Notes under the pieces: generated by a model
Database searches by the model: none
Seen by the model: only the letters and a program-made list of their open reading frames with translations
What the model was told of the DNA's origin: nothing
Shown: in pieces, positions 1 through 64,000 of the stretch
How the letters are laid out: the number at the start of each line of letters is the position of its first letter
Position numbering within the stretch: position 1 is the stretch's first letter
From: Pseudideonella sakaiensis
Lineage (GTDB): Bacteria; Pseudomonadota; Gammaproteobacteria; Burkholderiales; Burkholderiaceae_C
Assembly (NCBI RefSeq): GCF_001293525.1
Contig: NZ_BBYR01000043.1
Coordinates: forward strand, 1-64,000
Direction of reading: 5' to 3'
DNA: 64,000 nt
Translations under genes and position numbers: made by a program

Positions 1-38
1 TAGTCGACCACCCGCTTGACGGGGACGATGATCTTCAT
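1..38 (-). CDS. etfB: Electron transfer flavoprotein beta subunit, N-terminus only (cut by window edge)
   Basis: Reading the minus strand from the ATG at 38 gives MKIIVPVKRVVD followed by the first two bases of a Tyr codon. That is the characteristic start of bacterial EtfB (MKI-V-VKRV-DY). A GAGG-like ribosome site lies about 8 bases upstream, and the gene begins 10 bases after the stop of the flavoprotein gene upstream, so the two are probably co-transcribed. EtfB pairs with EtfA to take electrons from acyl-CoA dehydrogenases; one such dehydrogenase is encoded at 3671-4966. Only 12 codons are visible, so the call rests on a short match and its context. Confidence 0.7.
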   Translation of the reverse strand, partial: MKIIVPVKRVVD

Positions 39-48
39 GGCGGCGCCC

Positions 49-1161
49 TCACTCGGCTTCCATCTGCTGCTGCAGCTTCTCGACGGCGTCGCTGTACTCG
101 GTCAGCATGTCGTAGATCACGCCCTTGGTGGACGTCTCCTCCTTCATGTCGCCGACGATCTGCCCGACGTAGTAGCCCATGTACTCCTTGCGGCGCGCCC
201 GCTCGATGCGTGCGCGGGCCTCGGTCACCAGCAGGCCCTGCTGCGGCATCGGCAGCGGCGTCGGCGCGCCCGGCGCGTCCCAGGCGTCGGTGAAGGCGCT
301 GCGCAGCATCCGGCACTGCTTGCCGGTGAAGACGCGGCGCTGGATCGCGTCCTCCGAGCCAGCCGCGAAGAACCGCTCCTTCATGTCGGGGGACAGCTCG
401 CTCTCGCGCGTGCCGAGCCAGATCGAGCCGCACCAGACGCCTTCGCAGCCGAGCGCCAGCGCGGCGGCCATCTGCCGTCCGCGGCCGATCCCGCCGGCGG
501 CCAGCACCGGCACCGGCGCGGCGGCGTCGACGATCTGTGGCCACAGCACCATCGACGTGATGCTGCCGCTGTGCGCGCCGGCTTCCATGCCCTGCGCGAT
601 CAGCACGTCGATGCCCGCGTCGACCTGGTTCTTCGCATGCTTCGCGCTCCCGATCAGCGCACCGACCTTCAGGCCCTTGGCATGGAGGAGGTCGATCATC
701 TCCTTGGGCGCGATGCCCAGCGCGCTCACGACGAGCTTGATCTGCGGGTGCCGCAGGGCGACCTCGATCAGCTCCATGCCGCCCTGGGCCGTCAGCCGGT
801 AGCCGCTGGCGTACTCGGCCAACTGCTCGCGCTCGTGGGCCGGCAGCTCGGGAATGCCGGCGTCCCGCAGGATCCGGTCGACGAAGGCGACGTGCTCGGG
901 CGGCAGCGTGGTCTCGCGCTCGTGGAGCATGTGCACCTCGCCCATTTTCTGCGGCAGTGCGAGATCGAGGGCGTAGGGACGACCGTCGGTGTGGTCGTCG
1001 ATCCACTTCAGTTCCATCTCGAGCTGTTCAGGCGTGACGCGGGTCGTGCCCAGCACGCCCATCCCGCCGGCGCGGGTCGCTTCCACGACCACGTCGCGGC
1101 AATGCGAGAAGGCGAAGATCGGCACGTCGAGTCCGAACATCTCGGTCATCCGCGTCTTCAT
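49..1161 (-). CDS. Nitronate monooxygenase-like FMN-dependent flavoprotein
   Basis: This 370-residue protein has the TIM-barrel layout of the nitronate monooxygenase / 2-nitropropane dioxygenase family: a start with the form DVPIFAF, a GGMGVLG turn, and a phosphate-binding VLAAGGIGRGRQMAAALALG segment near residues 215-235. Family members oxidise nitronates with FMN, but many paralogues in catabolic clusters have unknown substrates or act as enoyl reductases. The start is taken as ATG 1161 because GAGG sits 9 bases upstream; an earlier GTG at 1170 has poor spacing. An operator-like palindrome lies about 22 bases upstream. It is probably first in an operon with etfB. The family is secure, the substrate is not known. 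Confidence 0.85.
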   Translation of the reverse strand: MKTRMTEMFGLDVPIFAFSHCRDVVVEATRAGGMGVLGTTRVTPEQLEMELKWIDDHTDGRPYALDLALPQKMGEVHMLHERETTLPPEHVAFVDRILRDAGIPELPAHEREQLAEYASGYRLTAQGGMELIEVALRHPQIKLVVSALGIAPKEMIDLLHAKGLKVGALIGSAKHAKNQVDAGIDVLIAQGMEAGAHSGSITSMVLWPQIVDAAAPVPVLAAGGIGRGRQMAAALALGCEGVWCGSIWLGTRESELSPDMKERFFAAGSEDAIQRRVFTGKQCRMLRSAFTDAWDAPGAPTPLPMPQQGLLVTEARARIERARRKEYMGYYVGQIVGDMKEETSTKGVIYDMLTEYSDAVEKLQQQMEAE

Positions 1162-1183
1162 GCGGCGCACCTCGAATTCACAA

Positions 1184-1194
1184 TGGTTGAACCA
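1184..1194. promoter_or_regulatory. Candidate GntR (FCD-type) operator, TGGT-N3-ACCA, copy 1
   Basis: The core reads TGGTTGAACCA, a perfect palindrome around one base that extends to ATGGTTGAACCAT (1183-1195). On the minus strand it follows an AT-rich box containing CATAAT and precedes the GAGG and ATG of the flavoprotein gene, so a bound regulator would cover the transcription start. It is one of at least seven similar sites that sit only in promoter gaps of the first 19.3 kb. Confidence 0.6.
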
Positions 1195-1273
1195 TCGATA
1201 TTATGCCTTGCGCCGGATGGGGTCAAGACGGGAAAGCCTGGGCAGCCCGGAGCAGGGCACGGCAACAGAATAT

Positions 1274-1284
1274 TGGTCGAACCA
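1274..1284. promoter_or_regulatory. Candidate GntR (FCD-type) operator, copy 2
   Basis: TGGTCGAACCA keeps both half-sites of the TGGT-N3-ACCA pattern. It follows AGAATAT, a possible -10 element, and ends 11 bases before the ATG of the acyl-CoA synthetase. There is almost no room for a leader or Shine-Dalgarno sequence, which suggests a very short or leaderless transcript controlled at the start site. Confidence 0.55.
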
Positions 1285-1295
1285 TCAGCACTCCC

Positions 1296-2840
1296 ATGGC
1301 GCATCCTTCCGTCGTCGCCCGCACCCACCCTCACAAGTCCGCGGTGGTCATGGCCGCCAGCGGCGACCAGATCAGCTTCGCCGAACTCGATGCACGCACC
1401 AACCAGGGTGCGCACCTGCTGCGCGCGCTGGGCATGCGCCCGGGCGACCACATCGCCGTGCTGATGGAGAACCACCTCCGCTTCTACGAGGTGTACTGGG
1501 CGGCGATGACCACCGGGCTCTACTTCACGCCGATCAGCACCCACCTGAGCGCGGCCGAGGCCGCCTACATCGTGCAGGATTGCGGCGCCCGGATGCTGGT
1601 GTCGTCGGCGGCGATGCGGGATCTTGCGGGCCAGGTGCGGGCGCGCTGCCCGCAGCTCGCGCATGGCCTCGCGGTCGATGCGGCCTTCGACGGCTTCGAC
1701 CACTGGGAAGCCGCGATCGCGCGGCAGCCCAGCTCGCCCGTCGAGGATGCCGTCGGCGGACACCACATGATGTACTCGTCGGGCACCACCGGCCAGCCCA
1801 AGGGGATCAAGGTGCCGTTCGCCGGCAACCCGATCGGGAAGATGGCCCCGATCATGGAGGTGTTCGCGCAGCGCCTGGCCTACGACGACTCGACGGTCTA
1901 CCTCTCGCCGGCACCGCTCTATCACGCGGCGCCGCTCGGCTTCAGCACCGCGGTGCAGCGCATGGGCGGCACGGTGATCGTGATGGAGAAGTTCGATCCG
2001 GCGGCCTTCCTGGCGCTGGTCGAGCGCTACAAGGTGACGCACACGCAGGTGGTCCCGACGATGTTCGTGCGCATGCTCAAGCTGCCGCCCGAGGTGCGGG
2101 CGCGCCACGACCTGTCGTCGCTGACCTGCGCGCTCCATGCGGCGGCGCCGTGCCCGGTGGACGTCAAGCAGCAGATGATCGACTGGTGGGGCCCGTGCAT
2201 CGTGGAGCAGTACAGCGGCTCGGAAGGGTCCGGCTGCACCCTGATCACCTCCGAGGAGTGGCTGACGCACCGTGGTTCGGTGGGGCGTGCGCTGATGAAC
2301 ACGGTCCGCATCGTCGGCGAGGACGGCCGGCTGCAGCCGCCGGGCGCGACCGGCACGATCTACTTCGAGGGGAGCCGCCGCTTCGCCTACCACAACGACG
2401 CGGCCAAGACCGAGAGCGCCTTCAACGCGCAGGGCTGGTCGACGCTGGGCGACATCGGGTACCTCGACGAGGAAGGCTACCTCTACCTCACCGACCGCAA
2501 GGCCTACATGATCATCTCCGGCGGGGTGAACATCTACCCGCAGGAGTCCGAGGGCGTGCTGACGCTGCATCCCAAGGTGGTGGACGTGGCGGTCTTCGGC
2601 GTCCCGAACGCCGAGTTCGGCGAGGAGGTGAAGGCGGTGGTCCAGCCGATCGACATGGCGGATGCCGGGCCGGCGCTGGAGGCGGAGCTGATCGCCTATT
2701 GCCGCGCCCACTTGGCCGCGTTCAAGTGCCCGCGCAGCGTCGACTTCGAGGCGCAGCTGCCGCGGCAGGACAACGGCAAGCTCTACAAGCGCCTGCTGCG
2801 TGACCGCTACTGGGCAGGCAAGGCGAGTCGCGTCATCTGA
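1296..2840 (+). CDS. Acyl-CoA synthetase (AMP-forming, ANL superfamily)
   Basis: This 514-residue enzyme should activate a carboxylic acid with ATP and CoA. Visible motifs are the phosphate loop YSSGTTGQPKG, the adenine-binding QYSGSEGSG, the hinge region LGDIGYLDEEGYLYLTDR, ISGGVNIYP, and the catalytic lysine in DNGKLYKR near the C-terminus. ATG 1296 is chosen because the reading frame before it crosses the operator at 1274. It heads a run of plus-strand genes (SDR, acyl-CoA dehydrogenase, kinase) with short gaps, consistent with an operon. It most resembles long- or medium-chain fatty or aryl acid ligases; the substrate cannot be read from the sequence. Confidence 0.9.
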   Translation: MAHPSVVARTHPHKSAVVMAASGDQISFAELDARTNQGAHLLRALGMRPGDHIAVLMENHLRFYEVYWAAMTTGLYFTPISTHLSAAEAAYIVQDCGARMLVSSAAMRDLAGQVRARCPQLAHGLAVDAAFDGFDHWEAAIARQPSSPVEDAVGGHHMMYSSGTTGQPKGIKVPFAGNPIGKMAPIMEVFAQRLAYDDSTVYLSPAPLYHAAPLGFSTAVQRMGGTVIVMEKFDPAAFLALVERYKVTHTQVVPTMFVRMLKLPPEVRARHDLSSLTCALHAAAPCPVDVKQQMIDWWGPCIVEQYSGSEGSGCTLITSEEWLTHRGSVGRALMNTVRIVGEDGRLQPPGATGTIYFEGSRRFAYHNDAAKTESAFNAQGWSTLGDIGYLDEEGYLYLTDRKAYMIISGGVNIYPQESEGVLTLHPKVVDVAVFGVPNAEFGEEVKAVVQPIDMADAGPALEAELIAYCRAHLAAFKCPRSVDFEAQLPRQDNGKLYKRLLRDRYWAGKASRVI

Positions 2841-2895
2841 CGTCGCGGGCGGACGCCGCGCCGCGGCGCGGCAGGACAGGGACACGGTGAGGCGC

Positions 2896-3627
2896 ATGCA
2901 GCTCGATTTCAAGGACAGGACGGTGCTGGTCGTCGGCGGCACCAGCGGCATCGGCAACGGGATCGCGCAGGCCTTCCGCGCCGCAGGCGCCCGCGTGCAC
3001 GTCTGGGGTACGCGCCGCGCCGCCACCGACTACCGGCCCGAGGAAGGCAGCGTGATGGACGGCCTGGCATTCGCCAGCGTCGACGTGTCCAGCGCCGAAT
3101 CGATCCGTGACGCCGAGGCCGGATTCGATGCGCTCGACGTGCTGGTGCTGTCGCAAGGGGCGGTGGCGTACCGCCGCGCGGAGTTCGAGGACGCGACCTT
3201 CCGCCGCGTGGTCGACGTCAACCTGAACAGCCTGATGAGCTGCGCCTCGCGCTTCCACCCGATGCTGAAGGCCTCGCGCGGGTCGGTCGTCATCGTCAGC
3301 TCGGTCTCCGCCTACAAGTCGGCGATCGGCACGCCCGCCTATGCCGCGTCGAAGGCCGCGGCTGTGTCGCTGACCCGGTCGCTGGGCGCAGCCTGGGCCG
3401 GCGACGGCATCCGCGTCAACGGCATCGCGCCGGGCCTGGTCGCCACCAAGATGACGAAGGTCACGACCGATCACCCGGAGCGCCTCGCGTCGACGGTGGC
3501 GCGCATCCCGGCCGGACGCATCGGCACGCCGCAGGACATGGCGAGCGTCGTCCTGTTCCTCGCGTCGCCGCTCGCCGGGTACGTGGTGGGACACACCATT
3601 CCCGTCGATGGCGGCCTGAGCGCCTGA
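2896..3627 (+). CDS. Short-chain dehydrogenase/reductase (SDR)
   Basis: This 243-residue classical SDR has a Rossmann nucleotide site VVGGTSGIGNGIAQAF near residues 12-27, the catalytic serine in VIVSSVSAYKS, the YAASK active-site Tyr/Lys pair, and a C-terminus ending HTIPVDGGLSA. The usual NNAG motif is replaced by LSQGAV. ATG 2896 is preferred over the upstream start at 2800, which would overlap the synthetase by 41 bases, because GGTGAGG lies just upstream of 2896. It probably oxidises or reduces a hydroxyl or keto group of the pathway intermediate. Confidence 0.88.
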   Translation: MQLDFKDRTVLVVGGTSGIGNGIAQAFRAAGARVHVWGTRRAATDYRPEEGSVMDGLAFASVDVSSAESIRDAEAGFDALDVLVLSQGAVAYRRAEFEDATFRRVVDVNLNSLMSCASRFHPMLKASRGSVVIVSSVSAYKSAIGTPAYAASKAAAVSLTRSLGAAWAGDGIRVNGIAPGLVATKMTKVTTDHPERLASTVARIPAGRIGTPQDMASVVLFLASPLAGYVVGHTIPVDGGLSA

Positions 3628-3670
3628 CGCGGTTCGATTCGATGGATCCGAGGGATCGCAAGGAGACGAG

Positions 3671-4966
3671 ATGAGCTGGGGATTCGAGACCGATGCGGCG
3701 TTCCAGAAGGAACTCGACTGGATCGACGCGTTCGTCCGCGAGGAGGTCGAGCCGCTCGACCTGCTGCTGGACAGCCCGTACGACGTGGGCGACCCGGTGC
3801 GCAACCGCCTGGTCAAGCCATTGCAGCAGAGGGTGCGGGACCGCGGGCTGTGGGCCTGCCACCTCGAGCCCGAACTGGGCGGGCAGGGCTACGGCCAGGT
3901 GAAGCTGGCCCTGATGAACGAGATCCTGGGCCGCTCCAGCTTCGCGCCGACGGTCTTCGGATGCCAGGCGCCGGACTCGGGCAACGCCGAGATCCTGGCG
4001 AAGTACGGTACGCCGGAGCAGAAGCGAAAGTACCTGCAGCCGCTGCTGGGCAACGACATCGTCTCCTGCTTCGCGATGACCGAGCCCCAGGGCGGGTCCG
4101 ACCCGACGACCTTCCGGACCCGGGCCGTGCGCGACGGCGACGACTGGGTCATCAGCGGCCAGAAGTGGTTCGCGTCGAACGCCAACTACGCCGCGTTCTA
4201 CATCACCCTCGCGGTGACGGACCCCGACGTGTCGGCCTACAAGGGCATGTCGATGTTCATCGTGCCGGCCGACGCGCCGGGCATCCGGATCCTCCGCGAC
4301 GTGCACGTGGTCGGCCGCAACCCGCGGGGTCACGGGCACGGCTACCTCGCGTTCGACCAGGTGCGCGTGCCCGCCGACCACATGCTCGGCCGGCCGGGCG
4401 AGGCCTTCGTCGTGGCCCAGACCCGCCTCGGCGGAGGGCGCATCCACCACGCGATGCGCACGATCGGCGAGGCGCGCAAGGCCTTCGACATGCTGTGCGA
4501 GCGCGCGGTCTCCCGCTCGGCGCAGCGGGGCCGGCTGGCCGACAAGCAGCTGGTCCAGGCGATGGTGGCCGACTCCTGGATCGAGCTGGAGCAGTTCCGG
4601 CTGCTGGTGCTGCGCACCGCCTGGCTGATCGACAAGGAGGGCGACTACAAGAAGGTGCGCAAGGACATCTCCGCGGTCAAGGCGGCGATGCCCAAGGTGC
4701 TGCACGACATCGTGTCGCGCGCGATCCAGATCCACGGCTCGCTGGGCATCACCAACGAGATGCCGTTCGTGGACCAGCTCGTGTCCTCGCTGATCATGGG
4801 CCTCGCGGACGGTCCGACCGAGGTGCACAAGATCACGCTGGCGCGCGAACTGCTGAGCGAGGTCGCCCCGAGCGCCGAGCTGTTCCCCGATTACCACCTG
4901 CCGCGCGCGCGCGAGCGCGCCCGGGCGAAGTATGGTGCCGCGCTCCAGGCGGCCGATGGCCTCTGA
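3671..4966 (+). CDS. Acyl-CoA dehydrogenase, ACAD10/11-like
   Basis: This 431-residue FAD enzyme shows the ACAD pattern: substrate/FAD region AMTEPQGGSDPTTFRT, ISGQKWFASNA, and a C-terminal HGSLGITNEMPF. The catalytic-base region reads ADGPTEVHK with Glu384, which matches ACAD10/11-type enzymes rather than the EGTSEI form of common acyl-CoA dehydrogenases. The next gene is an APH-type kinase. In mammalian ACAD10/11 both parts are fused, and in the Pseudomonas levulinate pathway they are separate partners that dehydrate 4-hydroxyacyl-CoA through a phosphorylated intermediate. An AAGGAG ribosome site precedes ATG 3671. Electrons, if any, would pass to ETF. Confidence 0.9.
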   Translation: MSWGFETDAAFQKELDWIDAFVREEVEPLDLLLDSPYDVGDPVRNRLVKPLQQRVRDRGLWACHLEPELGGQGYGQVKLALMNEILGRSSFAPTVFGCQAPDSGNAEILAKYGTPEQKRKYLQPLLGNDIVSCFAMTEPQGGSDPTTFRTRAVRDGDDWVISGQKWFASNANYAAFYITLAVTDPDVSAYKGMSMFIVPADAPGIRILRDVHVVGRNPRGHGHGYLAFDQVRVPADHMLGRPGEAFVVAQTRLGGGRIHHAMRTIGEARKAFDMLCERAVSRSAQRGRLADKQLVQAMVADSWIELEQFRLLVLRTAWLIDKEGDYKKVRKDISAVKAAMPKVLHDIVSRAIQIHGSLGITNEMPFVDQLVSSLIMGLADGPTEVHKITLARELLSEVAPSAELFPDYHLPRARERARAKYGAALQAADGL

Positions 4967-4979
4967 GGCAACGGGCGGC

Positions 4980-6047
4980 ATGGAAGCGGCGCACGCGAGG
5001 GACTGGCGCGACCTGGTGGACCCGGTGCGCCTGGCGGCCTGGATGGACACGCAGGGCCTCGGAGCGGGCGCGGTGCGGGACGCGGTGCTGTTGACCGGCG
5101 GCACGCAGAACGTCCTGGTGCGTTTCCGGCGCGGCGAGCGCGACTACGTGCTGCGGCGGCCGTCGCGCCACCCGCGTGCCGACAGCGACCGGACCATGCT
5201 GAGGGAGGCGCGGCTGCTCGAAGCGCTGGCCGGCCGGCCGGTCCCGCACCCGGGCTTCGTGGCGGCCTGCGCCGACACCGGCGTCATCGGCGCCGCCTTC
5301 TACCTGATGGCGCCCGTCGACGGCTTCAACCCGGGCGCCGAAGGCCTGCCGCCGCTGCACGCCGGCGACCGGGCCATCCGCCGGCGCATGGGGCTGGCGA
5401 TGGTGGAGGCCATCCTCGCGCTGGGCGCCGTCGACGCCGAGGCGGCCGGGCTCGCCGATTTCGGGCGTGTCGACGGCTACCTCGAACGCCAGGTGCCGCG
5501 CTGGCGGAAGCAGCTCGCCGGCTACGCCGCCTGCGCCGGCTGGCCCGGCGAGGCGAGCCTGCCGCAGGTGGAGGCGGTGGCGGACTGGCTGGACGCCCAC
5601 CGGCCCGCCCGCTTCACGCCCGGCCTCGTGCACGGCGACTTCCACCTCAGCAACGTGATGTTCCGCCATGACGGACCGGAGCTGGCCGCGGTGATCGACT
5701 GGGAGCTGGCGACCCTCGGTGACCCCTTGCTGGACCTGGGCTGGCTGCTGGCCACCTGGCCCGGTCCGGACGGCAGCCACCACAGTCCGAACCGCGTGCA
5801 GCCCTGGGATGGCTTCGTCACCGCGGACGAGCTGGTCGCGCACTACGCTGCCCGCAGCCCGCGCGACATGGGCCGCATCGGCTGGTACGAGGTGCTGGCC
5901 TGCTTCAAGCTCGGCATCGTGCTCGAAGGAACCCATGCCCGCGCGTGCGCCGGGCTGGCGCCCGAGGAGACCGGCCGACGCCTGCACCACGCGGCACAGG
6001 CGCAGCTGCGCCGCGCCGTCGCGCGGATCGAGCGGGGCCGACCCTGA
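4980..6047 (+). CDS. APH-family phosphotransferase, likely hydroxyacyl-CoA kinase
   Basis: This 355-residue aminoglycoside-phosphotransferase-fold kinase carries LVHGDFHLSNVMF (the HGDxxxxN catalytic loop) and VIDWELATLGDPLLDLGW (the metal-binding Asp). These forms are typical of the APH domain of ACAD10/11 rather than of antibiotic kinases. ATG 4980 has GAGG about 11 bases upstream; ATG 4956 and 4932 overlap the end of the dehydrogenase and are possible alternatives. Tight coupling to the ACAD gene supports joint action on a 4- or 3-hydroxyacyl-CoA. An antibiotic-resistance role is unlikely in this setting. Confidence 0.85.
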   Translation: MEAAHARDWRDLVDPVRLAAWMDTQGLGAGAVRDAVLLTGGTQNVLVRFRRGERDYVLRRPSRHPRADSDRTMLREARLLEALAGRPVPHPGFVAACADTGVIGAAFYLMAPVDGFNPGAEGLPPLHAGDRAIRRRMGLAMVEAILALGAVDAEAAGLADFGRVDGYLERQVPRWRKQLAGYAACAGWPGEASLPQVEAVADWLDAHRPARFTPGLVHGDFHLSNVMFRHDGPELAAVIDWELATLGDPLLDLGWLLATWPGPDGSHHSPNRVQPWDGFVTADELVAHYAARSPRDMGRIGWYEVLACFKLGIVLEGTHARACAGLAPEETGRRLHHAAQAQLRRAVARIERGRP

Positions 6048-6190
6048 GGCCGCGGCCCGACGGCGCGCCCGCGATCGAAGTCGGCGCTGTACCTGCCGCA
6101 CTGGGCCCGCAGCGGACGGCTCGAACCGGACGCGGAACGCGTCTGAGTGCCCTGGTTCGCAGCGTCGCGCCGGACCGGCGCGTCGGCGTC

Positions 6191-7162
6191 TCAGAGCTTG
6201 ACGCGGCCCGCGTCGACCAGGCGCCGCGTCTTCAACAGCTGCTCGTCCAGGAAAGCCTGCAGCTTCGGGGGCGCCCAGCCCACGGGCTCGAAGCCCAGGT
6301 CCAGCATCCTCGGCTGCACGTCCGGCAGCATGATCACGCGGTTGAGCTCGGCGGCCAGCCGGTCGACGATGGGCCGCGGCGTGGCGACAGGCAGGAAGAC
6401 GCCGCCCCAGCCCGGCATGTTGACGTCGGGCAGGCCGCTCTCGGCGAAGGTGGGCACGTCGCCGTAGACCGGGAAGCGCGACGGGCTCGCGATCGCCAGC
6501 GCCTTGATCTTGCCGGGATGGCGCGAGGCGCCGCCGAGCGAGGCGATCACCGCGTCGATCTGACCGCCGAGCACGTCCTGGATCGCGGGCGCCTCGCCCT
6601 TGTAGGGCACATGGATCGATTCGATGCCGGCGGCGGCGTTCAGCTGCTCGCCGACGAAGTGGCCGCCCGAGCCCTGGCCGTAGGAGCCGTAGGTGAGCTT
6701 GCCGGGTTGGCGCTTGGCCATCGCCACCCATTCCTGGATCGTGTTGACCCCGAGCGAGCTGCGCACCCCGATGGCGATCGGGGTCAGCACCTGCATGCTG
6801 ACCGGCACGAAGTCGGCCGTCCTGTACCCGGCCGAGGGCTGGAGCAGGGTCGTGCTCAGGAAGTTGCTGTTGGTCAGCAGCATCGTCAGGCCGTCCGGCG
6901 CCGAGCGCGCGACGAAGCTGGCCGCGATCGCGCCGCTCGCGCCGGGCTTCGACTCGACGACGCAGGGCTGCCCCCAGGCCTCGGTCAGCTTGGTCCCGAC
7001 GAGCCGCATCATCGTGTCGTGGCCGCCTCCGGCAGGTACGGTGATCACGATGCGGATGGGCCCTGCCGGATAGGCGGGCTGTGCGCGCAGGGTCGGTACG
7101 GCCAGTGCGGCGCAGAGGCCTGCGCCCGTCCTGATCAGCCGCCGGCGATGCATGTCGGTCAT
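6191..7162 (-). CDS. Bug/TctC-family periplasmic solute receptor 1
   Basis: This 323-residue protein begins with a twin-arginine-like or Sec signal (MHRRRLIRTG then a hydrophobic run to LRAQPA) and continues with the Bug fold: YPAGPIRIVITVPAGGGHD, a GQPCVVESKPGASG loop, PYKGEAPAIQDVLGG and a late GWGGVFLP. These receptors bind small carboxylates. ATG 7162 has GGAAG upstream and agrees with the signal peptide. It converges on the kinase gene, and the 143-base gap between them shows no gene. No TctA/TctB membrane partners are encoded nearby. Confidence 0.88.
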   Translation of the reverse strand: MTDMHRRRLIRTGAGLCAALAVPTLRAQPAYPAGPIRIVITVPAGGGHDTMMRLVGTKLTEAWGQPCVVESKPGASGAIAASFVARSAPDGLTMLLTNSNFLSTTLLQPSAGYRTADFVPVSMQVLTPIAIGVRSSLGVNTIQEWVAMAKRQPGKLTYGSYGQGSGGHFVGEQLNAAAGIESIHVPYKGEAPAIQDVLGGQIDAVIASLGGASRHPGKIKALAIASPSRFPVYGDVPTFAESGLPDVNMPGWGGVFLPVATPRPIVDRLAAELNRVIMLPDVQPRMLDLGFEPVGWAPPKLQAFLDEQLLKTRRLVDAGRVKL

Positions 7163-7237
7163 GGTGTCGTCTTCCGTCCTGGGCGGGGACGCGACGTCGC
7201 GAACCCCTCGGGCGTTGCGGTCATCCCGCTGGTTCAA

Positions 7238-7248
7238 TGGTTCTACAG
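7238..7248. promoter_or_regulatory. Weak operator-like site before Bug receptor 1
   Basis: TGGTTCTACAG matches one half of TGGT-N3-ACCA well and the other half poorly. A second TGGTTC lies 8 bases to the left (7230), making a direct repeat. It lies in the short gap between the XRE gene and the receptor, where the other promoters of the island carry clearer copies. Confidence 0.3.
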
Positions 7249-7284
7249 AGTCTATCGGGCGTCACGGCGAGCGGGAAGTCGGGC

Positions 7285-7563
7285 CTAACCCGAGGGCGCG
7301 CCGACGAGCAGGTCCGTGATCTGGCAGCGCAGGGCCCCGGCGACGCCGAGCAGGACCAGCACGGAGGCGTTGCCCACGCCGCGCTCGAGGTTCGCGAGGT
7401 GGCGCTCCGAGATGTCCGCATCGAGGGCGAGGGCCTTGCGGCTCATCCCCTTGCGGGCGCGCTCCTCGCGGATGCGTTCGCCGAGCAGCACGAGGAAGGG
7501 ATGTCGCCGGGCGACGCGCGGCGGCGTCGCCACCTGGGGGATGACAGCAGGGAACGGCGGCAT
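7285..7563 (-). CDS. Small XRE-family regulator, BoxR-like DNA-binding domain only
   Basis: This 92-residue protein has a helix-turn-helix of the form LGERIREERARKGMSRKALA...SERHLANLERGVGN followed by a helix ending QITDLLVG. It resembles the N-terminal domain of BoxR-type regulators, which carry a C-terminal shikimate-kinase-like ligand domain that binds benzoyl-CoA. Here the protein stops right after the HTH domain, and the 120 bases downstream are too short to hold the missing part. ATG 7590 would add nine residues but falls inside the operator-like site. It may be a stand-alone repressor or a truncated one. Confidence 0.7.
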   Translation of the reverse strand: MPPFPAVIPQVATPPRVARRHPFLVLLGERIREERARKGMSRKALALDADISERHLANLERGVGNASVLVLLGVAGALRCQITDLLVGAPSG

Positions 7564-7578
7564 CGCTTGGCAAGTCAA

Positions 7579-7589
7579 TGGTTGGATCA
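7579..7589. promoter_or_regulatory. Candidate GntR-type operator, copy 3
   Basis: TGGTTGGATCA differs from TGGT-N3-ACCA at one base and forms the near-palindrome ATGGTTGGATCAT. It sits 16 bases upstream of the chosen start of the XRE gene. Confidence 0.45.
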
Positions 7590-7608
7590 TTGATTGGATC
7601 CGGTAACC

Positions 7609-7818
7609 TTACTGCACATCCGCCGGCGTCGCAATTGGCGCGACCGCCGCCGCACTGCGAAACGACGGCTCGGTCCCTCGCCGCCTCGGGGCGTCGTTCC
7701 AGGAGATCGACGACGTGATCGATCCAGCGCAGACGCGATGGTGGATCCTGAGGGGGCTGCCGTCCACGGCGGCTGCAGTCACGGCGAGGCCGATCACGCC
7801 CACCCGGCGGCGATTCAT
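7609..7818 (-). pseudogene. Possible small exported protein or remnant of a Bug receptor gene
   Basis: A 69-codon frame starts at ATG 7818 with AGGTG six bases upstream and encodes MNRRRVGVIGLAVTAAA, which looks like a signal peptide. The rest resembles nothing recognised, and its third-codon-position GC is lower than in the neighbours. A CATTAT box and the operator at 7870-7880 lie upstream in the right orientation. One reading is that a receptor gene lost its body by deletion and kept its promoter and signal peptide; another is a short unknown periplasmic protein. Confidence 0.25.
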
Positions 7819-7869
7819 CGACACCTGGTGAAGTCGGCTCGCCGCCGAAGCTTGGTGGATAATGCATAT

Positions 7870-7880
7870 TGGTTCAACCA
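7870..7880. promoter_or_regulatory. Candidate GntR-type operator, copy 4
   Basis: TGGTTCAACCA is a perfect palindrome around one base. AT-rich boxes (GATAAT on plus, GCATTAT on minus) flank it. It could control both the plus-strand double-hotdog gene at 7913 and the minus-strand short frame at 7818. Confidence 0.6.
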
Positions 7881-7912
7881 TCAGATGCGGCGGCCATGAC
7901 AGGACAGGATCC

Positions 7913-8782
7913 ATGCTGACCCGGGACGTGGTCGGTCTCGACGGCCGTGGCGGTCTCGGCGGGACGGCGTCGGGCATCCTGACGCCGCTGATGCGGGCGC
8001 TCGGCGCGGCGTCGCTGGGTCGGGACGGCACGCGCGTGCTGGCGCGGCTCGACTGCCGTCCTCCGGCCTGCACGGTCGACGGCTCGGCCGTGGACCTGCG
8101 CGCAGTCGCCGCCCTGCTCGACCACGTCGGGGGCGCGGCCGTCTATGCGGCGATCCCCGGGCTGCAGGGCACGGCCACGCTCGAGCTGCGCCTGGACATC
8201 GTCGGCGCGCCCGTGCCGGGACAGGCCGTCTTCGCGCGCGCGGAGTGCACGTCGCTCGAAGCGGGGAGCGCGCTGGTCCTCGGCACGGCCTGGTGCGGCG
8301 ACGCGACCGCCGCCACGATGCCGGTCGCCCGCCTGACGGGCCGCTTCGTCGTCGGTGTCGGGCCCGGCCAGGTGCCCGGCGCCGAGGACCGGCACCGACG
8401 CGAGGCGAGGGCGGCCGCCCACGTGCCGGTGATCGCGCCGGCCGCCGACTGCTTCGACGCGCTGCTGGGCGGCACGGTCGACGGCACCGCCTTCCTGCTG
8501 CCGGGAGCGCCCTGGCTGGTCGGCTCCATCGCGTTGCCCGCCCTGCACGGCGGAACTGTCGCCGCCGGGCTGATGCAGGCGGCCCGCCAGGCCGCGGCGG
8601 TCGCGCCCGGGCTGGCGTTGAAGAGCCTCGGCGTGCAGTACCTGCGGGCGTCCCACGTGGAGGAGACGCGTTTCGGCGCGTCGGTAGTCAAGCGCGGCCA
8701 GCGGGCCGCATACATCGACGCGGAGGCCACGCAGCGGCAGGGCGAACGCCGCGTCGCGCGGATGCAGTGCCTCTACGCGTGA
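7913..8782 (+). CDS. Acyl-CoA thioesterase-like protein with two hotdog domains
   Basis: The 289 residues look like two PaaI-type hotdog units in tandem. The first spans about 55-150 (DHVGGAAVYAAIPGLQGTAT and a strand AVFARAECTSLEAGSALVLG). The second spans about 200-289 (ALHGGTVAAGLMQAARQAAA and VQYLRASHVEETRFGASVVKRG). Such proteins hydrolyse acyl-CoA thioesters or, in the MaoC branch, hydrate enoyl-CoA. ATG 7913 is favoured over ATG 7862, which lies upstream of the operator, because AGGACAGGA precedes it. In this island it probably releases CoA from a pathway intermediate or product. Confidence 0.7.
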   Translation: MLTRDVVGLDGRGGLGGTASGILTPLMRALGAASLGRDGTRVLARLDCRPPACTVDGSAVDLRAVAALLDHVGGAAVYAAIPGLQGTATLELRLDIVGAPVPGQAVFARAECTSLEAGSALVLGTAWCGDATAATMPVARLTGRFVVGVGPGQVPGAEDRHRREARAAAHVPVIAPAADCFDALLGGTVDGTAFLLPGAPWLVGSIALPALHGGTVAAGLMQAARQAAAVAPGLALKSLGVQYLRASHVEETRFGASVVKRGQRAAYIDAEATQRQGERRVARMQCLYA

Positions 8783-8845
8783 CTGCCCCCGGCTGATCGG
8801 CTGAGAGCGACCGACCTGGACGGGTTCGGGTCGCCGCCACGCGCC

Positions 8846-9093
8846 TCAGTGCGGTCGCGCCGTCGGCGTCAGCACCTCGCGCTTCACGCGGATGCCGTGC
8901 TGCTCGCGGTCCCAGGTGTCAGCGGGGATGCCCTGTTCGCGCAGCACGTGCTTCTGGACCCTCCACGTCGGCGTCTGATCTCCATCGTGTCCCAGGGCTC
9001 GATGGGGCGTTCCAGCGCGGGCAGCGCGTCGTCGTCCGCCGAGGCGTCGTCGCGATTCGTGCTGGCGGCTTGCCATTCCATATGAACCTTCAT
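8846..9093 (-). pseudogene. Small gene broken by an apparent one-base frameshift, function unknown
   Basis: From ATG 9093 the frame reads MKVHMEWQAAS... to PIEPWDTM with strong GC bias at third codon positions. Around 8975-8985 that bias moves to another frame, which reads DQTPTWRVQKHVLREQGIP... and ends at TGA 8846. Adding one base near the switch would join them into a protein of about 82 residues. The gene has its own upstream operator at 9099-9109 and diverges from the enoyl-CoA hydratase. No family was recognised. A sequencing error would give the same picture. Confidence 0.45.
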
Positions 9094-9098
9094 AATAT

Positions 9099-9109
9099 AG
9101 GTTGAACCA
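9099..9109. promoter_or_regulatory. Candidate GntR-type operator, copy 5
   Basis: AGGTTGAACCA differs from TGGT-N3-ACCA at one base. It lies between the broken minus-strand gene and the plus-strand enoyl-CoA hydratase and is flanked by CATAATAT and AATATAAG, possible -10 elements. Confidence 0.5.
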
Positions 9110-9151
9110 ATCAATATAAGACTGATTCTTTCAGACCACGGAGATGCCGCC

Positions 9152-9916
9152 TTGACCGACTCCCTGCGCGTGGCGACCGAACGCCGCGACCGCATCCTGC
9201 TGATCACGATGAGACGGCCGCAGAAACGCAACGCGGTGGACCGGGCGATGGCCGATGCCCTCGATGCCGCCCTCAACCTGCTGGACGACGACCCGGCGCT
9301 GGCGGTCGGCGTGCTCACCGGTGGCCCGGCCATGTTCAGCGCGGGCAGCGACCTGGGCTCGGGCAGCGGCGGCTACCGCACCGAGAGGGGCGGCTACTAC
9401 GGGATCATCCAGCGACGGCGGGTGAAGCCGCTGATCGCCGCCGTCGAGGGCATCGCGCTGGGCGGGGGCATGGAGATCGTGCTCGCCTGCGACATGGCGG
9501 TGGCCTCGGAGTCCGCCAGCTTCGGACTGCCGGAGGTCAGGCGCGGCGTGCTGCCGACCTGCGGCGCGCTGTTCAGGACGCTGCATGCCATGTCGCCCGG
9601 CATGGCACGGCAGATGGTGCTGACCGGCGCGCCCATCGATGCGCGGCGCGCACTGGCGCTCGGCCTCGTCAACGAGGTGACGCCGCCCGGCGAGGCGCTC
9701 GTGCGGGCGCTGGCGATCGCCGGAGAGATGGCCTCGAACGCCCCGCTCGCGGTGCAGGCCTGTCTGGCGGCGATGAACGGCATGGTCAACGGCGACGACG
9801 CCGCCGGCTGGGCCGCGACCGAGGAGGCGCTGAAGGCCGTCCGTCACAGCGAGGACTTCGCCGAGGGCGTGCGGGCCTTCCTCGAGAAGCGCGCGCCGAT
9901 CTGGCGTGGGCGCTGA
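9152..9916 (+). CDS. Enoyl-CoA hydratase/isomerase (crotonase family)
   Basis: The 254-residue protein has the crotonase oxyanion-hole segments FSAGSDLG and GIALGGGMEIVLACD, and both glutamates expected in hydratases: one in GGGMEI and one in GLPEVRRG. It should add water to, or shift the double bond of, an enoyl-CoA. The start is taken as TTG 9152 because GGAG lies 8 bases upstream and the nearby ATG 9145 runs straight into a stop codon. The gene is alone on its strand and converges on Bug receptor 2. Confidence 0.88.
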   Translation: MTDSLRVATERRDRILLITMRRPQKRNAVDRAMADALDAALNLLDDDPALAVGVLTGGPAMFSAGSDLGSGSGGYRTERGGYYGIIQRRRVKPLIAAVEGIALGGGMEIVLACDMAVASESASFGLPEVRRGVLPTCGALFRTLHAMSPGMARQMVLTGAPIDARRALALGLVNEVTPPGEALVRALAIAGEMASNAPLAVQACLAAMNGMVNGDDAAGWAATEEALKAVRHSEDFAEGVRAFLEKRAPIWRGR

Positions 9917-9928
9917 GCGGGGCGGGGC

Positions 9929-9950
9929 GGGGCCGGGCCTCGCCGGCCCC
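9929..9950. terminator. GC-rich hairpin between convergent genes
   Basis: GGGGCCGG (9929-9936) pairs perfectly with CCGGCCCC (9943-9950) across a six-base loop. It lies in the 41-base gap between the hydratase and Bug receptor 2 stop codons. There is no U-tract on either side, so it may only partly terminate or may protect the 3' ends. Confidence 0.45.
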
Positions 9951-9957
9951 CTGCGGA

Positions 9958-10935
9958 TCACTGCGGCTTGATGTCGACGGCGCCGCGGTTGCTCACCCAC
10001 TCGTCGTGCGCGCGGCGCATCAGCGCGAGGAAGGCAGCCGGCGTCATCGCGGGGCTCGGCTCGAGCGCAAGGGCGGCGAGCCGTTCGCGCGTCTCCGGCA
10101 GTTCCGAGATCCGCGTCAGCTCGCGGTTCAGCTTCTCGACGATCGCCGGCGGGGTGCCCGTCGGCGCGAAGAATCCCGCGAAGGACTCGTTGCCGATCCC
10201 CTGGTAGCCGAGCTCCTTGAAGGTGGGGATGTTCGGCAGCAGGCTCAGGCGGTGCGTCCCGCTGACCGCGAGGGGCTGGAGGCGTCCGTCCTCGAACTGC
10301 TTGACCGCGGCACCGGAGACGATGGCCGCCTGCAGCCGTCCCGAGATCAGGTCGGGGAAGAGCGGGCTCTCGCCCTTGTAAGGGATGTGGGTCATGTTCA
10401 GGCCGGCCTGCTTCGCCAGCAGCTCGACGAAGTAGTGCGAGCTCGACGCGTGCCCGGTGGTGCCGTAGGACACCGGCTCGCGGCTCGCCTTCGCGGCGGA
10501 CACGAAGCTTGCGAGGGTCTTGTTCGGCGAGCTGCCCGGTACGGCGAAGACTGCGAACAGCTCGTAGGTGCGGTGGATCGGGACGAAGTCCTTGAACGGG
10601 TCGTACTTCACGCCTGTCAGCAGCACGGGATTCGACACGATCGCCGTCATGTTGTAGAGGATCGTGTAGCCGTCGGCCGGCGCGCGGGCGACCTCCTGGG
10701 TTCCCAGCATCGTGTTGACGCCCGGCTTGTTCTCGACGATGAACGGCTGGCCGAGGCTGGTCTCGAGCTTCTGCATGTAGTAGCGGACGACGGCGTCGGA
10801 CTGGCCACCGGCCGGCAGCGGCACGATCACGCGCACCGGCTTGGTCGGCCAGTTCGTCGTCTGCGTCTGGGCGGCCGCGGGCAGCGTCCACAGGGCGAGG
10901 GCGGCCAGCAAGCCGCCGACGAAAGTCTTCTTCAT
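9958..10935 (-). CDS. Bug/TctC-family periplasmic solute receptor 2
   Basis: This 325-residue receptor starts with a clear Sec signal (MKKTFVGGLLAALALWTLPAAAQ) followed by WPTKPVRVIVPLPAGGQ, GQPFIVENKPG, APADGYTILYN and PYKGESPLFPDL. It is closely similar along its full length to the next gene, and both end in VDIKPQ, which indicates a tandem duplication. It has no membrane transport partner nearby. Such orphan Bug proteins may supply a distant tripartite transporter or act as periplasmic sensors. Confidence 0.9.
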   Translation of the reverse strand: MKKTFVGGLLAALALWTLPAAAQTQTTNWPTKPVRVIVPLPAGGQSDAVVRYYMQKLETSLGQPFIVENKPGVNTMLGTQEVARAPADGYTILYNMTAIVSNPVLLTGVKYDPFKDFVPIHRTYELFAVFAVPGSSPNKTLASFVSAAKASREPVSYGTTGHASSSHYFVELLAKQAGLNMTHIPYKGESPLFPDLISGRLQAAIVSGAAVKQFEDGRLQPLAVSGTHRLSLLPNIPTFKELGYQGIGNESFAGFFAPTGTPPAIVEKLNRELTRISELPETRERLAALALEPSPAMTPAAFLALMRRAHDEWVSNRGAVDIKPQ

Positions 10936-11015
10936 CGGGAGTCTCCGGGTTCGCAGCCGTCGCTACGGTCTTTTGGGAATGCTGCACCGGCCGGCAACGC
11001 GCGCGGCGTCGCCGG

Positions 11016-11990
11016 TCACTGCGGCTTGATGTCCACGGCGCTGCGGTTGCCGATCCACTCGTCGTTCGCCCGGCGCATCATGGCGAGGAACGCGGTCGTC
11101 GACGTCGCCGGGCTCGGCTCGAGCCCGAGGGCGGCCATGCGTTCGCGGGTCTCCGGCAGCTCGGAGATGCGCGTCAGCTCGCGATGCAGCTTCTCGACGA
11201 TGGCGGGCGGCGTGGCCGCCGGCGCGAAGAAGCCGGCGAAGGATTCGTTGCCGATGCCCTGGTAGCCGAGTTCCTTGAAGGTGGGGATGTTCGGCAGCAG
11301 GCTCATGCGGCGACTGCCGCTCACCGCCAGCGGCTGGATGCGCCCGTCCTCGCCGAACTGCTTGACCGTGGCGCTGGACACGATGGCCGCTTGCAGGCGC
11401 CCGGAGAGCAGGTCCGGGATGAGCGGGCTCTCGCCCTTGTAAGGGATGTGGGTCATGGTCAGGCCGGCCTGCTTCGCCAGCAGCTCGACGAAGTAGTGCG
11501 AGCTCGAGCCGTGCCCGGTGGTCCCGTAGGCCGCCGGCTCACGCGCCGCCTTCGCCGCCGCGACGAAGCTGCCCAGCGACCGGGTCGGCGAATTGCCCGG
11601 CACCGCGAGGATGGCGAAGGACTCGTAGGTGCGGTGGACCGGCACGAAGTCCTTGAAGGCGTCGTACTTCACGCCCGTCAGCAGGACGGGGTTGGAGACG
11701 ATCGCGGTCATGTTGTAGAGGATCGTGTAGCCGTCGGCTGGCGCGCGCGCGGCCTCCTGCGTGCCCAGCAGCGTGCTGGCTCCCGGCTTGTTCTCCACGA
11801 CGAAGGGCTGGCCGAGCGCCTGCTCGGTCTTCGTCATGTAGTAGCGCACCACCGCGTCGGCCTGGCCGCCGGCGGGGAAAGGCACGATGACGCGCACGGG
11901 CTTGGTGGGCCAGGTCGTCGGCTGGGCCGCCGCGGGCAGCGTGCACAGGGCGAGGGCGGCCAGCAGGCCGCAGACCAGCGAGGTCTTCAT
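11016..11990 (-). CDS. Bug/TctC-family periplasmic solute receptor 3 (tandem copy of receptor 2)
   Basis: This 324-residue protein has the signal peptide MKTSLVCGLLAALALCTLPAAAQ and a mature part nearly collinear with receptor 2, including WPTKPVRVIVPFPAGGQ, GYTILYNMTAIVSNP and VDIKPQ at the end. Differences cluster in the mid-region (for example NSPTRSLGSF against SSPNKTLASF), so the two copies may have drifted in ligand preference. It is first in the two-gene unit, with the operator at 12055-12065 some 65 bases upstream. Confidence 0.9.
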   Translation of the reverse strand: MKTSLVCGLLAALALCTLPAAAQPTTWPTKPVRVIVPFPAGGQADAVVRYYMTKTEQALGQPFVVENKPGASTLLGTQEAARAPADGYTILYNMTAIVSNPVLLTGVKYDAFKDFVPVHRTYESFAILAVPGNSPTRSLGSFVAAAKAAREPAAYGTTGHGSSSHYFVELLAKQAGLTMTHIPYKGESPLIPDLLSGRLQAAIVSSATVKQFGEDGRIQPLAVSGSRRMSLLPNIPTFKELGYQGIGNESFAGFFAPAATPPAIVEKLHRELTRISELPETRERMAALGLEPSPATSTTAFLAMMRRANDEWIGNRSAVDIKPQ

Positions 11991-12054
11991 CGGGAGTCTC
12001 CAGGGTGCTTGTCGTCGGTCCGACCGTCCTCATCGTCGACAGCGAATTTATCAG

Positions 12055-12065
12055 TGGTTGAACCA
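12055..12065. promoter_or_regulatory. Candidate GntR-type operator, copy 6
   Basis: TGGTTGAACCA is identical to copy 1. It separates the end of the Rieske operon from the tandem receptor genes and is the only recognisable control signal in that gap. Confidence 0.6.
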
Positions 12066-12084
12066 TAGAGCAATCTTGCGAAGA

Positions 12085-12100
12085 CTAGGGCGCACCCTAG
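12085..12100. repeat. Short perfect inverted repeat after the Rieske operon
   Basis: CTAGGG and CCCTAG are separated by four bases (CGCA). The repeat lies 11 bases past the last stop codon of the seven-gene operon and could end its transcript, although no U-tract follows. CTAG is rare in bacterial genomes, so two copies here stand out. Confidence 0.35.
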
Positions 12101-12110
12101 GCACAGGCGC

Positions 12111-12569
12111 TCAGCCCGGCCGCTCCGCCGACGGCGCCCACTGGAGCAGCGTGTACGGGAATGGCTGGGCATGGTGCTCGAACCGCCCGACCACCGGCAT
12201 CCCGATCCGCACCGGCTGCAGCGGATCGCCCAGCAGGTTGCCGACCAGCCGCACCCCGCCGGCGTGCGGCAACTCGACCAGGACCACGAGGTAGGGGCCA
12301 TGGCCCTTCAGGCTCGGGTGCGACGGGTGCCAGACGCGCTCCCAGCTGTGGACGAGGCCGCGCGCCGGGACGTCCTCCCACGCCGGGTCGAAGGCATGGC
12401 AGCGGTGGCAGATCCATTCGGGTCCGAACTGCCAGGTGCGACAGCCACCGCAACGCTGGATGCGCAGCCGCTGCTCGCGCAGCCCGTCCCAGAACGGCCG
12501 GGACAATCCGTCCGGCTCCGGTACCGGGGCCGGCAGCCCGGGCGGCAGGTGGAAGTCCGCCGCTGTCAC
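12111..12569 (-). CDS. DUF35 OB-fold / zinc-ribbon protein, partner of the thiolase-like enzyme
   Basis: The 152-residue protein contains the four-cysteine ribbon CGGC...CHRC near residues 35-55 and a following OB-fold (VHSWERVWHPSHPSLKGHGPYLVVLVELP), the layout of DUF35 proteins. These form complexes with thiolase-like partners, for example the ChsH2-Ltp2 steroid aldolase. Its GTG start overlaps the thiolase stop codon (GTGA), so translation is coupled. It is the last gene of the Rieske operon. The family assignment is strong; the reaction depends on the partner. Confidence 0.88.
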   Translation of the reverse strand: MTAADFHLPPGLPAPVPEPDGLSRPFWDGLREQRLRIQRCGGCRTWQFGPEWICHRCHAFDPAWEDVPARGLVHSWERVWHPSHPSLKGHGPYLVVLVELPHAGGVRLVGNLLGDPLQPVRIGMPVVGRFEHHAQPFPYTLLQWAPSAERPG

Positions 12570-13753
12570 AGCGCGGCCTCCGAGCCGAGCAGCAGGTCGC
12601 TGGCCGGCGCGACCATCGGTCCGCCGATCACGAGGGCCACGTCGTGGCGCCGCGCCTGGCTGGTCGACGTGCCGCGGACCTGGCGCACCGCCTCGAGGAC
12701 CAGCTCGAAGCCGTGCATGTAGCACTCGGCCAGGTTGCCGCCGCTGGTGTTCAGCGGCAGCCGGCCGTCCGGTGCGAGCAGGTCGGCGGTCTGGAGGAAG
12801 TCGTTCGCTTCCGAAGGGGAGAAGAAGCCGTGCTCGGCGAGCGCCATGACCACGCCTCCGGTGAAGTTCTCGTAGCTCTGCACGACGCCGACGTCGGCGG
12901 GGCCGAGGCCGGCCATCCGGTAGAGGTCGCTGGCGACGCCCTTGTAGTTCGCGCTGGCGTAGTCGGGCGCGTTGTGCGGCACCGCGCCGAAGCGGTGGTC
13001 GGCGCCGCCGCCGGCGCCGAGCAGCCAGGCCGCCTTCGGTCCGAACCGTTTCGCCGCGTCTGCGGACACCAGCAGCAGCGCGGCCGCGCCGTCGTTCTCC
13101 ATGCAGCAGTCGTACAGCCGCAGCGGTTCGACGATCCAGCGCGACGCGTCGTAGCGCGCCTCGCTCAGCGGCTTGCCGTGCATCACGGCGCGCGGGTTGG
13201 CCTGGGCGTGGTGGTAGGAGGCCATGGCGATCGCGCGCAGCGCCTCGGGGCGGATGCCGTGCTCGTGCAGGTAGCGCTGCACGCGCATCGCGAACTTCTG
13301 GGGCGGCGCCAGCACGCCGTAGGGCACCTGCCAGGCCATCTCGCCGCTGACCGTGTCGCCGGCGCCGCCCTGGCCGAAGCGGCCGTACTCGCCCTGCGCC
13401 AGGCCGCGGTAGACGACCACCACCTCGGCCATGCCGGCGTGGATCGCCGCGGCGCCGTTGGCCACCGCCGCGCAGCAGCCGCCACCGCCGCCGCCCCACT
13501 GCATCATCGACGAGCGCAGGCGATGCGTGCCCAGCGCCGTGGCCAGCCGCAGCGGATCGCTGCGGTCGTTGCCGTAGGAGGCGAAGCCGTCGATGTCGCG
13601 CGGGTCGATGCCGGCATCGGCGCAGGCGGCCAGGATCGCCTTCAGGACCAGCTTGAACTCGGGGTCGGGCGAGGTACCGTGCCGGTAGTAGGTCGACTCG
13701 CCGATGCCGACGATGGCGGCCCGGCCCTTCAGGCTGCGCGCGCCGACCTTCAC
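12566..13753 (-). CDS. Thiolase-like protein (SCPx/Ltp2 type)
   Basis: This 395-residue protein begins VKVGARSLKGRAAIVGIGES and shows the short, lipid-transfer-type thiolase pattern: GGGGGGCCAAVANGAAAIHAG near the active-site region and LNTSGGNLAECYMHGF at the C-terminus. Paired with DUF35 it resembles Ltp2, which splits beta-hydroxyacyl-CoA by retro-aldol cleavage instead of thiolysis. Its GTG start overlaps the CoA-transferase stop by four bases. It probably performs carbon-carbon cleavage in the pathway; classical thiolysis cannot be excluded. Confidence 0.87.
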   Translation of the reverse strand: MKVGARSLKGRAAIVGIGESTYYRHGTSPDPEFKLVLKAILAACADAGIDPRDIDGFASYGNDRSDPLRLATALGTHRLRSSMMQWGGGGGGCCAAVANGAAAIHAGMAEVVVVYRGLAQGEYGRFGQGGAGDTVSGEMAWQVPYGVLAPPQKFAMRVQRYLHEHGIRPEALRAIAMASYHHAQANPRAVMHGKPLSEARYDASRWIVEPLRLYDCCMENDGAAALLLVSADAAKRFGPKAAWLLGAGGGADHRFGAVPHNAPDYASANYKGVASDLYRMAGLGPADVGVVQSYENFTGGVVMALAEHGFFSPSEANDFLQTADLLAPDGRLPLNTSGGNLAECYMHGFELVLEAVRQVRGTSTSQARRHDVALVIGGPMVAPASDLLLGSEAAL

Positions 13754-15057
13754 GCCGTGGTCGCCGGGGTCGTGGCCACCGCGCCCGCCTGCACCAGCGC
13801 CGCGATGCGGTCGTCGCCGTAGCCGAGCACGTCGCGCAGGATCTCGGCGGAGTTCTCGCCGATCCCCGGCGCGGCGACCGGATCGGCGAGCGGCGTGGCC
13901 GAGTAGCGGATCGGCGAGGCGATGTTCGGCACCCAGCCGTGCCGCGCATGCGGCACGCGGGTGACCAGGCGCCGGTCGGTCGCCTCCGGCGAGCGGATCG
14001 CCTGGCCGACGCTGCGCACCTGCCCGCAGGGAACGGCGGCCGCCCGCATGCGCGGCTGCCAGTACTGCCAGGGCTGCCGCGCGAAGGCTTCGCCGAGGAT
14101 TGCGAACAGTTCCTCGCGCCGCGCGATGCGGCCCTTGGGCGTCGCGTAGGCCGGCGCCTCCGCCAGGTCGGGCCGCTCCAACACCTGGGCCATCAGCCGC
14201 TGGAAGATCTTGCTGTTGCCGCAGTTGATGTAGAACGCGCCGTCGCTGGCCTCGAACACGCCGGACGGGCAGGTGTCGGGGCTGGTGTTGCCGTGGCGCT
14301 GCGGTTCGTCGCCGCTGAACAGGTGCTGCACGGTGGCGTAGCCGGTCATCAGCACGGCGTTGTCGAACAACGCCACTTCCACCTGCTGGCCGATGCCGAG
14401 CCGCTCGCGCGCGAGCAGCGCGCCCAGGATGGCGTTGCCGGCCATCATCGCGCTGCTGATGTCCATCACCGGCGACAGGGCGCGCACGCCCTGTCGGTCG
14501 CCGTAGCCGTTCATCGACACGAAGCCGCTCTCGACCTGCGCGATCGGGTCGAAGCCGAGCCGGTCGGCAAAGGCACCGTCGCGCCCGTAGGCCGACACCG
14601 ACGCGAACACGACCCGCGGGTTCAGCGCCTTGCAGGCCTCGTAGCCCAGCCCCAGCCGATCCATCACACCGGTGCTGAAGTTCTCCGCCACGACGTCGGC
14701 GCCGGCGATCAGCTCGCGCGCGATCCGCTGGCCGTCCTCGCTCTTCAGGTCCAGCGCGATGCTGCGCTTGTTGCGGTTGCACCAGAGGTAGGGGCCGCCC
14801 AGCGTCGGGTCGTCGGGATGGGCCGGCGGGTAGTAGCGGTAGGCGTCGCCGGCGCCGATGGCCTCGACCTTGATCACGTCGGCGCCCATGTCGGCCAGGA
14901 TCATCGTGGCCAGCGGACCGGCGATGAAGTGCGTGAAGTCGACCACCCGCATCCCGGCCAGCGGCAGCGGGGCGCCGGCCGGACGCGGCCGGTGCTCGGG
15001 GAAGGCGGCGAGGCGTTGCTGGATGTCGGTGCCGGCGTTCGTCATGGCGTCGGTCAT
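13750..15057 (-). CDS. CaiB/BaiF-family CoA-transferase (type III)
   Basis: The 435-residue protein has the family core: GMRVVDFTHFIAGPLATMILADMGADVIKVE, NRNKRSIALDLKS, and VAENFSTGVMDRLGLGYE, where the Asn-Phe region precedes the usual catalytic acidic site. It should transfer CoA from a donor thioester to a carboxylic acid, providing a second, ATP-independent activation route beside the ligase at 1296. ATG 15057 starts five bases after the receptor stop codon. A longer start at 15102 would overlap the receptor. Confidence 0.9.
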   Translation of the reverse strand: MTDAMTNAGTDIQQRLAAFPEHRPRPAGAPLPLAGMRVVDFTHFIAGPLATMILADMGADVIKVEAIGAGDAYRYYPPAHPDDPTLGGPYLWCNRNKRSIALDLKSEDGQRIARELIAGADVVAENFSTGVMDRLGLGYEACKALNPRVVFASVSAYGRDGAFADRLGFDPIAQVESGFVSMNGYGDRQGVRALSPVMDISSAMMAGNAILGALLARERLGIGQQVEVALFDNAVLMTGYATVQHLFSGDEPQRHGNTSPDTCPSGVFEASDGAFYINCGNSKIFQRLMAQVLERPDLAEAPAYATPKGRIARREELFAILGEAFARQPWQYWQPRMRAAAVPCGQVRSVGQAIRSPEATDRRLVTRVPHARHGWVPNIASPIRYSATPLADPVAAPGIGENSAEILRDVLGYGDDRIAALVQAGAVATTPATTA

Positions 15058-15062
15058 GGGGC

Positions 15063-16061
15063 TCACATCTCGATCTTCGCGTCGCGGATCACCGGCTTCC
15101 ACTGGCCGATCTCGTCCTTGATGATCGATTCCAGCTCGGCCGGCGTGCTGCTGCGGGCCTCCACGTTGCGGTCGGCGAACATCTTGCGGATCTCGGGCTT
15201 CGCCACCGCCGCGACGATGGCGGCGTTCAGCCGGGCGACGACGTCGTCGGGCGTGCCGCGGGGCGCCAGCATGCCGAACCAGGCAGAGCTGCGGAAGCCG
15301 GGCACGTCCTGCGCGATCGTCGGCAGGCCGGGCACCACCGGCGTCGGCTGCAGGGTCCCGACGCCGAGGTAGCGGACCTTGCCGCTGGCGATCATCGTGG
15401 CGCCGTCCAGCCCGGTGACGAAGGCCGCCTGCACCTGGCCGCCCAGCATCGCGGTGGCGAGCGGGCCGCCGCCGTTGTACGGCACATGCAGCAGGCGCAC
15501 GCCGGCCATCGTGTTGAAGTACTCGCTGGTCATGTGTGACAGCGAGCCGTTGCCGACCGAGCCGATGTTCAGCGCGCCGTTGGCCTTCTTCACGTAGGCC
15601 ACGAACTCCTTCACCGTCTTTGCCGGAACGTCGTTCGGGATCGCGAGGATCATCGGCGTGATCGCGACGGTGCTGATCGGCTTGAAGTCCCTCAGCTCGT
15701 CGTAGGGCGTCTTGCGCATCAGCGAGATCACCGCACTCGGTCCGGTGTTGCCGAACAGGATCGTGTAGCCGTCGCCCGGGGCCTTGGCGACCTGGTCGGT
15801 GCCGAGCGAGCCGCCGGCGCCCGGCCTGTTCTCGATGACGATCGCTTGCCCGAGCGACTCGCTCATCGCCGGCTGGATGGCGCGGGCGAGCTGGTCGGTC
15901 GACCCACCGGCGGCGTAGGGCACGATGATGCGGATCGGCTTGTTCGGATACCCGTCGGCGAGCGCGGGCGAGGCGAGGCCGGCGGCCAGCGCCGCGGCGG
16001 CGACGGCCAGCGCCGCGCGGCGGGTGACGGACGACATCGGATGGGGGGAAGGACGGGTCAT
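15063..16061 (-). CDS. Bug/TctC-family periplasmic solute receptor 4
   Basis: The 332-residue receptor has an N-terminal signal (RRAALAVAAAALAAGLASPALADG) and the Bug motifs YPNKPIRIIVPYAAGGSTD, IVIENRPGAGGSLG, APGDGYTILFG and VPYNGGGPLATAMLGG. Its ATG overlaps the GntR stop codon in an ATGA, so it is coupled to the regulator. It is more distant from receptors 1-3 than receptors 2 and 3 are from each other. Being inside the catabolic operon, it probably captures the pathway substrate. Confidence 0.9.
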   Translation of the reverse strand: MTRPSPHPMSSVTRRAALAVAAAALAAGLASPALADGYPNKPIRIIVPYAAGGSTDQLARAIQPAMSESLGQAIVIENRPGAGGSLGTDQVAKAPGDGYTILFGNTGPSAVISLMRKTPYDELRDFKPISTVAITPMILAIPNDVPAKTVKEFVAYVKKANGALNIGSVGNGSLSHMTSEYFNTMAGVRLLHVPYNGGGPLATAMLGGQVQAAFVTGLDGATMIASGKVRYLGVGTLQPTPVVPGLPTIAQDVPGFRSSAWFGMLAPRGTPDDVVARLNAAIVAAVAKPEIRKMFADRNVEARSSTPAELESIIKDEIGQWKPVIRDAKIEM

Positions 16062-16813
16062 GGCGGTGGGGGGCAGCGGGGGGGTGTGGCAGGCGGGGCG
16101 TCGAGCAGTTCGCCCCAGTAGCGGCTCGCGCGGCGCATGTGACCGCGCACCAGCGCCTGGGCGCCGGCAGGGTCGCGGCGTGCGATGCAGTCCAGCAGCT
16201 GCCGGTGGTCGGCGGCTGATGCCGCGCCCTCGGTCTGGCTCTCGAACCACAGGGCCCGCCGGCTGGCGGTGAACTCGTAGAAAGCGTTGAGCACGCGCAC
16301 CAGCACCGAGTTGTGCGTGGCGTCCGCCACGGCGAGGTGGAACTGGGTGTCGTGGCGGGCGATGTTGCCGCCGTCGGCCAGCACCTGCTCGGTGTGCTGC
16401 ACGATGTCCTGCAGGCGCTGCAGGTCCGCTTCGTCGCGGCGCTCGCAGGCCAGGCCGACGGCCAGCACCTCCAGGTGCGCGCGGACCTCGGTCGTCTCGG
16501 CCACCTCGGTGGCGGTGGGCACTTCGCCCAGGCCGGCCAGCATCACCAGCGCCTCGAAGCTGCTCTCGCGACCGAGGTGGCGCAGGTAGATGCCGGCGTG
16601 GGGACGCGAGTCCACCACGCGCAGCGCGACCAGCGTCGACAGGGCCTCGCGCACCGCGTTGCGGCTCACGCCCAGGCGCTCGGCGAAGTCGCGTTCCGAC
16701 GGCAGGCGGTCGCCGGCCTGCAGCCGGCGTTCGCGCAGGTAGGCCATGATGCCGCCGAGCGCCGGCGGCGTGGCGGCGGCCTTCGGGAGCTTGAGGTCGG
16801 GGGAGTCGAGCAT
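16058..16813 (-). CDS. GntR-family regulator with FCD ligand domain (FadR/VanR type)
   Basis: The 251-residue protein has a winged helix LPSERDFAERLGVSRNAVREAL near residues 38-60 and an all-helical FCD domain with the metal/ligand signature HDTQFHLAVADATHN and DHRQLLDCIARRD. FCD-type GntR proteins bind TGGT-N3-ACCA-like palindromes and are released by carboxylate or acyl-CoA ligands. That is the pattern repeated at the promoters of this island, so this gene is the best candidate for the local repressor. It would also control itself, because its operon starts at a doubled site near 19.2 kb. Confidence 0.9.
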   Translation of the reverse strand: MLDSPDLKLPKAAATPPALGGIMAYLRERRLQAGDRLPSERDFAERLGVSRNAVREALSTLVALRVVDSRPHAGIYLRHLGRESSFEALVMLAGLGEVPTATEVAETTEVRAHLEVLAVGLACERRDEADLQRLQDIVQHTEQVLADGGNIARHDTQFHLAVADATHNSVLVRVLNAFYEFTASRRALWFESQTEGAASAADHRQLLDCIARRDPAGAQALVRGHMRRASRYWGELLDAPPATPPRCPPPP

Positions 16814-16824
16814 CGGCGCTGCAC

Positions 16825-17778
16825 TCAAAGGTCCAGCACCAGGGTCGCCGACTTCGAGCCCGAGCAGCACACCATGATGCAGTCGTTGGCCGCCTTCTCG
16901 TCGTCGGCGAGGTAGTCGTCGCGGTGGTCCGGCGTTCCGTCCACCACGCGTGTGCGGCAGGTGCCGCAGACGCCGGACGAGCAGGCGTACTGCACCGACA
17001 CGTTGCGGTCCAGCAGCGCGTCGAGGATGGTCTGGCCGGCCAGCACCGGCACGCGTTGGCCGCTGCGCTGCAGCACCACCTCGAAACCGCCTGCGGTGGC
17101 CGCCTCGTTGCCGGCCGCGAAGCGCTCGACGTGCACGCGCTGCGCGGGCAGGGCCGCGCCGGCGGCGAGGAAGGCATCGATCATGCGGGCCGGTCCGCAG
17201 CAGTACAGGTGCGACTCCGGCGGCGCCTGCCCGACGATGCCGGCGATGTCCAGGCGCTCGGCGCCGCTGCCCGACAGGCTCAGCTGCAGCGGATTCGCCG
17301 CGCTGGCCAGCGTCTTCAGTTCGTCGACGAAGGCGGCCGATTCCGCCGAGCGGGCGGCATAGTGCAGCGACCAGCGGCGACCCTGGCGGTCGAGCTGCTT
17401 CAGCATCGACAGGATCGGCGTGATGCCGATGCCGCCGGCGATCAGCACCGCCGGGGCGTCCGAGTCGGCGAGCGCGAAGTCGTTGACCGGCGGCGAGGCC
17501 TGCAGGCGCTGGCCGACGCGCAGCGCCGTGTGCATCCACTCCGAACCGCCGCGGCCCTGCTCGTCGCGTTGCACCGCGACGACGTAGCGGTGGGTCTCGG
17601 CCGGGTCGTTGAGCAGCGAGTAACTGCGGATGCGCTGCTCCGGCAGGTGCAGGTCGACGTGGGCGCCGGCGGTGAACGCGGGCAGTGCGCGGCCGGCAGC
17701 GGGCACGAACTCGTAGGAGCAGATGCCCTCGGCCTCCCAACGGATCTGGCGCAGGCGAAGGTTCAGCAGTCCGCTCAA
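16825..17778 (-). CDS. Oxygenase reductase: FMN/NAD domains plus C-terminal 2Fe-2S ferredoxin
   Basis: The 317-residue protein has the class IA reductase order: flavin site RSYSLLND (about 51-58), NAD site LIAGGIGITPILSML, and a plant-type 2Fe-2S cluster ACSSGVCGTC with a later CIMVCC. It passes electrons from NADH to the Rieske oxygenase encoded just upstream, as in phthalate and vanillate systems. The start is TTG 17778, supported by GGGAG six bases upstream and by the lack of any other early start. Confidence 0.92.
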   Translation of the reverse strand: MSGLLNLRLRQIRWEAEGICSYEFVPAAGRALPAFTAGAHVDLHLPEQRIRSYSLLNDPAETHRYVVAVQRDEQGRGGSEWMHTALRVGQRLQASPPVNDFALADSDAPAVLIAGGIGITPILSMLKQLDRQGRRWSLHYAARSAESAAFVDELKTLASAANPLQLSLSGSGAERLDIAGIVGQAPPESHLYCCGPARMIDAFLAAGAALPAQRVHVERFAAGNEAATAGGFEVVLQRSGQRVPVLAGQTILDALLDRNVSVQYACSSGVCGTCRTRVVDGTPDHRDDYLADDEKAANDCIMVCCSGSKSATLVLDL

Positions 17779-17832
17779 GCGTCGCTCCCGGTCGTGCCGG
17801 TCGCGGCGCCCGAAGTCACGGGGCAGGGCGCG

Positions 17833-19152
17833 TCACAGCGCATAGCCGAAGTCCTCGCCCAGGCGGGCCGTCATCGGTACCCGGCCCTGTTCCTGCCACG
17901 AGGCGCCGGCGGGCAGCGTGAGCGACACCGCGCGCACCATCCACAGGTCGGGGTCGGCGTAGCGCGGCGGTCGGGTGCCATCGGCGGCCATCCGGCGCAG
18001 GCAGTCCAGCAGCATGCGGCGCGTCATCGCGACGCCGGTGTCGCTGACGCCCAGGTGCTCCTTGCTGCGGTCGTAGATCGGCGCCACGCCCGACTGGCAG
18101 GCGGCGTCCTGCACCCACAGGCCGGGCAGGCCGGAGAACCAGGTCTTGGTCTGGGCGTCGTAGTTGAAGTGGAACCCGGTCTCTGCGTTGAACTTCGTCC
18201 AGTACTTCGCGTACGGCACGGTCGGCGGGCGCGGGGCGAAGGCGGCCTCGCTGGCATGCCCGGTCTCGCGGCCGTTGTGGCCCTCGCGCATCAGCTTGCG
18301 GGTCTTTTCGTAGAACGGCGTGGCCGGCGTGTACGAGAACATCAGGCACAGGGTGTTGTGGTCGTCGAGCGGCACCCAGGCGTGGCCGCTCAGTTCCGGG
18401 AACTTGGACTGCGGCGGCACCAGCGTGTAGAAGGGCAGCAGGAACTGGTTGACACGCCAGTAGTGCGTCTCGGCGTCCAGGATGCGGCGCGACGCGATGC
18501 TCATGCCGAAGTCCTGGCGCTGACACTCGAACACCGGCCGCAGGTCGCGCTTGGACACCCAGTCGCTGATGGCGCCCTGGGCGTCGATGCGACCATGCAG
18601 GATGGCGGCATGCGCCGAGTCGATCTCGCCTTCCACCGCCTGCAGCCAGTTGCATTCCTGCACGCGGAAGCTGACGTGGACGTTTTCTGCCGGCACCATG
18701 TTCCACTCCATGTTCGGCAGCGGCGGCGGATCGTCCTGCTCCGGGCCCATGTAGGCCCAGGCGATGCCGTTGCGCTCCTCGCACCGGTAGTGTTTCAGGC
18801 GCGCCTTCTCTTTCAGGCGGCTGTCGGCCGGCTCGGCCGGCGTCTCCAGCACCTGGCCGTCGGTGCCGAACTTCCAGCCGTGGTACACGCAGCGCAGCCC
18901 GCAGTCCTCGTTGCGGGCGAACACCAGCGGCGCGCCGCGGTGCGGGCAGGCATGGTCGACCAGGCCGATCGTGCCTTGGCTGTCCTTGAACGCCAGCAGC
19001 TCCTCGCCCAGCAGCCTGACGCGCTGGGGCTGTCCGTCGGGTGGCAGGTCGCTGGCGGGCAGGAACGGGATCCAGTACAGCCGCATCAGCTCGCCCATGG
19101 GCGTGCCGGGGCCGACGCGGGTCAGGCGTTGGTTATCTTCGATGGTGAGCAT
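17833..19152 (-). CDS. Rieske non-heme iron oxygenase, large subunit (phthalate dioxygenase type)
   Basis: The 439-residue enzyme carries the Rieske ligands C69-x-H71 and C88-xx-H91 (CPH...CVYH) and a mononuclear iron region NWLQAVEGEIDSAHAAILH with two histidines. The opening MLTIEDNQRLTRVGPGTPMG is typical of the phthalate 4,5-dioxygenase branch, so ATG 19152 is used. ATG 19215 has a better AGGA and lies right beside the operator, so a longer form is possible. It would hydroxylate or demethylate the ring or carboxylate substrate, and it heads the seven-gene operon. Confidence 0.92.
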   Translation of the reverse strand: MLTIEDNQRLTRVGPGTPMGELMRLYWIPFLPASDLPPDGQPQRVRLLGEELLAFKDSQGTIGLVDHACPHRGAPLVFARNEDCGLRCVYHGWKFGTDGQVLETPAEPADSRLKEKARLKHYRCEERNGIAWAYMGPEQDDPPPLPNMEWNMVPAENVHVSFRVQECNWLQAVEGEIDSAHAAILHGRIDAQGAISDWVSKRDLRPVFECQRQDFGMSIASRRILDAETHYWRVNQFLLPFYTLVPPQSKFPELSGHAWVPLDDHNTLCLMFSYTPATPFYEKTRKLMREGHNGRETGHASEAAFAPRPPTVPYAKYWTKFNAETGFHFNYDAQTKTWFSGLPGLWVQDAACQSGVAPIYDRSKEHLGVSDTGVAMTRRMLLDCLRRMAADGTRPPRYADPDLWMVRAVSLTLPAGASWQEQGRVPMTARLGEDFGYAL

Positions 19153-19217
19153 GCGCGAACGAGCCTGTGGTTGCTGGGCCCCATCGGGGCGGCGCATGGC
19201 GACTGGTAGGGCCATGC

Positions 19218-19228
19218 TGGTCCTACCA
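19218..19228. promoter_or_regulatory. Candidate GntR-type operator, copy 7 (Rieske operon promoter)
   Basis: TGGTCCTACCA keeps both half-sites of TGGT-N3-ACCA. On the minus strand it follows a TATTATGATT stretch and covers the position expected for transcription or translation start of the Rieske gene. Confidence 0.55.
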
Positions 19229-19241
19229 ATCATAATAGCAA

Positions 19242-19252
19242 TGGTTCTACCT
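19242..19252. promoter_or_regulatory. Second operator-like site at the Rieske promoter
   Basis: TGGTTCTACCT matches the pattern with one mismatch and lies 24 bases from copy 7, centre to centre. A weaker third copy (TGGTAGGGCCA) starts at 19204. Clustered sites could allow cooperative repression of the main operon. Confidence 0.4.
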
Positions 19253-19705
19253 GACCGAGGGCCTGGGTAAGGGCAAACCCTTGAGTCGCTGGCCGAACGC
19301 CGGTGCCAGACGCCAGCGACGCCTGGACGCTCGTCCGCCATCACGCAACACACTTCGACATAGACCTCTCCGGCCAGACCGGGCCAGCCCGCGCCGTCGG
19401 CTGTCCGCGACAGGGCTTGGTCAGCCTGCAGGTCCGATGTCTCGCAGAACGCGCCTGGACACCAGGAGATCGATGCCAGGCGTTCAAGCGGCCGAAGGAC
19501 AGCTGCGATCGGGCGGTGATGCGTTCGCCCGAACAAGCAGCCGCCCTCCGCCCAGGCGTACCGCCAGGTCCTCGAGCCACGCGCGCTCTGGGGGCTCGAT
19601 GCGGGACCGGCCGATGTGGCGCCCGTTGCGCTCGGGCCGTCGGCTCACGGGCCCGCCACTTGCCCTGTCTCGTTCTCCACCACCGCCTCAGCAAGGAGAC
19701 AGGCC
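19253..19705. other. Gap without a recognised gene at the island boundary
   Basis: About 450 bases lie between the Rieske promoter and the next ribosome site. Open frames exist on both strands, but none has a ribosome site, recognisable protein or consistent codon bias. It marks the change from the catabolic island to ordinary chromosomal genes and may hold decayed sequence. Confidence 0.4.
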
Positions 19706-19948
19706 ATGCGCGACGACCACTGGGAGCTCGAATACCGCGGCGTCTTCCTCGTGTGCCGGCCGGAGCGGGTCGACGGCGGCTACCGGGCGAGGCTGGTGGT
19801 CGCGGACCGCCGGCAGGAGCCGCACCGCGAGGCGGAGGTGCCGACGCAGGCCGTGCCGCCGTTCGCGACGGAACGGGAGGCCGCGCATTCTGTGGTCGAG
19901 GCCGGCAAGAAGTTCGTCGATCTGATGCCGGGCTGGGCCGGGACCTGA
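19706..19948 (+). CDS. Small protein of unknown function
   Basis: An AAGGAG ribosome site precedes ATG 19706 by seven bases and the 80-residue frame has strong codon bias. The protein starts MRDDHWELEYRGVFLVCRPE, has alternating strands in the first half, and ends with a helix EREAAHSVVEAGKKFVDLMPGW. The pattern of a short beta sheet followed by 'FATEREAA...GKKFVD' recalls small stress-related proteins of Burkholderiales, but no named family was recognised. Confidence 0.65.
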   Translation: MRDDHWELEYRGVFLVCRPERVDGGYRARLVVADRRQEPHREAEVPTQAVPPFATEREAAHSVVEAGKKFVDLMPGWAGT

Positions 19949-20039
19949 GCCGGGCGCGCCCGGGAGGGGCCGGGGTGCCGGGCCCGACCTGCCGCTTCCC
20001 CCAAGCGACGCCGCGCCCCGGACCTGCGAGGATCGGCCC

Positions 20040-20927
20040 ATGCCTGCCACCACGTCCTCCTCCTTCGTGTCGTCCGCCGACGGCACCCGCATCGTCACCT
20101 ACACCTGGTCCGCGCTGGCCGGCCCGCCGTGCGGGGTGGTGCAGATCGCCCACGGCCTGGCCGAGCACGGCGAGCGCTACGACCGTTTCGCCCGCGCGCT
20201 GAACGCGGCCGGCTTCGTGGCGGCGGCGGTCGACCACCGCGGGCACGGGCGCACGGCCGACGGGCGCTTCGGCGATTTCGGCGCCGCGGGCTTCGACGGG
20301 CTGATCGCCGACGTGGCGCAGTTCGGCGCGGCGCTGCGCACGCAGCACCCGGGCCTGCCGGTGTTCCTGTTTGGGCACTCGATGGGCTCCTTCGCGGCGC
20401 AGGCGGCCCTGCTCGGGTCGGCGCCGACCTGGTCGGGTGCGATCCTGTCGGGTTCGACGGCGCTGGACCTGTTCGCCGCGGCGATGGCGCAGGCCCCGGC
20501 CGACGGGCCGGCCGGGCTGGAGGCCTTCAATGCCGGCTTCGAGCACCGCACCGGCTACGAGTGGCTGTCGCGCGATGCGGCCGAGGTCGATGCCTACGTG
20601 GCCGACCCGTGGTGCGGCTGGCCTGTGCCGGAGCCGGTGATCCCGATGCTGTTCGCACCCGCGGGCCGGCTGGCCGACCCGGCCGAGCTGGCACGGCTGC
20701 CGGCGAGGCTGCCGATCCTGGTCGCGTCCGGCGATGCCGATCCGCTGGCGGGTGGCGGTGCGCTGGTGGACGCCCTGGGCCAGCGCTACCGCGCGGCGGG
20801 GCTGGCCGACGTGACGGTGCGGCTGTACCCAGGGGCCCGGCACGAGATCCTGAACGAAAGCAACCGCGACGCCGTGACGGCCGACCTAGTGGCCTGGCTG
20901 CAGGCGCGCGCCCCGGCCCGCGACTGA
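20040..20927 (+). CDS. Alpha/beta hydrolase, monoacylglycerol lipase-like
   Basis: The 295-residue protein has the serine-hydrolase triad layout: oxyanion region AHGLAEHGERYDRFA, nucleophile GHSMGS (Ser about residue 120), acid in ASGDADPL, and histidine in GARHEILNE. The HGLAEHGERY opening is typical of the Hydrolase_4 / monoglyceride lipase group. There is no signal peptide, so it acts in the cytoplasm. It stands alone between a small unknown gene and the convergent glyA-like gene. Confidence 0.87.
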   Translation: MPATTSSSFVSSADGTRIVTYTWSALAGPPCGVVQIAHGLAEHGERYDRFARALNAAGFVAAAVDHRGHGRTADGRFGDFGAAGFDGLIADVAQFGAALRTQHPGLPVFLFGHSMGSFAAQAALLGSAPTWSGAILSGSTALDLFAAAMAQAPADGPAGLEAFNAGFEHRTGYEWLSRDAAEVDAYVADPWCGWPVPEPVIPMLFAPAGRLADPAELARLPARLPILVASGDADPLAGGGALVDALGQRYRAAGLADVTVRLYPGARHEILNESNRDAVTADLVAWLQARAPARD

Positions 20928-20970
20928 AGCCGGGGCCGGGCGCCGCGAACGGCCCGCCCAGGGCAGGCGC

Positions 20971-22260
20971 TCAGCGGTAAGTCGGGTAGGGCGCGACGAG
21001 CTCCGCGACGCGCCGGCGCACGGCCTCCTCGGCGGCCGCGCTGGCGTCGGGCCCTCGCTGCAGCCCGGCGAGCACCTCGGCAACGAGGTCGCCGACGGCC
21101 TCGATCTCGCGCCGGCCCAGGCCCCGCGTGGTGGCGCCCGAGACGCCGAAGCGCAGCCCGGACATGCGCTGCAGGTCGGCCGCATCCGAAGGGATGGGGT
21201 TCATGTTGGCGATGATGCCGGCGCGCTCCAGGCTCTGCGCCGACAGCGCGCCGTCCAGCCCCTGGCGGCGCAGGTCGACCAGCATCAGCGGCGTGTCGGT
21301 GCCGCCGCCGACGAGGTCGAAGCCGCGGCCCTGCAGCCGGGCGGCCAGCGCCCGGGCATTCGCCAGCACGGCCTGCGCGTAGGCGCGGAACTCGGGCCGC
21401 AGCGCCTCGCCCAGCGCCACCGCCTTGGCGGCGACGATGTGCAGCGAGGGGGTGCCCTGCATCCCGGGGAAGACGGCGCGGTCGATCGGCTTGCGCAGCG
21501 CCGGGTCGTTCCACAGCACGAGCGCGCCGCGCGGGCCGCGCAGTGACTTGTAGGTGGTGGTGGTGACGATGTCCGCGTGCGGGAAGGGGCTCGGGTGGGC
21601 GCCGCCGGCCACCAGCCCGGCGAAGTGCGCCATGTCCACCAGCAGCCGCGCGCCGCCGGCGTCCGCGGCGCGCCGGAAGGCGGCGAAGTCGAGCGCGCGC
21701 GGGTACGCGGATCCGCCGGCGATCAGCAGTTTCGGTCGGTGTTGGCGGGCCAGGTCGACGACGGCGTCGTAGTCGATCAGCCCGTCGTCGGCCCGCACGC
21801 CGTAGTGCACGAAGCGGAACCAGCGGCTGCTCGCGTTCGCCGACGCGCCGTGGCTGAGGTGGCCACCGGCGTTGAGGTCCATTGAGAGGACGGTGTCGCC
21901 GGGCTCGGCAACGGCGTGCAGCACCGCGTGGTTGGCCTGGCTGCCCGAGTGCGGCTGCACGTTGGCGTGGCTGCAGCCGAACAGGCGGCAGGCGCGCTCG
22001 ATCGCGGCGCGTTCCACCGCGTCGACGTTCTCCGCGCCGGCGTGGTAGCGCTTGCCGGGCAGGCCCTCGACGGTCTTGTTGGTCAGCACCGAGCCCTGCA
22101 CCTCGAGCACCGCGCGGCTGACGATGTTCTCGGAGGCGATCAGCTCGATCACGTCGCGGGTGCGCCGCTTCTCGCGGGCGATGGCGTCGGCGATCAGCGG
22201 ATCGATGCGGTCGAGGCCGTCGGAGAAGTAGCCGGGGTGCAGCAGCGCGTCGGTCGACAT
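20971..22260 (-). CDS. glyA: Serine hydroxymethyltransferase, divergent paralogue
   Basis: The 429-residue PLP enzyme follows the SHMT fold with LVDMAHFAGLVAGG and the PLP lysine Lys238 in TTTTYKSLRGPRGA. The residue before that lysine is Tyr237 where nearly all SHMTs have His (TTTTHK), and the C-terminal AITRRG region reads GATTRGLG with SGLRFGVS before it. It should interconvert serine and glycine with tetrahydrofolate, but the changes suggest a second copy with a shifted substrate such as a 2-methylserine-type amino acid. AGGA lies 8 bases upstream of ATG 22260. Confidence 0.85.
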   Translation of the reverse strand: MSTDALLHPGYFSDGLDRIDPLIADAIAREKRRTRDVIELIASENIVSRAVLEVQGSVLTNKTVEGLPGKRYHAGAENVDAVERAAIERACRLFGCSHANVQPHSGSQANHAVLHAVAEPGDTVLSMDLNAGGHLSHGASANASSRWFRFVHYGVRADDGLIDYDAVVDLARQHRPKLLIAGGSAYPRALDFAAFRRAADAGGARLLVDMAHFAGLVAGGAHPSPFPHADIVTTTTYKSLRGPRGALVLWNDPALRKPIDRAVFPGMQGTPSLHIVAAKAVALGEALRPEFRAYAQAVLANARALAARLQGRGFDLVGGGTDTPLMLVDLRRQGLDGALSAQSLERAGIIANMNPIPSDAADLQRMSGLRFGVSGATTRGLGRREIEAVGDLVAEVLAGLQRGPDASAAAEEAVRRRVAELVAPYPTYR

Positions 22261-22411
22261 GGGCAGGGTCCTGGGGAAGCGGTGCCGTGATCCTAGGCCC
22301 GCGGGCCCGCGGTCACGCCGGCTTCCTACCAAGTGAGGATGTCGCGCCGTCGCGACGCCATCCTTCAACGGGGGGATGGGGTAAGGTGACCCGGACTCGC
22401 CCATCCTCCGC

Positions 22412-25342
22412 ATGAAGGACGCCCGCCGCCACCGCCTGACGATCCTGTGCTCCGACCTGCAGGGCTCCAGCGCGCTGGCCCGCGGGCTCGAGATCGAGCA
22501 GTTCGCCGAGCTGCTGGCGGCCGTGCGGGGGCGCTGGCAGGCGGCCGCGCAGCGCCACGGCGGCACGGTGCTGCGCATCCAGGGCGACGGCGCGCTGATC
22601 GTGTTCGGCCTGCCGCACGCGGCCGAGGACGACGGCCGCCGGGCGGCCGCCTGTGCGCTGGAGATCCATGCCGCGGTCGACGGCCTGGGGGCCGAGGCCG
22701 GCGTGCCGCTGCGGCTGCGCTCCGGGCTGCACGCCGGCATCGTGCTGCTGACCGAGGGCGACCTCGAGCGCGGCCGGATGGACCTGAGCGGCGATGCGGT
22801 GCACGTGGCCGCGCACCTGCAGCGCGACGCCCCGCCGGGCGGCATCCTCGCCAGCCTCGACGCGCTCGGGCCCGACGCGCACTGCTTCGAACTGGGGCCG
22901 GACCCGCGGCCGGGACCCGCCGGCCCGGCCGAGGTGGTGCAGGTGCTGGGCCACGTGCGCGTGGCGCGCCGCTTCGATGCGCTGGTGCGGCGCGGCCTGA
23001 CGCCCTTCGTCGGCCGCGAGCGGCTGTTCGGCCAGCTGGCGGAGCTGTTCGCCGGCCCCGCGGCGCCGCGCTGCATCGTCGTGCAGGGCGGCCCGGGGCT
23101 GGGCAAGACCCGGCTGGTGGAGGAGTTCCTGGCGCGGCGCCTGCCGTCGCACTGGCAGCTGCTGCTCGGCCATTGCGAGACGCAGGGCGGCGCCCGCCTG
23201 CTGCAGCCCTTCGTGCAGATGCTCGGCGGGCGCGAGGCCTCGGACGACGTCGCGCACGTGCACGACGAGCTGCGGCTGCGCCTGCAGGCCGGCCCGACGC
23301 TGCTCGTGATCGACGACTGGCAGTGGGCCGACGATGCCAGCCGGCGCCTGCTGGTGCGCCTGCTGCAGGCGCCCGACGGCCCGCGCGTGCTGCTGGCGGC
23401 CCGCCCGCGCGAGGACGGCCTGGCCTGGATGGCCGACAGCCCGCACCTGCCGGTGCCGCCGCTCGACCCGGCCGAGTCCGCGCAGGCGGTGCGCCTGCGG
23501 CTGCCGGATGCCGACCCCTTCCTCGCCCGCCGCATCCACGACCACGCCGGCGGCGTGCCGCTGTTCGTCGAGGAGCTGTGCCTGTCGGCGGCCTCGCAGT
23601 CGCTGTGGCAGACGCTGGACGGCCGGCCCGCGTCCACCGGCTGGCTCGGCGGGCTGGTGGCCTCGCGCCTGGAGCGGCTGCCGCCGGCCGCCGCGTCGTT
23701 GGTGCGCGCCGCGGCGGTGATCGGCACGGCCTGCCCGGTGACGCTGCTGGCCGAGGTCTGCGGCGGCCCGCCGGACGCGGCCGTGCTGCAGCTGCTGGCC
23801 GATGCCGACTTCCTCCACCCCGACGCCGCCGGCCGCCTGCTCAGCTTCAAGCACGGGGTGACGCGCGAGGCGGTGGTCGAGGCCACCGGGCTCTATGAGC
23901 GCACCGACCTGCACCGGCGCATCGAGGCCCGGCTGCTGGCCGGCTCGCCCGGCGCCGCCGAGCTGCCCGACCCGGACGAGGCCCTGGCCCACCACGCGCG
24001 CGGCGCCGGCCACTGGGAGCGGGCCACGGAGGCGGCCGAGCGGGCGGGGGACCGTGCGGTCGCGGCCTTCGCGCTCGGCTCGGCGCGGCGCCTGTACCGC
24101 AGCGCGCTGGAGGCGATCGACCGCCGGCCGGGCCGCACGGCCGCGGACGATGCGCGCTGGGTCGGCCTGGCGGCCAAGCTCGCCTACACCTGCGTCTTCG
24201 ACCCGCTGTCCCTGCCCGATGGCCTGGCCGTGTTCGAGCGCGCGCGGCTGCTGGCCGAGCGCAGCGGCGAGCCGCTGCGCGTCGCGCGCGCCCGCTACTG
24301 GCTGGGCTACCTGAAGTACGCCGTCGGCCGCTTCCGCGAAGGGGCCGACGAGGCCGAGGCGGCGCTGAACCTGGCCCGCGCCGCCGGTGACGCCCGCCTG
24401 GCCGCGCAGATCGAGGCCACGCTCGGCCAGATCCTGGCCGGCTGCTGCCGCTATGCGCAGGCGCTGCACCTGATGGACGGCGCGCTGGATGCGAAGCAGC
24501 GCGGCAGCCGGCCCGGCGGCGGCCTGGCCACCGGCTCGGCCTACACCCTCGGCTGCAAGGGCTACGTGCACGCGGACCAGGGCGACTTCGCGGCCGGGCA
24601 GCTGGCCTTCGCCGAGGCCTTGTCGCTGCTGGGCGACTCCACGCACCCGGTGTCGAACTCGATGCGCAACTGGCTGGCGATCGCGCAGATCTGGCAGGGC
24701 CGCTGGGACGAGGCGGCGCGCGTCGCGGCCAGCAGCGTGCAGATCGCCACCGGCACCGGCGCGCTGCTGCTGCTGGCGGCCAGCCGCGCCGTCTGGGGTT
24801 ATGCGCGCTGGTGCGCGGGCGATCCGCAGGGCCTGCCGCAGTTCGTCGAGGCCGCCGGCTGGATGCGGGCCCGGCACTGCGATTTCTACGCGTCGCTGTT
24901 CCATGCGTGGGAGGCCGAGGCCGCGGTGGTCGCGGGACGCCCGGACGAGCTGCGCCGCGCGGCCCGCGTGGTGCTGCGCCGCTGCCTCGCCGGCGAGCGG
25001 CTCGGCGAGGCCGCGGCCTGCCGCGCGCTGGCGCTGCAGGCGGCGCGCTCGGGCGAGCCGGGGCGGGCGCAGCGCTGGCTGCGCCGCGCCGACCACAGCG
25101 CGGCCTCGCGGCAGTCGCCGCGCGAGGCGGCGCTGAATGCGCTGGTGCGGGCCGGCATCGCCGAAGGGCGGGTGCCGCTGGTGTCCGGCGCTGCCGCCGG
25201 CGACGCGTCGCCGCGAGTGGCCTCGCCGGCCCGCCTCGCGGCGTGGCAGGCCCTGCAGTCGATGGCGGTGCGCGACCTGCCGCCGCTCTACGCCGGACTG
25301 GTGCCGGAACGCCCCGGCAGCCATCCCAGCGCCGCGATCTGA
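22412..25342 (+). CDS. Class III cyclase-like domain fused to STAND ATPase and TPR repeats
   Basis: This 976-residue regulator has three parts. Residues 8-180 form a class III nucleotidyl cyclase domain that keeps both metal aspartates (Asp15 in CSDLQGSS, Asp59 in QGDGALIVFG) but has GDAVHVAAHL where active enzymes have VNxAxR, so the transition-state Asn and Arg are His131 and His135. Residues 200-480 form an AAA/STAND ATPase with Walker A GGPGLGKTR (226-234) and Walker B LLVIDDWQWAD. The rest is TPR-like helices. The cyclase may be inactive or only bind nucleotide. Its end overlaps the convergent peroxidase-P450 gene by 55 bases. Confidence 0.88.
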   Translation: MKDARRHRLTILCSDLQGSSALARGLEIEQFAELLAAVRGRWQAAAQRHGGTVLRIQGDGALIVFGLPHAAEDDGRRAAACALEIHAAVDGLGAEAGVPLRLRSGLHAGIVLLTEGDLERGRMDLSGDAVHVAAHLQRDAPPGGILASLDALGPDAHCFELGPDPRPGPAGPAEVVQVLGHVRVARRFDALVRRGLTPFVGRERLFGQLAELFAGPAAPRCIVVQGGPGLGKTRLVEEFLARRLPSHWQLLLGHCETQGGARLLQPFVQMLGGREASDDVAHVHDELRLRLQAGPTLLVIDDWQWADDASRRLLVRLLQAPDGPRVLLAARPREDGLAWMADSPHLPVPPLDPAESAQAVRLRLPDADPFLARRIHDHAGGVPLFVEELCLSAASQSLWQTLDGRPASTGWLGGLVASRLERLPPAAASLVRAAAVIGTACPVTLLAEVCGGPPDAAVLQLLADADFLHPDAAGRLLSFKHGVTREAVVEATGLYERTDLHRRIEARLLAGSPGAAELPDPDEALAHHARGAGHWERATEAAERAGDRAVAAFALGSARRLYRSALEAIDRRPGRTAADDARWVGLAAKLAYTCVFDPLSLPDGLAVFERARLLAERSGEPLRVARARYWLGYLKYAVGRFREGADEAEAALNLARAAGDARLAAQIEATLGQILAGCCRYAQALHLMDGALDAKQRGSRPGGGLATGSAYTLGCKGYVHADQGDFAAGQLAFAEALSLLGDSTHPVSNSMRNWLAIAQIWQGRWDEAARVAASSVQIATGTGALLLLAASRAVWGYARWCAGDPQGLPQFVEAAGWMRARHCDFYASLFHAWEAEAAVVAGRPDELRRAARVVLRRCLAGERLGEAAACRALALQAARSGEPGRAQRWLRRADHSAASRQSPREAALNALVRAGIAEGRVPLVSGAAAGDASPRVASPARLAAWQALQSMAVRDLPPLYAGLVPERPGSHPSAAI

Positions 25343-28300
25343 GCCGCGACGGCCCGCGCCAGGCCCTCGTAGCCGGCCGCGGTGGGATGAAGCTCGTCGT
25401 CCCAGTAGCGCCGGTAGCGCGTGTCGGCGTCGCCGGGGTCGCCGAAGTCGGGCAGCGCGGCGAGCTGCCCGCGCAGGTCGAGGTGGTGCACCGGCCGGCC
25501 GCGCGCCTGCTGGTCGGCCGCCAGCGTGGCCACCATGCCGTTCAGCCGGTCGATCAGGTGGCGCATCACCGGCCGCGTCAGCGCCAGCCCGTGCTGCCGG
25601 CGCCACGCGAACACGGGCTGCAGCCAGGTCGGCCAGCCGGGCGCGGGGCCGTGGCCGGCCGGGATCGGGTGGTCGTAGGCGTGGACGAGGATCGGCACGC
25701 CCGGTGCGGCCTGCGCGAGGGTGTCCAGCAGGCGCTCGTAGTCGGCCCGTCGCTGCGCGAGGAACTGGTCGAGCAGGCCCTCGTCGACCGCGTCTTCGGG
25801 CCGGGTCGCGCCGTCTCGCAGCAGCGCGGCCAGCCAGGTGTTCTGCGGCTGCCCGTCGGGGCTGCCGGCGAGGTCGTTGCCGCCGCCGTCGAGCAGGATC
25901 AGCTGCGGGCGCGGGAAGCTGCCGGGCAGCCCGTCGTAGGCGTCGCCGAGGGCCTGCACCAGGCGCTCGCGCATCTCCTCGCCGGCCAGCTCCATCAGCG
26001 TGTAGCCCGGTTCGGCATGGCCGACGCCGTGGTTCACCACGCGGCAGCCGTGCGCGGCCAGCGCGGTGACCAGGTCCGGGAAGTCCGGGCCGTGCAGGTC
26101 GCTCAGCCACGAGTCGCCGATGGCCCAGCAGACGAGGGGCGCCGGCCCGGCCCCTGGGGCCGCCGGCGCCGGGCCCGTGGCCGCCGGCGCGCCAGGCGGC
26201 GTGCCCGGTGCGACCGCGCCGGTGCCGGGGCGGCCGGCGGGGTCGGTGGCGGGGAAGGGCGCCCGTCCGCGCACCACGAAGCTGACCGCGGACGGCCCGG
26301 GCCGCAGGGGCAGGGGGCTGGTGACCAGCGCCATCACGAAGCCCTTCATCATCTGCTGCGCGAGCGTGCGGCCCGGGCAGGCGTGGGTCGGCGCGCCGGC
26401 GGCCGCGCGGTCGCCGCCGAAGGCCGGGCCCAGCTCGGCCGAGCTGCCGGCGGCAAGCGCCTGCTGGGTCGCGGAGGCGAGGCCGATCACCACCACGTCG
26501 CCGGGCACGAGGTCGACGCCGTCGGCGCCGCCCAGCCGGCCATGGTCGCGCGCGGTGCGCCAGATCAGCTCCGGCACGGTGCGCAGCTGCATCGCCTGCC
26601 GGAAGGCCTCGTCGACGTGCCGCTCCAGGTCGGCCGGCGACAGGCGCTCGCGCGCGTCGCGAAGCGCCCAGAGCGTGCCGTCGGTCCACCACTGCGCCAG
26701 CACGCGGCGCAGCACCGCGTCCACCGTCGGCACGAAGCCCATGATCAGGCCGAGCAGCGTGCGCGACGCATAGCCCGGGTCCCGTTCGGCCGCGCTGCTG
26801 CCGAGCACCGCGGTGACCGACGGCTGGCTGAGCGTGCTGCCGAACTGGGCCAGGAAGCCGTCCATCGCCTGGCGCAGCGCCTGCCCATGCGCCGCGCCGA
26901 TGCGGCCGACCTCGGCGCCCGGGTGCGGCTGGAAGAACCAGCGCGAGGGTGCGATGAAATGGCCCGGGTAGCGCGCCGGCTCGCCGGGCTGCCAGCGCCA
27001 GCTGTAGCCGCCGCGCGCGAAGTGGCCGCCCTCCTCGGAGAGCCCGAACCACTGCTCGCAGAAATGGGCCAGCAGCGCATCGACGAGCTCGCGCAGGTCG
27101 ACCACGCGTTCCCAGTCGACCGGATCGCACGGGGTGGCGCACAGGTGGCGCCGGATCGCCTCGTCCTGCAGGGCCGACGCGCGCGCCTCGTCGATGCGGT
27201 GCTGCAGCGCGTGCTGGGTAGCGTCCAGCGCCATCACGTAGGTGTCGCAGGGCGACAGGCTGGCGAGTGCCGCGAGCGCCGGCGGCGCCTCCGCCTCGTA
27301 GCGCCCGTCGCCGGCATCCTGGCCGAGGAAGATCGGGCCGTAGGCGGCCGCCATGCGCGGCAGGTAGCCGCCGGCGCTGGCCAGCGGCGTGCGCAAGGCC
27401 TCGTCGACCGCCTGCGGGCTGGCCGCCAGCACGCCGTAGGGCGTGCGCAGGCAGCCGCCGGGCCGCGCACGCACGGCCGCCCAGACGGACGCGGCACCGA
27501 ACTCGGCCGACGCATCGGCGTCCTCCAGCGCGGCCTTCCAGGCTACGCGGGCGGTGGCGCAGCCCTCGCGCGCCTCCAGCCCCTGCAGGCGCGCGATCAC
27601 CGCCTCGCCGGCCTGCGCATCCCAGGGCAGGCGCCGCGCCGGCGCAGCCGCCGCGCCGGCGGCCGCCGCACGCGCGGCGAGCAGCCGCAGCGCACGCGTC
27701 GAGGGCGCGAAGGCATACAGGCCCCATTCGAGGCGCACGATCGGGCGCGGCTCCTCGTGCAGCCGGTCGCTGCCGTCGAGCGGCAGCCGGACCACGCGGC
27801 CGTCGTGCTCGAAGCGGTAGTGGCGCTGGCGCCCGCCCTCCGGCACGCCGAAGAAGGGGTCGGACGGCGCCGAGGGCGTGCCCGGCGGCGAGCCCCCGGC
27901 GAGCCAGCGCTGCACCACCTCGAACTGCTCGGCGAGGCTGGCGCCGTAGGCCATGAAGACGAGCCCGCGCTCCTGCGCCAGGCTGGCCTCGCGGGCGGCC
28001 GGATCGGACGCCTGCCGGTCGTGCAGCGGCCCGTAGCTCAGGCTGCGCCGGAACAGCTGCGGCGGCCGGCTGCCCGCGCGCAGCGTCTCGCTGACCGGCG
28101 ACAGCTGGGTGTCGCGCGGGTTGGCGCGGCGGATGTGCGCATGGAAGGGGCAGGCCCGGCCCTCGGGGTCGCCGCGGTAGTGGAAGTCGTTCAGGCGCGC
28201 GGGGTTGGCCAGCGGCACCAGCGGCTGGTTCGCCCGCGGGTGGTCGGCCGGCCAGCGGCCCATCATCTTGGCCAGCGTGGTGTCGCGGTCGATGACGCTG

Positions 28301-30111
28301 GCCGCCAGCGCCTGCTCGAGCACCGCGAGGTCCTGCCGCAGCTTGCGCACGGCGAGGAAGCTGCCGTTGTGCATCAGGCCAGCCGCGGTGTCGTCGGCGG
28401 GCCACGTGCCCTCGGGGACCGGCGGCTCGTCGGCGGCGTTGCCGTAGCCGACCAGCACCTCGCCGACGTGCACGTGGTTCGGGTAGGCCGGGTTCGCCTC
28501 GGCGGCGGTGAACACCGGCTCCGCCATGCCGTCGCCGAAGCCGAAGTGCTCGCGGGTGGCGCCGGCGGCGCCCGGGCCTGCCGGGGCGGTCGCCGGTCCT
28601 GGCGTGGCCGCGGGCGCGCGCAGCCGATGCATCCACTGCAACGACAGGGGCACCACGTCGGGGTCGGTGCCCACCAGCTGCTGCAGCCGGGCCATCAGCG
28701 CGGCGCGCGCCGCGGCCTCGGCCGGCGTCGTGTCGGCGAGCCGCAGCTGCAGCACCGCGTGCACGCTGGACAGCGCGATGCGCTCGGCGGGATCGTGCTC
28801 GGCCAGGTCCGGCGCGGCGACGCCGAGGGCCCAGTTGCGTCCGGGCAGGCGCCAGCGCGACGGGTGGTTGACGCGCAGGTCCCCGAGCAGGCCGGCGCGC
28901 GCGGCCATGCCTTGCACGAAGTCCTCGGGCCACTGCCGCAGCTCGTCCTCGCCCAGGCCGGCGCGGCGCAGGCCGTCCGGCGTCACGGCCAGGGTCTGCA
29001 CGATGCGGTCTTCCGGCAGCCGGCCCTCGGTGGTCGGCACGAAGCGGCCGAGGAAGCCCGCCAGCGCCTGCGCGCTGCCGAAGGCGAGCAGCAGCAGCAC
29101 GCCGTGGTTGCCGTCCGGCAGGGGCGCCAGGATGCCGGCCTGCACGGTGTCCGGCGCGGTGATCGCCGGGAGGGCCGGCGGGCGACGCCAGCGCCGCGTC
29201 GACGGATGGCGGGCCAGGCCGTCGCGGAACCAGTCGATCGCGTCGGGGAACTGCTCGCGCGCCCGGGCCACCGCCTGCGGCGAGGTCTGGGCCAGCCGCG
29301 CGAACTCCGGCAGCAGCTCGATCGCGGCGCGCACGAGGTAGTCGCCGTCGCCGTCGCCGGGCGGGTACAGATCGCCCAGCCGGTGCAGGCCGACCAGCGC
29401 GCGCAGCCCCTGGCGGAACGCGGGGCCCTGCACGTCGATCGCCGGCAGCGGCTGGCCGTGGCCGAGGTCGCCCGGGTCGGTGCCCGTGGTCACGAGCTCG
29501 AGGCCGACGCGCTCGGCCGGCAGCACCGGCTGGCGCATCGCGCGGCGCTCGGCCTCGTCCGCCGTGCCGCGCAGCAGCGCGCGCTGCAGCCCGACGTGGT
29601 AGCGGATGTCCTCGACGCCGATGCCGGGCGTGGCGTACAGGAAGGGCGTCTCCACCTGGCGGCTGCGCAGCCAGCGCCCCCAGGCCTCGAAGCCGATCAG
29701 CGCGCCGGGCTGGTAGTCGATCGTGTTGCAGTAGATCAGGTCGAGCAGGCGGGCGACCTTCTGCCAGATGGTGCGGACATACGACTCCCAGGCGCCGTCG
29801 AAGGTGGCAGCCAGCAGCACCGCGCCGTCGCGGCCGGCCGGCCCGCTGCCGTCGGCCTCGGGCTCGAGCACGGCGATGCGCACCGCATGGATGCGGCCGA
29901 CGCGCTCCACCGCGTCCGACATCACCCGCGCCAGGTCCTGCTCGTGGCCGAGGCGGCGACCCTGGTGCAGCGCGCGCAGCAGCCGCCGCACCCGGGTCGC
30001 GTAGGTGACCGCGTCGAGCGCGGGCACGAAGCCGGGCCGGATCGGCGCCAGCACGGTCAGGTCGGAGGTGCCGCCGAGGCTGGCGGTCTTGGTTCGGAAC
30101 TCGCGGCGCAT
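25288..30111 (-). CDS. Fusion of Dyp-type peroxidase, cytochrome P450 and SGNH hydrolase
   Basis: One uninterrupted 1607-residue frame. Residues 17-300 are an accessory domain opening LTVLAPIRPGFVPALDAVTY. Residues 320-760 are a Dyp peroxidase with FGFGDG (Asp527) and the heme histidine His659 in CPFHAHIRRANPR. Residues 850-1285 are P450-like with ExxR (Glu1168, Arg1171) and the heme cysteine Cys1245 in THACPGRTLA, but the I-helix reads IMGFVPTVDAV without the oxygen-activating AGxDT. After a Pro/Ala/Gly linker, residues 1325-1600 are an SGNH hydrolase: Ser1334 in GDSW, Asn1412 in GGGND, and Asp1572/His1575 in DELHP. GGAG lies 7 bases before ATG 30111. There is no signal peptide. It may peroxidise a lipid, rearrange the peroxide and hydrolyse an ester. 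Confidence 0.88.
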   Translation of the reverse strand: MRREFRTKTASLGGTSDLTVLAPIRPGFVPALDAVTYATRVRRLLRALHQGRRLGHEQDLARVMSDAVERVGRIHAVRIAVLEPEADGSGPAGRDGAVLLAATFDGAWESYVRTIWQKVARLLDLIYCNTIDYQPGALIGFEAWGRWLRSRQVETPFLYATPGIGVEDIRYHVGLQRALLRGTADEAERRAMRQPVLPAERVGLELVTTGTDPGDLGHGQPLPAIDVQGPAFRQGLRALVGLHRLGDLYPPGDGDGDYLVRAAIELLPEFARLAQTSPQAVARAREQFPDAIDWFRDGLARHPSTRRWRRPPALPAITAPDTVQAGILAPLPDGNHGVLLLLAFGSAQALAGFLGRFVPTTEGRLPEDRIVQTLAVTPDGLRRAGLGEDELRQWPEDFVQGMAARAGLLGDLRVNHPSRWRLPGRNWALGVAAPDLAEHDPAERIALSSVHAVLQLRLADTTPAEAAARAALMARLQQLVGTDPDVVPLSLQWMHRLRAPAATPGPATAPAGPGAAGATREHFGFGDGMAEPVFTAAEANPAYPNHVHVGEVLVGYGNAADEPPVPEGTWPADDTAAGLMHNGSFLAVRKLRQDLAVLEQALAASVIDRDTTLAKMMGRWPADHPRANQPLVPLANPARLNDFHYRGDPEGRACPFHAHIRRANPRDTQLSPVSETLRAGSRPPQLFRRSLSYGPLHDRQASDPAAREASLAQERGLVFMAYGASLAEQFEVVQRWLAGGSPPGTPSAPSDPFFGVPEGGRQRHYRFEHDGRVVRLPLDGSDRLHEEPRPIVRLEWGLYAFAPSTRALRLLAARAAAAGAAAAPARRLPWDAQAGEAVIARLQGLEAREGCATARVAWKAALEDADASAEFGAASVWAAVRARPGGCLRTPYGVLAASPQAVDEALRTPLASAGGYLPRMAAAYGPIFLGQDAGDGRYEAEAPPALAALASLSPCDTYVMALDATQHALQHRIDEARASALQDEAIRRHLCATPCDPVDWERVVDLRELVDALLAHFCEQWFGLSEEGGHFARGGYSWRWQPGEPARYPGHFIAPSRWFFQPHPGAEVGRIGAAHGQALRQAMDGFLAQFGSTLSQPSVTAVLGSSAAERDPGYASRTLLGLIMGFVPTVDAVLRRVLAQWWTDGTLWALRDARERLSPADLERHVDEAFRQAMQLRTVPELIWRTARDHGRLGGADGVDLVPGDVVVIGLASATQQALAAGSSAELGPAFGGDRAAAGAPTHACPGRTLAQQMMKGFVMALVTSPLPLRPGPSAVSFVVRGRAPFPATDPAGRPGTGAVAPGTPPGAPAATGPAPAAPGAGPAPLVCWAIGDSWLSDLHGPDFPDLVTALAAHGCRVVNHGVGHAEPGYTLMELAGEEMRERLVQALGDAYDGLPGSFPRPQLILLDGGGNDLAGSPDGQPQNTWLAALLRDGATRPEDAVDEGLLDQFLAQRRADYERLLDTLAQAAPGVPILVHAYDHPIPAGHGPAPGWPTWLQPVFAWRRQHGLALTRPVMRHLIDRLNGMVATLAADQQARGRPVHHLDLRGQLAALPDFGDPGDADTRYRRYWDDELHPTAAGYEGLARAVAAQIAALGWLPGRSGTSPA

Positions 30112-30222
30112 GCGCACACTCCGGCGGGGGCAGGGCGATGCGCGGATGCTCGGCGATCGCGTCGGCCGGCGCATCCCTTGGGTTGACGAACCAGCCGGCC
30201 GGCGCCGGCGCCCACGCCCGGT

Positions 30223-30837
30223 TCACCAGCGCGGCGGCAGCTCCATCGGCAGCCACCAGGCCCCGTCGCCGTGCACGATGTAGCCGCCGCGCACCAGGTC
30301 GGCGAGCAGCCGGCTGACCATCTCGCGCGAGCAGCCCAGGCGCTGCGACAGCGCGAGGTGGGTGGGCGGCGCGGCGATGCGCCGCTCGCCGCGGCCCGGT
30401 TCCGGCCGGGCGAGTTCGTCCAGCACCGCGCGCAGGCGGCCATAGACATCGTTCAGCGCCAGCTGCTTGGTGCTGAGCGTGGCGGCGCGCGCGCGCCGGA
30501 TGACCTTGGTCAGCAGCTCGAACGCGAACGCGGGGTGCTCGGCCACGAAGGCCTCCAGCACCTCGCGCGAGACCGCGGAGAAGCGCGAGGCCTCGAGCGT
30601 GACCGCGCTGGCCGAGCGCGGCCCGCCGTCCAGGCTCATCTCGCCGAGGTAGTCGCCCGCGCCGTAGATGCCGTAGGTGATCTCGCGTTCGCGCTCGCCG
30701 CGCGAGAAGACGCGCACGCGGCCGGCGAGGATGACGTAAAGGGCCCCGCCCGGATCGCCTTCCTCCATCAGCACGGTGCCCTTGCGGTAGCGCCGCTCGA
30801 CGCCGCGCGCGGCCAGCGCGCGCAGCAGTGGGCTCAT
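30223..30837 (-). CDS. Crp/Fnr-family transcription regulator
   Basis: The 204-residue protein has a cyclic-nucleotide-binding fold (YRKGTVLMEEGDPGGALYVILAGRVRVFS, then GDYLGEMSLDGGPRSASAVT) and a C-terminal winged helix LALSQRLGCSREMVSRLLADLVRGGYI. GEMSLDGGPRSAS is close to the cAMP pocket of true Crp-like proteins. The start is set at ATG 30837, with GAGG five bases upstream. A start at 30969 would add 44 Pro/Ala-rich residues. It lies 111 bases upstream of the peroxidase-P450 gene on the same strand and may activate it. Confidence 0.88.
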   Translation of the reverse strand: MSPLLRALAARGVERRYRKGTVLMEEGDPGGALYVILAGRVRVFSRGEREREITYGIYGAGDYLGEMSLDGGPRSASAVTLEASRFSAVSREVLEAFVAEHPAFAFELLTKVIRRARAATLSTKQLALNDVYGRLRAVLDELARPEPGRGERRIAAPPTHLALSQRLGCSREMVSRLLADLVRGGYIVHGDGAWWLPMELPPRW

Positions 30838-30989
30838 CTCGGCCTCGGCGGCGTGGGCGCCCGACCCGCCGGGTGGCAGGGTCGGGGAGCGCGGGGCGGG
30901 CGGGGCGGGCGCTGAGGGCGGCGTCGCTGGTGAGGGGGCGGCGGGCATGGGCATCGGGCGTCGCGGCATCCTATCCGCTGACGCTGACG

Positions 30990-31010
30990 CTGCTGCTGCT
31001 GCTGCTGCTG
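30990..31010. repeat. Trinucleotide repeat (CTG)7 between luxR-type and crp-type genes
   Basis: Seven CTG units run without interruption, preceded by two CTGACG units (30978-30989). The tract lies about 150 bases upstream of the preferred crp-type start. It would be translated only if transcripts started far upstream. Such repeats can change length by slippage. Confidence 0.75.
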
Positions 31011-31086
31011 CGATCGCGTGCCCGGTCGCTCGGGCGCTGGTGCCCGACGAGGCCCGGGCCGGGCGCTGCCCGGCCGGAAGGCGCCG

Positions 31087-31818
31087 TCAAGGCGCCGGCG
31101 GTCCGGCCGGCGTGTCGAGCACGCCGAGCAGCTGCGGCATCTGCACCACCATCGCGACGACACCGCGGATGCTCTCGGCGCCCGTCTTGGCCCGGATGCT
31201 GCCGATCTGCGTGCGCACCGTCGACACGCAGACGCCGTGGTCGGTCGCGATCGCCTTCGGCGAGCGGCTCGCGCACAGGCCCTTCAGCACCGCCGTCTCG
31301 GCCGGCGTCAGGCGGTGGGTGCGCGCGAACCAGTCGAGGCTGAGCTCGCGGCAGACCTCGCGCCGGCCGAGCAGCAGCATCGCGTCCGGGCCGCTGTTCG
31401 CCGAGGCCGGCGGCAGCGGCACCACGGCCAGGATGCGGCCGCTGCCCTCGCCGAGGTGCAGCACGCGGCGCAGGCCGCGCGCGCGGGCGTCGGCGAGCGC
31501 ATCGCGCAGCAGCGCGGCGTCCTGCGGCCGGCGCGCCTGCAGGCGCTGGCCGTCCAGGCACAGCGGGTGGTCGCCGTCGGCCAGGTCGCGCAGCGCGGCG
31601 CGGTTCGCATGGCGCACCAGGTCGTCGGCGGTGACGAGCACCAGGCCGTGGTCGACCTCGTCGAGCATGTGCGCGAGGCGCACCGCGTTCGCGTCGGTGT
31701 GGCGGCGCCGTTCCGGCGTGGCGTGGCCGGGCCCGCGCCAGCCGGGCGGGCGCACGCTCCAGGCGCCGGAAAAGCCGCGTCCTTCGGACGCCAGGCGGTC
31801 GCTCGTGTTCGGGTGCAT
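31087..31818 (-). CDS. LuxR-family (NarL-type HTH) regulator with PAS-like N-terminal region
   Basis: The 243-residue protein ends in a LuxR helix-turn-helix, LTPAETAVLKGLCASRSPKAIATDHGVCVSTVRTQI. The middle region LDEVDHGLVLVTADDLVRHANRAALRDL looks like the start of a PAS sensor. No receiver domain is present. A GAGGAGG ribosome site precedes ATG 31818. It is first of three same-strand genes (luxR type, crp type, peroxidase-P450 fusion), so it may set a signal-dependent level of that locus. Confidence 0.85.
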   Translation of the reverse strand: MHPNTSDRLASEGRGFSGAWSVRPPGWRGPGHATPERRRHTDANAVRLAHMLDEVDHGLVLVTADDLVRHANRAALRDLADGDHPLCLDGQRLQARRPQDAALLRDALADARARGLRRVLHLGEGSGRILAVVPLPPASANSGPDAMLLLGRREVCRELSLDWFARTHRLTPAETAVLKGLCASRSPKAIATDHGVCVSTVRTQIGSIRAKTGAESIRGVVAMVVQMPQLLGVLDTPAGPPAP

Positions 31819-31923
31819 CGCGGTCCTCCTCGGTGAGCGGCCCCTTCGACCGCAGGGTTTCGAGCTTAGGAAGGCCCGGGAGAACGGGGGAGTGACGCGT
31901 GCACCTCGAATCGTGTGCGGAAT

Positions 31924-32763
31924 TCACATCGCCGCGTCGGGCGCGCTGGCCGCGCCGGCTTCGTCGGACGGCAGGGCCCGGCCGCGGGCGAGGGCGCGCA
32001 GGGCCTCCCGCTGGGCCGGCCCGCGGCGCTCGGCCAGCGCCACCAGCGCCGCCGCGTCGAGCAGCCCCAGGCCGTGGGCGGCGGCGTAGGCCGCGGCCTC
32101 GGGCGTGAAGCGGCCGGCGGTGGCGCACTGGCCGCGGGGGAGCCCGCGGCCGTCCAGCTCGGCGCGCCACTCGCGCAGCGGTGCGGGCCCGACGGGCTCG
32201 CCCAGCCCGTGCACGCACAGCACCGCGCCGACCGGCGCGCCGGGCTGGTGGCGCGAATGCAGCCAGAGGCGGCGGCCGGGGCGGGCGGTGGGCGGGTCGA
32301 GCCGGGCCTCGAAGCCGGCCTGCGCGTACAGCGCCTCGACCAGCCGCAGGAAGCGCGGCGGCGGCACGTGCGGCAGGCCGGCGACGCTGAGGTCCGGCGG
32401 CGTGACGCCATGCACCGCGGCCGCCGCCCGGCGCGCGAGCCCGGCCGCGTCCGCGGCCGGCGACGCCACGCCCTCCCCGACCGCACCGGGGCCGGCCGCG
32501 AGGCCCGGCGGCACGGCCAGCAGGCGCTCGTCCCAGCCCGAATCGGCCAGCTCCTCCTCCAGCCGGCGCGCCAGCCACCACAGCAGCCCGCCGGCCGCGG
32601 CGAGCATCAGGCCGATCGCGAGCAGCGCGGGCCGGGCCCGGCCGAGGGCGGCGCCGGAGGCGATCGATGCGGCGGCGATGCCGACGCCGAGCGCGCCGAG
32701 CTTGGCCGCCCAGCCGCGGCGGCGGCGGGCGCGGGGATCGGGGCGGTCGGACGGCGACGGCAT
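31924..32763 (-). CDS. Membrane protein with degenerate Mrr-like nuclease-fold domain
   Basis: The 279-residue protein has two adjoining transmembrane segments near residues 22-42 and 45-65, followed by a cytoplasmic domain. The part from FLRLVEALYAQAGFEARLD to ATAGRFTPEAAAYAAAHGLGLLDAAALVAL matches the Mrr restriction-endonuclease-like fold. The catalytic core strand reads VGAVLCVHGLG where nucleases have a Q/E-x-K motif, so the lysine is missing and it is probably not a nuclease. Similar membrane-anchored Mrr-like proteins occur in proteobacteria with unknown roles. Confidence 0.65.
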   Translation of the reverse strand: MPSPSDRPDPRARRRRGWAAKLGALGVGIAAASIASGAALGRARPALLAIGLMLAAAGGLLWWLARRLEEELADSGWDERLLAVPPGLAAGPGAVGEGVASPAADAAGLARRAAAAVHGVTPPDLSVAGLPHVPPPRFLRLVEALYAQAGFEARLDPPTARPGRRLWLHSRHQPGAPVGAVLCVHGLGEPVGPAPLREWRAELDGRGLPRGQCATAGRFTPEAAAYAAAHGLGLLDAAALVALAERRGPAQREALRALARGRALPSDEAGAASAPDAAM

Positions 32764-32868
32764 GCGGCGGATTCCCGGAGGACGGCCCGGATCATAGGGG
32801 GACGTGGCTCCGCCGCAGGCCCCCGCGAGCGCCCCCGCGCGAGGGGCCTTGCCGCGCCGCGGCGGTCC

Positions 32869-33144
32869 TCAGCGCGGCTCGCGCCGGGTGACGAACGCGA
32901 ACGCGTACTGCACCGCCTCCTCGATCGCGCGCGCCGTCTCCAGCCGCTCCTGCTCGGAGCGGTAGAAGGCGTAGTCCACGCTGTGGCGGATGTAGCGCGG
33001 CGGCAGGCGGTTGAGCGCCAGGCAGGCGATGTCGCCCAGCACGTCGGCGTCGCCGGCAAAGCCCGGGTGGTCCTTCAGGTGGCGGGCGATCGCCTCGACC
33101 ACCTCGCCCTCGTGGTGGTTGTGGATCTGTTCCAGCACGCTCAT
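32869..33144 (-). CDS. ComFB-family protein
   Basis: The 91-residue protein MSVLEQIHNHHEGEVVEAIA... continues with DIACLALNRLPPRYIRHSVDYAFY, the defining stretch of late-competence protein ComFB. Family members in cyanobacteria bind cyclic di-nucleotides and influence competence or motility. GGAG lies 8 bases before ATG 33144. It stands between the Mrr-like gene and nadC without evident coupling. Confidence 0.85.
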   Translation of the reverse strand: MSVLEQIHNHHEGEVVEAIARHLKDHPGFAGDADVLGDIACLALNRLPPRYIRHSVDYAFYRSEQERLETARAIEEAVQYAFAFVTRREPR

Positions 33145-33250
33145 GGTGGGGTTCTCCGGGCTCCTGCGCCAGTGTCGGCCGCCGCAGCCGGCCGGCGCAT
33201 GGGGACAAGCCCGGACCCGGTGCCCGTTCGGGCGTCGGCCGCTGCGCCGC

Positions 33251-34120
33251 TCAATCCAGGCGCGCCAGCACCCGCATCGAGTAGTCCACCGCCAGCACGT
33301 CCTTGGTCAGGCGGCCGATCGAGATGCGGTCGACGCCGGTGGCCGCGATCGCGCGCACCTGGTCGAGGCCCACGCCGCCGGACACCTCCAGCAGCGCGCG
33401 GCCGGCGTTCAGCGCCACCGCCTCGCGCATGCGCGCGAGGTCGAAGTTGTCGAGCAGCACGCTGCGCGCGCCGTGTTCCAGCGCCTCGGCCAGCTGCGCC
33501 AGGCTCTCGACCTCGACCTGGATGTCGACGCCGGCGTCCAGCGCGCGGGCCGCGGCCAGCACCTGCGGGATGCCGCCGGCCGCGGCGATGTGGTTCTCCT
33601 TGACGAGGATGCCGTGCCACAGCGCGAGCCGCTGGTTGTGGCCCCCGCCGGCGCGCACCGCGTACTTCTGCGCCTGGCGCAGCCCGGGCAGGGTCTTGCG
33701 GGTGTCGAGGATGACGCAGCCGCGCGGGTTCGGCGACGCGCCGCCGATCGCGTCGACGTAGCGCCGCGTCACGCTGGCCGTGGCCGACAGCAGCTGCAGG
33801 AAGTTCAGCGCCGGCCGTTCGGCCGACAGCAGCGCCCGCGCCCGGGCCTCGATCGTGCAGACGGTGGTGTCGGCCTGCAGCCGGTCGCCGTCGGCCGCCG
33901 CCCAGTCGACGCGCGCGGCCGGGTCGAGCGCGGCCACGCAGGCGTCGAACCAGTCGCGCCCGCACAGCACCGCGTCCTCGCGTACCAGCACGCGGGCGCG
34001 CACGCGCTGGCCGTCCGGCACGAGCCGCGCGGTCCAGTCGCCGCGGCCGATGTCTTCCGCCAGGGCCTCGCGCACGTTGCGGGCGCGGGCCGCTTCCAGG
34101 GTCTCGTTGTGCTCGTACAC
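33251..34120 (-). CDS. nadC: Quinolinate phosphoribosyltransferase (carboxylating)
   Basis: The 289-residue enzyme makes nicotinate mononucleotide from quinolinate and PRPP. It shows ALNFLQLLSATAS, the active-site DTRKTLPGLR, GGGHNQRL, ILVKENHI, and VEVESL. The start is GTG 34120 with GAGGAGG just upstream, nine bases after the nadA stop codon, so the two NAD-synthesis genes form an operon. No nadB is visible in the window. Confidence 0.96.
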   Translation of the reverse strand: MYEHNETLEAARARNVREALAEDIGRGDWTARLVPDGQRVRARVLVREDAVLCGRDWFDACVAALDPAARVDWAAADGDRLQADTTVCTIEARARALLSAERPALNFLQLLSATASVTRRYVDAIGGASPNPRGCVILDTRKTLPGLRQAQKYAVRAGGGHNQRLALWHGILVKENHIAAAGGIPQVLAAARALDAGVDIQVEVESLAQLAEALEHGARSVLLDNFDLARMREAVALNAGRALLEVSGGVGLDQVRAIAATGVDRISIGRLTKDVLAVDYSMRVLARLD

Positions 34121-34129
34121 GGGGCCTCC

Positions 34130-35236
34130 TCAGGCCGCGCCCAGGCGCGGCACCAGCCCCGGCGTCTTCACCGCGGCGGGGTGGGCCTTCACGAAGTCCA
34201 GCATGCGCTCGATGCAGCCGAGCGCCTGGCTGCGCACCGGCTCGTCGACCTGGATCTCGCCGCGGCCCTGCTCGAGGCAGTCCACCACGCCCTGCAGCGC
34301 GTTCATCGCCATCCACGGGCAGTGCGCGCAGCTCTTGCAGGTGGCCGAGCTGCCGGCCGTCGGCGCCTCGATCAGCACCTTGCCGGGCGCCAACTGGCGC
34401 ATCCGGTGCATCAGGCCGTTGTCGGTGGCGACGATGAAGGCCGGCGCGTCCAGCGTGCGCACCGCGTCCAGCAGCTGGGTGGTGGAGCCGACCACGTCGG
34501 CCTGCGCGACCACGCTCTGCGGAGACTCCGGATGCACCAGCACCTTGGCGCCGGGGTGCTCGGCGCGCAGCAGGTCCAGCTCCAGGCCCTTGAACTCGTC
34601 GTGCACGATGCAGGCGCCGTTCCACAGCAGCATGTCGGCACCGGTCTGCTCCTGGATGTAGCGGCCGAGGTGGCGGTCCGGCGCCCACAGGATCTTGCGG
34701 CCCTCGGCCGCGAGGTGGCCGACGATGGCCAGCGCGCAGGAGCTGGTGACCATCCAGTCGGCGCGCGCCTTCACCGCGGCGCTGGTGTTGGCGTAGACGA
34801 CCACGGTGCGGTCGGGGTGGGCGTCGCAGAAGGCGGCGAAGTCCTCGGGCGGGCAGCCCAGGTCGAGCGAGCAGGTGGCGTCGAGGTCGGGCATCAGCAC
34901 GCGCTTGTGCGGGCTGAGGATCTTGGCGCTCTCGCCCATGAAGCGCACGCCGGCCACCACCAGGGTCTGCGCGGCATGGTCGCGCCCGAAGCGCGCCATC
35001 TCCAGCGAATCGGCCACCAGGCCGCCGGTCTCCAGCGCGAGGTCCTGCAGGTCGCCGTCGACGTAGTAGTGGGCGACCAGCACGGCCTGGCGCTCGGCCA
35101 GCAGCGCCTTCGCGCGGGCCTTCAGCGCGTCGCGCTGCGGCGGGCTCAGCGGCGCCGGGACCTTGGCCCAGGCGTGGGCGGTGCAGCTCGCGCCCTGCGC
35201 GTCCTGCTTGGTGTAGTCGAACAGCACGTGGCTCAT
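34130..35236 (-). CDS. nadA: Quinolinate synthase
   Basis: The 368-residue 4Fe-4S enzyme condenses iminoaspartate and dihydroxyacetone phosphate to quinolinate. Visible motifs are [29 protein letters not shown], and cluster cysteines in [14 protein letters not shown] and [13 protein letters not shown] 35236 begins [11 protein letters not shown], and the frame before it has no support. It precedes nadC in the same transcript. Confidence 0.96.
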
Positions 35237-35358
35237 GGCGGTCGGCGCACGGGGGCGCCGGCGGGAGGTCGGTGGGGCGCCAAGTGTAGGCATGCGGGCC
35301 GCGCCCTGCCGGCGCCGCGGTCCGGAGCGCGGCCCGCCGCCCTCGCGGCGGCCGCCCG

Positions 35359-36354
35359 TCAGCCGGCCTGGCCGAAGAAGCGGCTCGGCGGCATGCCCAC
35401 CGAGCGGGTGACCATCGCCGAGAAGGCGCTCGCGCTGGCGTAGCCCAGTTCCGCGGCGATCACGCCCATCGGCCGCCCGCGCGCGGCCAGGGTCAGCGCC
35501 TTGGCCAGCAGCACCTGCTCGCGCCAGCGCACGAAGGTCGTGCCCAGCTCGCTGCGGAACAGGCGGGCGACGGTGCGCGCGCTGGCGCCCGTCTCGCGCG
35601 CCCAGTCGTCCAGCGTGTCCAGGCGCGACGGGTCGGCCAGCACGGCCTCGCAGAGGTGGCGCAGCCGCTTGTCGGCCGGCAGGTCGATGCCCAGGCGCAC
35701 CGGCCGGGCGCGGCGCAGCTCGTCGAGGGTGAGCGCGGCGAGGTGCCGTTCGCGCTCGTCGGGCGGCTGGTCCGGCGCGGTCGGCAGGTGGCGCACCAGC
35801 TCGCGCAGCAGGTTCGAGACCTCCAGCACCCGGCACTCGCGCCAGGCGGCCTGCTGGGCCGGCACCACGTCGGGTCCGACGTGGTGGGCGTCCTGGTGCA
35901 GGTAGAGCGTGTGCAGGTCCGCGTCCTCCACCACGGTGACCACGTGCTCCACGCCGGGCGGGATCCACAGCGCCCGCGATGGCGGCACCAGGTAGGTGCC
36001 GGCGCCCGCGGTGGTGCGGATCACGCCGCTCAGCGACAGCGCGACCTGCGCCCAGGGGTGGGCGTGCGGCTGGATCAGGGTGTCCGCGCTGAGGTGGCGG
36101 AACTTGGCGCGCAGCGGGCGCGCCGGGGTCGGCGCGAAGCGGCCCGGATCGACCGGCGGCACGCTCTGGCGCACGCCGGGTGGCGCGGGGGGCGCAACTC
36201 GTGGCCGTTCGGGACGGGCCGGCGTCGCCGCGTCGGCCGTGTCGACACCGTCGGCACGGCCCACGGGTCGGGCGGTGGGGCGGCCCGCGCGGGCGGGCAG
36301 GGGGTCGGCACGGGCGGTGGGCCCCTCGGCGCGCGCGCTTCGGTCGCTTGGCAT
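35359..36354 (-). CDS. AraC-family regulator with cupin sensor domain (NimR-like)
   Basis: The 331-residue protein has about 75 unusual Pro/Ala/Arg-rich N-terminal residues, then a cupin domain ([41 protein letters not shown]) and a C-terminal AraC HTH ([38 protein letters not shown]). The architecture matches regulators such as NimR that sit divergent from, and control, an exporter. Here the divergent gene is an MFS transporter at 36507. The true start may lie further in; no internal ATG was found. Confidence 0.85.
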
Positions 36355-36506
36355 GTTCGCGATAGTAAATGACGGGCTGTCGCCACCGCGCCGACCGCAG
36401 CCCGCCTACAGTCCCGGCACTGCGCCGCGCGCACCGACCGGGTGCGCGCCGGGCGCGGACCCGGCGGCCATCCGGCCGCGCCCGACGACGCTGCGGCGTC
36501 CCTGCC

Positions 36507-37799
36507 ATGACCTCGACCGCTTCCCCTGCCGCCACCCCCGCCGTTCCGCTGCGCCAGGACGTGCGCACCATCGGCCTGGTGGGCCTGGCGCACGGCACCT
36601 CGCACTTCTTCCACATGCTGCTGCCGCCGCTGTTCCCGCTGTTCATCCGGGACTTCGGCTTCAGCTATGCGGAACTCGGGCTGCTGGTCAGCACCTTCTT
36701 CGTGGTCTCGGGCATCGGCCAGGCGCTGGCCGGCTTCCTGGTGGACCGGGTCGGTGCGCGGCCGGTGATGTTCGCGGCGCTCGGCTGCTTCGTGCTGTCG
36801 GCGCTGGCGCTGGCGACCGCGCGCGGCTACCCCGGGCTGATGCTGGCGTCCACGCTGGCCGGGCTGGGCAACTCGCCCTTCCACCCGGTGGACTTCACGA
36901 TCCTGAACAAGCGCGTGTCCCAGCCGCGCCTGGGCCATGCCTTCTCGGTGCACGGCATCACCGGCAACCTCGGCTGGGCCGCGGCGCCGGTGTTCATGGC
37001 CGGCATCGCCGCGGCCACCGGCTCCTGGCGCATCGCCGCGCTGGCCGCCGCCGGCTGGGCGCTGTGCGTGCTGGCGCTGCTGTGGTGGCACCGCGACGCG
37101 ATCGACGACCGCCAGGGCCGCTGGTCGCACGAGGCGCCGGCCGGCGCCGCGGCGCGCAGCGCCGCGGCCGCGCCGGCGGCCGAGCACCCGCTGGCCTTCC
37201 TGCGGCTGCCGTCGGTCTGGCTGTGCTTCTCGTTCTTCTTCTGGTCGACCTGTGCGCTCAGCGCGATGCAGAGCTTCGCCAGCCCGGCGCTGCAGGCGCT
37301 GTACGGCCTGCCGCTGTCGATCACCGCCTTCGTCGTGACCGGCTTCATGCTGTGCGGCGCGGCCGGCATGGTGGTCGGCGGCTTCCTGGTCTCGCGCACC
37401 GAGCGGCTGGAGAAGATCATCGGCGCCTGCCTGCTGGCCTCCGCCGCGGTGCTCTGCCTGGCCGGCAGCGGCTGGCTGCCGGGCCTGGCGGCCGCCGCGG
37501 CGGCGGCACTGGCGGGCTTCGGCACCGGGCTCGCCGGCCCCTCGCGCGACATGCTGATCAAGCGCGCGGCGCCGCCGGGGGCCACCGGCCGCGTCTACGG
37601 CACGGTCTACTCCGGGCTGGACCTCGGCTTCGCGCTCGCGGCCCCGGCCTTCGGTGCGCTGATGGACCGCGGCCAGCCCGCGCTGATCTTCTTCGGCGCG
37701 GCCGCCACGCTGGTGATGGGCGTGCTGTCGGCCGGCCTGGTCGGCGCCAACGTGGCCCAGCGGCGGCGCGCGGCCTCGGCGGTTAAAGTGGCAGCCTGA
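36507..37799 (+). CDS. Major facilitator superfamily transporter
   Basis: The 430-residue protein has twelve predicted transmembrane segments, the A-motif-like loop [13 protein letters not shown] after segment 2, and [17 protein letters not shown] in segment 5. The start [23 protein letters not shown] resembles fosmidomycin-resistance and oxalate/formate-like families. ATG 36507 lies about 150 bases from the divergent AraC gene, whose product probably regulates it. The substrate cannot be read from the sequence. Confidence 0.88.
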
Positions 37800-37956
37800 C
37801 GCCCGGTCCTCCCCGCGGCGCGCCTTCCGGGGCGCTGATCGGGGGGCCGTGCGGCCCGCGGGTCGGCCGGGCGCCCGGCCGCCGGGTGCGCGCCGGGCGC
37901 GGGCCGTCCGCCGGGCCTGTCGAGCCTCTCGTACCCGTCCCCCGCCGCCGCCCGCC

Positions 37957-39738
37957 GTGAACGCTTCCGCCGCCGACCTCCGTCCCCGCACGCCCGACGC
38001 CCCAGCCGCGCCCGCCGCGCCGCGGCCGGGTGGCCACCTGCTGGTCGAGGCCCTGGTCGCGCAGGGCGTGCAGATCGCCTACGGCGTGCCCGGCGAGAGC
38101 TACCTGGCGGTGCTGGACGGCTTCCACGAGCACCGCGAGCACATCCGCTTCATCGCCTGCCGCCAGGAGGGCGGCGCGGCCTTCATGGCCGAGGCCCAGG
38201 GCAAGCTCGACGGCCGCCCCGGCGTCTGCTTCGTGACCCGCGGCCCGGGCGCGACGAATGCCAGCATCGGCCTGCACACCGCCTTCCAGGACAGCACGCC
38301 GATGCTGCTGTTCGTCGGCCAGGTGGCCTCGGACCAGCGCGACCGCGAGGCCTTCCAGGAGCTCGACTACCGCCAGGTCTTCGGCCCGGGCACGCTCGGC
38401 ATGGCGAAATGGGTGGCCGAGGTGCAGGACGCGGACCGGCTGCCGGAGTACATCGCGCGCGCCTTCCATACCGCGATGCAGGGGCGCCCCGGCCCGGTGG
38501 TGCTGGTGCTGCCCGAGGACATGCTGACCCAGCCCACCCGCGCCGCGGTGCTGCCGCGGGTCGAGCCGGCCCAGGCCTGGCCGGCCCCGGGCGCGCTGCG
38601 CGCGGTGCGCGCGCGGCTGCTCGCAGCGCAGCGCCCGATCGCGATCGTCGGCGGCAGCGGCTGGGATGCGGCGTCCTGCGCCGCCTTCGAGCGCTTCGCC
38701 GAGGCCTGGCAGCTGCCGGTCGGCTGCGCCTTCCGCTTCCAGGACCTGTTCGACAACGCGCATCCGCTGTATGCCGGCGACGTCGGCGTGGGCGTGAACC
38801 CGGCGCTGGCCGCGCGCATCCGCGCGGCGGACCTGGTGCTGGCGGTCGGCGCCCGCCTCGGCGAGATGACCACCGGCGGCTATGCGCTGCTGCAGGCGCC
38901 GCGGCCGGCGCAGACCCTGGTGCACGTGCACGCCGGGCCGGAGGAACTGGGCCGGGTGTATGCCGCGGACCTGCTGCTGCAGGCCTCGATGGCCGCCGCC
39001 GGCAAGGCGCTGGAGTCGCTGACGCCGCCGGCCGGCGCGCGCCCCTGGGCCGACTGGACCGCCGCCGCGCGGGCCGACCTGGCCGCGAACCGCCAGGCCC
39101 CGCCGGTGGCGCCGCTGGACCTGGCGGTGGTCGTGCAGACGCTGCACCGGCGCCTGCCGCCCGACACGATCTACACCAACGGCGCCGGCAACTACAGCGG
39201 CTGGCTGCACCGCTACCTGCCTTACCCGCCGCTGCACCGGCACGGCCGCAGCCAGCTCGCGCCGACCTCGGGTGCGATGGGCTACGGCCTGCCGGCGGCG
39301 GTGGCCGCGGCGCTCGCGCAGCCGCAGCGCACGGTGCTGAACCTGGCCGGCGACGGCGACTTCCTGATGACGGGCCAGGAGCTGGCCACCGCCACCGCGC
39401 ATGGCGCGGGGCGCGGCGCCGGCAAGCTGATCTCGGTGGTGGTGGACAACGGCAGCTACGGCACCATCCGGATGCACCAGGAGCGCGAGTACCCCGGACG
39501 CGTCAGCGGCAGCGACCTGTTCAATCCCGACTTCGCCGCGCTGGCGCGCGCCTACGGCTGGCACGCCGGCCCCGCCGTCGCGCGCACCGAGGACTTCGAA
39601 CCGGCGCTCGAGGCCGCGCTCGCCGCCGACCGCCCGGCGCTGATCCACCTGCGCCTCGACACCGACGTGATCACCACCCGCAGCCGCCTGTCCGAGATCC
39701 GGGCCCAGGCCGAGCAGCGCCGACGTGGCGGCGGCTGA
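37957..39738 (+). CDS. Thiamine pyrophosphate enzyme, acetolactate synthase-like
   Basis: The 593-residue protein has all three domains of the ilvB family: a PYR domain with the catalytic glutamate in CRQEGGAAFMAEA, a central FAD/Rossmann-like domain (PIAIVGGSGWDAA), and a PP domain with the TPP motif GDGDFLMTGQELATA...DNGSYGTIRMHQE. GTG 37957 is chosen because the earlier frame is only Arg/Pro-rich. There is no small regulatory subunit nearby, so it is a catabolic or stand-alone member rather than the branched-chain biosynthetic enzyme. Confidence 0.85.
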   Translation: MNASAADLRPRTPDAPAAPAAPRPGGHLLVEALVAQGVQIAYGVPGESYLAVLDGFHEHREHIRFIACRQEGGAAFMAEAQGKLDGRPGVCFVTRGPGATNASIGLHTAFQDSTPMLLFVGQVASDQRDREAFQELDYRQVFGPGTLGMAKWVAEVQDADRLPEYIARAFHTAMQGRPGPVVLVLPEDMLTQPTRAAVLPRVEPAQAWPAPGALRAVRARLLAAQRPIAIVGGSGWDAASCAAFERFAEAWQLPVGCAFRFQDLFDNAHPLYAGDVGVGVNPALAARIRAADLVLAVGARLGEMTTGGYALLQAPRPAQTLVHVHAGPEELGRVYAADLLLQASMAAAGKALESLTPPAGARPWADWTAAARADLAANRQAPPVAPLDLAVVVQTLHRRLPPDTIYTNGAGNYSGWLHRYLPYPPLHRHGRSQLAPTSGAMGYGLPAAVAAALAQPQRTVLNLAGDGDFLMTGQELATATAHGAGRGAGKLISVVVDNGSYGTIRMHQEREYPGRVSGSDLFNPDFAALARAYGWHAGPAVARTEDFEPALEAALAADRPALIHLRLDTDVITTRSRLSEIRAQAEQRRRGGG

Positions 39739-39777
39739 GCGCCGCAGCGACGACGCGCCGCCCCACCGAGCCCGCCG

Positions 39778-41520
39778 ATGCCGCACAGCGTCTCGCTGAT
39801 CACCACCGTCTCGGCGGCGCTCGGGCTGGCGCTGGTGCTGGGATTCGTCGCGGTGAAGCTGCGGCTGCCGGCGCTGGTCGGCTACCTGGCCGCCGGCATC
39901 GCGCTGGGCCCGGCGACGCCGGGCTACGTGGCCGACCTGGCGATCGCCAGCCAGCTCGCCGAGATCGGCGTGATGCTGCTGATGTTCGGCGTCGGGCTGC
40001 ATTTCTCGCTCGACGACCTGCTGGCGGTGCGGCGCATCGCGATCCCCGGCGCGGTGGTGCAGATGGCGGTCGCGACCGCCTTGGGCGCGGCGGTGGCCAC
40101 CTGGTGGGGCTGGTCGCTCGGCGCGGCGATCGTGTTCGGGCTGGCGCTGTCGGTGGCCAGCACGGTGGTGCTGCTGAAGGCGCTGGAGCGCCTGGGCGTG
40201 CTGGACTCGATGAACGGCCGCATCGCGGTCGGCTGGCTGGTGGTCGAGGACCTGGCGATGGTGCTGGTGCTGGTGCTGCTGCCGGCCCTCGGCGAGATGC
40301 TGGGCGAGACGGCGCGCGGCGGGCACGCGCCGTCGCTGCAGGAGCTGTGGCTGGGCCTGGCGCGCACGCTGCTCGCGGTGGCGGCCTTCGTCGCGCTGAT
40401 GCTGGTGCTCGGGCGGCGGCTCTTCCCGTGGCTGCTCTGGCAGGTGGCGGCCACCGGCTCGCGCGAGCTGTTCACGCTGTGCACCGTGGCGGCCGCGGTG
40501 ACCATCGCCTACGGCTCGGCCGCGCTGTTCGGCGTGTCCTTCGCGCTCGGCGCCTTCTTCGCCGGCATGGTGCTGCGCGAGAGCGAGTTCAGCCAGCGCG
40601 CGGCGCACGAGTCGCTGCCGCTGCGCGATGCCTTCGCGGTGCTGTTCTTCGTCTCGGTGGGCATGCTGTTCGACCCGGCCGTGCTGGTCGAGCGCCCGCT
40701 GCAGGTGCTGGCGGTGGTCGGCATCATCGTGGTGGGCAAGTCGCTGGCGGCCGCCGGCCTGGTGCTGCTGTTCCGCTACCCGCTGAACACCGCGCTCACC
40801 GTGTCGGCCAGCCTGGCGCAGATCGGCGAGTTCTCGTTCATCCTGGCCGGCCTCGGCGTGGCGCTGAAGATGCTGCCGCAGGAGGGCCAGAGCCTGATCG
40901 TCGCGGGCGCGCTGATCTCGATCGCGCTGAACCCGCTGACCTTCTCGCTGATCGAGCCGCTGCGGCGCTGGGTGCTCGCGCGCTCGGCATTCGCGCGGGC
41001 GCTGGAGGCGCGCGACGATCCGCTGGCGGAGCTGCCGATGGCCACCGAGGAGAAGTACCTGGCGCGGCAGGTGGTGCTGGTCGGGCATGGCCGCGTCGGC
41101 CGCGCGATCGCCGAGGCGCTGGCCGCGCAGGGCCTGCCCTTCGTCGTGGCCGAGCAGAACCGCGAGCGCGTCGAGGCGCTGCGCCGTCGGGGCGTGGCGG
41201 CCGTGTTCGGCGATGCCACCGATCCCGCGGTGCTGATCCAGGCCCACGTGGCCGAGGCAGCGCTGCTGGTGATCGCCACGCCGGACACCGTCGGCGTGCG
41301 CCGCATGATCGAGACCGCCCGCACGCTGAACCCCGGCATCCGCATCGTCGTGCGTTCGCACAGTGAGGAGGAGGCGGCGTTGATCGGGCAGGAGGGCGCC
41401 GAGGTCTTCGTCGGCGAGCTCCAGCTGGCGCGTGCGATGACCGAGGCGGCGCTGCGCGTGGCGCGCGCGACGGGCCCGGCCGGCCCGGCCGGCACGACAC
41501 GCCAGCGCCCCGCCGGCTGA
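39778..41520 (+). CDS. Kef-type potassium/proton antiporter with RCK domain
   Basis: The 580-residue protein has a CPA2 membrane domain of about twelve segments (IGVMLLMFGVGLHFSLDDL, LVVEDLAMVLVLVLLP, FFVSVGMLFDP) followed by a TrkA-N/RCK domain with the nucleotide site VVLVGHGRVGRAIAEAL and VVAEQNRERV. It resembles YbaL and KefB. The role is probably K+ efflux in stress or pH control. It follows the TPP enzyme by 39 bases, and its stop codon directly abuts the convergent phhA stop. Confidence 0.92.
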   Translation: MPHSVSLITTVSAALGLALVLGFVAVKLRLPALVGYLAAGIALGPATPGYVADLAIASQLAEIGVMLLMFGVGLHFSLDDLLAVRRIAIPGAVVQMAVATALGAAVATWWGWSLGAAIVFGLALSVASTVVLLKALERLGVLDSMNGRIAVGWLVVEDLAMVLVLVLLPALGEMLGETARGGHAPSLQELWLGLARTLLAVAAFVALMLVLGRRLFPWLLWQVAATGSRELFTLCTVAAAVTIAYGSAALFGVSFALGAFFAGMVLRESEFSQRAAHESLPLRDAFAVLFFVSVGMLFDPAVLVERPLQVLAVVGIIVVGKSLAAAGLVLLFRYPLNTALTVSASLAQIGEFSFILAGLGVALKMLPQEGQSLIVAGALISIALNPLTFSLIEPLRRWVLARSAFARALEARDDPLAELPMATEEKYLARQVVLVGHGRVGRAIAEALAAQGLPFVVAEQNRERVEALRRRGVAAVFGDATDPAVLIQAHVAEAALLVIATPDTVGVRRMIETARTLNPGIRIVVRSHSEEEAALIGQEGAEVFVGELQLARAMTEAALRVARATGPAGPAGTTRQRPAG

Positions 41521-42405
41521 TCAGCCGCGCGCCGCGCGCTCGCGGTGGTAGCGCCCGCTGCCGCGGTGCAGCAGCGTGTCGGCCGGGTCGAGCTCGCCGG
41601 GGGCCAGCTCGGGCTGTGCGGCCACCTGCTCGTACAGCGGCGCGAAGTCGATGCGCGCCAGCTCCAGCAGCTCGGCCAGGTCGCGCACGACGAAGTAGAT
41701 CTCCTGGAAGTCGTCGATGCGGTAGCGCGTGCGCATCACCCGCGGCAGGTCGAAGGCCACGCGGTGCGGGGAGTCGTCGTCGAGCGCGAACACGGTCTCG
41801 GTGCGCGACGACGCGATGCCCGCGCCGTACAGCCGCAGGCCGCCGGCCTCGCGCACCAGGCCGAACTCGATCGTCGTCCAGTAGACGCGCGCCAGCATCG
41901 GCAGGCGCCCGAGGCGCTGCGCGCGCAGGCCGCCCTCGCCATAGGCCTGCAGGTAGTCGGCGATGGCCGGGTGCATCAGCATCGGCACGTGGCCGAAGAC
42001 GTCGTGGAAGACGTCCGGCTCCTCGAGGTAGTCCAGCTCGTGCGGGCGGCGGATGAAGTGGCCGGCCGGGAAGCGCCGGTTCGCCAGGTGCTCGAAGAAG
42101 ACCTCGTCGGGCACCAGGCCCGGCACCGCGACCACCTGCCAGCCGGTGCGTGCACGCAGCACCTCGCTGAGGGCGCGGAAGTCGGGAATGCGCGCCGCGT
42201 CGATCGGCAGCGCGCGCATGCCCTGCACGAAGGCCTCGCAGGCGCGTCCCGGCAGCAGCGCGGTCTGGCGCTCGAACAGGGTGCGCCAGGTCGCGTGTTC
42301 CTCGGCGGTGTAGTTCGACCAGCCCTGGTCGATGGTCCAGTCCGGCCGGCTCGGCCGTGCGGCGACCCCGGCGGCCAGGCCGTGCTTGCCGCTTCCTCTG
42401 TCCAT
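41521..42405 (-). CDS. phhA: Phenylalanine 4-monooxygenase
   Basis: The 294-residue non-heme iron enzyme hydroxylates phenylalanine to tyrosine with tetrahydrobiopterin. The iron ligands are visible as the two histidines in EPDVFHDVFGHVP and the glutamate in YWTTIEFGLV. It forms a same-strand cluster with phhB and hppD, covering phenylalanine to homogentisate apart from the tyrosine aminotransferase. A GGAG site precedes ATG 42405. Confidence 0.96.
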   Translation of the reverse strand: MDRGSGKHGLAAGVAARPSRPDWTIDQGWSNYTAEEHATWRTLFERQTALLPGRACEAFVQGMRALPIDAARIPDFRALSEVLRARTGWQVVAVPGLVPDEVFFEHLANRRFPAGHFIRRPHELDYLEEPDVFHDVFGHVPMLMHPAIADYLQAYGEGGLRAQRLGRLPMLARVYWTTIEFGLVREAGGLRLYGAGIASSRTETVFALDDDSPHRVAFDLPRVMRTRYRIDDFQEIYFVVRDLAELLELARIDFAPLYEQVAAQPELAPGELDPADTLLHRGSGRYHRERAARG

Positions 42406-42448
42406 GCGCTGCTCCTGCGGTGGCGCGTCGGGCGCGCGGCGGCCGGTG

Positions 42449-42766
42449 TCAGCCCTCGCGCCGCGCGCCGGGGTCGGCGTAGGCGGCGTCGGCCTGGCGG
42501 GCGAAGTCGATGTCGCGGTGCGTCAGGCCGTTGGCCTCGTGCGTGCTCAGCGTGATGTCGACGCGGTCGTAGACGTTGAACCACTCGGGGTGGTGGTCGT
42601 GGCGCTCGGCATGGGCCGCCAGCCGCGCCATGAACGCGAAGGCGGCGCCGAAGTCGACGAAGCGGAAGCTGCGCCGGATCGCGTCGCGCCCGGGCACCGC
42701 GTCCCAGTGCGGCACGCTGGCGAGCAGGTCGCGGCGCTCGTCTTCAGTCAGTGGGCGTGTCGGCAT
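42449..42766 (-). CDS. phhB: Pterin-4a-carbinolamine dehydratase
   Basis: The 105-residue protein recycles the pterin cofactor of phenylalanine hydroxylase. It contains the family signature HAERHDHHPEWFNVYDRVDI and ends THEANGLTHRDIDFARQAD. It lies between hppD and phhA on the same strand with short gaps. Confidence 0.95.
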   Translation of the reverse strand: MPTRPLTEDERRDLLASVPHWDAVPGRDAIRRSFRFVDFGAAFAFMARLAAHAERHDHHPEWFNVYDRVDITLSTHEANGLTHRDIDFARQADAAYADPGARREG

Positions 42767-42821
42767 CGAAGGCTCCTCGGGATCGGTGGCGGGGCAGGGC
42801 CGCGCAGGGCCGGGGCGCGGC

Positions 42822-43928
<1,107 letters not shown>

Positions 43929-44014
43929 GGCGCTCTCCTGTGGCCGGTGCCGCGGCGGCGGCGCGGCGGTGCGTGACGATCCGCGGACTCTAGGGTGCCG
44001 GCGCCGCAGCTTTC

Positions 44015-44062
44015 CTGCAAGTTTGCGCCGTCCCGGCGCTGCCTGCACAGGAATGCTGCAAG
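44015..44062. promoter_or_regulatory. Direct repeats in the hppD/Lrp divergent promoter region
   Basis: CTGCAAG occurs at 44015-44021 and again at 44056-44062, 41 bases apart, close to four helical turns. A third related piece, CACAGGAA, lies between them. Spaced repeats like this are common in Lrp-family binding regions. The 144-base gap separates hppD from the divergent regulator gene. Confidence 0.4.
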
Positions 44063-44072
44063 AATCCGCGTC

Positions 44073-44555
44073 ATGGCTGGTGACACCGACCTCGACGCGA
44101 TCGATCGGCGCATTCTTCGCGCGCTGCAGGCCGACGGCCGCATGACCTACGACGACCTGGCGGCCACCGTCGGCCTGTCGCCCTCGGCCACGCTGCGGCG
44201 CGTCAAGCGGCTGGAGGAGGCGCGCGTGATCGCCGGCTACGTCGCGCTGCTGAACCCGGACAAGGTCGGCCTCGGCCTCACCGCCTACCTGAACGTCCGG
44301 CTGGAGAAGCACACCGCGGCGCACACCCGCAGCCCGATGGACGAGTTCCGGGGCGCCGTGCAGGCCTGGCCGGAGGTCGTCGAGTGCGTGGCGCTGACCG
44401 GCGAGATGGACTACCTGCTGTGCGTGCGGGTGGCCGACATGGCGCACTACGCGCGCTTCATCTCCGACACGCTGCTGAAGCACCCGAGCGTGCAGGACTG
44501 CCGCTCCAGCTTCGTGCTCGACCGCGTCAAGCGCACCACCGCGCTGCCCGTCTGA
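44073..44555 (+). CDS. Lrp/AsnC-family regulator
   Basis: The 160-residue protein has the N-terminal HTH LDAIDRRILRALQADGRMTYDDLAATVGLSPSATLRRVKRLE and a RAM effector domain (VVECVALTGEMDYLLCVRVADM). ATG 44073 begins MAGDTDLD; the 26 residues before it in frame lack support. Divergence from hppD suggests it activates aromatic amino acid breakdown, as PhhR- or BkdR-type local regulators do. Confidence 0.9.
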   Translation: MAGDTDLDAIDRRILRALQADGRMTYDDLAATVGLSPSATLRRVKRLEEARVIAGYVALLNPDKVGLGLTAYLNVRLEKHTAAHTRSPMDEFRGAVQAWPEVVECVALTGEMDYLLCVRVADMAHYARFISDTLLKHPSVQDCRSSFVLDRVKRTTALPV

Positions 44556-44580
44556 GCCGCCGCCACGAGGACACCTGCCG

Positions 44581-45072
44581 ATGACGACGCCGACACCCCC
44601 GGGCAGGCCGCGCGGCCGCCGCGTGCCGATCGCCGCGCTGCGCCGCGCCGGTGCTGCTGCCGCGCTGGGAGCCGCCGCGCTGGCCGCGCCGGCGGCCGAC
44701 GAGGCGCCGCTCGTCTGGCCCGGCCCCGAGGCGGTGCGCACGGCCTGGCGCATCGTGCAGGCGCGCAGCGAGCCGCTGCTCGACCGCCGGCAGGCACGGC
44801 TCGAGTTCCGCGACGACGGGCGCCTCGTCGGCCACACCAGCTGCAACGCCCTGTCGGCGGACTACCGGCTGGACGGGCCGCGCCTGGTGCTGGGCGCGCT
44901 GGTGACGACCCGGCGCGCCTGCGCGCCGCTGCTGATGGAGCAGGAGGACCGCGTGCTCAGCGCGCTCGAGGCCGTCGCCACCGCACGGGTGCGCCCCGAC
45001 GGCCTGCTCGAACTGCGCGATGCCGACGGACGCGGCTTGCTGCGCGCGGTCCGGGCCGACCTCCCCGAGTAG
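44581..45072 (+). CDS. Exported META-domain (HslJ-like) protein
   Basis: The 163-residue protein has an Arg-rich N-terminus with a hydrophobic stretch (AGAAAALGAAALAAPAA) that looks like a signal peptide. A META domain follows, with ARLEFRDDGRLVGHTSCNALSADYRLDG and TTRRACAPLLMEQEDRVL. Such domains occur in HslJ and other secreted stress proteins. It lies 25 bases after the Lrp gene and converges on the EamA exporter with a six-base gap. Confidence 0.8.
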   Translation: MTTPTPPGRPRGRRVPIAALRRAGAAAALGAAALAAPAADEAPLVWPGPEAVRTAWRIVQARSEPLLDRRQARLEFRDDGRLVGHTSCNALSADYRLDGPRLVLGALVTTRRACAPLLMEQEDRVLSALEAVATARVRPDGLLELRDADGRGLLRAVRADLPE

Positions 45073-45078
45073 GCCTGC

Positions 45079-46038
45079 TCAGCCGGCCGCCGCGGACGCG
45101 GCCCCGCGCCGGCGCCCGACGAACAGCAGCACCACGCCGGCCAGCACCACGCCGGCCGCGGTCCACTCCCAGGCGCTCACCACCTCGCCCGCGAAGCCCA
45201 CGCCGAGCAGCATCGCGATCACCGGGTTGACGTAGGTGTAGCTGGACGCGAGTGCGCTGCTGGCCCGCGACAGCAGCACCATGTAGGCGTTGAACGCGAT
45301 CAGCGAGCCGGCCACCACCAGGTAGGCCCAGGCCGCCAGCGCCTGCGGCTCGGGCGGCCACGCGGGGCGCTCGCCGGCCAGCACCGACAGCCCCATCAGG
45401 AAGGCGCCGCCGCACAGCATCTCGCTGGCGAAGCCGCTCGCGCCCGGCGCCAGCGGCAGCCCGCGCCGCCAGGCCGGGTCCTCCGGCCGCGCCGCGCGCG
45501 GTGGCGCCGCCAGCACGCTGCCGATGCACCAGGTGACGCAGGCGACCGTGATCGCCACCAGCCCGGCCGGCGACGCGGCGAAGCCGCTGCCCTGCGTCAG
45601 CATCAGCACCCCGGCCAGCCCGAGGCCGATGCCGGCCAGTTCGACGCGGCCCGGCCGCAGCCCCCACAGCCGGTTCAGCGCCGCGATCATCAGCGGCACC
45701 ACCGCGATGAAGGCCACCACCAGCCCCGAGCCGACGCTCTGCTCGGCATAGGCGGTCGCGCCCATGCCGCCGCCCAGCATCAAGGCCCCCACCACGGTGG
45801 CATGGCCCCACTGCCGGCGGCTCGGCCAGGGGCCGCCGCGCCAGGCCACCCAGGCCATCAGCAACGCGCCGGCCGCGAGGAAGCGCGTGCCCATCTGGAA
45901 GAAGGGCGGGAAGCTGACCAGCGCCAGCTTGATCGCGAGGTAGGTCGAGCCCCAGACGAACCAGGTGGCCGCCAGGCAGGCCAGCACCAGCGGCGTGAGC
46001 GCCGTGGCGGCGGGCGGGACGGGGGACGGGGCGGCCAT
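45079..46038 (-). CDS. EamA-family metabolite exporter (RhaT/YedA type)
   Basis: The 319-residue protein has ten transmembrane segments in two EamA repeats, with [17 protein letters not shown] in the first segment and [21 protein letters not shown] in the last pair, a pattern typical of YedA-like exporters. ATG 46038 is used; ATG 46068 would add ten Pro-rich residues. It is divergent from the RraA-like gene. The substrate is unknown, though amino acids or related metabolites are likely. Confidence 0.88.
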
Positions 46039-46108
46039 GCGGGGCGGGGAGGGCGACGGGGGCGGCATGATAGTCAGCACGACCCACCCCCACCGATCCA
46101 GGCCTGCC

Positions 46109-46612
46109 ATGACCGACCCCCACCTCGAACCCACCGGTGACCTCTGCGACCGCCACAAGGCCGCCGGCGACGACACGCTGCGCGTGCTGCCCCCGGTGTT
46201 CCACCACTACGGCGCCGTGCGCCACTTCGCGGGGCCGGTCGCCACCGTGCAGTGCTTCGAGGACAACTCGCTGGTCAAGGCGGCGCTGGAATCGCCCGGC
46301 GACGGGCGGGTGCTGGTGGTCGACGGCGGCGCCTCGCTGCGCCGCGCGCTGGTCGGCGGCCTCATCGCCGCCTCGGCCGCGCGCAACGGCTGGGCCGGCG
46401 TCGTCGTCAACGGCTGCATGCGCGACCGCGCGGAACTGGCCGCCGCCGCGGTCGGCCTGTGCGCGCTGGCGCTGATCCCGATGCCCACCGAGCGCCGCGG
46501 TGCCGGGCTGCGCGACCTGCCGGTGCAGGTGCAAGGGGTCTGGATCCACCCGGGCGACCGGCTCACCGCGGACGAGGATGGGATCGTGGTGCAGGCGGCG
46601 CCGCGCGGATGA
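46109..46612 (+). CDS. rraA: RraA-like protein (RNase E inhibitor or HMG/CHA aldolase family)
   Basis: The 167-residue protein shows the family pattern [67 protein letters not shown]. The GG-x20-R-D metal-binding arrangement of class II aldolases is present, so it may have aldolase activity as well as, or instead of, RNase E inhibition. ATG 46109 follows a plain spacer with no strong ribosome site. Confidence 0.9.
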
Positions 46613-46664
46613 CGCTGCGGCCGGCACCGCGCGCGCAGGCGCGAGGTGCCGGTGCGGCAGCCGC

Positions 46665-47264
46665 TCAGCCCGCCAGCTTCGCCGCGATGCGCGCGACGTG
46701 CGCGCCCTGGAAGCGCGCACCGTCGAGCTCGTTCGCGCTCGGCTGGCGCGAGCCGTCGCCGCCGGCGATGGTGCTGGCGCCGTAGGGCGAGCCGCCGCTG
46801 ATCTCGGCCAGCGTCATCTGGCCCTGGAAGGCGTAGGGCAGGCCGACGATGACCATGCCGTGGTGCAGCAGCACGGTCTGGGTCGAGAGGATCGTGCTTT
46901 CCTGGCCGCCATGCTGGGTGGCGGTCGACGTGAAGACCGAGCCGACCTTGCCGACCAGCTTGCCCTGGGCCCACAGGCCGCCGGTCTGGTCGAGGAAGTT
47001 CTTCATCTGCGCGGGCATGTTGCCGAAGCGCGTCGGCACGCCGACGATGATCGCGTCGTAGTCCGGCAGCTCGTCGACGCTGGCGATCGGCGCGGCCTGG
47101 TCGGTCTTGAAGTGGCTCTTCGCCGCGACGTCGGGCGGCACCAGCTCGGGCACGCGCTTGACGTCGACGCTGGCGCCGGCCGAGCGGGCGCCTTCGGCGA
47201 CGGCGCCGGCCATCGTCTCGACGTGGCCGTAGCTGCTGTAGTAGAGGACGAGGATCTTGGCCAT
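46665..47264 (-). CDS. wrbA: NAD(P)H:quinone oxidoreductase, WrbA type
   Basis: The 199-residue flavodoxin-like protein has the FMN loop [35 protein letters not shown], and [12 protein letters not shown]. It reduces quinones by two electrons and guards against oxidative stress. AAGGAG lies seven bases before ATG 47264. It converges on the rraA gene. Confidence 0.95.
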
Positions 47265-47569
47265 GGGATCTCCTTCGGGGTCGGATTCGGTGGGTGGGGT
47301 CGCCTGCAGGTCCGGCGCGGGGGCCGGGCCGTGGCCGAAGTGTCGGTGGCCCGGGGCGGCTCTGCGTTGAGTCGCTTCGAACGGCCCGTTCAAGACCGCA
47401 CCACGCCGGCGGGGCAAGGCGGGCGCCTGCCCCGCCCCGGTGCCGGCTGCACCGGCGGGAGGCGCCCCGTGCTGGTGCGTGCTATTGGGCCGGTTCCGGG
47501 CCGCTGTTCCGCCCCCTGGCGTAAGCCGTTTCCCTAATCATCGCCCGGTCATCGCAGGAGCAGCACGGG
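47265..47569. other. Intergenic region between wrbA and the sensor-CheW gene
   Basis: About 305 bases with no supported gene. They carry the two divergent promoters and a GC-rich inverted repeat near 47415-47445 (GGGGCAAGGCGG against CCTGCCCCG). A GCAGGAG ribosome site sits just before ATG 47570. Confidence 0.5.
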
Positions 47570-50125
47570 ATGGACGACGCAGACGAGCTGGTGCCGCACA
47601 TGCGGCGGGTGCAGGACGCGCAGCGCGACCTGCGCGACCTCGGGGTGGTCTGGCAGATGATCGAGTCCAGCGCCGCCATCGGCTGCCCCGAGGAGGCCGA
47701 GTCCATCCTGCCGACCCTGGTGCGCACCCGCGAGCGCTTCGACGCGCTGCAGGGCCGGCTGGTGCAGCAGATGGCCGGCGAAAGCCGCGCGGCCCTCGGC
47801 GACCAGCTCAGCGCCAAGGCCCAGTGCGCGATCGACATCCTGGTGCGCAACCTGTTCGAGCGCACCGCCGACGTCGGCTTTCTGTCCACCGACGACGAGG
47901 TGCGGCGCTTCTGCGGCGCCACGCCCGAGGCGCGCGCCGCCGGGCAGGCGGCGATGCGGCAGCGGCTGCGCGAGTACCAGGCCAAGTACAGCGTCTACGA
48001 CGACGTGGTCCTGCTCGATCCGCAGGGCCGGGTGCTGGCGCGCCTCGACGAATCCCGTGCGCTGGCGGCCAGCGCCGACCCGCTGGTCGGCGAGGCGCTG
48101 GCGGCGCCCGGTTGGGTGGAGCGCTTCCGCCGCACCGACCTGTCGGCCGATGGCGGGCCGGCGCTGCTGTATGCGCAGGCCGTGCACGACGGCCACGGCC
48201 TGAAGCTCGGCGTGCTGGTGCTGCGCTTCCGCTTCGTCGACGAGATGCACTACGTCTTCGCCAGCATGGTCGACCGCCACGAGATGGCGCTGGTGCTGAT
48301 CGATGCCGAGGGCTGCGTGATCGTCGGCAACGACGATGCCCACGTGCCGGTGGGCGCCCGGCTCGCGCCGCTGCCGCCGAACCGCGTCTGCCTGACCAGC
48401 TTCGCCGGGCGCGAGTACCTGGCGGTGAACTGCGCGAGCGCCGGATACCAGGGCTACCGCGGGCCGCGGTGGCGGGCCCAGGCGATGGTCTCGCTGCTGA
48501 CCGCCTTCCGCCAGCGCGGCGAGGCGGCGGCCGAGGGCGGCAGCGACGTGCCGCTGGACAACCCGGCGCTGCACGCGATCAACGAGAACGCCGACGAGAT
48601 CAACCGCGACCTGCGCCGCGTGGTCTGGAACGGCCAGCTGATGGCCGGCACGCTGGCCGGCGAGAGCCGCCGGCTGCGCGCCGTGCTCGACCAGGTGAAC
48701 CGCTCGGGCCGGCGCACGCGCGACCGCGTCGCCGTCGCGATCCGCGACCTGCACCGCACCTCGCTCGGTCGCGCCCGGCTGCAGGTGGCCGACCTGGCGC
48801 GGCTGGCGGCCGACATCATGGACCGCAACCTCTACGAGCGCGCCAACGACTGCCGCTGGTGGGCGCTGTCGCCGGCGATCCGCCGGCTGCTGCAGGACGG
48901 CGCCGGGTCCGCGCCGGCGCGTGCGCTGGGCGCGGTGCTCGACGAGGTGAACGGCCTGTACACCGTTTACGGCCGGCTGGTGGTCTTCGATGCCGAGGGG
49001 CGCATCCGCGGCGCCTCGCGCGATCCGGAGCAGGCGCTGGCCGGCCAGCCGGTCGATGGCCGCTGGGTCGAGGCGGCCCGCACGCTGCGCGACTCGCAGC
49101 GCTACCACGTCAGCCCCTTCGAGGCGACGCCGTTGCACGACGGCGGCCCCACCTACACCTACGTGGCGGCGATCCACGCCGAGGACGCCGCGCGCAGCTT
49201 CCTGGGCGGGATCGCCATCGTCTTCGACGCCGCGCGCGAGCTGCACGCGATGCTGCGCGACGTGCTCGGCGAGCGCCAGGGGCTGGCGGCCTTCGTCGAC
49301 GCGGACGGCCGCGTGCTGGCGGCGACCGACCCGGCGCGGGCCGAGGGCCTGGCGGCGGCGATGGGCGGCGCCGAGCGCGCGCTGCTGGAGCATGCCGGCG
49401 TGCACTACGCCGCGGCCCGCGTGGCGGCCGCCGGCTACCGCGAGTTCAGGACCAGCGACGGCTACGACCATGGCGTGCGCGCGCTGGTGGCGCTGCGCCT
49501 GGGGGCGGCCGAGCGCCGCACCACCGCCTACAGCGACCTGGCCCTGCAGGGGGCCGGCGCCCGCCGGGCCGGCGCGCCGATGCAGGTCGCGGTGTTCCAG
49601 GTCGGCCCGATGCGCTGTGCGCTGCCGACCGACGACGTGGTGGAGGCGGTCTCGATGCAGGGCATGGTCCGCGTGCCGCCGAGCATGGCGCCGACCATCG
49701 GGCTGCTGGAGGTGGCCGACGCCGCGGGCCGGCCGCGCATGCTGCCGGTGGTCTGCGCGCGCGAGCAGTTCGGCCTGGCCTATCCGCCGCGCGCCTCGGA
49801 CGGCGTGGTGCTCGTCGTGCGCCGCCCCGACCTGCGCCAGCCGCTGGTGGGCCTGCGCGTCGACGACGTGCTGGCGGTGCTCGAGGTCGACCGCGCCCGG
49901 CTGCAGCCGGCGCCGGCCGGCTTCGGCCACTTCGCGCCGTGGCTGAGCGGCGTGATCGAGGTGCAGGCGAGCGGGGCGGCCGGCGAGGAGCCGGTGCTGG
50001 TGCAGTGGCTGGACATCCGCCGCTTCCAGCTCGGCGACGCGGTGCCGGCGGTGCCTGCGACGGGGCCTCAGGCGCTCCCGCTCGGGGCCCCCGGGACCCC
50101 CGCGGCGATCGCGGAGCCGGCCTGA
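47570..50125 (+). CDS. Soluble double-sensor protein with C-terminal CheW domain
   Basis: The 851-residue protein repeats one sensory unit twice. Each unit opens with a helix bearing NLFERTADVGFLSTD (from 94) or NLYERANDCRWWALSP (from 420), then a Cache/PAS-like ligand fold with VYDDVVLLDPQGRVLARLD or VYGRLVVFDAEGRIRGASRD. The C-terminus (about 680-840) is a CheW adaptor domain (VAVFQVGPMRCALPTDDVVEAV ... LVGLRVDDVLAVLEV). There is no transmembrane segment and no methyl-accepting signalling hairpin. It probably links a cytoplasmic signal directly to a CheA kinase array. No other chemotaxis gene is in the window. Confidence 0.82.
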   Translation: MDDADELVPHMRRVQDAQRDLRDLGVVWQMIESSAAIGCPEEAESILPTLVRTRERFDALQGRLVQQMAGESRAALGDQLSAKAQCAIDILVRNLFERTADVGFLSTDDEVRRFCGATPEARAAGQAAMRQRLREYQAKYSVYDDVVLLDPQGRVLARLDESRALAASADPLVGEALAAPGWVERFRRTDLSADGGPALLYAQAVHDGHGLKLGVLVLRFRFVDEMHYVFASMVDRHEMALVLIDAEGCVIVGNDDAHVPVGARLAPLPPNRVCLTSFAGREYLAVNCASAGYQGYRGPRWRAQAMVSLLTAFRQRGEAAAEGGSDVPLDNPALHAINENADEINRDLRRVVWNGQLMAGTLAGESRRLRAVLDQVNRSGRRTRDRVAVAIRDLHRTSLGRARLQVADLARLAADIMDRNLYERANDCRWWALSPAIRRLLQDGAGSAPARALGAVLDEVNGLYTVYGRLVVFDAEGRIRGASRDPEQALAGQPVDGRWVEAARTLRDSQRYHVSPFEATPLHDGGPTYTYVAAIHAEDAARSFLGGIAIVFDAARELHAMLRDVLGERQGLAAFVDADGRVLAATDPARAEGLAAAMGGAERALLEHAGVHYAAARVAAAGYREFRTSDGYDHGVRALVALRLGAAERRTTAYSDLALQGAGARRAGAPMQVAVFQVGPMRCALPTDDVVEAVSMQGMVRVPPSMAPTIGLLEVADAAGRPRMLPVVCAREQFGLAYPPRASDGVVLVVRRPDLRQPLVGLRVDDVLAVLEVDRARLQPAPAGFGHFAPWLSGVIEVQASGAAGEEPVLVQWLDIRRFQLGDAVPAVPATGPQALPLGAPGTPAAIAEPA

Positions 50126-50150
50126 CCGGCCGCGCGGCGCAGGCCCTGGC

Positions 50151-50879
50151 TCAGGCCGCGGCCGCGCCGGCGGCCGGCGGCTCGAACAGCGCCAGCAGCC
50201 GGTCCATGCCGCCCTCGACCACCGCGACCCGGGCCTGGGCGCGCACCGCGGGCTTCGCGTGGAAGGCCACCGACAGCCCGGCCACGCCCATCATCGGCAG
50301 GTCGTTGGCGCCGTCGCCGACCGCGATCGCCTGCGCGGGCGAGATCCCGAGCAGCTCGCAGACCTCCAGCAGCACGCGGCGCTTCTCCGCGCCGTCGACG
50401 ATCTCGCCCCAGGGCCGCGGCACCAGGCGCCCCGTCAGCGCCCCGTCGGCGATCTCCAGCACGTTGGCGCGCGCGAAGTCGAGGCCGAGGCGGGCCTTGA
50501 TGCGGTCCGAAATGCGCGTGAAGCCGCCCGAGACGAGCAGGGTCTTCAGGCCGGCGGCCTGGCAGGCGCGGACGAAGGTCTCGACCCCGGGGTTCAGCTG
50601 CAGCCGCTCGCGGTAGACCGCATCGATCGCGGCCTCCGGCACGCCCTTCAGCAGCGCCAGCCGCCGGCGCAGGCTCTCCTGGTAGTCGCTGATCTCGCCG
50701 CGCATCGCGGCCTCGGTGATCGCGGCCACCTCCGCCTTGCGACCGACCGCGTCGGCGATCTCGTCGACGCATTCGATGTCGATCAGCGTCGAGTCCATGT
50801 CGAAGGCGACGAGGCGGAAGTCGGCGAGGCGCAGCGGGGGCTGCACGTCGCGCAGGATCAGGCCGGGGCAGGCGTCCAT
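50151..50879 (-). CDS. serB: Phosphoserine phosphatase
   Basis: The 242-residue HAD-superfamily enzyme has the nucleophile motif [17 protein letters not shown], the second motif LLVSGGFT, and the third [10 protein letters not shown]. It removes phosphate from phosphoserine in serine synthesis. It lacks the N-terminal ACT-like extension of some SerB proteins. It converges on the sensor-CheW gene with a 25-base gap and follows mfd on the same strand. Confidence 0.95.
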
Positions 50880-50920
50880 GGGGTTGGGAGGAAGCAGGTG
50901 GGGAAGGGCAGTCCGGCGCG

Positions 50921-54406
<3,486 letters not shown>

Positions 54407-54566
54407 GGGCGCGGCACAAAGCACGGCGCCCCGGCGCGGGGGCGTCGGGGCGTGGTTCGCGGGATTGTAGGCAGGCAGGCTGCGGCTTGCAGCGCGCGTC
54501 GCGGCAGGGCAGGGGGGCGTCGTGCACCCTGGCGCGGCTGCGGACCGGGCCGCCGGGCCGGCCCCC

Positions 54567-54572
54567 TATACT
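54567..54572 (+). promoter_or_regulatory. Possible -10 box of the ispD-ispF operon
   Basis: TATACT lies 10 bases upstream of ATG 54582, so the transcript would begin within a few bases of the start codon and be nearly leaderless. No clear Shine-Dalgarno sequence lies between. Confidence 0.45.
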
Positions 54573-54581
54573 GGCTCGCCC

Positions 54582-55286
54582 ATGACCGACCGCTGCCATG
54601 CCCTCGTGCCCTGTGCCGGCGTCGGCAGCCGCGCCGGCGCGGCCGGCCCCAAGCAGTACGCGCCGGTTGCCGGGCGGCCGATGGTGGCCCACACGCTCGA
54701 GGCGCTGGCCCGGGTGCCGCGGCTCGAGACCCTGCTGGTGGTGCTCGCGCCCGACGATGCCGCCTTCCAGTCCCTCGGCCTCGACGGCCTCGACCCGCGC
54801 GTGGTCGCGCTGCACCGCGGCGGCGCCACCCGCGCCGACACCGTGGCCGCGGGCCTGGACGGCCTGCTCGAGCGCGGGGCCGCCGCGGCCGACTGGGTGC
54901 TGGTGCACGATGCCGCGCGCTGCCTGCTGCGGCCGGAGTGGGTGGAGGCGCTGATCGACGCCTGCCTCGGCGACCCGGTGGGCGGCCTGCTCGCGCTGCC
55001 GCTGGCCGACACACTGAAGCAGGCCCGCGGCGACCGCGTGCTCGCCACCGTAGAGCGCAGCGACAAATGGCAGGCCCAGACGCCGCAGATGTTCCGCCTC
55101 GGCCTGCTGCGCGAGGCCCTGGCCGCGTCGCGGCGCGCCGGCGCGCCTGCCGTCACCGACGAGGCCAGCGCCGTCGAGGCGCTCGGCCATGCGCCGAAGC
55201 TGGTGCCGGCGAGCGCGGAGAATTTCAAGCTGACCTACCCGGGCGACTTCGCGCTCGCCGAACGCCTGCTCGCCACCCGACCATGA
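54582..55286 (+). CDS. ispD: 2-C-methyl-D-erythritol 4-phosphate cytidylyltransferase
   Basis: The 234-residue enzyme makes CDP-methylerythritol in the MEP isoprenoid pathway. It shows [37 protein letters not shown], and [15 protein letters not shown]. The first motif ends PKQY as in active members. It overlaps ispF by four bases, so the two are translationally coupled, the usual order in Burkholderiales. Confidence 0.95.
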
Positions 55287-55801
55287 GCCCCACCGCCGCC
55301 GCCCCCGTCGCCCCGCTGCCGCGCCTGCGCGTCGGCGAGGGCTGGGACACCCATGCCCTGGTCGAGGGCCGCCCGCTGATCCTCGGCGGCGTCACCGTGC
55401 CGCACACGCGCGGGCTGCTGGGCCACTCGGACGCCGATGCGCTGTGCCACGCGCTGACGGATGCGCTGTTCGGCGCGGCCGCGCTCGGCGACATCGGCCA
55501 CCATTTCCCGGACACCGACGAGCGCTTCCGTGGCGCCGATTCGATCGCGCTGCTGGCCGAGGCGGCGCGCCGCGTGCGCCAGGCCGGCTGGGAGCTGGCC
55601 AACGTCGATGCCACCGTGATCGCGCAGGCCCCCAAGCTCGCGCCGCACCTGCCGGCGATGCGCCAGCGGCTGGCGCTCGCGCTCGGGCTGGCCATCGACC
55701 AGGTCAGCGTGAAGGCCAAGACGGCCGAGAAGATGGGGCCGGTCGGCCGCGGCGAGTCGATCGAGGCGCGCGCGGTCTGCCTGCTCGTCGGGCGCGGCTG
55801 A
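55283..55801 (+). CDS. ispF: 2-C-methyl-D-erythritol 2,4-cyclodiphosphate synthase
   Basis: The 172-residue protein has the metal-binding motifs [12 protein letters not shown] (DxH) and [28 protein letters not shown] plus FPDTD. The usual G-x-G-x-D-x-H start is present as GEGWDTH. It closes CDP-ME-2P to the cyclodiphosphate. Its ATG overlaps the ispD TGA (ATGA). Confidence 0.95.
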
Positions 55802-55865
55802 GGGCGAGGAGCGGACGGAGCGCCTGAGCGCCCGGCGGCCTGACCGCCCCATCGCGCCGCCGCCG

Positions 55866-57194
55866 TCAGGCGGCCTTCTTCAGGTGAATCTGCACCTGGA
55901 AGCCGCCGTCGGCGGCGTTCGAGGCCTCGAACAGCCCGCCCATGCGCTGCACCGCCTTGTCGACGATCGCCAGGCCCAGGCCGGCACCGGTGGCCGCGGT
56001 GCGCGCGCTGTCGCCGCGGTAGAACGGGGTGGTGATCTGGCCGAGCTTGCGCGGGTCGACGCCGGGCCCGTAGTCGCGCACGGTGAGCGTGACGCCCCCG
56101 CCCTGGCGCGTCTCGCTGACCAGCACCTCGGCGGCCGCGTCGTCGCCGTGGCGGCCGTAGCGGCGCGCGTTCTCGAACAGGTTCTGCAGCACCCGGCCGA
56201 GCTCGGTCTCGTCGGCCAGCACGCGGGTCTGCGGCGACACGCGCGACTCGATGCGGATCTGCGACGGGTCGCGGAAGCTGGCCATCTCGCGCTCGACCAG
56301 CGCGGCCAGCGGGATCGGCACCAGCTTGACCTCGCCCGGACGGGCGTAGTCGAGGAACTTGTCGATGATCGCGTCGAGCTGGGCGATGTCGGCCGCCATG
56401 TAGCGCCGCGCCTCCTCGTCGGCCACGCTCATCTCGGTCTCCAGCCGCAGCCGCGCCAGCGGCGTGCGCAGGTCGTGCGAGATGCCGGCCAGCATCACCG
56501 CGCGGTCCTCCTCCACCTTCGCCAGCTCGCGGGCCATCCGGTTGAAGCCCATGTTCACCTGGCGGATCTCGCTGGTGCGCGTGGTCTCGTCCAGCCGCGA
56601 GTCGTACTCGCCCTCGCGGATGCGACTGGTGGCCGAGGACAGGTCGCGCAGCGGCTGGTTGATCAGCCGCGCCACCGCCGCCGAGCCGAGCATCGTGGCC
56701 AGCAGCGCGATGCCGACCCAGGTCAGCCAGGTGCCCAGCGTCAGCGGCGCCAGCCGCGTCGCGTCGGCCAGCACCCAGTACGGGTCCTTGTCGATCGAGA
56801 AACCGACCCACAGGCCGGGCACGCCGTTGACCGACGCGGCCACCAGCGTGTCGGGGCCGAGCCGGCTGCGCAGCTCGTGGCCGATGGCCTGGGTGAAGCG
56901 GTCGACCTCGTAGCGGGTCCAGCGGTCGTTGGGCTCGCGCGGCGTGAGCTTCACGCCGGCCGGGTCGCCCATGCTCTTGACGAGCGCGACGCGGTTGATC
57001 CCGTCGACGCTGGTGAGCACGGTGCGCGACAGGTTCACCAGGCTGGCGATCTGCTGCGCGGCCTGCACCGCGCGCGGTTCGAACTCGAGCGCGCGGAAGG
57101 TCTGGGTCCAGGCGAAGACGCCGCCGGCCAGCAGGATCGCCAGCAGGAAGAACGTGCGCCAGAACAGGCTGAGGGCCAGCTGCTGACGGGGCAT
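55866..57194 (-). CDS. EnvZ-like sensor histidine kinase (RisS type)
   Basis: The 442-residue membrane kinase has an N-terminal segment (FWRTFFLLAILLAGGVFAW), a periplasmic loop to about residue 155, a second membrane segment (WVGIALLATMLGSAAVARL), a HAMP domain, the phosphorylation motif GISHDLRTPLARLRLE, and ATPase boxes NLFENARRYG, DYGPGVD and TGAGLGLAIVD. It lies 28 bases downstream of the OmpR-type partner. The pair matches RisAS of Bordetella and Burkholderia and probably senses osmotic or acid stress. Confidence 0.93.
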   Translation of the reverse strand: MPRQQLALSLFWRTFFLLAILLAGGVFAWTQTFRALEFEPRAVQAAQQIASLVNLSRTVLTSVDGINRVALVKSMGDPAGVKLTPREPNDRWTRYEVDRFTQAIGHELRSRLGPDTLVAASVNGVPGLWVGFSIDKDPYWVLADATRLAPLTLGTWLTWVGIALLATMLGSAAVARLINQPLRDLSSATSRIREGEYDSRLDETTRTSEIRQVNMGFNRMARELAKVEEDRAVMLAGISHDLRTPLARLRLETEMSVADEEARRYMAADIAQLDAIIDKFLDYARPGEVKLVPIPLAALVEREMASFRDPSQIRIESRVSPQTRVLADETELGRVLQNLFENARRYGRHGDDAAAEVLVSETRQGGGVTLTVRDYGPGVDPRKLGQITTPFYRGDSARTAATGAGLGLAIVDKAVQRMGGLFEASNAADGGFQVQIHLKKAA

Positions 57195-57222
57195 GGGGCA
57201 GTCGGTGGGTCGTGGCGGGGGC

Positions 57223-57954
57223 TCAGGACGTGCCGTCCGGCACGAAGACGTAGCCCACGCCCCAGACGGTCTGGATGTAGCGCGGCTGCGCCGGGTCGGG
57301 CTCGATCATCTTGCGCAGCCGCGAGACCTGCACGTCCAGGCTGCGGTCGAAGGGCTCGAACTCGCGGCCGCGCGCGAGCTGGGCCAGCTTGTCGCGCGAC
57401 AGCGGCTGGCGCGGGTGGCGCACCAGGGCCTTCAGCATCGAGAACTCGCCGGTGGTCAGCGCGATCGGCTCGCCGTTCTTCGACAGCCGGCGCAGCGCGA
57501 GGTCGAACTCGAAGGGCCCGAAGCTGACCGTCATCGCCTCCTTGGCCGGCGCGCCGGGCGCCTCCAGCGTCGGGCGGCGGCGCAGCACCGCGTGGATGCG
57601 CGCGAGCAGCTCGCGCGGGTTGAAGGGCTTGGGCAGGTAGTCGTCGGCGCCGACCTCGAGGCCGACGATGCGGTCCACGTCCTCCACCTTCGCGGTCAGC
57701 ATGATGATCGGCGTCAGGTCGTTGGCGGCGCGCAGCCGGCGGCAGATCGACAGGCCGTCCTCGCCGGGCAGCATCAGGTCGAGCACGATCAGGTCGATGG
57801 TCTCGCGCGTCATCAGGCGGTTGAGCGCGCGCGCGTCCTCGGCCAGCAGCACGTCGAAGCCCTCCTGGGTCAGGTAGCGGCGCAGCAGGTCGCGGATGCG
57901 CGCGTCGTCGTCGACGACGACGATCCGGTCGGTGCGGTTCGGCGGACTGGACAT
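57223..57954 (-). CDS. ompR: OmpR-family response regulator (RisA type)
   Basis: The 243-residue protein has a receiver domain with the acidic pair IVVVDDDARI, the phosphorylated Asp in LIVLDLMLPGEDGL and the conserved Lys in YLPKPFNPRELLARI. The winged-helix output domain ends YIQTVWGVGYVFVPDG. CAGGAG precedes ATG 57954. It is first in the two-gene unit with the kinase. Confidence 0.95.
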   Translation of the reverse strand: MSSPPNRTDRIVVVDDDARIRDLLRRYLTQEGFDVLLAEDARALNRLMTRETIDLIVLDLMLPGEDGLSICRRLRAANDLTPIIMLTAKVEDVDRIVGLEVGADDYLPKPFNPRELLARIHAVLRRRPTLEAPGAPAKEAMTVSFGPFEFDLALRRLSKNGEPIALTTGEFSMLKALVRHPRQPLSRDKLAQLARGREFEPFDRSLDVQVSRLRKMIEPDPAQPRYIQTVWGVGYVFVPDGTS

Positions 57955-58117
57955 GGCGGCTCCTGAATTTGTAACAGCCGCGATTCTGCGCAGCCGAACC
58001 CCTCGAAACCGGGGGGCTGACCATCTGTTACAACTCGAACAGATCCGTCGCCGTCCGTGGCGACTCCAAGGGATCGTGTCTGACTCCAAGGCGGCCTGCG
58101 GGCCGACGACCGTGCCC

Positions 58118-58873
58118 ATGAACCGTCTGCGGACCCTTTCTCCCCGTGACCTGCCGGCTCCCCGTGCGTGGCGCCCGGCGGCTGCGCTGCTGCTCGCCGC
58201 CGTCGCGGCGGCCCAGGCGCTGCCGGCGCGCGCCGACACCGCGCCGCCGCAGGGCGTGGTCAACCTGACGGCCAGTGCCAGCACCGAGGTCGCGAAGGAC
58301 TGGATCGCGATCACGCTGTCGACCCAGCGCGAGGGCGCCGAGGCCGGCCCGGTGCAGACGGCGCTGAAGCAGGCGCTGGACGCCGCGCTGCAGCAGGCGC
58401 GGGCGGCGGCCCGGCCCGGCCAGGTCGAGGTGCAGACGGGGCCGTTCTCGCTGTCGCCGCGCTACACCAACCAGGGGCGCACCAATGGCTGGCAGGGCGT
58501 GGCCGAGCTGGTGATCGAGGGGCGCGACATGGCCGCGATCGGCCAGCTGGCCGGCCGCATCAGCAGCCTGAGCATCTCGCGCGTGGCCTACGGGCTGTCG
58601 CGCGAGGCGCGCGAGAAGGCCGAGGCCGAGATCACCGCGCAGGCGGTGGCGCGCTGGCGCGAGCGCGCCGCCGAGTCGGCCCGGCTGTTCGGCTACACCA
58701 GCTATGCGCTGCGCGAGGTCAGCGTCGGCTCGAACGAGCCGCCGCCGATGATGCCGATGGTGCGCGCAAAGGCGATGGCCGCGATGGCACCGGCCGACGA
58801 GGCGCTGCCGATCGAGGCCGGCAAGGCCACGGTGACGGTCAGCGTGAACGGCTCGGTGCAGCTGCTGAAGTAG
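58118..58873 (+). CDS. SIMPL-domain (DUF541) exported protein
   Basis: The 251-residue protein starts with a Sec signal (WRPAAALLLAAVAAAQALPARAD) and continues as a SIMPL domain: VVNLTASASTEVAKDWIAITLSTQREG, SLSPRYTNQGRTNGWQGVAELVIEG and RESARLFGYTSYALREVSVG-like repeats. Family members form periplasmic oligomers, some linked to membrane stress; the function here is unknown. It is divergent from the ompR-type gene, which may regulate it. Confidence 0.88.
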   Translation: MNRLRTLSPRDLPAPRAWRPAAALLLAAVAAAQALPARADTAPPQGVVNLTASASTEVAKDWIAITLSTQREGAEAGPVQTALKQALDAALQQARAAARPGQVEVQTGPFSLSPRYTNQGRTNGWQGVAELVIEGRDMAAIGQLAGRISSLSISRVAYGLSREAREKAEAEITAQAVARWRERAAESARLFGYTSYALREVSVGSNEPPPMMPMVRAKAMAAMAPADEALPIEAGKATVTVSVNGSVQLLK

Positions 58874-58952
58874 CCGGAGGCCCGGCTCGCAGCGCGCGGC
58901 TGCCGGCCCGCGGCCGGTGGGCGCGTGCTGCGTCGCCGGCGTGCGCTCCTGC

Positions 58953-59723
58953 TTACTGCGCGGTCCAGCCGCCGTCCATCTGCCAGGCCACGCCGCGCAC
59001 GTTGTCCGCGGCGGACGAACACAGGAAGATCGCCAGCTCGCCCAGCTGTTCCGGCGTGGTGAACTGCAGCGAGGGCTGCTTCTCGCCCAGCAGCTGCTTC
59101 TTCGCATCCGCGTCGCTCAGGCCGCCGGCGGCGGCGCGGGCGTCGATCTGCTTCTGCACCAGCGGCGTCAGCACCCAGCCGGGGCAGATCGCGTTCACCG
59201 TGACGCCGGTGGTCGCGGTCTCCAGCGCCACCGTCTTCGTGAAGCCGACGATGCCGTGCTTGGCCGCCACGTAGGCGGATTTCTCGGCCGAGGCCACCAG
59301 GCCGTGGGTCGAGGCCACGTTGAGCACCCGGCCCCAGTCCTTGCGCCGCATGCCGGGCAGGGCCAGGCGGGTGGTGTGGAAGGCGGAGCTGAGGTTGATC
59401 GCGAGGATGGCGTCCCATTTTTCCGGCGGGAAGTCCTCCACGCGGGCCACGTGCTGGATGCCGGCGTTGTTCACCAGCACGTCCACGCCGCCGAAGTCGC
59501 GCTCGGCCAGCGCCATCATGTCGGCGATCTCGGCCGGCTTGCTCATGTCGGCGCCGTGGTAGCCGACCTCGACGCCGAGCGCCGCCACTTCCGCCTTCGC
59601 CGCGTCGACGTCGCCGAAGCCGTTCAGCACGACGCGGGCGCCCTGGCGCGCGAGCGCCAGCGCGATGCCCAGGCCGATGCCGCTGGTGGAGCCGGTGACG
59701 AGGGCGGTTTTTCCTTTGAGCAT
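58953..59723 (-). CDS. bdhA: 3-hydroxybutyrate dehydrogenase
   Basis: The 256-residue SDR enzyme interconverts 3-hydroxybutyrate and acetoacetate. It has TGSTSGIGLGIA, NNAGIQHVARVEDFP, the YVAAKHG active-site pair and the family-specific end VRGVAWQMDGGWTAQ, all typical of polyhydroxybutyrate-using betaproteobacteria. GGAG lies eight bases before ATG 59723. The acetyl-CoA acetyltransferase at the window end belongs to the same metabolism. Confidence 0.94.
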   Translation of the reverse strand: MLKGKTALVTGSTSGIGLGIALALARQGARVVLNGFGDVDAAKAEVAALGVEVGYHGADMSKPAEIADMMALAERDFGGVDVLVNNAGIQHVARVEDFPPEKWDAILAINLSSAFHTTRLALPGMRRKDWGRVLNVASTHGLVASAEKSAYVAAKHGIVGFTKTVALETATTGVTVNAICPGWVLTPLVQKQIDARAAAGGLSDADAKKQLLGEKQPSLQFTTPEQLGELAIFLCSSAADNVRGVAWQMDGGWTAQ

Positions 59724-59809
59724 GGACGTTCTCCGAGGGTTGCTAGCATTCATCATAGAAGCTCCGCCAGGTGCCCGCCGGGTCCGGCGCGGGCCGAGCG
59801 CAACCGACC

Positions 59810-60700
59810 ATGACCTCCACCGACGAACCCCGCCTGCGCCATGTCGACTGCCTCGGCGCGCGGGGCCTGCACCGCATGGCCTACTGGGAATGGGGCGCGC
59901 GCGACAACCCGCGGGTGCTGGTCTGCGTGCACGGGCTGTCGCGCCAGGGCCGGGACTTCGACGTGCTCGCGCGTGCGATGAGCGACCACTGCCGCGTGGT
60001 CTGCCCCGACGTGGTCGGCCGCGGCGAGTCGGACCGCCTGGCCGACCCGTCCGGCTACCAGATCCCGGCCTACGTGGCCGACATGGTCACCTTGCTGGCG
60101 CGCCTGGATGCACGGGAGCTGAACTGGGTCGGCACCTCGATGGGCGGCCTGATCGGCCTCGGGCTGGCGGCGCTGCCGGGCTCGCCGGTGCGCCGGCTGG
60201 TGCTGAACGACGTCGGCCCGGCGATCGAGGCCTCGGCGCTGGCGCGCATCGGCAGCTACCTCGGCGTGCCGGTGCAGTGGGACAGCGAGGCGGAGGCCGC
60301 CGCGGCGCTGTGGCAGATCTCGCAGGGCTTCGGCCCGCACACGCCCGAGCAGTGGCTCGCGCTGACGCGGCCGATGCTGCGCCGCTCGACCGCGGCCGAC
60401 GGCCGCACGGTCTGGGTGCCGCACTACGACCCGGCGATCGCCGTGCCCTTCCGCGCGCTGACCCCCGCGGCTGCGGCCGCCGGCGAGGCCCTGCTGTGGC
60501 AGAGCTACGACGCGCTGCGCATCCCGACCCTGCTGCTGCGCGGCGCCGAGTCGGACCTGCTCACCGCCCGCACCGCGCAGCAGATGCGTGAACGCGGCCC
60601 GCGCGCCGAACTGCACGAGTTCCCGGGGGTCGGCCACGCGCCGACCCTGGTCGCGCCGGAGCAGGTCGCGGTGCTGCGGGAGTTCCTGCTGCGGGAATGA
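59810..60700 (+). CDS. Alpha/beta hydrolase
   Basis: The 296-residue protein has the HG oxyanion region VCVHGLSRQGRDFD, the nucleophile elbow GTSMGG, and a C-terminal histidine in FPGVGHAP. It may hydrolyse esters such as hydroxyalkanoate oligomers or a quorum molecule, but no substrate can be named. Its TGA overlaps the relA ATG (ATGA), so translation of relA is coupled to it. ATG 59810 follows an unremarkable spacer. Confidence 0.85.
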   Translation: MTSTDEPRLRHVDCLGARGLHRMAYWEWGARDNPRVLVCVHGLSRQGRDFDVLARAMSDHCRVVCPDVVGRGESDRLADPSGYQIPAYVADMVTLLARLDARELNWVGTSMGGLIGLGLAALPGSPVRRLVLNDVGPAIEASALARIGSYLGVPVQWDSEAEAAAALWQISQGFGPHTPEQWLALTRPMLRRSTAADGRTVWVPHYDPAIAVPFRALTPAAAAAGEALLWQSYDALRIPTLLLRGAESDLLTARTAQQMRERGPRAELHEFPGVGHAPTLVAPEQVAVLREFLLRE

Positions 60701-63030
60701 GGCCGGCCGATCCGGCCGCCCCGCGCGCGGACGGCTCGCTGCCGCCGCGGGCCGGCGAGACCGCGGCGATCGTCCGCGTGGCCGACGAGCACCCGGCCGA
60801 CGAGGCCGACGTGCTGCAGCGCGCGCGCGCCTTCGCCGAGCCGCTGCTCGCCGGGGAGGTGCTGGACACCGGCGAGCCGGCGTTCGCGCATGCCGAGGGC
60901 GTGGCCCAGCTGCTGGCGGCGATCGGCGCCGGGCCGGCCACCTGCGCGGCCGCCTACCTCGTCTACGCCGGGGACCGGCTGCAGCGCCCCGAGGAGGTGG
61001 TCGAGAAGGCCTTCGGCGCGTCCTATGCGCGGCTGGTCAGCCACACCCGGCGGCTGGTGCAGATCCAGCGCGCCGCGCGCGCGGCGCGGCTCGAGGCCGG
61101 CCAGCGCGCGCGCCAGGTCGAGCGGGTGCGCAAGATGCTGCTGGCCTTCTCGCAGGACCTGCGGGTGGTGCTGCTGCGCCTCGCGTCGCGGCTGCAGACC
61201 CTGCGCTTCCACGCCGCCAGCCGCAGCCCCTGCCCGCCGGAGCTGGCGGCCGAGACCCTGCAGGTCTTCGTGCCGCTGGCCAGCCGGCTCGGCATCTGGC
61301 AGATCAAGTGGGAGATGGAGGACCTGGCCTTCCGCTTCTCCGACCCGCAGGCCTACCACGCGGTGGCACGGCTGCTCGACGAGCGGCGGGTCGAGCGCGA
61401 GCGCCAGGTCGAGGACTTCCGCGAGGCGCTGGCCGCGCTGCTCGCCGCGCACGGCCTGCGCGCGGAGGTCTACGGGCGGCCCAAGCACCTGTACAGCATC
61501 TGGCGCAAGATGCGCGGAAAGGCGCTCGACATCGACCGGGTGTTCGACCTGCGCGCGGTGCGGGTGCTGGTCGACGACGTCGAAGCCTGCTATGCCGCGC
61601 TCGGCCGCGTGCATGCGCGCTGGCAGCCGGTGGAAGGCGAGTTCGACGACTATGTCGCGCGGCCGAAGCCGAACGGCTACCAGTCGCTGCACACGGTGGT
61701 GGTGGCCGACGACGGGCGGCCGGTGGAGGTGCAGATCCGCACCCACGCGATGCATGCGCATGCCGAGCACGGCGTGGCCGCCCACTGGGCCTACAAGGAG
61801 GCCGGCACGCGCGGCTACGGCGGCGCCAGCCAGGCTGCGGCCGACGATGCGCGCCTGGCCGAGGCGCGCAAGGCGGTGCTGCGCCAGCTGCTGGACTGGG
61901 AGCGCGAGCTCAGCGCGGGCGAGGGCGGCGCGGAGGCGGCCGCGGGCGGCGCGCCGGCGGCCCTGGCCGCCGCGGGATCCGCGTCCGGCGAGCCCGCGGC
62001 GCCGGGCAGCGCCGACGCCGCCGCCGATCCGCGCCTCTACGTCTTCACGCCGCAGGCCGCCGTGGTCGACCTGCCGGCCGGCGCCACGCCGCTGGACTTC
62101 GCCTACGCGGTGCACACCACGCTCGGCCATGGCTGCCGCGGCGCGCGCGTCGACGGCGCGATGGTGCCGCTGAACACGCCGCTGCGCAGCGGCCAGACGG
62201 TGGAGATCGTCGGCGGGCGCGAGGGCGGCCCGTCGCTGGACTGGCTCAACCCGGACCACGGCTACCTGCAGAGCCCGCGGGCGCGCGCGAAGGTGCGCGC
62301 CTGGTTCAATGCGCGGCAGCTCGAGCGCACCGTGGCGCGCGGCCGCGAGGCCGTCGAGCGGCTGCTGCAGCGCGAGGGCCGCACCGCGTTGCGGCTGGAT
62401 GACCTGGCGCGCCAGCTGGGCTTCCGCAGTGCCGAAGCGCTGTTCGAGGTGGTCGGCAAGGACGAGTACTCGCTGCGCCACATCGAGGCCCTGCTGCGGC
62501 CGGCCGAGCCACCGGCCGAGGCGGCCGCGCCGATCGCGCTGCGGCGGCCGCGCCACGAGGAGGCGGCCGATGGGCGCGGCGTGCTGGTGGTCGGCGTGGA
62601 GTCGCTGCTGACCAGCCTGTCGCGCTGCTGCCGGCCGGCGCCGCCGGACGAGATCGGCGGCTATGTCACGCGCGGCCGCGGCGTTGCGATCCACCGCCGC
62701 GACTGCAGCAACTTCCGCGAGATGGCGCAGCGCACGCCCGAGCGCGTGATCCCGGTGGCCTGGGGCCGCCAGGCCTCGGCCGATGCGGTCTACCCGGTGG
62801 ACGTGCTGGTGGAGGCGCAGGACCGCCAGGGCCTGCTGCGCGACCTGTCCGAGCTGTTCGCGAAAGAGAAGATGAACGTGATCGCCGTCAACTCCCGCTC
62901 GGCGCGCGCCGCCGCCGGCGCGACGGCCTGGCTGACCTTCACGGTCGAGGTTGGCGACGCGGCGCGGCTGGCGCAGGCGCTGGCGCAGCTGCGCCAGGTG
63001 CCGGGCGTGCGCCAGGCGCGGCGGCGCTGA
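60697..63030 (+). CDS. relA: (p)ppGpp synthetase, monofunctional RelA
   Basis: The 777-residue protein has an inactive HD region (FAHAEGVAQLL and AAYLVYAGD, without the HD pair), an active synthetase with E-F-D-D at 315-318 and PKPNGYQSLHTVV, EVQIRTHAMHAHAEHGVAAHW, a TGS domain (VDLPAGATPLDFAYAVHT) and a C-terminal ACT/RIS region. EFDD, rather than RFKD, is the signature of monofunctional RelA. The alarmone is made on ribosomes carrying uncharged tRNA. A separate SpoT must exist elsewhere. Confidence 0.96.
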   Translation: MRPADPAAPRADGSLPPRAGETAAIVRVADEHPADEADVLQRARAFAEPLLAGEVLDTGEPAFAHAEGVAQLLAAIGAGPATCAAAYLVYAGDRLQRPEEVVEKAFGASYARLVSHTRRLVQIQRAARAARLEAGQRARQVERVRKMLLAFSQDLRVVLLRLASRLQTLRFHAASRSPCPPELAAETLQVFVPLASRLGIWQIKWEMEDLAFRFSDPQAYHAVARLLDERRVERERQVEDFREALAALLAAHGLRAEVYGRPKHLYSIWRKMRGKALDIDRVFDLRAVRVLVDDVEACYAALGRVHARWQPVEGEFDDYVARPKPNGYQSLHTVVVADDGRPVEVQIRTHAMHAHAEHGVAAHWAYKEAGTRGYGGASQAAADDARLAEARKAVLRQLLDWERELSAGEGGAEAAAGGAPAALAAAGSASGEPAAPGSADAAADPRLYVFTPQAAVVDLPAGATPLDFAYAVHTTLGHGCRGARVDGAMVPLNTPLRSGQTVEIVGGREGGPSLDWLNPDHGYLQSPRARAKVRAWFNARQLERTVARGREAVERLLQREGRTALRLDDLARQLGFRSAEALFEVVGKDEYSLRHIEALLRPAEPPAEAAAPIALRRPRHEEAADGRGVLVVGVESLLTSLSRCCRPAPPDEIGGYVTRGRGVAIHRRDCSNFREMAQRTPERVIPVAWGRQASADAVYPVDVLVEAQDRQGLLRDLSELFAKEKMNVIAVNSRSARAAAGATAWLTFTVEVGDAARLAQALAQLRQVPGVRQARRR

Positions 63031-63110
63031 GGCCGCGGTGCCGGGGCCGTCGGCCGGGGCGCCGCGGCCGGCACGGGCGCCGCGCTGGCCGAGGCCCGCG
63101 AAAGCTGTGC

Positions 63111-63116
63111 TATAGT
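63111..63116 (+). promoter_or_regulatory. -10 box of the tRNA-Val gene
   Basis: TATAGT lies ten bases upstream of the mature tRNA 5' end. The sequence upstream shows no strong -35 box, but a G/C-rich discriminator (CACGGGCTC) follows, typical of stringently controlled stable RNA promoters. Confidence 0.55.
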
Positions 63117-63125
63117 CACGGGCTC

Positions 63126-63200
63126 GGGCGATTAGCTCAGTGGTAGAGCGCCTCTTTGACGTGGAGGATGTCGGGAGTTCGACCCTCTCATCGCCCACCA
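63126..63200 (+). tRNA. tRNA-Val (GAC)
   Basis: The 75-base gene folds as a normal cloverleaf. The acceptor GGGCGAT pairs with ATCGCCC, the anticodon stem is CCTCT/GGAGG around the loop TTGACGT with anticodon GAC (63158-63160), and the T arm contains GTTCGAC. The 3' end ACCA is encoded. A strong terminator follows, so it is transcribed alone. Confidence 0.95.
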
Positions 63201-63239
63201 TGCACGTCGACGGTCCTGTCGGACCGTGTTGTTCCCCGG

Positions 63240-63273
63240 AAGCCCGGCTCGCGAGAGCCGGGCTTTCGTCTTT
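63240..63273 (+). terminator. Rho-independent terminator after tRNA-Val
   Basis: AAGCCCGGCTC (63240-63250) pairs perfectly with GAGCCGGGCTT (63255-63265) across a GCGA tetraloop and is followed by TCGTCTTT. A second hairpin, ACGGTCC against GGACCGT, lies at 63210-63227 between the tRNA and this terminator. Confidence 0.85.
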
Positions 63274-63369
63274 GTGGGCCGATCGCCGGGCCGTGTCGGC
63301 GCTTCATCGGACGCGCCCCGTGCCCCGCGCCCACCCCGCACCCACCCCGCGCCCGCCGGAGCCTGCCCG

Positions 63370-63678
63370 ATGGAGATGACGCCCCGCCGCCGCGAACGCA
63401 TCGAGGCCCACCTGGCCGACAGCCGGCGCGCGATGACCGAGCTCGCGTTCGAGATGAACGACCTGGTGCGTTTCGCGATCGCCGCGTCGCGCGAGCGCAC
63501 GGGGCGGCTCTACCACCCGATGGACCCGGTGCACGAGGCGACGCGGCAGTGGGACGAGCTGCACCGGCGCGTCGGCCGGCTGGCGCGCCGCGTCGAGGGC
63601 CTGCAGGCCCGGCTCGGCGTGCCTCCCTTCGATGCCGAGGGCCCGGTGGCCGACGACCCCGACGCAGCGGCCGGCTGA
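63370..63678 (+). CDS. Small coiled-coil protein of unknown function
   Basis: The 102-residue frame starts at ATG 63370, nine bases after GGAG. It is mostly helical and charged, with a coiled-coil-like stretch near residues 62-85 (DELHRRVGRLARRVEGLQARL). Codon bias is strong. No family was recognised. It stands alone between the tRNA terminator and the thiolase gene. Confidence 0.6.
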   Translation: MEMTPRRRERIEAHLADSRRAMTELAFEMNDLVRFAIAASRERTGRLYHPMDPVHEATRQWDELHRRVGRLARRVEGLQARLGVPPFDAEGPVADDPDAAAG

Positions 63679-63764
63679 CCCGCAGGCGACGCGGCGCACG
63701 GGGCCGCTGCCGTAACATGCCGGCCCACGCGCCGCGCCGCGGCGCATCCGACAGGAGCCCGCCG

Positions 63765-64000
63765 ATGACCGCCCCCGACATCTTCCTCGTTGCCGCCGCC
63801 CGCACCGCGATCGGCACCTTCGGCGGCACGCTGAAGGACGTGCCGATGACCACGCTGGCCACCACCGTGGTCCGCGAGGCGATGCAGCGCGCCGGCATCG
63901 CGCCCGACGCCGTCGGGCACGTGGTGATGGGCAACGTGATCCCGACCGAGCCGCGCGATGCCTACCTGTCGCGCGTGGCCGCGATCGAGGCCGGCATCCC
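63765..64000 (+). CDS. Acetyl-CoA acetyltransferase, N-terminus only (cut by window end)
   Basis: From ATG 63765, with AGGAG eight bases upstream, the frame reads MTAPDIFLVAAARTAIGTFG and continues DVPMTTLATTVVREAMQRAG and HVVMGNVIPTEPRDAYLSRVAAIEAGI. This is the N-terminal domain of thiolases of the PhaA/AtoB type. The active-site cysteine region lies beyond the window. It condenses two acetyl-CoA, or cleaves acetoacetyl-CoA in the reverse direction, in hydroxybutyrate metabolism together with bdhA. Confidence 0.92.
   Translation, partial: MTAPDIFLVAAARTAIGTFGGTLKDVPMTTLATTVVREAMQRAGIAPDAVGHVVMGNVIPTEPRDAYLSRVAAIEAGI

Follow-up and report, generated by a model that had tools for sequence, protein, structure and literature searches.

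A hallmark of oxylipin synthesis in fungi is the fusion of a heme peroxidase to a cytochrome P450; no hydrolase or cyclase is known to be linked to these DOX-CYP proteins. In the linoleate diol synthases and DOX-AOS enzymes a heme dioxygenase/peroxidase of the cyclooxygenase superfamily lies N-terminal to the P450, which PMC13049297 and PMC4420034 describe as self-sufficient and as carrying an HxC heme loop. In the CYP74 clan, which comprises allene oxide synthase and hydroperoxide lyase, the heme domain is lengthened and the I-helix altered; these P450s use hydroperoxides and need neither O2 nor a reductase (PMC10813956). The coral catalase-lipoxygenase and the cyanobacterial catalase-lipoxygenase/catalase-dioxygenase proteins are likewise bifunctional oxylipin enzymes (PMC5617202, PMC11719350), with a lipoxygenase or heme dioxygenase as the hydroperoxide-forming partner. 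The allene oxide synthases and the hydroperoxide lyases include proteins of P450 fold as well as of catalase fold (PMC10813956, PMC5617202).

The protein analysed here, encoded in a 64,000-nucleotide stretch of Pseudideonella sakaiensis DNA (the window), resembles the fungal enzymes in placing a heme peroxidase N-terminal to a P450, but its peroxidase is a DyP. The first-pass annotation of the sequence had drawn this same analogy, with a different peroxidase family, and it holds. No fungal P450 of this kind was among the matches seen, and searches of the open-access PMC literature listed no description of a DyP-P450 fusion.

One gene, three enzyme domains

The gene occupies 25288..30174 on the minus strand (stop codon at 25288-25290) and encodes 1,628 aa when read from the ATG at 30174; a start at Met22 (30111) appears likelier, since the N-termini of homologues line up there. 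Residues are numbered here from ATG 30174. The first-pass annotation counted from Met22, and all seven of its proposed residues are recovered at an offset of +21: Asp548, His680, Cys1266, Ser1355, Asn1433, Asp1593 and His1596. From N- to C-terminus the protein contains an N-terminal module, a DyP peroxidase, a P450-fold domain and an SGNH hydrolase, all described below on the minus strand. Profiles, fold and homologues confirm it as a real bacterial protein with three enzyme domains, as had been proposed.

Base composition by codon position (GC 0.79/0.55/0.96) marks the frame as coding, and the same profile rules out the long overlapping frames on the opposite strand as genes. Ten domain comparisons gave dN/dS values of 0.07-0.34. 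The trio is not a product of sequencing error, because it recurs in the same order in independent assemblies from Bradyrhizobium and in an Aquabacterium MAG; the join of two genes that the first-pass annotation had raised as a concern is therefore extremely improbable. The trio occurs in independent species. Distribution is sparse: among 100 genomes from the order only that of the window is a carrier, and the genus of genome G100 has 28 carriers in 242. A phage origin was rejected, with 0 matches among 50,697 phage records (E 1e-5). The protein is probably cytosolic, since inspection by eye showed no evident signal sequence.

The N-terminal module (aa 30-335; 29170..30087) has no match in a Pfam scan, and its predicted structure is of low confidence. 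It is partly homologous to the module ahead of DyP in Skermanella, Pararhizobium and others (hhalign 96.9%, E 1.9e-10, 103 columns).

The DyP-type peroxidase domain (aa 336-860; 27595..29169) was recognised by NCBIfam TIGR01413, by PDB DyPs (E 5.4e-29) and by Foldseek. The TIGR01413 match (E 4.3e-22, 78.8 bits) falls short of the cut-off of 100.5, which one relative (L045) clears with 106.6 bits. Pfam Dyp_perox_C (PF20628) is found at E <= 1 in 16/16 family members, the window protein scoring just under the cut-off (19.8 against 20 bits). Foldseek with the DyP model, whose overall pLDDT is 57.6, returned 37 PDB chains at E <= 1e-3 (best E 2.7e-19), titled DyP-type, EfeB or (PF3257) peroxidase. 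The distal Asp548 in GFGDG (28531..28533), the proximal heme His680 (28135..28137) and both residues of Arg709-Arg710 in RRxxSYG, the distal Arg region (28045..28050), are invariant in all 16 members. Taken together, the retained catalytic residues and the matched fold identify a DyP-type peroxidase domain, with peroxidase activity predicted. Stand-alone DyPs such as PDB 8re3 and 4g2c share the catalytic Asp, His and Arg and the fold; unlike the fusion, they are free enzymes without a P450 or hydrolase. DyPs normally use up peroxide rather than forming lipid hydroperoxides, and often have no known physiological substrate; they are not known to peroxidise fatty acids.

The next domain (aa 872-1318; 26221..27561) is a divergent P450. 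Pfam P450 (PF00067) matches 0/16 family members at E <= 1, so that the domain search suggested by the first-pass annotation recovered the DyP and SGNH parts and missed this one, which emerged from fold and hhalign comparison. The AlphaFold (AF2) model is confident (pTM 0.84); Foldseek returned 652 PDB chains at E <= 1e-3, and the best 50 of these are recognisable as P450s from their titles or established names, FrazP2 being one whose title is silent. Comparison by hhalign with Pfam-detectable P450s gave 98.3% (E 1.1e-14), and a PDB profile search gave 59 matches (best E 0.0053), all P450s by name or known identity. On the strength of model and profiles we regard the P450 identity of the domain as established.

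The P450 active-site motifs are unusual. The heme loop FGGDRAAAGAPTHACPG (26371..26421) contains Cys1266 (26377-26379), which is kept in 43/43 rows covering the site, or 33/33 distinct segments, and in 16/16 of the alignment containing the window protein; the distance from Phe to Cys is 14 residues against the canonical 7. The I-helix reads GFVPT (aa 1146-1150; 26725..26739), aligned with other P450s, with G, P and T invariant in all 16 members. The [AG]GxDT of monooxygenases is absent, as had been noticed at first pass, and Pro stands in place of the oxygen-activating acid while Thr is retained. The ExxR reported at the same time does not stand: the motif in question is ELIWR, an ExxxR, and the aligned K-helix position reads QAMQ (aa 1193-1196; 26587..26598), with Glu and Arg both absent in 16/16 members. 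With the motif gone, heme might be bound weakly or not at all. Functional P450s without ExxR exist (PMC3990721). An ordinary O2-dependent monooxygenase was rejected, given the missing acid and the absence of an adjoining reductase gene; the only flavin/iron-sulfur reductase among ten scanned window neighbours (16825-17778) lies beside a Rieske oxygenase. The longer heme domain and altered I-helix recall CYP74: the spacing from Phe to Cys is 7 residues above the canonical one, and CYP74 has 9 more residues there, a comparison of length alone. The ERR triad that matters in CYP74 is lost here with ExxR, and no direct sequence link between the two was found.

The C-terminal SGNH/GDSL hydrolase domain (aa 1345-1628; 25291..26142) clears the cut-off of Pfam GDSL_2 (PF13472) with E 1.3e-11; no PDB relative was found under E 0.8. 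The window protein carries the full catalytic set announced at first pass (Ser1355, Asn1433, Asp1593, His1596). The Ser, Gly, Asn and His blocks are kept in 8/8 aligned domains; the catalytic Asp of DxxH is present in two of the eight (the window protein and L012) and replaced by Asn in the other six. The SGNH domain was detected behind the P450 in only 10 of the 28 Bradyrhizobium-genus carriers of the P450 domain; 10 near relatives retain N-module-DyP-P450 without it, and it was lost in one Bradyrhizobium subclade. No homologue of the patatin protein was found beside these SGNH-less loci, and a hydrolase is therefore not strictly required. In a sister clade SGNH is replaced by a gene for a patatin-like phospholipase, which lies ahead of the fusion and next to it in 4/4 fetched loci.

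Relatives and gene neighbourhood

Elsewhere the N-module, DyP and P450 are separate neighbouring genes or are fused as P450-N-DyP. The proteins of Pararhizobium, Novosphingobium and Skermanella have a homologous N-module and DyP and a P450, often with cyclase and Crp neighbours; they differ in that the P450 is N-terminal or a separate gene and has ExxR and a Pfam match, in a membrane segment (judged by eye) and in having no recognised hydrolase. In sister-architecture relatives EAMR is kept in 5/5, as is the heme Cys. Across 13 regions, all from an N-module search (L135, from the P450 search, is not among them), the DyP is paired with a P450 in six, with a catalase-like protein in another six and with neither in one. 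Three of the six catalase-like partners, which parallel the catalase-like part of the coral and cyanobacterial fusions, have Asn for His at the aligned position. Rhizobium sophoriradicis has an animal heme peroxidase gene near a DyP with no detectable N-module.

A gene for a class III nucleotidyl cyclase-AAA_16-TPR protein (22412..25342, plus strand; Pfam) lies tail to tail with the fusion and overlaps it by 55 bp. The cyclase is a regular neighbour: a homologue adjoins the fusion, in two orientations, in 24/24 relatives with full flank, a count that includes L020 (two genes between) and L012 (contig ends inside the cyclase) and leaves out L002, L006, L013, the window and the loci in which the P450 stands alone. 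The contigs of L006 and L013 stop inside the fusion; in L002 no cyclase was found on a contig that reaches 1.36 kb past it. Over 29 loci the cyclase is by far the commonest neighbour cluster (23 loci, the runner-up in 8), and cyclase domains number 3 in the window's whole genome and 2 in a second genome examined. Neither the linked cyclase gene nor the wider DyP family featured in the first-pass annotation.

Directly upstream of the fusion and on the same strand, with a 48-bp gap to ATG 30174, is a Crp/Fnr regulator with a cNMP-binding domain (30223..30969; Pfam; NCBIfam CRP E 1.2e-21, below cut-off). Between 22000 and 31500 we found three CRP-like palindromes, each with 3 mismatches, and no FNR-like ones. 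An AMP-binding enzyme and TRAP transporters occur near some loci of the family, and no lipoxygenase was recognised among the Pfam-scanned genes, a part of all neighbours.

Proposed function and its alternatives

The protein is best read as a large enzyme that has two heme sites, both predicted, along with a hydrolase site, and that belongs to a family pairing DyP with a second heme enzyme. We tentatively propose that the fusion handles hydroperoxides, probably oxidises lipids in an oxylipin-like manner and is linked to signalling by cyclic nucleotides. The hydrolase would release or trim an acyl substrate, and the DyP would use H2O2 or a hydroperoxide to yield an oxidised intermediate. With no redox-partner gene beside the fusion, the P450 domain might be self-sufficient and draw on peroxide or hydroperoxide, whether as an isomerase, a lyase or a peroxygenase, instead of working as a monooxygenase that depends on O2. 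Either the oxidised lipid or the output of the enzyme would be linked to cyclic-nucleotide signalling by way of the cyclase, and in some loci by way of the Crp regulator as well. Context lends indirect support to lipids and hydroperoxides, through the patatin gene of the sister clade and the catalase-like protein in the P450 slot. The order set out at first pass, from peroxidation through rearrangement to ester hydrolysis, is at most a candidate scheme: DyPs normally use up peroxide, many carriers have no SGNH domain behind the P450, and six of eight aligned SGNH domains have Asn for the catalytic Asp.

Catalase-like partners fit plain peroxide detoxification too, and with the cyclase and Crp neighbours they favour a module in which DyP and a second heme protein scavenge or sense H2O2 or organic peroxides, the cyclase-AAA protein signals stress and the hydrolase is an accessory. 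We consider this unlikely: the P450 partner is dedicated, patatin or SGNH hydrolases are present, the distribution is sparse and half of the catalase-like partners have lost the aligned His. There is a similarly small chance that the protein tailors a non-lipid metabolite, an aromatic, terpenoid or hopanoid ester cut by the hydrolase and oxidised at its core by the hemes. In favour of this, the sister P450 profile has macrolide and other secondary-metabolite P450s among its best PDB relatives, and AMP-binding and TRAP genes lie near some loci, but no biosynthetic genes are conserved beside the family as the cyclase is.

The absence of ExxR from every member would also suit a P450 part that serves as a heme-free scaffold, as in P450-derived glycosyltransferase activators, and TIGR04515 is the best NCBIfam match of the stand-alone Skermanella P450, though far under cut-off (53/343 bits). 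The universal heme Cys, the ability of some P450s to work without ExxR and the intact EAMR and Cys of the sister architecture make this a poor candidate. Least probable among these is a Pycsar- or STAND-like cyclic-nucleotide defence module with an oxidative effector: the cyclase matches PADLOC PycC (E 2.1e-10) and the cNMP domain of the Crp protein matches PycTIR/effector models (E 3.8e-12), but these matches are limited to general cyclase and cNMP-binding domains, and for the fusion itself no PADLOC model reached E <= 0.01. Pycsar proper, a PycC cyclase with its own effector, was rejected on the same domain-level matches.

Within the oxylipin-like reading, a more speculative and rather doubtful extension is a bacterial analogue of the phospholipase-cyclooxygenase-P450 cascade. 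DyP would stand in for LOX/COX, an exchangeable heme partner with the fold of a P450, a catalase or perhaps a COX would convert the hydroperoxide, and an attached SGNH or patatin hydrolase would supply or release the acyl chain, with lipid-mediator signalling wired through the cyclase. That the relatives lie next to a cyclase gene hints at a route to oxidised-lipid signals not yet described in bacteria. If the proposal is true, a second fusion design would have arisen on an unrelated peroxidase, in bacteria that include plant-associated rhizobia, as a convergent route to lipid signalling; a P450 family without ExxR would be added, and DyPs would gain a concrete candidate for a physiological substrate.

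The fusion gene and its domains

The window holds a fusion of an N-terminal module (N-module), a DyP peroxidase, a P450-fold domain and an SGNH hydrolase, whose architecture is conserved in relatives, whose linkage to neighbouring genes is maintained, and in whose family dN/dS is low (0.07–0.34 in ten comparisons, covering the N-module by one pair only and the SGNH domain by two). It is encoded on the minus strand, from 30174 to 25288, in a single open frame of 1,628 aa. The GC content by codon position (0.79/0.55/0.96) is typical of coding sequence at the 74% GC of the window, so the frame is coding; long frames overlapping the gene lack this profile. All seven residues named in the first-pass annotation, which had proposed a Dyp–P450–SGNH fusion, are found at a numbering offset of 21: its start is Met22, where the homologue alignment also begins.

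The SGNH domain matches Pfam (E 1.3e-11); Asn replaces the catalytic Asp of the DxxH block in five Bradyrhizobium loci (L002, L003, L004, L008, L015) and in L091. The DyP domain matches NCBIfam TIGR01413 (E 4.3e-22, under the curated cut-off), with a Deinococcus DyP as its top PDB match (E 5.4e-29). Foldseek, run on a model of N-module plus DyP with a mean pLDDT of 57.6, returned 37 chains (E <= 1e-3), each of which has DyP-type, EfeB or PF3257 peroxidase in its title.

The proposed P450 domain is borne out despite the absence of a Pfam P450 match in the window protein and in all 16 aligned members. A profile of this part from 20 relatives gave 59 PDB matches up to E 10 (best E 0.0053), every one a P450. 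By hhalign it aligns, heme Cys to heme Cys, with the P450s of five sister-architecture proteins (98.3%, E 1.1e-14); their joint profile matches PDB P450s at E 1.9e-39, and all three that were scanned have a Pfam P450 match, which in one case is under the cut-off. Finally, the AlphaFold model (pTM 0.84, pLDDT 83) retrieved P450s by Foldseek at probability 1.00 and TM about 0.5 among the 50 rows listed of 652 at E <= 1e-3.

The heme Cys is present in all 43 covering rows (33 distinct segments), and the window's heme loop, FGGxR-x7-HxCPG, is the canonical signature plus seven residues; the nine extra residues of the CYP74 haem domain, as described in PMC10813956, are a parallel rather than proof. 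In the I-helix the sequence is G-[FM]-x-P-T, and its G, P and T each occur in 16/16 members, so that the acid of AGxDT is indeed missing, with Pro in its place and Thr retained. The claimed ExxR motif does not stand: at the K-helix position both Glu (P 11, Q 2, A 2, K 1) and Arg (Q 13, V 2, I 1) are absent from all 16. P450s without ExxR are exceptional, yet can function, according to PMC3990721.

Distribution among relatives

A single peptide-pattern scan of genome contigs gave 42 loci. The complete order occurs in the five Bradyrhizobium loci L002, L003, L004, L008 and L015 and in an Aquabacterium MAG (L012); L006 is interrupted by its contig end right behind the GDSW block. Nine Bradyrhizobium loci (L005, L007, L009–L011, L014, L016–L018) and three from Roseateles (L019–L021) have N-DyP-P450 without SGNH; L013 is truncated, and the remaining 22 match chiefly to the DyP part. 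Public annotations of single relatives read 'Dyp-type peroxidase domain-containing protein' or 'cytochrome P450'.

Matches occur in 28 of 242 genomes of the genus of Bradyrhizobium cajani (G100, the genome of L003). SGNH is detected behind the P450 in ten, including one mere trace at a contig end and one split across contigs; ten are close relatives without SGNH, six form a more distant clade without it, and two have only a stand-alone P450 of 434–450 aa, a copy of which one SGNH-carrying genome has besides. At higher ranks, 3 of 289 genomes of the class of G100 match (one being G100, one weak, E 2.8e-5), and 1 of 100 of the window's order, namely its own. On a 25-row tree, the SGNH history is best explained by two changes, one gain and one loss, although long branches reduce the certainty with which the window, L012 and L021 are placed.

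Neighbouring genes

A gene for a class III nucleotidyl cyclase–AAA_16–TPR protein (22412..25342, plus strand, in the window) adjoins 24 of 24 DyP-P450 loci, i.e., all 23 of that order among the 29 compared, and L135; two TRAP-transporter genes intervene in L020, and the contig of L012 stops inside the cyclase. Orientation is mostly tail to tail, but co-directional and downstream in the distant Bradyrhizobium clade, and because both occur the pairing outlasts a change of orientation. Counting against it, L002 has no cyclase within the 1.36 kb remaining on its contig. Four P450-N-DyP loci have a different gene type directly upstream, a cyclase-TPR gene by Pfam in L041 and L045 and BLAST relatives of it in L032 and L046; L047 and L048, also among the 29, have none. 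Cyclase domains are so few in the genomes of the window (three matches) and of L019 from Roseateles (two), one in each being the neighbour, that chance adjacency is unlikely there; four Bradyrhizobium genomes have 27–42 matches each.

Genes for Crp-type regulators are found no more than a few kb away in the window (30223..30969, minus strand), L032, L041, L044, L045, L134, L135 and L137; upstream of the window's Crp gene is a short CAG/CTG-type trinucleotide repeat (30970–31086). A pair of TRAP transporter genes (DctQM and DctP, verified by Pfam in L003 and L020) is near the fusion in these two and in L005, L010, L011, L016 and L018. Positions 16825–19536 of the window encode a separate ring-oxygenase-type system, a LigXa-like Rieske oxygenase and reductase. 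In the distant clade of six, all four fetched loci have a patatin-like phospholipase gene directly ahead of the fusion, identified by Pfam in two (E 1.3e-10 and 3.1e-11) and by >60% identity in the others, with GxSxG and DGG visible by eye; no patatin homologue was found in the other loci compared with them.

Heme partners and possible chemistry

N-module, DyP and P450 are adjoining separate genes in Skermanella, L128, L134, L138 and L139, and are fused as P450-N-DyP in Pararhizobium, Novosphingobium, L032, L041, L136 and L137, with N-modules homologous across ~100 columns (hhalign 96.9%, E 1.9e-10). The two fusion orders and the unfused operon argue that the three would function together.

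Among 398 genomes from the phylum, 27 carry the N-module, and in the 13 of these regions that were analysed the heme partner of DyP is a P450 (6), a catalase-like protein (6) or neither (L126). The catalase assignment of all six rests on the protein of L133, with catalases as 16/16 PDB matches (best E 8.6e-6), and on BLAST ties of the other five to it (E 1e-24 or better); the L130 protein on its own matches nothing in the PDB below E 0.97. At L129:7688-10390 DyP and the catalase-like protein share one ORF, a second kind of DyP–heme enzyme fusion. In alignment A7 the proteins of L127, L129 and L130 have Asn (RxGNTK) where the other three have His (RDAHAK), and are thus unlikely to be ordinary catalases. 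A plasmid locus of Rhizobium sophoriradicis (L047) encodes an animal heme peroxidase (PF03098, E 7.6e-9) two genes ahead of a DyP at which the N-module was not detected; a hypothetical gene stands between them, and C25 peptidase, ferritin-like and radical SAM genes are nearby.

No description of a DyP-P450 fusion was found in searches of an open-access library. Fungal DOX-CYP fusions (PMC13049297, PMC4420034) and coral and cyanobacterial catalase fusions (PMC11719350, PMC5617202) have a similar working manner but rely on peroxidase or oxygenase families other than DyP.

A role of the family in peroxide defence is a live alternative, as is a non-lipid metabolite as target. From the hydrolases, the interchangeable partner folds, which are also found among known hydroperoxide-converting enzymes, and the missing monooxygenase features, we infer that the fusion may act on an acyl lipid in a reaction driven by peroxide or a hydroperoxide.
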